DNA from: a virus
Virus record (IMG/VR): IMGVR_UViG_3300025127_000325
Location: 1-22,049 of that record
Length of the DNA stretch: 22,049 nucleotides
Reading direction: 5' to 3' (one strand)
The notes under the pieces were generated by a model, which saw nothing but the letters and a program-made list of their open reading frames with translations, made no database searches and was not told the DNA's origin. Of the stretch, positions 1 to 22,049 are shown piece after piece. A program made the translations under genes and the position numbers. Positions within the stretch are counted from its first letter, which is position 1; every line of letters starts with the position of its first letter.

Positions 1-169
1 ATCCAATATATTGTTCACTCTGTTTAAAATATTGCTCACTATGATACATTAACTCCATCACTGGGGAAACTGGTTCAGTATGTACGTTTGGATTCTGGTC
101 AATAATACTTTTCAATAAGGTGCTTCCCGCACGAGGAAGACCTGCCATAAAATAAAAACTGTGATTCAT
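1..169 (-). CDS. Sulfotransferase family protein, N-terminal fragment
   Basis: Only the first 56 codons are in the window; the gene continues past position 1. Near the N-terminus the protein reads AGLPRAGSTLL, which matches the 5'-phosphosulfate-binding loop of PAPS-dependent sulfotransferases. It is followed by a helix-like stretch and DQNPNVHTEP, typical of sulfotransferase-like proteins of marine cyanobacteria and phages. Such enzymes move a sulfate group from PAPS to a sugar, lipid or tyrosine hydroxyl; the substrate cannot be told from this fragment. The ATG at 169 lies just after the TAG stop of the oxygenase-like gene at 171, so the two are probably co-transcribed and perhaps translationally coupled. 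The rest of the catalytic domain, including the 3'-phosphate-binding region, is not visible. Confidence 0.8.
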   Translation of the reverse strand, partial: MNHSFYFMAGLPRAGSTLLKSIIDQNPNVHTEPVSPVMELMYHSEQYFKQSEQYIG

Positions 170-170
170 A

Positions 171-800
171 CTACCATTTGTTACACGTATTACCTTTTTC
201 TTTGAAGAAGAATAATTGAACTAATCTACCGTTCTCCATACTATCACCAAAGTTATAATTATGCGAATGCCAAAGATGAGTTCGAAACAAAACTAAACGA
301 TTATACTGCATTGGACATAGAAGATATCTTGTCCACTGACTTCGATCTAAACCTGATCCATATACTGTCGTATTCCACGCTTCTTTATATGTAGGGTAAG
401 AATAATATTTCGATTCTTCTGTTGTTCGTGGACACTGTTCCCAGTGAAGACTATTATGTTTCCAAAAAGATGTTCCTCCCTCATCAACACATTGTTCTGG
501 TGTATTCATATACAATACACCTCCCCAATCCCAACCAGGATCTACATGAACATCTTGTTTAAAACTATCATGTTCAAATGAGATTCGAAAGTATCCACAA
601 GGATCTGATGGTTCAAGACCAGCACCTACAACTTCCTCCATTTTTCTCTGAGTATCATCATTATAAAAACCAAAACGTGAGTTTTTACCAGGATATGTAT
701 AACCCTCACCTGGATCTGGATACTCTGTTGTTAAACCAAAATTTCTTACCTCATCAGGATCATCATAAAAATCATCAATAACAATAATATTTCGTTCCAT
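171..800 (-). CDS. 2OG-Fe(II) oxygenase-like protein (DUF6445 type)
   Basis: A 209-aa protein counted from the ATG at 800; a TTG one codon upstream is possible but less likely. The opening IDDFYDDPDEVR and the later YPGKNSR are typical of the DUF6445 group of 2-oxoglutarate/Fe(II) oxygenase-like proteins. The expected metal and cosubstrate residues are present: His85 and Asp87 in an HxD motif, His178 in LWHSHN, and Arg192 in GRLVQLFFF. The double-stranded beta-helix core therefore looks intact. Members probably hydroxylate a protein or small molecule, but the substrate is unknown. The gene follows the propeller gene by 25 nt and is followed at once by the sulfotransferase, so a role in modifying structural proteins or host surface molecules is possible but unproven. 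No clear Shine-Dalgarno is seen; the upstream spacer is A/T-rich. Confidence 0.75.
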   Translation of the reverse strand: MERNIIVIDDFYDDPDEVRNFGLTTEYPDPGEGYTYPGKNSRFGFYNDDTQRKMEEVVGAGLEPSDPCGYFRISFEHDSFKQDVHVDPGWDWGGVLYMNTPEQCVDEGGTSFWKHNSLHWEQCPRTTEESKYYSYPTYKEAWNTTVYGSGLDRSQWTRYLLCPMQYNRLVLFRTHLWHSHNYNFGDSMENGRLVQLFFFKEKGNTCNKW

Positions 801-825
801 CAAGTTTTATTTTTATTATAGCATA

Positions 826-3800
826 CTATACATTTAATGCATTAGCTCCTGCACTTGCACCTGCAAAAGCTTTTTTATCGATATCTAATGAACCTCTATT
901 TGACATCCCAAAGGTATCATTCGAATAATCAAGGCGATCCACAGTTGATTTTGGACCAGGAGTGCCACCTGCAAAATAACCAAAGAATTGATTTCCAGTT
1001 GCCGCTAATGCATTTCGTGCTAAAGTTAAATTATCTTTATTTGAAGTTGAAGCAGTATCATTAGCATAATCAATACGTTCAACACGACTTGTATTTCCGA
1101 GACTACCACCACCTCCAGCAAAGTAACCATAATTTTGATTACCAGTTGCTGCAAGATATGTTCGATAAATTCCAAGATTTCCTCTTGCTGATGCTGTTGA
1201 TGTATCACTTGCATAATCAATCCGATCTACTGTTGAGTTGCTTGGTCCTCCACCACCAAAATATCCAAAGTTTTTATTACCTGTTGCACCAGGATAAACT
1301 CTTGTTTGATTTAAATTTCCTTTTGGTGATGTTGTTGCACCATCATTTGAATAATCTAATCTATCTACTTTTGACTTACTATCTCCATTTATATAACCAA
1401 AATTATTTGTACCAACTGCAGATAATTCCTGACCATTGTATGAAAGAATACCAGTGTTGACAGCATATACACTTTCATTTGCAAGACTAAGCCTGAATAT
1501 AGTAGAATGTTCTGATCCGTTTTGATTTGTTCCTCCACCCCAATATGCAGAATTTTTATTAGCGATACCAAAACAGTTTTGCATTTGTCTATTGTTATTA
1601 ACTGAAGGTGATGATCCTTGGAATTGTGATACTTTTGCTGCTAAGACAGTATCATTGTTAAAATCAATTCGATTTATTCCAGATTGAACAGAACTTGGAT
1701 TATAACCACCACCAAAATATCCAAAGAACTCGAAACCAAATTTTTGTTGTGGTACAGGAAATGGTAAAGGATATGCAGATGAGAATTTTTGAGAGAATCC
1801 ATAATCCCTAGAACTAAATCCACCAGGAAATCTGTGAGGAACTGATAAATTTCCTTTTGGTGATGCAGTTGCTGTATCATTTGAATAATCTAAACGATCA
1901 ACTGTTGATTGACCACTTGGACCTGGATATCCACCACCCCAATATCCAAATTCAGGATTACCCGCTGCTGACATTTGCCATCTTGCAGCACTTAATGATC
2001 CTTTTACAGCAGTTGTCACAGTATCATTACTAAAATCTGCTCGATCCATTGAAGATATATCACTACCAGTTGTTCCACCACCCCAATATCCAAAATCATT
2101 ATTTGCTGTTGCACCCATATTATCTTTAGTTTGATTCAATAATCCTTTTGGTGACGCAACTACAGTATCATTTGAGTATTCAATACGATCTATAGATGAA
2201 ACACGAGAAGGTGTTTCTCCTCCTCCAAAATATCCGAAGTTACTATTTCCTGTTGCAGATGTGCCAGATCTAACTAATGTCAAAGTTCCTTTAGGTGACG
2301 CAACTACAGTGTCATTTGAATAATCAATTCGATCTACTCCTGATGAATTACCCGAAGGACTTTGCCCTCCACCAAAATATCCAAATTCATCATTACCTGT
2401 TGCAAGACTCTGACCTCTCTTAGGAGTACTCAAAGAACCTTTTGCCACCATCGCTGTGCTATCACTTGAATAATCAAGTCTGTCCACAGTAGTTACATAA
2501 GCAGGTGTTGCAGTGACTCCACCACCAAAGTAACCAAATTTCGTATTACCAACTCCTGCTGCTTTATACCTACCAGAAGTCATTGCTCCTTTTGGAGTTG
2601 CTGCTGAAGTATCACTTGCAAATTCAACTCTATCAACTGTCACCACTGCAGGAAAACCACCACCAAAATATGCAAATCCAGTTCCAACCGTGCTCGTTGA
2701 AGGCACATTACTATCAGTAAATTTTATTCTTTCAGTTAACGTGAATGATCTTTTATTTGATCTAGAGCTATGACCAGTGTGAAGAATAGAGGCTTCACTT
2801 AAATTTCCCTTTGGAGATGCTGTTGTTGTATCACTTGAATAATCAATACGATCTATTGTTGATAGATTCGGACTAGGATCAAAAGTACCACCCATAAAAT
2901 ATCCAAAATCTTTACTACCTGTTGCTTTAAGATAGTACCTACTACCACTTAGATTTCCTTTTGGTGATAATACTATCATGTCAGTAGCATAATCAAGTCG
3001 ATTTACAGTTGACACCCCTCCAGTAGATCCATCCGTTGTCCCCCCTGCAAAATATCCAAATTCTTGATTACCTGTTGCACCTAAATATGCTGTATCTTCA
3101 GGCAAATTACCTACTTTTGTACCTTTTTGAGTATCATTTGCAAAATCAATACGACTTGTTTGTGAGTTTCTATCGTTAGTATTATATCTTAGTCCTCCGG
3201 TAAAATATGCGAATACTCCATTTGAAGTAGAGTCTCCACCCCATTTTTGTAATCCTATGTTTCCTCTTACGTAAGTGGTTCCAAGGTCATTTGAATAATC
3301 TAATCTTTGAAGTATAGAATCATATTGTGGTGAATTATCAGGATCTTTACCACCACCCCAATATCCAAAATCAGAATTACCTGTTGCTTGTGCATCACCC
3401 GCTTTCTTTTCAAGTGTTCCTCTTGGTGATGGTATTGATGTGTCACTTGAGTAATCAAGTCTTTCTATTGTACAATATCCTCCAGGTGTTGGAGAAGCTG
3501 CTGATTGACCACCTGCAACAAATCCAAAATCTTTATTAGATGTTGCTGCTGCCTGACCGGTTACTTGGTTAGAATTTACTCTATTTGGTGCGGTTGCAGT
3601 ATCATTAGAGTAATCAATTCGATCATTTTTGGTGCCATATCCTGTATTACCTCCACCAGAACGATATCCAAATGCAGGTCCAAACTGAGGTGCTCCAAAT
3701 GCAGTCGTTGTAATAGAGGTGGTGCCTGGTGCCGTGGTCGGTGCTGCATTTTCTCTGGAACTTACACCACCTTCCAAAATATTAGTTTTCTGTGTAGTAA

Positions 3801-5745
3801 GATGCGTATAAAGACTTGCAGCTGTATCATTTGAAAAATCCATTTTCTGCAAAATACCATTAGTCACCGGAAATGTATTTCCAAGAGCCCATATTGCAAT
3901 AGAGGTATTACCTGTTGCGGAAGGATTTGAAAAACTACCATAGGCATTTGTAAATGCAAGTTTATTAGTCATGGTCGAAGTATCATTTGCATATTCCATC
4001 CGAGTTGCTCTTGAATCTCCAGTATATCCCCAACTTGCATATCCATACTCAGCGTTACCAGTTGCAGCTCCATAATAACCATACTGTCCCATGTTTCCTT
4101 TTTGTACCGTAGCCGATGTATCATTCGAATAATCTATACGGTATGTTCTTGACTGAGTTGTGAAACTAGGAAGAGTGCTTGAATTTCCACCCATGAAATA
4201 ACCATAAGACTGATTTCCAACACCAGCCATACCAGTTCTCTTTGGCATGGTTGCTTTATTAGATGTTGTGGAAGTATCAGATGAATAATCTAGTCTTTGT
4301 ATTCTTGAATCAAGATCAGTTCCTCCAGAAAAGTAACCATAATTAATGGTACTTGCTCCCGCTCTGTAACCTCCAGCTGCGGATAAATTTCCTTTTGCAA
4401 CTGTTGTTGATGTGTCACTTGAGTAATCAAGTCTATCTACATTCGATACATCTTGTGACGGATCATACGATCCACCTAAGAATCCACCAGCCCAGTATCC
4501 ATAAGATGGACTACTTGCCCCTGCAGTAGACTTTCTTGGTGCTAATAAAGGACCTCTTACAAGTGCGGTTTCTAAGTTAGTATCAAAATCAATACGATCA
4601 ACTGAACTATATTCAGTGCCACCATAATTTCCTCCACCAAAGTAACCATAAGGGTTTCCAACTGGAACTTGTCCAGGTTGACTAAAAGTTGAAGATCCTG
4701 AAGTGGTTGGTAAATTACATATTCTTGAACTAAATGCGTATTGATTGGTATTGAATTGACTTAAATTACCTTTTAGTGATGCTGTTGCTGTGTCATTACT
4801 AAAATCAACACGTTGACATTTTGTTGTATTTCCATATCCACCAGCCCAATATCCATATGAGGTATTACCTGTAGCAGATATATAATGTTTTCCATCAGCT
4901 AAGTTTCCTTTTGGTGATGCTGTTGCTGTATCGTTTGAGTAATCGACTCTATCAACAATGGACATATAAGAAGATCCATTTTGATCCTGTCCACCGCCAA
5001 AATATCCATAATCAGCATTACCTGCTGCTGCGAGAAAACCTCTAATTTGAGTTAATGGACCTTTTGATGGTGCTGTTTGTGTGTCATTAGTATAATCAAT
5101 TCTACCAACAAATGATACAGAGAGGTAACCAGGACCAGGATAGATACGACCACCACCAAAGTATCCATAATCCATATTTCCCGTCCCTGCTACACCTTGA
5201 CCTCCAGCTGGCCATGCCACAGTGCCTTTTACAACTGATGTTGAGGTATCACTTGCATATTCAATACGTTGTATCTCTGTAGTCCATCCAACTCCTTCAC
5301 TAGGAGCTCTTCCAGAAGCAAAATAACCATAAGTGTTATTTGTTACTGAACCCATACCACCTGTATTAGTTTCTAATGGTCCTTTTGTTGCTGCTGTTCC
5401 TGTGTCGGATGAATAATCAACTCGATCCACTGTTGATTCAATAGGCCAACCACCACCAGCAGCATATCCATAAGAAGTATTACCTGTTGCTCCACCTGCA
5501 GCAGCAGATCTAGATAGCGGTCCTTTTGTGACCATATTTGTACTATCACTCGCAAAATCTAAACGATCTACACTTGAATAAGGACCACCAACACCAGGAG
5601 CACTACCACCACCAAAGTATCCATAATCAGTTCCTAAAGGATTAGATATATCCTTAAAAACAAAAACATCGTTAATTGTTGAAGCTGTTCCGTTTATTTG
5701 TTTTCTATAAAATTGTTCGAGAGAGAATACACTTGACTTGCTCAT
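826..5745 (-). CDS. Giant beta-propeller repeat protein, probable tail fibre or adhesin
   Basis: A 1639-aa protein. After an N-terminal segment of 40 residues the whole chain is built of 30 repeats of 44-59 residues (longer where a linker follows), each beginning [YF]GY[FWA]xGG. Each continues with a variable Gly/Ser/Pro loop, then a core like VDRIDYSNDT, then SPKGNL, and ends in ATGN. This pattern suits kelch-like beta-propeller blades. The repeats form five groups of six, at about residues 41-338, 366-661, 692-992, 1024-1310 and 1341-1639. The four linkers between groups are 27-31 residues long and begin Ser-Ser-Arg at 339, 662, 993 and 1311. No signal peptide or membrane segment is seen. 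AAAGGAG lies about 11 nt before the ATG, and the gene follows the 2019-aa fibre gene by 16 nt. By position and composition it is probably a virion surface protein that binds host glycans or receptors. The blade fold and the binding role are inferences. Confidence 0.75.
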   Translation of the reverse strand: MSKSSVFSLEQFYRKQINGTASTINDVFVFKDISNPLGTDYGYFGGGSAPGVGGPYSSVDRLDFASDSTNMVTKGPLSRSAAAGGATGNTSYGYAAGGGWPIESTVDRVDYSSDTGTAATKGPLETNTGGMGSVTNNTYGYFASGRAPSEGVGWTTEIQRIEYASDTSTSVVKGTVAWPAGGQGVAGTGNMDYGYFGGGRIYPGPGYLSVSFVGRIDYTNDTQTAPSKGPLTQIRGFLAAAGNADYGYFGGGQDQNGSSYMSIVDRVDYSNDTATASPKGNLADGKHYISATGNTSYGYWAGGYGNTTKCQRVDFSNDTATASLKGNLSQFNTNQYAFSSRICNLPTTSGSSTFSQPGQVPVGNPYGYFGGGNYGGTEYSSVDRIDFDTNLETALVRGPLLAPRKSTAGASSPSYGYWAGGFLGGSYDPSQDVSNVDRLDYSSDTSTTVAKGNLSAAGGYRAGASTINYGYFSGGTDLDSRIQRLDYSSDTSTTSNKATMPKRTGMAGVGNQSYGYFMGGNSSTLPSFTTQSRTYRIDYSNDTSATVQKGNMGQYGYYGAATGNAEYGYASWGYTGDSRATRMEYANDTSTMTNKLAFTNAYGSFSNPSATGNTSIAIWALGNTFPVTNGILQKMDFSNDTAASLYTHLTTQKTNILEGGVSSRENAAPTTAPGTTSITTTAFGAPQFGPAFGYRSGGGNTGYGTKNDRIDYSNDTATAPNRVNSNQVTGQAAATSNKDFGFVAGGQSAASPTPGGYCTIERLDYSSDTSIPSPRGTLEKKAGDAQATGNSDFGYWGGGKDPDNSPQYDSILQRLDYSNDLGTTYVRGNIGLQKWGGDSTSNGVFAYFTGGLRYNTNDRNSQTSRIDFANDTQKGTKVGNLPEDTAYLGATGNQEFGYFAGGTTDGSTGGVSTVNRLDYATDMIVLSPKGNLSGSRYYLKATGSKDFGYFMGGTFDPSPNLSTIDRIDYSSDTTTASPKGNLSEASILHTGHSSRSNKRSFTLTERIKFTDSNVPSTSTVGTGFAYFGGGFPAVVTVDRVEFASDTSAATPKGAMTSGRYKAAGVGNTKFGYFGGGVTATPAYVTTVDRLDYSSDSTAMVAKGSLSTPKRGQSLATGNDEFGYFGGGQSPSGNSSGVDRIDYSNDTVVASPKGTLTLVRSGTSATGNSNFGYFGGGETPSRVSSIDRIEYSNDTVVASPKGLLNQTKDNMGATANNDFGYWGGGTTGSDISSMDRADFSNDTVTTAVKGSLSAARWQMSAAGNPEFGYWGGGYPGPSGQSTVDRLDYSNDTATASPKGNLSVPHRFPGGFSSRDYGFSQKFSSAYPLPFPVPQQKFGFEFFGYFGGGYNPSSVQSGINRIDFNNDTVLAAKVSQFQGSSPSVNNNRQMQNCFGIANKNSAYWGGGTNQNGSEHSTIFRLSLANESVYAVNTGILSYNGQELSAVGTNNFGYINGDSKSKVDRLDYSNDGATTSPKGNLNQTRVYPGATGNKNFGYFGGGGPSNSTVDRIDYASDTSTASARGNLGIYRTYLAATGNQNYGYFAGGGGSLGNTSRVERIDYANDTASTSNKDNLTLARNALAATGNQFFGYFAGGTPGPKSTVDRLDYSNDTFGMSNRGSLDIDKKAFAGASAGANALNV
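829..5625 (-). repeat. Thirty blade-like coding repeats in five groups of six
   Basis: In DNA coordinates the groups lie at 5625-4732, 4650-3763, 3672-2770, 2676-1816 and 1725-829. The linkers lie at 4731-4651, 3762-3673, 2769-2677 and 1815-1726. On the plus strand the repeat start is easy to see as recurring CCACCAAAATATCC-like words about every 150 bases. Groups one and two mostly start YGY; groups three to five mostly start FGY. Repeats 12, 26 and 27 are the most degenerate. Confidence 0.85.
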
Positions 5746-5761
5746 TTTATATTATTCTCCT

Positions 5762-8700
5762 TTAAGTGATTTTCTTACCAGATACTATTACGTCTATCGT
5801 TCCTGCGGCCGCTGCGGTTTGTACTTTAACTGTTCCACCCGTCTCTAGTCTCTTTGGTCGATCTAATATTTCTATTGAAGCATATCTTGGAACCACTAAA
5901 TTCTTTGCAAGATGTGTGGCAGTTGATCCGTTCACAAGTTGTACAGTGACAGGGAAGTCTCCAGCATCAGTTCTGTTTGTTAATTTAATTGATTGCAATA
6001 CAGTTGGATTCGATGTTGATGTATATATGGTTGTAAGATCTGTGTTTGCAACACCAACAGTTGAACCATATCCTGCTACAAAATCAGTACTCTCTTGTTC
6101 CTGATAACTCGCATAAAGTTCAAGAGCATCATTAACACCACCGTATGATGAATCTGAAGCCCAAACTTTTACTACGTCAGATGGATTCATAACCATGGGT
6201 TGCTTGAGTAGTTCGACTAATCCGTTATCGGGAACAGGAACGTTGTAAGCAAGATAAACTTTTGTCTCACTACTATATGTTGTCACACCTGGATTAATTG
6301 ATGCGGTTACATTAACTGTGCTACCAACACCAGAGGTCACGTTTGCAACACTGATTGAATCTATTACATATCTCTTTGTATTATCCGGACCAAATGTTAT
6401 AACGTCTGTCTCATACCCCTTAATATTTGCTTGTATTGAGCTTGTGATTCCAGTATTAAATTTATCTCCTGCTCCTCCAGAGGCTGGTAGATTTGTTAGT
6501 AGAGATCCATCACCAACAAATGATGTTGCTGTTAGAACTCCAGTTATGTGAGCACCAGTTGATCTGAATGTTGATGCTGTTGCAACAGTTACATTAAAAC
6601 CACTATCACCTGCTATCCAACGATTTGTGCCAGCACCAATTGCAAGTTGACAACTACCTGTTGCTGATGGTAGTTGAACTGCACAACCGATTGCAACATT
6701 ATAACAACCAGTAGTAAGTGTGCATGCTGTATATTTTCCTAAGAAGACGTTGAAACACCCACTTGTCAGACAACAACCTGCAGCAAAACCGATTGCAATG
6801 TTATCATCACCTAAGACATTTGATGATCCATTACCCTTCATAGCACCCTGACCAATGGCAATATTTCTTGAGGCAGATGTCATACACATCCCTGCTTGCG
6901 TACCCAAGATTACATTATCACCATCAGTTACTTTACATCCTGCCTGATTACCTATCACTATGTTCCTATTACCACCACCACATGCTCCTGCATAACATCC
7001 AAAAATAACACTGTTACAAGCAGTAGAATTTCGACCTGCATAGTGACCAATAAATGTATTATACTGAGCATTTACAGAATATTGTCCTGCTCCAACCCCA
7101 ATAAAGACTTGACAACCTTGGGTGGTAATACATTGACCAGCACATAATCCAAGCACAACGTTATTTAAAGCTGTAGTGATTCTGCAACCAGCACTACGAC
7201 CAAGAACTACATTGTACTTACCTTCGGTCATGGCAGTACCAGCATAAGTACCCATGACGACATTATCGCAACCCGAAGTTAGTCCAAATGCTGCTCTGAA
7301 TCCAATAGCAATATTCTGACAACCTGTTCCAGCTGCGTTGGAAGCTCCAGAGTAATTACCAAGGAAAACATTTTTACTACCTGAAGTGACACATTTACCT
7401 GCACGACTACCTATCAATACATTACATTCAGCACTTGTTGCAGCTCGTGCTGCCAGTTCACCAAACACGATATTAGCCGAACCAGTTGTTACGGTACTAG
7501 CAGAATCACCACCAAGAGTTCCAGTTCCCATGACAATGTTACCACTAGCACTGGTTATTCCCCTTGCTGCATTTCTTCCGAATAATATGTTATAACTACC
7601 TGAAGTGATGTCTCCACCAGCCTCATGACCAATTGTGATATTTTGTTGACCAGTGACGGTTCCAGTTCCTAATGCCTTACAACCAATCGCAATATTCTCT
7701 TGACCAGAAGTTATAAGCAGACCTGCACTTTGTCCAAATGCGATGTTATTACTACCAGTGGTAACTCCATCTTGCATTGCAAATGAACCTAATGCAATAT
7801 TATGAGTTCCTGTAGAATTCTTACGATTTGCACCACATCCTATAGAAATATTACATGATCCTGAAGTGTTCCATTCAGAAGCACCACGACCTATAAAGAC
7901 ATTTAGATTACCTGTATGTTCAGTTTGAGATCCGATATATCTACCTAAGAATATATTACATGATCCTGTCGTATTTTTTTGACCAGAATACTTTCCTAAG
8001 AAAATATTACTTATACCAGTAGTGAGACACTTACCTGCTGCATCACCAATTGCAATATTTTCATTTCCACTTTGAAGACAATATGCAGCACAGCATCCTA
8101 AAATAACATTATTATCACCAGCACAATTAGTATATCCTGCCTTATAACCCAAAGCAATGTTATAGGAGGTATCAGCATCAGACGCATTACCTGCAGTTGT
8201 TCCTGCATATAAGTTCTCTTGTGCGTCTGCTTTAAATCCAACACCGGATAAACAAGAACCATCACCACAGAATTTAGTTGCCTCAACAACACCAGTTGAT
8301 TTTGTTACAGTGGCAATACCTGCAAGTGTTACATTATAAGAACTATCACCAAAAATAAAATGAGTGGCACCAACACCGATAGCCATTTGTCCACTTCCAT
8401 TACATGCAGTGAATGTAACTCCGGCACCTATTGCAATATTACAATTACCTGTTGCAGAGAAACATCCTGCACATGAACCCAAGAAAATATTATGAGCACC
8501 AGAAGTGATTTTATTACCTGCATTTCTACCTACAGCAACATTAGAATCACCAGTTGTAGTACCACCACCACCAGCATTATGACCAATAAAAGTGTTGGAA
8601 CTACCACTTGTTAGACACATTCCAGCACGAGCACCGAATAATGCATTATAAGTACCACTTGTAATCTTTAATCCTGTGTTTACTGCACCTACAGCTGTAT

Positions 8701-11700
8701 TATTGCTACCAGTTACGTAGTTTGAACTGTCTCCTTTTCCTGCATCTTTTCCTATGAAAAGATTACATCCACCAGTTGTAACATTATGACCTGCCCATGA
8801 TCCAATCGCAATATTAAAGGTAGCAGAAGTTGCCTGATAATGCGAGTAGTAACCTACCGATAAATTATAACTACCAGTGGTATTTGAAGACGCAGAGGCA
8901 ATTTCCTCACCCATGTAAATATTATAACTACCACTGTTGGTGCCTTCATCCATTATCTGACGGCCAATATAGGTGTTACTACTTCCAGATGTCTGTGTTT
9001 TTCCTACACTATTTCCAATAAGAGTATTATAGTTACCAGTGTGTAGAGCACAACCTGCATTCATACCAATATAAACTGAACCAAAAGATCCAGAACCATC
9101 ACACCATGCTTTGGCAGCACGATATCCAAGTATCACACTATAACATGTATCATTATCAACCGCAGCTCCTGCCTCGGTACCTGCAATCAAGTTCTCATAA
9201 GAATCAACTGGGAATGATCCAGTAATAGTAACCGTTGAAACACCAGCTGCACCGGGAGATGCAGTTGCCACAACAGCATCTCCAACAAAGTTAATTGTTG
9301 ATACACTACCTGCGGTACCGACTGTTGATCCCTCATCTTTAACTGTTAATCCTCCAATCGCACCCGTTCCTGCAGCAGTAATGCCTGTTAAATTTGATCC
9401 ATCTCCATATAAAGTAGAGGCAGTAACTGAACTTATACCAGATATATTTGTTGAATTATCACCAACTATGTTTCCATTTGCAGTAATGTCACCATTTACC
9501 ACCAATTCATTAAATGTTGAAGTGCCACCTGTATTAATTCCAGTTGGTAAATTCGTTAGGTTTGCACCATCACCAACAAAGGCAGTAGCACACATTGTAC
9601 CTGTTACCATTGCTTTAATATTTCCACTATTACCTAAACAAGTATTAAAGGAACTATCACCAACAATCCAACGACTTGTGTCACAACCAATTGCTAATTG
9701 ACCATCACCATTACATGATGCTAAACAAACGCTTGGTCCAATCGCAATATTACAATCACCAGTACAAGTGTCTCGACCAGCACCATATCCCAAGAAGACA
9801 TTAGAACAACCTGAGGTTAAACGACATCCAGCAAAACGACCTACTACAACGTTACATGCTTTGTTACCAGTACCAATCATAGTGTTGGCACCTATTGCGA
9901 CGTTGTAATTACCAGAATTGGTCGCACATCCAGAGTAAAGACCCATGAATATATTATCTTGACCTGTTTTATGTTGTTGTCCAGCTCGAGTACCAAGAAG
10001 AATGTTCTGAGAGCCCGAAGTGAGACAACATCCCGCATAAAATCCAAGTGAAAGGTTATAGTTTCCAGATGAAGCAACAGCCGCTCCACCCGCACACATA
10101 CCTACACTAACGTTATACTGACCACTACATAACTTAGCACTTGCAAGATGACCAATCGCAACGTTACGAGAAGCAGAGCTGGTGCATTCTCCTCCTGCTT
10201 CAAATCCTAAAAATACATTACATGCACCATTCTCTAGTCTACCACCTGCACCGCATCCAAGCATTATGTTGAAGATTCCACTAGTTAAACATTTACCAGG
10301 ACCTCTACCTAAGGCAATGTTACCATAACCTTCATACATCTTTTTACCAGCATAACTACCGATAAAAACATTATCTCTTATATTATTACCACTAGTAAAA
10401 CCAGAATCACCACAGCCCTCTCCGATTTCTTGACCTATGAATACATTACGCATATTAAGGCTGGTGCCAAATAAATTCTTACCTGCGTATCTTCCAATAA
10501 AAATATTACAACAACCAGAAGTAGTGCTACATCCTGCACCCACACCCATAAAAATATTATTATGACCACTTGTAGCTGATTTACCAGCACAAGAACCTAA
10601 GAAAATATTAAAACAACCAGAAGTTCCATCAAGGTTGGAACCTGCATCAGTACCTGCAAATAAGTTTTGATCTGCATCTGGTGAGAATTTTGTACCAGTT
10701 AAGTTTGAACCATCAATTGCAGGTAGAGTTCCAGTCAATTGTCCTGCAGGTAAACTTGTTAGTGATGCGCCTGAACCACTGAAAGTTGTGGCAGTTACAA
10801 TCCCTGTGGCAGAAACACCTGCACCAGCATGAATACCTTGTCTTGCAGTTATGATACCTATTGAATCAATGCTTGTGACATCCTCGTAAGTTAAGGTTCC
10901 ACCGATTGATACATTACCAGTTACAGTTAAATCATTAAAATTACTTGTACCAGTTGTACTAATACCTGGTATACTTAAGTTTGTTAATGATGAACCATCA
11001 CCAGAAAATGTTGATGCAGTTACACCAGCGATACCTGTAATATTAGTTGAGTTATCACCTACAATATTTCCATTTGCAACGATGTTAGATTCAAATGTGG
11101 ATATACCAGTAACTCTAAGATGATTGAATGTTGAACCACCTTCTGTGCTAATACCTGGTAGATTGGTCAGTGCTGAACCATCAATTGCAGGTAGTGCACC
11201 AGTTAAATTTCCGGCTGGTAAATTTGTTAATCCAGAACCTGAACCAGAGAATGTGGTTGCTGTAAGTATACCAGATATAAATTGTTCTCCACCAATGATG
11301 TAAATGGTTCCAACCATTCCACCATGTGCTGTACATTGATAATATAATCTTGATGGTGCATCATGCTGTACATTGAAAATTATATTACCACCAGCAGCTC
11401 CATTATTCGTAACACCTGTATTGTATGCTGCACCTCCTGATGCAACACGAATTTGAAATGGATGACTACCTCCAGAATGATTTGTAAAGATATATCTTTG
11501 TCCTCTTACCAAATATATGTCAGGATTATCATCAGCTCCATCTTGACCTGGTCCTGTAAAACGATATGCAGAAGAACCGTTTGCAGTAACGTGCCAAGAT
11601 ACTTGAGCGTTAGAGTTTGCAGGATCAGCAAAATAAGTAACTACTCCGCTAACAGCAGTCACAATCCCTGCTGATGTTATACTTAATTTATTTCCTACCG

Positions 11701-11821
11701 TAAAATTTGTACTGACTGCAACTGTATTGGCGTTTAGATTTATATTGTTAGGACTTTGAATGGTCGGAGTACCACTTCCTAACAAATCTATCTGCTTTAC
11801 ACCAAAACTCTTATCTGCCAT
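5762..11821 (-). CDS. Giant cysteine-rich tail-fibre protein with cupredoxin-like domain
   Basis: A 2019-aa protein. Residues 73-177 resemble a cupredoxin (separate entry). Residues 185-380 hold fibre repeats of the form TATxFSGDGSxLTNL, including GNVSIGGTLTYEDV, which is widespread in marine myovirus fibres. Three long blocks follow, at about 384-728, 875-1165 and 1200-1745. They are made of units of about 22-27 residues like CNIFLGxxAGxCLTSG, which resemble the beta-roll heads of trimeric YadA-like adhesins. Each block starts like ENLxAGTxAG and closes near GDSSFNV. The end (1785-2019) contains two related beta-rich domains that resemble the 113-aa protein at 17092-17433. I count about 66 cysteines, unusual for a phage fibre. 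There is no signal peptide. The gene starts at the ATG at 11821, 17 nt after the protease gene. It is probably a long trimeric fibre used in adsorption; the oligomeric state is inferred. Confidence 0.75.
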   Translation of the reverse strand: MADKSFGVKQIDLLGSGTPTIQSPNNINLNANTVAVSTNFTVGNKLSITSAGIVTAVSGVVTYFADPANSNAQVSWHVTANGSSAYRFTGPGQDGADDNPDIYLVRGQRYIFTNHSGGSHPFQIRVASGGAAYNTGVTNNGAAGGNIIFNVQHDAPSRLYYQCTAHGGMVGTIYIIGGEQFISGILTATTFSGSGSGLTNLPAGNLTGALPAIDGSALTNLPGISTEGGSTFNHLRVTGISTFESNIVANGNIVGDNSTNITGIAGVTASTFSGDGSSLTNLSIPGISTTGTSNFNDLTVTGNVSIGGTLTYEDVTSIDSIGIITARQGIHAGAGVSATGIVTATTFSGSGASLTSLPAGQLTGTLPAIDGSNLTGTKFSPDADQNLFAGTDAGSNLDGTSGCFNIFLGSCAGKSATSGHNNIFMGVGAGCSTTSGCCNIFIGRYAGKNLFGTSLNMRNVFIGQEIGEGCGDSGFTSGNNIRDNVFIGSYAGKKMYEGYGNIALGRGPGKCLTSGIFNIMLGCGAGGRLENGACNVFLGFEAGGECTSSASRNVAIGHLASAKLCSGQYNVSVGMCAGGAAVASSGNYNLSLGFYAGCCLTSGSQNILLGTRAGQQHKTGQDNIFMGLYSGCATNSGNYNVAIGANTMIGTGNKACNVVVGRFAGCRLTSGCSNVFLGYGAGRDTCTGDCNIAIGPSVCLASCNGDGQLAIGCDTSRWIVGDSSFNTCLGNSGNIKAMVTGTMCATAFVGDGANLTNLPTGINTGGTSTFNELVVNGDITANGNIVGDNSTNISGISSVTASTLYGDGSNLTGITAAGTGAIGGLTVKDEGSTVGTAGSVSTINFVGDAVVATASPGAAGVSTVTITGSFPVDSYENLIAGTEAGAAVDNDTCYSVILGYRAAKAWCDGSGSFGSVYIGMNAGCALHTGNYNTLIGNSVGKTQTSGSSNTYIGRQIMDEGTNSGSYNIYMGEEIASASSNTTGSYNLSVGYYSHYQATSATFNIAIGSWAGHNVTTGGCNLFIGKDAGKGDSSNYVTGSNNTAVGAVNTGLKITSGTYNALFGARAGMCLTSGSSNTFIGHNAGGGGTTTGDSNVAVGRNAGNKITSGAHNIFLGSCAGCFSATGNCNIAIGAGVTFTACNGSGQMAIGVGATHFIFGDSSYNVTLAGIATVTKSTGVVEATKFCGDGSCLSGVGFKADAQENLYAGTTAGNASDADTSYNIALGYKAGYTNCAGDNNVILGCCAAYCLQSGNENIAIGDAAGKCLTTGISNIFLGKYSGQKNTTGSCNIFLGRYIGSQTEHTGNLNVFIGRGASEWNTSGSCNISIGCGANRKNSTGTHNIALGSFAMQDGVTTGSNNIAFGQSAGLLITSGQENIAIGCKALGTGTVTGQQNITIGHEAGGDITSGSYNILFGRNAARGITSASGNIVMGTGTLGGDSASTVTTGSANIVFGELAARAATSAECNVLIGSRAGKCVTSGSKNVFLGNYSGASNAAGTGCQNIAIGFRAAFGLTSGCDNVVMGTYAGTAMTEGKYNVVLGRSAGCRITTALNNVVLGLCAGQCITTQGCQVFIGVGAGQYSVNAQYNTFIGHYAGRNSTACNSVIFGCYAGACGGGNRNIVIGNQAGCKVTDGDNVILGTQAGMCMTSASRNIAIGQGAMKGNGSSNVLGDDNIAIGFAAGCCLTSGCFNVFLGKYTACTLTTGCYNVAIGCAVQLPSATGSCQLAIGAGTNRWIAGDSGFNVTVATASTFRSTGAHITGVLTATSFVGDGSLLTNLPASGGAGDKFNTGITSSIQANIKGYETDVITFGPDNTKRYVIDSISVANVTSGVGSTVNVTASINPGVTTYSSETKVYLAYNVPVPDNGLVELLKQPMVMNPSDVVKVWASDSSYGGVNDALELYASYQEQESTDFVAGYGSTVGVANTDLTTIYTSTSNPTVLQSIKLTNRTDAGDFPVTVQLVNGSTATHLAKNLVVPRYASIEILDRPKRLETGGTVKVQTAAAAGTIDVIVSGKKIT
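6587..10672 (-). repeat. Three blocks of Cys-rich beta-roll repeats
   Basis: The blocks lie at 10672-9638, 9199-8327 and 8224-6587, separated by ordinary GDGSxLTNL fibre linker. A fourth homologous block lies in the neighbouring fibre gene at 15185-14121. Units follow a pattern close to SGxxN(I/V)xxGxxAGxxLT. Cysteine recurs at three equivalent places: just before the Asn, just after the first Gly, and two or three residues after the AG. Confidence 0.75.
11291..11605 (-). other. Cupredoxin-like domain within the 2019-aa fibre protein
   Basis: Residues 73-177 of the fibre protein contain TNHSGGSHPFQI and, about 40 residues later, YYQCTAHGGMVGTIYI. His120, Cys163, His166 and Met169 match the order of type 1 copper ligands in plastocyanin-like proteins (an upstream His, then Cys-x2-His-x(2-4)-Met). 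The Cys-Met spacing is short. Similar segments occur in other marine phage structural proteins as I recall them. Whether copper is bound is unknown; the domain may serve only as a beta-sandwich. Confidence 0.6.
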
Positions 11822-11835
11822 TGAATCTTTTTAGT

Positions 11836-11843
11836 TATTTATG
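11836..11843 (-). promoter_or_regulatory. Possible late promoter motif CATAAATA
   Basis: The minus strand reads CATAAATA, a fit to the NATAAATA late motif described for T4-like cyanophages. It overlaps the end of the protease gene and sits 14 nt before the ATG of the 2019-aa gene. The leader would be under 10 nt, so it may be chance. Confidence 0.25.
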
Positions 11844-13680
11844 TTTGAAAAATTGATAATGATCCTTCTAAAGTCAAAGAGTCAATAGAAGGGGTAATGT
11901 TGTTTGCAAAAGGATTATATAAAATTCTTCGAGGAGAAGACTTCAAACTATAACTGTTCCCCCAGTAATTTGTATCAGTCCCACTATTACTGGTATAAGG
12001 ATCATAATAATCACCTGAGGATAGCATCACAGATCCCTCAGTAAGTAACCAATTTCTAACTGTTTTTCGATCTGCTGTGGGATTTGATTGTAAATACAAT
12101 GCAATGACACCTGAAACATTTGGTGATGCCATACTTGTTCCACTAATTGCATAATTATGAAATGAAGTATCTCTAGGATCATCATATCCAGAACTCCAAG
12201 GACTCATAATAATACTACCAGCTGCCCATACATCAATCGCAGGACCTCTGTCACTAAATGATGAACACCTTTCTTGACTACCAGATTGTCGAGAAGTATC
12301 AATTGATCCGACAGCTATAGCAGCATCATCCTCACCTTGTTTTGTTACAGCAGGGGTACCTAATCTATTGTATTGGTTTGAATATCCAGATCCATATACT
12401 GCAGTCCCTGCTGTAAACTCATTATCATAATCATCACCATCAACCACATCACATTTTCCGTTATTGTTTCCAGCGGAACATACAAGAACAACGTTTTGAC
12501 AATCTGCGTCATTTGCTAATTCATTTGCCTCTGATTGTCCAACTGTTTTTGTTGTTTTGAATTGGTAATAACTTCCTAAGTAAGTGCTCAAGTAATAAAC
12601 GGCAGGAACAGCACTCGATGATGCATCAACTTGAGTTTTACTATATGAAGTCCCTCTAAAAGAAGCAGTGTATGATAAATCTTTTCGAAAAAACTGTCTA
12701 AGACCCCAACTACAATTTACAACAGTAGGATTTTTTCTACCAGTCTCAGGATTTACTGGTTTATTTTTATGCCAAACTTTAATGTAATCAAATCCATCAC
12801 TAGGATTTGCAAATCCCGTATCACTTCTATCAACACATGCGATAGACCATATGTTTGCCTCAAAAGCAACACCAAATTGATTTCCAGCTGCTGTTCCAGC
12901 CACATGACTTCCATGATAAAGATCATTAGCAGGTATAGAACTTCCTAACGCTTTTGCTGTTGTGTAATTTGATAATGATCCAGTGCCTGGTGCAACAAGA
13001 CCTTCATCAGACCAGTTTATACCATAATCCTCAGCCCCATGTATTAATATATCTCTTACTCTAGTATCATTTTTATCAGTAAAAGATGTAACACCTGGTT
13101 TAAGAAACTCAGGATGATCCCAACGACAACCAGAATCCATGATTACAACATCAACATTCTTTCCTGTCAATGAATACTGTGAATCAGCACTTACAATCGT
13201 CCCTGTACCAAAATTATTTGCACTAGATTGATGTCTGTAAACACCCCACTGAGTAAAATCAAGTGTTGAACCAGGATCTGATGAAGATGCTGTTCTTAAA
13301 TTTCTACAATCATAATTAAATCTATTGATGTCTGTATGTTTGTCGAATTCCTCATCATATTTTCTTTGTTCTAAAACAATATTATTATACATTGAAGATT
13401 GTTCTACCCATTCTACCTTCGAATGATTTTTTAATGTGTCAGCTTCATTTACAGACATAGAATAAACAGATCTTTTTGGTGAGTAATTCATTTCTGAAGT
13501 ACAATCTATTTTTCGATTTGGAATGTTATCAATATTATTTTCATTTATAATGTAATTATGAATCTCAGTCCAATCTGATTCATCTTTTACACAAACAGTA
13601 AAATTTTGAGGTGTGTCATCAGTTATTGAATTATCAGATACTATAACTCTACCAGCAGAATTCAAAGATGTTGTTATCAT
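11839..13680 (-). CDS. Subtilisin-like serine protease (peptidase S8)
   Basis: A 613-aa protein with an intact subtilase triad: Asp182 in VIMDSG, His256 in HGSHVAGT and Ser516 in GTSMASP. The oxyanion Asn405 lies in SAGNNNG. Residues before about 165 look like an inhibitor-I9-type propeptide, with a stretch like YSMSVNEADTL followed by VEWVEQ; this would be removed by self-cleavage. There is no secretion signal, so it may act inside the infected cell or be carried on the virion. The start at 13680 is preferred over an ATG at 13701. It forms an ATGA overlap with the upstream fibre gene, and GGAGAAGAGAGG lies just before it as ribosome-binding site; the alternative start would place that site inside the gene. 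The position between two fibre genes suggests it processes fibre proteins or host surface protein. The last 50 or so residues are not typical of the catalytic domain. Confidence 0.9.
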   Translation of the reverse strand: MITTSLNSAGRVIVSDNSITDDTPQNFTVCVKDESDWTEIHNYIINENNIDNIPNRKIDCTSEMNYSPKRSVYSMSVNEADTLKNHSKVEWVEQSSMYNNIVLEQRKYDEEFDKHTDINRFNYDCRNLRTASSSDPGSTLDFTQWGVYRHQSSANNFGTGTIVSADSQYSLTGKNVDVVIMDSGCRWDHPEFLKPGVTSFTDKNDTRVRDILIHGAEDYGINWSDEGLVAPGTGSLSNYTTAKALGSSIPANDLYHGSHVAGTAAGNQFGVAFEANIWSIACVDRSDTGFANPSDGFDYIKVWHKNKPVNPETGRKNPTVVNCSWGLRQFFRKDLSYTASFRGTSYSKTQVDASSSAVPAVYYLSTYLGSYYQFKTTKTVGQSEANELANDADCQNVVLVCSAGNNNGKCDVVDGDDYDNEFTAGTAVYGSGYSNQYNRLGTPAVTKQGEDDAAIAVGSIDTSRQSGSQERCSSFSDRGPAIDVWAAGSIIMSPWSSGYDDPRDTSFHNYAISGTSMASPNVSGVIALYLQSNPTADRKTVRNWLLTEGSVMLSSGDYYDPYTSNSGTDTNYWGNSYSLKSSPRRILYNPFANNITPSIDSLTLEGSLSIFQT

Positions 13681-16600
13681 AATTGAACCTCTCTTCTCCA
13701 ACGATAGGTTGTAAGTCCACTAATTCCGGTTTCAGGAGTCACCTGAAGTAAAACATTTCCACTACTTATTGTTGATCCAGCTGATACCAGTTGAGAATTA
13801 CTAAACATAATCGCATACTCTTGAGATAAAGCTGTAGTTCCATTTTGCATTATGAGAACTTTTTGTGCCTGTGTGTTCGCACCATTTTCAATATGTAGTG
13901 TGTACTCTGCTGTTTTGTAATTATCAGTTCCATATGCAAAACTATCAATGTTAGTTGACACTCCAGCACTTGCAGTGAATGTGCCGACACCAGTGGCAAT
14001 GCCTGTAGCTAAAGCACTTCCTGCAGTAACAATACCTGTAATATTTGCACCATCTCCCTTAAATGATCTTGCTTCAAATTGTCCAGTTGATTTAGTAATC
14101 GTTGCGATACCAGATAAAGACACATTGAATGAACTATCACCAGTTATCCATCTATCATCAATCTGTCCAATTGCTAGTTGATAATCTCCAGTTGAATTGG
14201 CAACTCCAACACTATGTCCAATTGCAATGTTATAACTTCCAGTAGTTACATAACGGTTTGTATAACATCCAAATTGAATATTATGATTTCCTCCTGTGGT
14301 AAGACATCTACCTGACCAAAGACCCATCGAAATGTTATGACAAGTTGATCCATTGGATGTATTACCATATCCTGCATATCTTCCAATAGCGATATTATCA
14401 TTACCGGTTACATTTGCTGTTCCTGCTGAATGACCATGTAAAACGTTGTAACAACCTGTGGTTAAACATCTACCTGCACCATCACCTATTAATACATTAT
14501 AATCACCATTAGTGATGTGCCGACCAGCAGCATTACCTACTAATGTATTAGCAGTAGCTTGGCATAAACAACATCCTGCTCCATCACCTATTGCAACGTT
14601 ATAATTACCACTACTTAAATCTTTACCCGTACTGCGACCTAATAAAACATTTCCAACAGCAAATCCATTATCACCATATGCATATGCATCCATACCGATT
14701 GCGACATTATGAGTTCCACTGGTATTTGTTCTACCTGCACACCATCCAAGGAAAATATTACAACCTCCTGAATTAGTACAAGAACCAGCTACTTGTCCTA
14801 TGAAAATGTTACGATCACCTTCATCAATACAAAAACCTGCTCCACCACCTATTGCGACATTATTACAACCATCTTTTCCACTCGCACCTACTCCACGACC
14901 AGCACCAGAACCTAAGAATATATTATCATTACCATTAGCATTTCTTCCTGCATAATTTCCCATGAAAATGCTACAGGTTGAATTTGAATATTCTCCTGTT
15001 CTACAACCTAAGAAAACATTAAATGATCCACTTGTTAAACAAGCACCACTTTGTTTACCAATTAATACGTTATTATCACCTGCATTTAATGAAAATCCTG
15101 CACTAAATCCAACACCTACGTTGAAACATGTATCACCATCTTTGCATGCTCCAGCATTCGTACCAGCGAATAAGTTCTCTTGACCATCAGGACTGAATGA
15201 ATCACTGACTGTAATAATAGCTTTATTAGTACCTGATGCAGTTGCAGTAATAGATGCACCTTGGAAATCTAAAGTTTTTATAGAACCTGCCGTGCCTACT
15301 GTTGATGATTCTTCTTGAACTGTAATACCCGAAATAAGAGTTCCACCACCAGTGCCAGTTAAATTAGTACCATCACCATAGAATTGTGAGGCAGTTATGA
15401 TACCAGTGGTATTCACTGATGCGGTAGTGGTTAATCCTGTGGCTGTTACGTTAGATAGATTTGCACCTGAACCATAAAAACTTGTTGCCGTAACTGAATT
15501 AATACCTGATATATTTGTCGCACCATCACCAATTATATTTCCATTTGCATTTAAAGCATTTAATACTGTTAAGGTGCCATTCGCATTAATGTTTCCACTA
15601 AAAGTTGAAACACCAGATACAGTTAGTGTTTCTGCTTGAACATTTGCACCTTGTGTGCCAACACCAGTTAAATTAGAACCATCTCCGTAATAAGTCGCAC
15701 CAGTAATTATTCCTGCAGTTGTGACTCCCGTGATTACTAAATTATGAAAATTAGAATTTCCTGTAGTATTAATTCCTGTGTCTACATTAGTTACTATAGT
15801 TGCAATTCCAGAGTTAAATGTAACATCAAGATTTGTTGAAAAATCAATTGTACCTGCAGTTCCAACAGCAGACCCATTATCTTTAATAACAATACCAGTG
15901 CCTGATGCAGTTACTCCAGTAAGTCCCGATCCATCACCTACAAATCCAGATGCAGTAACGACACCCGTAAAAGCACCTTGTTTTGCAAAGAATGATGGAG
16001 AAGTAATAGTTGTTAATCCTGCAAATGTAGAGATACCAGATACTATAAGAGAATTAGTCCTCACGTTCTCAGTAACAGCAATACCAGTCAGACTTGATCC
16101 ATCACCAATGAAAGATGTAGCAGTAACAGAACCATTTACATCAACATTTCCAGTAAAAGTAGATATACCAGTTACATGTAGTCCACCAGCGGCAACACTC
16201 ACACCACCACCGACCACTACTATACCTTGCCTTGCAGTTATGACACCAACTGAATCTATATTAGTTACATCTTCATAAGTAAGAGTTCCACCAATAGATA
16301 CGTTGCCACTAAATGTACCATCGGTAGCAGTGAAAACACCTACGTTATATTTTTCTGTCCCTGTCCCTACAATTCCGTTTGCTTCTTTATTTACTAATTC
16401 ATACCATGCACCACCATGAGCAAAATATGCTTTTTGTGTAGCATGAACATGAGCAAATGCACCATGATAAGTTGCTGCCGATGGTAAATCAGTGTAATTA
16501 CTGTATAGGAATGGGATAACATTACTTGTCGCAGCACCTACAATTCTTCCATTTGAATCAATAGTGCTTGAAAATGTTGAAACCCCAGATACAAATATAT

Positions 16601-17090
16601 TTGTAAAGGTAGAGAGACCAATTGTGCTTATACCAGATACATTTCCTGATACTCCGGTTAATTGTGATCCATCACCAATATAAGTGACTACCCCAGACGT
16701 AGATGTAACAATACCGTTTGCAATTTTTACAGTGCCAAGAGTTGAAATACCACTTACACCTACAAACAGATTTGCTAAGTCACCAACAGTGTCAGCAGAA
16801 ATTCCAGTTAAATTTGAACCATCACCATAATATTTTAATGCAGTTACAATTCCTGTTTGTGAAACAGTAAATGCAGTGCCTACTTTTAAGTCTCCACCAT
16901 TAACATGAACTCCTTGTCCTGCAGTAAGAATACCAGTGACATTTGCATCACCTTGCACATCAAAAGCATTAGTGGTAGTTTCAGTACCAATACCAATTCT
17001 ACCTATAACAGTCAACGAAGGTTTATCTTCGCTGTACCCTTTGATACCTACCTGTAATTTTCTAAACTTACCGCTGACGTACTTAGCCAT
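13677..17090 (-). CDS. Tail-fibre-like structural protein, 1137 aa
   Basis: The N-terminus (GKFRKLQVGIKGYSEDKP, then RIGIGT) is like that of other T4-like cyanophage structural proteins. Residues 50-190 and 255-580 are fibre repeats with motifs like YYGDGSNLTGI and VSGISTF. Residues 198-235 form a short domain (DLPSAATYHG, then AHVHATQKAYFAHGG, then WYELVN) common in cyanophage virion proteins. Residues 636-990 are one block of the same Cys-rich beta-roll repeats found three times in the 2019-aa protein. Residues 1058-1137, with AEYTLHIENG and TPETGISGLTTYR, form a beta-rich end domain also seen in other marine myovirus proteins. The gene follows the 113-aa gene by one base and overlaps the protease start by four, so expression is probably coupled. 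There is no strong Shine-Dalgarno. Likely role: fibre or appendage subunit in host recognition. Confidence 0.75.
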   Translation of the reverse strand: MAKYVSGKFRKLQVGIKGYSEDKPSLTVIGRIGIGTETTTNAFDVQGDANVTGILTAGQGVHVNGGDLKVGTAFTVSQTGIVTALKYYGDGSNLTGISADTVGDLANLFVGVSGISTLGTVKIANGIVTSTSGVVTYIGDGSQLTGVSGNVSGISTIGLSTFTNIFVSGVSTFSSTIDSNGRIVGAATSNVIPFLYSNYTDLPSAATYHGAFAHVHATQKAYFAHGGAWYELVNKEANGIVGTGTEKYNVGVFTATDGTFSGNVSIGGTLTYEDVTNIDSVGVITARQGIVVVGGGVSVAAGGLHVTGISTFTGNVDVNGSVTATSFIGDGSSLTGIAVTENVRTNSLIVSGISTFAGLTTITSPSFFAKQGAFTGVVTASGFVGDGSGLTGVTASGTGIVIKDNGSAVGTAGTIDFSTNLDVTFNSGIATIVTNVDTGINTTGNSNFHNLVITGVTTAGIITGATYYGDGSNLTGVGTQGANVQAETLTVSGVSTFSGNINANGTLTVLNALNANGNIIGDGATNISGINSVTATSFYGSGANLSNVTATGLTTTASVNTTGIITASQFYGDGTNLTGTGGGTLISGITVQEESSTVGTAGSIKTLDFQGASITATASGTNKAIITVSDSFSPDGQENLFAGTNAGACKDGDTCFNVGVGFSAGFSLNAGDNNVLIGKQSGACLTSGSFNVFLGCRTGEYSNSTCSIFMGNYAGRNANGNDNIFLGSGAGRGVGASGKDGCNNVAIGGGAGFCIDEGDRNIFIGQVAGSCTNSGGCNIFLGWCAGRTNTSGTHNVAIGMDAYAYGDNGFAVGNVLLGRSTGKDLSSGNYNVAIGDGAGCCLCQATANTLVGNAAGRHITNGDYNVLIGDGAGRCLTTGCYNVLHGHSAGTANVTGNDNIAIGRYAGYGNTSNGSTCHNISMGLWSGRCLTTGGNHNIQFGCYTNRYVTTGSYNIAIGHSVGVANSTGDYQLAIGQIDDRWITGDSSFNVSLSGIATITKSTGQFEARSFKGDGANITGIVTAGSALATGIATGVGTFTASAGVSTNIDSFAYGTDNYKTAEYTLHIENGANTQAQKVLIMQNGTTALSQEYAIMFSNSQLVSAGSTISSGNVLLQVTPETGISGLTTYRWRREVQL
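14121..15185 (-). repeat. Single block of Cys-rich beta-roll repeats
   Basis: Codes for residues 636-990 of the 1137-aa fibre protein. It begins QENLFAGTNAG and ends near RWITGDSSFNV, the same start and end as the three blocks in the 2019-aa protein. About 17 cysteines fall within it. Confidence 0.75.
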
Positions 17091-17091
17091 T

Positions 17092-17433
17092 TTAATTTAA
17101 TGTTTCTAGGATACTTGCCAAAAATTTAACATTTGTAGAATTGTTGGATGATATAATAAGAGAATCTTGTTGTTCCAATACTAACTTTCCAGCTAGTAAA
17201 TTTGCAGTATCACTTGATTCAATGGGTAAATCTTTTACCACCTCAGTTGTCACTGCAATACCAGCAGTTGTTCTCTGATGAGACATTGAAACAGTATATG
17301 TCGCATCTCCAACGTTAGCTGCCTGTGCTAAAAGAACAACACCTGTATACCCAATCGGTGCTGTGTAGATACCGACTGGACTAGTCGGAATAACTTTTGT
17401 TACTGTTTGGAATACATTTTGGGCTAATGGCAT
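17092..17433 (-). CDS. Small virion structural protein, 113 aa
   Basis: A 113-aa beta-rich protein with no signal peptide or membrane segment. Motifs such as IGYTGVVLLAQAANVG, VVKDLPIES and KLVLEQQDSL look distantly like the two domains at the C-terminal end of the 2019-aa fibre protein (SIKLTNRTDA, NLVVPRYASIEIL, VKVQTA). It may therefore be a free-standing copy of that domain. A strong ribosome-binding site, AGGAGGAG, lies a few bases before the ATG at 17433. The gene is one base from both neighbours, placing it firmly in the structural operon. Its exact role (fibre base, connector or capsid decoration) cannot be told. Confidence 0.75.
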   Translation of the reverse strand: MPLAQNVFQTVTKVIPTSPVGIYTAPIGYTGVVLLAQAANVGDATYTVSMSHQRTTAGIAVTTEVVKDLPIESSDTANLLAGKLVLEQQDSLIISSNNSTNVKFLASILETLN

Positions 17434-17434
17434 C

Positions 17435-19294
17435 TTAATCTCCTCCTAATGCTAAAATAAATGGAGTCATTTGTGAAAATAAACTCTTTGAGTAAAATGT
17501 TCCTGTAATTGTACCTGCTTGCTGATTTATAATGACACCATCTCCAATTCTAAAGTTACCAGCTTGATCAGTGCTAGTAAAAATAGTCAATCCACCATCA
17601 AGATCATCAACTTCATTGTCTTGAATAGCAACTCCACCTCTGGAAGGAAGTGATTGTATTAGATCTGTACCTGATCCTATGTATTCAAAGGAATGACTCG
17701 ATGCTAATATTCTACTTTGTTTAAAGAATGGAACTGTAGATCCAACACCAACAGCAAAAGGAACATTTTCTGTAAATGTCACTGTGGAAATACCACCAGA
17801 TATTTCAGTTGCCTTATCAACCACAAAATATTGAGGTTTCATTATCATTGAGGCAGCTGCAGATGATCCACCACCACCTGAAAAACTTATAGAAGGAGTG
17901 GATGTATATCCTCTTCCTGAAGTAACGATATTTATTTCTGTAACAACTCCTGCAGTTAATGTTGCAACAGCTGTTGCTGGAATACCCCATGCTTCAGAAG
18001 GAGCACCAATTGTAATTGAAGGTGGTGTAGTGTATCCAGATCCACCATTAGTTATTTTTATCTTATCAACTGTTTGATATAACTCATCAAAGTAAACCAC
18101 CTGCCCATCAAATGGACGAACGACTTTTGTCTTTACTGTTCCACCACTATGATAATTATGAGATACAGTGGATGGTCCGACATTTGTGACGAAACTTGTT
18201 GAGTTTATAACCGAATCTACGTTAAACACATATCCAAAATCACCATCAGGATAATAGTAAACTGAACCTCCAAGATCACATGTAAATCCTAAACCTGAAA
18301 GAGTAATTCCCATACCAACATTAAAATTATGATTACTTGTGGTAGTAATCGTTGTCATACCAGTGGCATTATCATATACTGCATTAGATATATTTAATGT
18401 TGGTGTCTCTAAATTTATTTTAAATTCAGAGGAATTTTCAGTCACACTTTCAGTAACCACCCCTACAAAACTTTGAGCTCCTACACCTTGTGATCTTAAT
18501 CCAAAATTACCAAATGAAGAGTTTGAGTTTGTAAGATCGCATTGACCTCCATCTCCTGTATAAATTGATATATCTGGATTTATCGTAAATATTGAAACTA
18601 ATTGTCCATACCCTCCGTTTGTTATTGATACTCCAATACCATTTGAGTTATACTGGGTATAAGAGTCAGTAACCATACTTTTGAAAGGTCCCAAAACATG
18701 ATCACCATCAATCTTCATACCTATACTATTCTTTATAAAGTTAGTGCAGTTTCTAATATATGGTGATTGAGTTGAATATCTTTTTATTTCTGGTTCAAAT
18801 GCGACCACAGCTTTACCAGAATTTAAAGTCCCAACAAATGATATTTCTGAAATATAATTACCTGGTGCTACATGAAGTAAATCTTGATTTGCATTTTGTG
18901 GTGATACAGATACTTCTCTTAAACTGTCTCCCACAATACTTACTTGTGCAGGTATTTTTATGGGATTATTTTCTACGTAAGATCCAGCACTAACCCTAAT
19001 AACGTCTCCTGCTGATGCAATTCCGACTGCTGCTGCGATTGTTGCCTTTGCATCTCCAAGTTTTTTTCCTGTGTTGTTGTCGCTTCCGTCTTCTGTGACA
19101 TAGATAACATTTGTAACTGTAACTCCAGCACCTAATCTTACTACTTCTGTCGCAATACCTATAGCAGATCTATCTCTTAGGGTTAAGAGTTCTGCATCGT
19201 AAGTATTCAGTGCTAATTCACCTACTTTTAGGTCAGCAACCTGAGGTCTCTTGCCAGGAACCGCAGATCTTTTAATTCTTATTGGCGTCGCCAT
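17435..19294 (-). CDS. Virion structural protein with right-handed beta-helix, 619 aa
   Basis: The N-terminus (RIKRSAVPGKRPQVADL, then GELALNTYD) matches the fibre-type N-terminal segment seen in phage tropism-determinant proteins. Residues 64-260 (YVTEDGSDNNTG, then VIRVSAGSYVENNPI, then VSIVGDSL) resemble the DUF1565/pectate-lyase-like beta-helix. Further on are a segment like NHNFNVGMGITLSG and two copies of GGSGYTTPPSI-like beta repeats, around residues 410-490. The end, with TSTDQAGNFRIGDG and a final LALGGD, is a frequent C-terminus in T4-like cyanophage structural proteins. It is the first gene of the long structural run, with a late-promoter motif 47 nt upstream. Probably a fibre, collar or baseplate-associated protein; which one is unclear. 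It could bind polysaccharide, but no catalytic residues are evident. Confidence 0.8.
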   Translation of the reverse strand: MATPIRIKRSAVPGKRPQVADLKVGELALNTYDAELLTLRDRSAIGIATEVVRLGAGVTVTNVIYVTEDGSDNNTGKKLGDAKATIAAAVGIASAGDVIRVSAGSYVENNPIKIPAQVSIVGDSLREVSVSPQNANQDLLHVAPGNYISEISFVGTLNSGKAVVAFEPEIKRYSTQSPYIRNCTNFIKNSIGMKIDGDHVLGPFKSMVTDSYTQYNSNGIGVSITNGGYGQLVSIFTINPDISIYTGDGGQCDLTNSNSSFGNFGLRSQGVGAQSFVGVVTESVTENSSEFKINLETPTLNISNAVYDNATGMTTITTTSNHNFNVGMGITLSGLGFTCDLGGSVYYYPDGDFGYVFNVDSVINSTSFVTNVGPSTVSHNYHSGGTVKTKVVRPFDGQVVYFDELYQTVDKIKITNGGSGYTTPPSITIGAPSEAWGIPATAVATLTAGVVTEINIVTSGRGYTSTPSISFSGGGGSSAAASMIMKPQYFVVDKATEISGGISTVTFTENVPFAVGVGSTVPFFKQSRILASSHSFEYIGSGTDLIQSLPSRGGVAIQDNEVDDLDGGLTIFTSTDQAGNFRIGDGVIINQQAGTITGTFYSKSLFSQMTPFILALGGD

Positions 19295-19340
19295 TTATTT
19301 AATTCGGTATTTACCACAAAAACAGTATGTACTGCTGATT

Positions 19341-19348
19341 TATTTATT
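19341..19348 (-). promoter_or_regulatory. Late promoter motif AATAAATA before structural operon
   Basis: The minus strand reads AATAAATA, a match to the NATAAATA late motif of T4-like cyanophages. It lies 47 nt upstream of the 619-aa structural gene and overlaps the last base of the endonuclease gene. The predicted leader of about 40 nt and the position before a structural operon make it the most believable late promoter in the window. Confidence 0.55.
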
Positions 19349-19719
19349 CAAGAAGCATTGTTACGTCTTGGTCGATATAAAAATAAATTTTTTTGTGGAT
19401 CAGGTTTCATCCACTCTTTTATTTTTTCGAATTTTTCATATGAAAAAAACTCTTGATTGAAGTACCACTCCTCCCACGGTTCATGTCCTTTCCTTTGATT
19501 ACATTTTGAACAACAACAGACTACATTCTTTGTAAAATCTGATCCACCTTTACATCTAGGGACAACATGATCTATCGTTAAACTGGTATTATCTCCACAA
19601 TACGCACATTGATTATTCCATTTTTCTTTTATATCTCTTCTCCATAATCTTTTTGCCTCTGCCGAACTTGTTGTTTGTAAATTAAAAACATAAGCTTTTG
19701 AAGAATGGAGAATACTCAT
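19348..19719 (-). CDS. HNH homing-type endonuclease, F-CphI-like
   Basis: A 123-aa protein with a compact HNH nuclease core: CAYC at residues 38-41, the catalytic DH at 50-51, Asn65, a second Cys pair at 70-73 (CSKC), and NQRKGHEPW. The two Cys pairs would hold a structural zinc. The N-terminal WRRDIKEKW is typical for the family. It lies just downstream of psbA on the same strand. In cyanophage S-PM2 the free-standing endonuclease F-CphI sits in this place and cuts intron-free psbA, and the arrangement was proposed as a step in mobile group I intron formation. I infer the same relationship here from position and motifs; sequence identity to F-CphI was not checked. No Shine-Dalgarno is seen before the ATG, but a GATAAATA motif lies 21 nt upstream. 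Confidence 0.85.
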   Translation of the reverse strand: MSILHSSKAYVFNLQTTSSAEAKRLWRRDIKEKWNNQCAYCGDNTSLTIDHVVPRCKGGSDFTKNVVCCCSKCNQRKGHEPWEEWYFNQEFFSYEKFEKIKEWMKPDPQKNLFLYRPRRNNAS

Positions 19720-19739
19720 ATAAGATCATAAGTTAATTG

Positions 19740-19747
19740 TATTTATC
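19740..19747 (-). promoter_or_regulatory. Possible late promoter motif GATAAATA before the HNH gene
   Basis: GATAAATA on the minus strand lies between the psbA terminator and the endonuclease ATG, with room for a leader of about 15 nt. It would let the endonuclease be expressed separately from psbA. The motif is short and the region is AT-rich, so chance is possible. Confidence 0.35.
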
Positions 19748-19767
19748 TATAAAAAAGCCTTATAGAC

Positions 19768-19798
19768 AAAAAAATACCCCGAAATTTTTTTCGGGGTA
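19768..19798 (-). terminator. Intrinsic terminator of psbA
   Basis: The minus strand reads TACCCCGAAA, a loop of four A, then TTTCGGGGTA: a perfect 10-bp stem followed at once by seven T. It begins 27 nt after the psbA stop. The plus strand has no T-run on its side, so it acts in the psbA direction only. A weaker AT-rich hairpin (CTATAA/TTATAG) follows at 19748-19766. Confidence 0.95.
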
Positions 19799-19824
19799 AA
19801 TGAAATTAAAAAAGTGATTTTGGT

Positions 19825-20913
19825 TTAACCAATAGAAGGTGCTGTTAAAGCAACTGTTGTTGACTCTGCACAAGCAAGATCTAATGGGAAGTTGTGTGCA
19901 TTTCTTTCATGCATTACTTCCATACCTAAGTTTGCTCTGTTTAGGACATCACCCCATGTAGGGATTACTTTTCCGTTTACATCTACAACTGATTGGTTGA
20001 AGTTGAATCCGTTTAAGTTAAATGCCATTGTGCAGATACCCATGGATGTTAACCATACGCATACTACAGGGAACACAGCAAGGAAGAAGTGAAGACTTCT
20101 TGAGTTGTTGAAAGAAGCATACTGGAAGATAAGACGACCAAAGTAACCGTGAGCGGCAACTATGTTGTATGTTTCTTCTTCTTGTCCGAACTTATATCCG
20201 TAGTTCTGTGACTCAGTTTCTGTTGTCTCTCTGATTAGAGAAGATGTAACTAAAGAACCGTGCATTGCTGAGAATAAAGATCCTCCGAACATTCCTGCTA
20301 CTCCTGCCATGTGGAAGGGGTGCATAAGAATGTTGTGCTCTGCTTGGAATACGAACATGAAGTTAAAGGTTCCTGAGATACCTAGTGGCATTCCGTCTGA
20401 GAAAGATCCCTGACCGAAAGGATACACAAGGAATACTGCGAATGCTGCAGATACAGGTGCTGAATATGCTACACATATCCATGGTCTCATACCTAGTCTG
20501 TATGATAATTCCCACTGTCTACCCATGTAGGCAGAGATTCCGATAAGGAAGTGGAAAATAACTAACTGGTAAGGACCACCGTTGTATAACCATTCGTCTA
20601 CTGTTGCTGCTTCCCAGATTGGGTAGAAGTGTAGACCGATAGCGTTTGATGATGGAACAACTGCACCAGAGATGATGTTGTTACCATATAAGAAAGAACC
20701 CGCAACTGGTTCTCTGATTCCGTCGATATCGACTGGAGGTGCTGCTATGAAAGCAACGATAAAGCATGCTGCTGCTGCGAGTAAGCATGGGATCATGAGT
20801 ACACCGAACCAACCAACATAGATTCTGTTGTTTGTTGATGTTACCCATTCGCAGAACTCAGGCCATCCTTGTAGGATACCACCTTGTCTGCGTGTTAAAT
20901 TTGAAGTTGTCAT
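19825..20913 (-). CDS. psbA: Photosystem II reaction-centre protein D1
   Basis: A complete 362-aa D1, close to the 359-360 aa of cyanobacterial forms, with an N-terminus three residues longer (residue numbers here are the standard numbers plus 3). D1 sits in the thylakoid membrane with five helices and binds the P680 chlorophylls, pheophytin, QB and part of the Mn4CaO5 cluster. Key residues are all present: Tyr164 (YZ), Asp173, Glu192, His193, His201 (P680), His218, His335, Glu336, His340, Asp345 and Ala347, followed by a C-terminal tail that would be cut off on maturation. Gln133 (standard Gln130) marks the D1:1-like form. The reading frame is unbroken, so there is no intron. Cyanophage psbA is known to be expressed during infection to replace damaged host D1. 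It has its own promoter region and terminator here. No Shine-Dalgarno precedes the ATG. Confidence 0.98.
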
Positions 20914-21094
20914 TAGTAAGACGTTTGTAAGTAGGGCATCAAGGGTAGATGCGAAACTTATTTCCAGTAACCCCTCGCTACTGGATAAAGAGACGAAGTA
21001 TTATACTGCCTATAGGTCTCGGTTTAAGAGCAGTTCTACAAGGGAGGGCGATCCGTTCGAGTCCCCAGTAATGTGTGGAAAACACCACCTTTCG
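20914..21094 (-). other. Long psbA 5' leader
   Basis: From the predicted start near 21094 to the ATG the leader is about 180 nt, with no convincing gene on either strand. It contains a 6-bp hairpin at 20964-20984 (CCAGTA/TACTGG) whose 9-nt loop contains GAGGGG. It also contains a second TATAAT at 21005-21000 with only a weak -35, and a stretch at 21017-21066 that faintly recalls a plus-strand tRNA D-arm and T-loop but does not fold into a cloverleaf. Confidence 0.45.
20964..20984 (-). other. Hairpin in psbA leader
   Basis: A perfect 6-bp stem CCAGTA/TACTGG closes a 9-nt loop GCGAGGGGT, about 50 nt upstream of the psbA start. The exposed GAGGGG resembles a ribosome-binding sequence. No T-run follows, so it is not a terminator. 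A regulatory role is a guess. Confidence 0.4.
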
Positions 21095-21095
21095 T

Positions 21096-21103
21096 TATTT
21101 ATT
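21096..21103 (-). promoter_or_regulatory. Late promoter motif AATAAATA overlapping psbA promoter
   Basis: AATAAATA on the minus strand overlaps the TATAAT -10 box by three bases, giving TATAATAAATA. It fits the NATAAATA cyanophage late motif and could allow psbA transcription to continue late in infection from nearly the same start. Confidence 0.4.
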
Positions 21104-21129
21104 ATAACAAAACTTTACATATATGTCAA
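21101..21129 (-). promoter_or_regulatory. Consensus sigma70 promoter of psbA
   Basis: The minus strand has TTGACA at 21129-21124, a 17-bp spacer, and TATAAT at 21106-21101. Both hexamers and the spacing are exact consensus. It starts three bases after the stop of the small upstream gene and points at psbA, with a predicted start near 21094. This is what is expected of an early phage promoter read by host RNA polymerase. Confidence 0.85.
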
Positions 21130-21131
21130 CA

Positions 21132-21296
21132 CTACTGCCAATATTCATCCAATACATCAAGAGATTTGTTTAGATACTTGTTTGCTCCCTCACACTCCCA
21201 TTCTCCCATCTCTCCTATCTCACACTTGTAATGTAGTTCTCTCTTAAGTTGCAAAAGTTTATTGGTCATTGCAACCTTGTCTAATCTACCGTTCAT
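21132..21296 (-). CDS. Small hypothetical protein
   Basis: A 54-aa acidic protein, mostly helical in appearance (KLLQLKRELHYKCEIGEMGE, later LNKSLDVLDEYWQ), with two cysteines. I do not recognise its family. The start is uncertain. The ATG at 21296 lies 21 nt after the CTATAAATA motif but has no ribosome-binding site. An in-frame ATG at 21269 (45 aa) has AAGG just upstream and may be the true start; a TTG at 21374 would overlap the previous gene and is unlikely. It ends just before the psbA promoter. Its own late-promoter motif suggests late expression. Confidence 0.6.
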   Translation of the reverse strand: MNGRLDKVAMTNKLLQLKRELHYKCEIGEMGEWECEGANKYLNKSLDVLDEYWQ

Positions 21297-21316
21297 AAAA
21301 AAATTAATTCTATCAG

Positions 21317-21325
21317 TATTTATAG
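21317..21325 (-). promoter_or_regulatory. Late promoter motif CTATAAATA
   Basis: CTATAAATA on the minus strand contains the full T4-type late element TATAAATA. It lies in the gap between two small genes, 21 nt before the ATG at 21296. It is the best match to the late consensus in the window. Confidence 0.55.
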
Positions 21326-21339
21326 TAAAACAATAGATT

Positions 21340-21504
21340 TTACATGGTTTGTTGTGTTCTATTCCTAATAACAATTTGATTATTTTTATAATCTACAACA
21401 AATTCTAATACATCATCATTATCCCACATGAGCTCTTCATACATTGCATTAAGACGATCCATGTCTTCCCACAAATCATTTACGTGTTCTGAATATTCTG
21501 ACAT
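21340..21504 (-). CDS. Small acidic hypothetical protein, 54 aa
   Basis: Reads from the ATG at 21504 (MSEYSEHVNDLWEDMDRL) to the TAA at 21340. The first half is strongly acidic and probably helical (MYEELMWDNDD); the second half, VLEFVVDYKNNQIVIRN, looks like beta strands. No family is recognised. There is no Shine-Dalgarno, but an AATAAATA motif lies 18 nt upstream. The frame fills the gap between its neighbours, which supports a real gene, but it is short. Confidence 0.55.
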   Translation of the reverse strand: MSEYSEHVNDLWEDMDRLNAMYEELMWDNDDVLEFVVDYKNNQIVIRNRTQQTM

Positions 21505-21521
21505 AAGATGATTTTTTTCAT

Positions 21522-21529
21522 TATTTATT
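21522..21529 (-). promoter_or_regulatory. Possible late promoter motif AATAAATA
   Basis: AATAAATA on the minus strand overlaps the stop of the 34-aa gene and lies 18 nt before the 54-aa gene at 21504. The region is very AT-rich, so the match alone is weak. Confidence 0.35.
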
Positions 21530-21632
21530 ATTCATTCATCATAGCAGACATCATCACAACTGCAAGTGTAGTCATTAATACCGTTCCTGCTGTTATCTCT
21601 AGGAACATTGGTATGATGTGTTGTATATTCAT
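21528..21632 (-). CDS. 34-aa one-helix membrane peptide
   Basis: Starts at the ATG at 21632, which overlaps the TGA of the upstream gene as ATGA, with AAGAGGTGGG just before it as a ribosome-binding site. The sequence (MNIQHIIPMFLEITAG, then TVLMTTLAVVMMSAMM) is one hydrophobic helix with a very short tail. It is rich in Met, with seven among 34 residues. I do not recognise it. The size and form recall small photosystem subunits or small phage membrane proteins, but no specific match can be claimed. The coupling and ribosome-binding site make translation likely. Confidence 0.6.
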   Translation of the reverse strand: MNIQHIIPMFLEITAGTVLMTTLAVVMMSAMMNE

Positions 21633-21988
21633 CCCACCTCTTGTAATTTCTCTACTGCTGTTGATGCTTGTATCGCTGGTATGTCATTTAAACCATTAGC
21701 ATCAAACCATGGTGCTGTTTCCCAATCAAAACCTTCACCAAATGTATTATCTGCCTGTTGTACATACCAATGACATTTTGCGTCTGGAATATCTACTGCA
21801 CACACTGCCCAATCATCTGTCCATTGTGGAACCTGCACGTATAATACAGGCACATCAGCATGAGCAAGTGCTGGAAATGCTAGAGACAATGATATTACAG
21901 ATACAAATGCCCAGAAGAATGTGGGTATGTATTTGACACTCATTGGTCTTTTATATACTTCCATGACATCATGGTAAGATTGTGACAT
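21629..21988 (-). CDS. Secreted or membrane-anchored hypothetical protein, 119 aa
   Basis: The preferred start is the ATG at 21988, which has GGGAG five bases upstream; an ATG at 22000 that overlaps the previous stop as TAATG would add four residues. Residues 20-42 are hydrophobic and end in ALAHA before DVPV, a good Sec signal peptide with cleavage after residue 44. The mature part of about 75 residues has two cysteines (63 and 72), which could form a disulfide outside the cytoplasm, and many Trp and Asp. An internal ATG at codon 16 would leave a tidier signal peptide. No family is recognised. It is followed by the overlapping 34-aa membrane peptide, so the two probably work together in or at a host membrane. 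Confidence 0.7.
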   Translation of the reverse strand: MSQSYHDVMEVYKRPMSVKYIPTFFWAFVSVISLSLAFPALAHADVPVLYVQVPQWTDDWAVCAVDIPDAKCHWYVQQADNTFGEGFDWETAPWFDANGLNDIPAIQASTAVEKLQEVG

Positions 21989-21999
21989 GAGATCTCCCA

Positions 22000-22049
22000 T
22001 TAGATTAAACCTGCCATTCCTGCTGCTGTTCCTATAATTATAAAAAATC
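22000..22049 (-). CDS. C-terminal end of a small hydrophobic protein (partial)
   Basis: The frame running in from the window edge reads FFIIIGTAAGMAGLI and stops at the TAA at 22002-22000. The last A of that stop is the first base of an ATG (TAATG), linking it to the next gene. The residues look like the end of a membrane helix. Only 15 full codons are visible, so nothing more can be said. Confidence 0.45.
   Translation of the reverse strand, partial: FFIIIGTAAGMAGLI

Follow-up and report, generated by a model that had tools for sequence, protein, structure and literature searches.

The window analysed here is a stretch of 22,049 bases from a virus record, and its source was assigned to a T4-like marine cyanophage because the psbA gene in the window (19825-20913) is approximately 90% identical to psbA of Prochlorococcus phage P-HM2. 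The minus strand carries an ORF for a protein of 1639 amino acid residues, which consists of a short N-terminal anchor followed by five groups of repeats joined by four linkers. The plus strand of 829-5625, the interval quoted in the original prediction, contains many stop codons; this interval corresponds to residues 41-1639 of the protein. The features of the gene and of its neighbours are summarized in Table 1.

Table 1. Features of the tandem-propeller gene and its neighbourhood (window positions; residues of the 1639-aa protein; propellers are predicted)
Feature	Residues	Position	Strand	Remarks
DUF6445 protein, 210 aa		171-803	minus	Pfam PF20043, E 7e-12; directly follows the propeller gene
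Tandem-propeller ORF, 1639 aa		826-5745	minus	ATG start; phrog_19111, E 4.4e-181
N-terminal anchor, SVFSLEQFYRKQ	1-40	5626-5745	minus	motif [GD][IV]FxLxxVYxxQ
Propeller 1, repeats 1-6	41-338	4732-5625	minus	block-replaced in relative L001 (43% aa identity)
Repeat starts, group 1	41, 92, 139, 193, 246, 297			
Linker 1	339-365	4651-4731	minus	SSR start; pLDDT <50 at 347-361
Propeller 2, repeats 7-12	366-661	3763-4650	minus	
Repeat starts, group 2	366, 415, 469, 514, 567, 617			
Linker 2	662-691	3673-3762	minus	SSR start; pLDDT <50 at 671-687
Propeller 3, repeats 13-18	692-992	2770-3672	minus	
Repeat starts, group 3	692, 740, 793, 845, 896, 947			
Linker 3	993-1023	2677-2769	minus	SSR start; pLDDT <50 at 1000-1021
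Propeller 4, repeats 19-24	1024-1310	1816-2676	minus	AlphaFold2 pLDDT 90.8; 99% identical in L001
Repeat starts, group 4	1024, 1070, 1121, 1170, 1218, 1266			
Linker 4	1311-1340	1726-1815	minus	SSR start
Propeller 5, repeats 25-30	1341-1639	829-1725	minus	chain end
Repeat starts, group 5	1341, 1396, 1445, 1493, 1539, 1588			
Tail-spike/virion structural protein, 2019 aa		5762-11821	minus	upstream; phrog_4636, phrog_6002, phrog_677; syntenic to P-SSM2 'tail spike'
S8 (subtilisin) protease of the tail-fibre cassette		11839-13701	minus	homologue within an S-SCSM1 protein annotated as virion protein
Tail-fibre cassette genes, 1137, 113 and 619 aa		13677-19294	minus	gene order shared with P-SSM2 and propeller-carrying relatives

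The gene is located in a tail-fibre cassette. The order psbA, HNH, fibre of 617/619 aa, 113-aa protein, long fibre, S8 protease and tail spike is common to the window and P-SSM2, and the upstream fibre genes are the same in relatives with propeller genes, where tail-fibre PHROGs lie next door. S-SCSM1, whose virion proteome was determined by mass spectrometry (PMC9602691), has a related cassette. Its cassette proteins carry virion-protein annotations, and one of them holds the protease homologue. At the corresponding place in P-SSM2 and S-SCSM1, no propeller gene was detected; the S8 protease is kept in the tail-fibre cassettes of both. The 2019-aa protein upstream contains dozens of Cys-rich NIFLGxxAG repeats, and its counterpart in L001 is 2171 aa long with near-identical ends and a different middle.

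The DUF6445 protein of the window shows an HxD...H...R pattern and, inferred from sequence alone, may be a 2OG-Fe(II)-oxygenase-like modifying enzyme. The same family is also found beside propeller genes in relatives, and between the propeller genes of five loci (L076, L078, L082, L083 and L084) there are genes for DUF6445 proteins, 2OG-Fe(II) oxygenases, glycosyltransferases, FkbM methyltransferases and sulfotransferases. These neighbouring enzymes raise the possibility of modified fibres and a fibre-modification cassette, for which gene proximity is the only evidence. Note that PHROG 1644 is labelled 'minor coat protein', a label that looks wrong because its members (the protein at 171-803 of the window and those of L076 and L078) match DUF6445 and carry the pattern of a 2OG-Fe(II) oxygenase.

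The 1639-aa protein contains 30 repeats of 44-58 residues each, arranged in five groups of six. The linkers between the groups are 27, 30, 31 and 30 residues long and all begin with SSR, a tripeptide that occurs at residues 339, 662, 993 and 1311 and nowhere else in the chain, which stops shortly past repeat 30. Three repeats (starting at 617, 1396 and 1445) are degenerate, so that the strict motif fails, and all three are detected by profile and alignment. The same 5 x 6 layout is present in the full-length relative L001. The original prediction had claimed the 5 x 6 arithmetic, SSR insertions of 27-31 residues at these four positions and the end of the chain after repeat 30, and all three claims held.

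A search of IMG/VR with a propeller profile yielded 56 loci. Exactly 6, 12, 18, 24, 30 or 36 repeats were counted in 60 of the 72 non-redundant complete ORFs (binomial p approximately 4e-35 against 1/6, relatedness ignored), and the enlarged repeat spacings in the relatives come after every sixth repeat. The reading of 30 as a chance number was ruled out by these family-wide counts in multiples of six. The 12 exceptions include several in which repeats were missed or called twice (28 with two gaps of double length, 17 and 25), an apparent frameshift split (L008/G004, 6+24 repeats), several split ORFs from S-SKS1 (9+3 and 3+9), and three divergent ORFs from AG-345-L05 (17, 15 and 11 repeats), in which the repeats are likely to have been undercounted. 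S-SKS1, an isolated Synechococcus phage (host WH7803), has three propeller loci, two of them split as above, and its propeller proteins are annotated as hypothetical only. The parts of its split genes, in the regions 201816-208007 and 1-1226, lie in different frames (L002 = 201816-206351), for which sequencing error, decay or frameshifting are all possible. Propellers also travel alone, since L016 and L046 (ORF from 5084) carry single propellers on other N-terminal parts, which by eye are phage-structural-like or lectin-like. The relatives are cyanophage-like, with psbA/psbD in 7 and the gp23 capsid gene in 6 of the 16 records tested, many of which are fragments. None of the 84,980 bacterial and archaeal genomes searched gave a confirmed relative.

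The fold of the repeats was predicted by modelling. The AlphaFold2 model of propeller 4, built with an alignment of 88 propellers, has a pLDDT of 90.8, a pTM of 0.90 and 24 strands. Its top Foldseek matches in the PDB were six-bladed kelch propellers (the designed SAKe6, KEAP1 and KLHL12), matched over the full length (TM 0.86, approximately 298 columns, E to 1e-17), and a profile search matched KLHL12 by sequence alone (E 2e-5). With 24 strands and this TM value, the prediction is that of a closed ring of four-stranded antiparallel blades. The strand order of the repeats within each group is b-c-d-a, and SSR directly follows the last a-strand; from this topology and the full-length match we infer that each ring is expected to be completed by pairing of this strand with the first b-strand of its group. 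The model of residues 1-1021 (anchor, three propellers and linkers) was of modest confidence and rested on a thin alignment of 37 sequences (pLDDT 70.9, pTM 0.40), with the propellers mostly at 70-90 and the linkers below 50. Low linker pLDDT together with such a pTM is the expected outcome for a flexible string of beads, and for the same reason the lack of a clean multi-propeller superposition when the long model was compared by Foldseek with viral structures is expected. In the anchor, residues 9-17 are predicted as a helix with low confidence.

By sequence search, the full chain gave no useful match to PDB or Pfam, including Pfam kelch, and a deeper profile was needed; weak Pfam matches were found among 88 relatives (Kelch_3 in 10 and Kelch_1 in 6). 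Across 1482 repeats, the double glycine (FGYFGGG) is conserved in two columns (entropy 0.58 and 0.45), as is a Tyr/Phe at column 22; no Trp characteristic of kelch repeats is conserved after the Tyr. AlphaFold2 and the kelch structural matches strongly support the original prediction of five six-bladed propellers on linkers, which we regard as very likely; the models cover one propeller and a three-propeller chain. The structure prediction proposed at that time as a check gave a closed 24-strand propeller for one group and placed the linkers outside the propellers, and the outcomes named as refuting it (an open solenoid, another blade number or linkers inside a propeller) were not seen.

Comparison of the window protein with L001 showed that whole propellers are exchanged between phages. 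The two proteins are 77% identical over their full length, with little change in the anchor (92%), propeller 4 (99%) and the linkers. By contrast, propeller 1 is only 43% identical in amino acids (59% in DNA), and identity shifts sharply near residues 40 and 340. Similarly, L012 and L020 differ in anchor type but share a propeller 2 with 92% identity, against approximately 65% in its flanks. Certain breakpoints lie inside propellers, such as that at about residue 540 in propeller 2 of the window protein. Among the 1482 repeats, the most variable segments are the b-c loop (entropy of 2.9-3.9 bits at columns 8-14, with differing lengths) and the d-a loop (2.1-3.7 bits at columns 37-42); the c-d and a-b turns, mostly at 0.6-2.0 bits, are largely conserved. 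Because an antiparallel blade of four strands has its b-c and d-a loops on one face, the variability is concentrated on a single side of the propeller, as expected of a recognition surface.

Nearly all members of the family have the N-terminal motif of the anchor. T4-like cyanophage genomes contain up to three paralogues with one to six propellers each, and contigs that are long enough typically have three propeller genes with three anchor types (A, B and C). The anchor types are orthologous across genomes because the nearest neighbour of an anchor was in another genome in 34 of 36 cases. The repeat numbers per genome include 12/12/12, 18/18/18, 24/24/24, 30/30 and 36/36/36; unmatched genomes have 24/36/24, 36/30/30 and 12/30. 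By automatic counting, all genes were equal in 15 of 20 genomes against 1.8 expected (permutation p<1e-4). When near relatives were dropped, 9 of 14 genomes were all equal against 0.84 expected (p<1e-4), and the length-variable group alone gave 5 of 10 against 0.92 expected (p=0.0005), with the split G004 gene scored as a mismatch. It is possible that these statistics are still inflated by remaining relatedness.

The anchor of the window gene is C-like, and C is the first gene in most cassettes ordered by eye; we therefore infer that the other paralogues probably lie beyond the left end of the window, which is a 22-kb fragment. A tblastn search with the anchor peptide alone against known phages gave nothing significant, and thus no better-studied protein with this anchor was found; an anchor HMM gave no convincing match to non-propeller ORFs in the family loci.

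We compared the family with known systems. It shares with six-bladed kelch proteins (KEAP1, KLHL12 and SAKe6) the closed six-bladed fold of four-stranded blades (here predicted), the double glycine after strand b and a repeat of about 50 residues, but it lacks a BTB or other partner domain and the conserved kelch Trp, and it is viral, has up to six propellers per chain and adjoins tail-fibre genes. The window protein is a member of phrog_19111 by sequence (seven stretches); this 443-aa profile has no assigned function or structure and spans only about one and a half propellers. The S-SKS1 region SWZG_00286-00291 has the same repeats and anchor motif in three loci of 12 repeats, but with two propellers per gene and two of the three genes split. 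Kelch propellers are also present in jumbo phages (CBB_550/552/554, PhiPA3, Noxifer, PS119XW and BcepSaruman); CBB_552 is present in the virion (PMC5259590), and the PhiPA3 and Noxifer matches are named virion structural proteins. However, these were matched here by fold comparison only, and no sixfold-quantised tandem series with a GIFxL anchor was seen or reported among them. Cyanomyovirus P-HM2 has a 'Kelch-repeat-containing protein' (PMC3037559), which gave no tblastn match with the window family and is likely to be different from it. As with the tail-fibre proteins of T4-like cyanophages, the window gene lies in a tail-fibre cassette; its predicted chain consists of propellers and linkers only. 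In the open-access literature searched, which did not include bioRxiv and many subscription journals, we found tandem six-bladed propellers described neither in sixfold steps nor in length-matched triplets. The statement in the original prediction that no phage fibre of this design was described thus held in part: single kelch proteins are already known in phages (CBB and other jumbo phages), but no description was found of the tandem, sixfold-quantised, length-matched design with three paralogues.

We consider it likely that the 1639-aa protein is a virion-attached, multivalent tail-fibre adhesin. Both its virion location and its binding are inferred, without proteomics, imaging or binding data for the protein or its close relatives, and kelch propellers are known from intracellular proteins without adhesive function as well, which counts against this reading. 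It is plausible, by inference from the tail-fibre context, the hypervariability of one face and the swapping of modules, that the protein is a bead-like adhesin with many binding sites, as suggested earlier. In the proposed mechanism, the short anchor (about 25 residues, partly helical) would dock the protein to the tail or baseplate, and the five closed kelch-type propellers would follow as beads on a string of flexible linkers of 27-31 residues, the final a-strand closing each ring on the first b-strand and the conserved SSR marking the point where the chain passes into the linker. On one face of each propeller, the variable b-c and d-a loops would bind glycans or proteins of the host surface (the ligand is unknown), and several weak sites on one flexible chain would give avidity and reach. 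Propellers swapped whole at linker boundaries would provide new binding heads without disturbing the fold. Genes for 2OG-oxygenases, glycosyltransferases and sulfotransferases lie nearby, and their products may modify the propellers, an inference from gene proximity only.

Several other explanations should be weighed against the adhesin. The proteins may form surface whiskers or a decoration coat on the tail or head, serving as spacers or as a diffusion-slowing brush or shield without specific receptor binding. Phage CBB has kelch proteins, including one present in the virion, as well as tail whiskers of 119 nm without an assigned gene (PMC5259590); the range of one to six propellers with matched lengths within a genome would suit a brush, and the nearby modifying enzymes a glycosylated coat. 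We regard this as unlikely, however, since the genes lie within the tail-fibre cassette and the hypervariability of one face and the exchange of whole propellers resemble the outcome of selection for binding or recognition; a coat undergoing immune-like escape nevertheless stays possible. Far less probable is a role as a kelch hub inside the infected cell, where it would bind host proteins like the kelch proteins of poxviruses, even though kelch propellers are classical hubs of protein interaction and poxvirus kelch proteins were among the structural matches. There is no BTB or other effector domain, all paralogues have the conserved short anchor, the genes are among tail-fibre genes, and an intracellular adaptor with up to 36 serial repeats would be costly.

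That the protein is an enzyme or a glycan-degrading propeller of a tail spike (galactose-oxidase-like or a lyase) is similarly improbable. Kelch propellers are found in galactose oxidase and some lyases, and 'Galactose oxidase' names occur among the phage structural matches, but the window protein has no Pfam enzyme domain and, unlike in an active site, the conserved positions are structural residues of the repeat and the exposed loops are hypervariable. Finally, the chain may be an open solenoid or have another blade number, with the periodicity of six otherwise caused, and the only moderate confidence of the long-chain model leaves some room for this. It is all but excluded by the full-length match to a closed six-bladed kelch (TM 0.86), the 24 strands and the family-wide breaks every six repeats; for the modelled propeller, the 24 strands and the full-length six-bladed matches ruled out the open-solenoid and seven-bladed readings.

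Returning to the adhesin, a bolder reading is that the three matched paralogues assemble either into a single heteromeric fibre or into three fibres of matched length. The result would be an appendage of up to 18 swappable propellers, shuffled whole, with propellers decorated by phage-encoded hydroxylases, glycosyltransferases and sulfotransferases. We offer it tentatively, judging that the balance tips slightly against it; the evidence for three anchor types and matched numbers comes from relatives, the window phage being a fragment, and the physical assembly is inferred.

Host recognition by marine cyanophages is poorly understood structurally. The propeller cassette recurs in many aquatic viral contigs, and in the isolate checked (S-SKS1) its products are hypothetical proteins only. 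If our reading is correct, the family would represent a modular adhesin in which swappable six-bladed heads are arranged in series on a flexible string, an architecture that trimeric beta-helix or collagen-like fibres are not known to have. The propeller numbers, matched among paralogues and variable between genomes, would then make a concrete prediction on the stoichiometry and reach of these adhesins.
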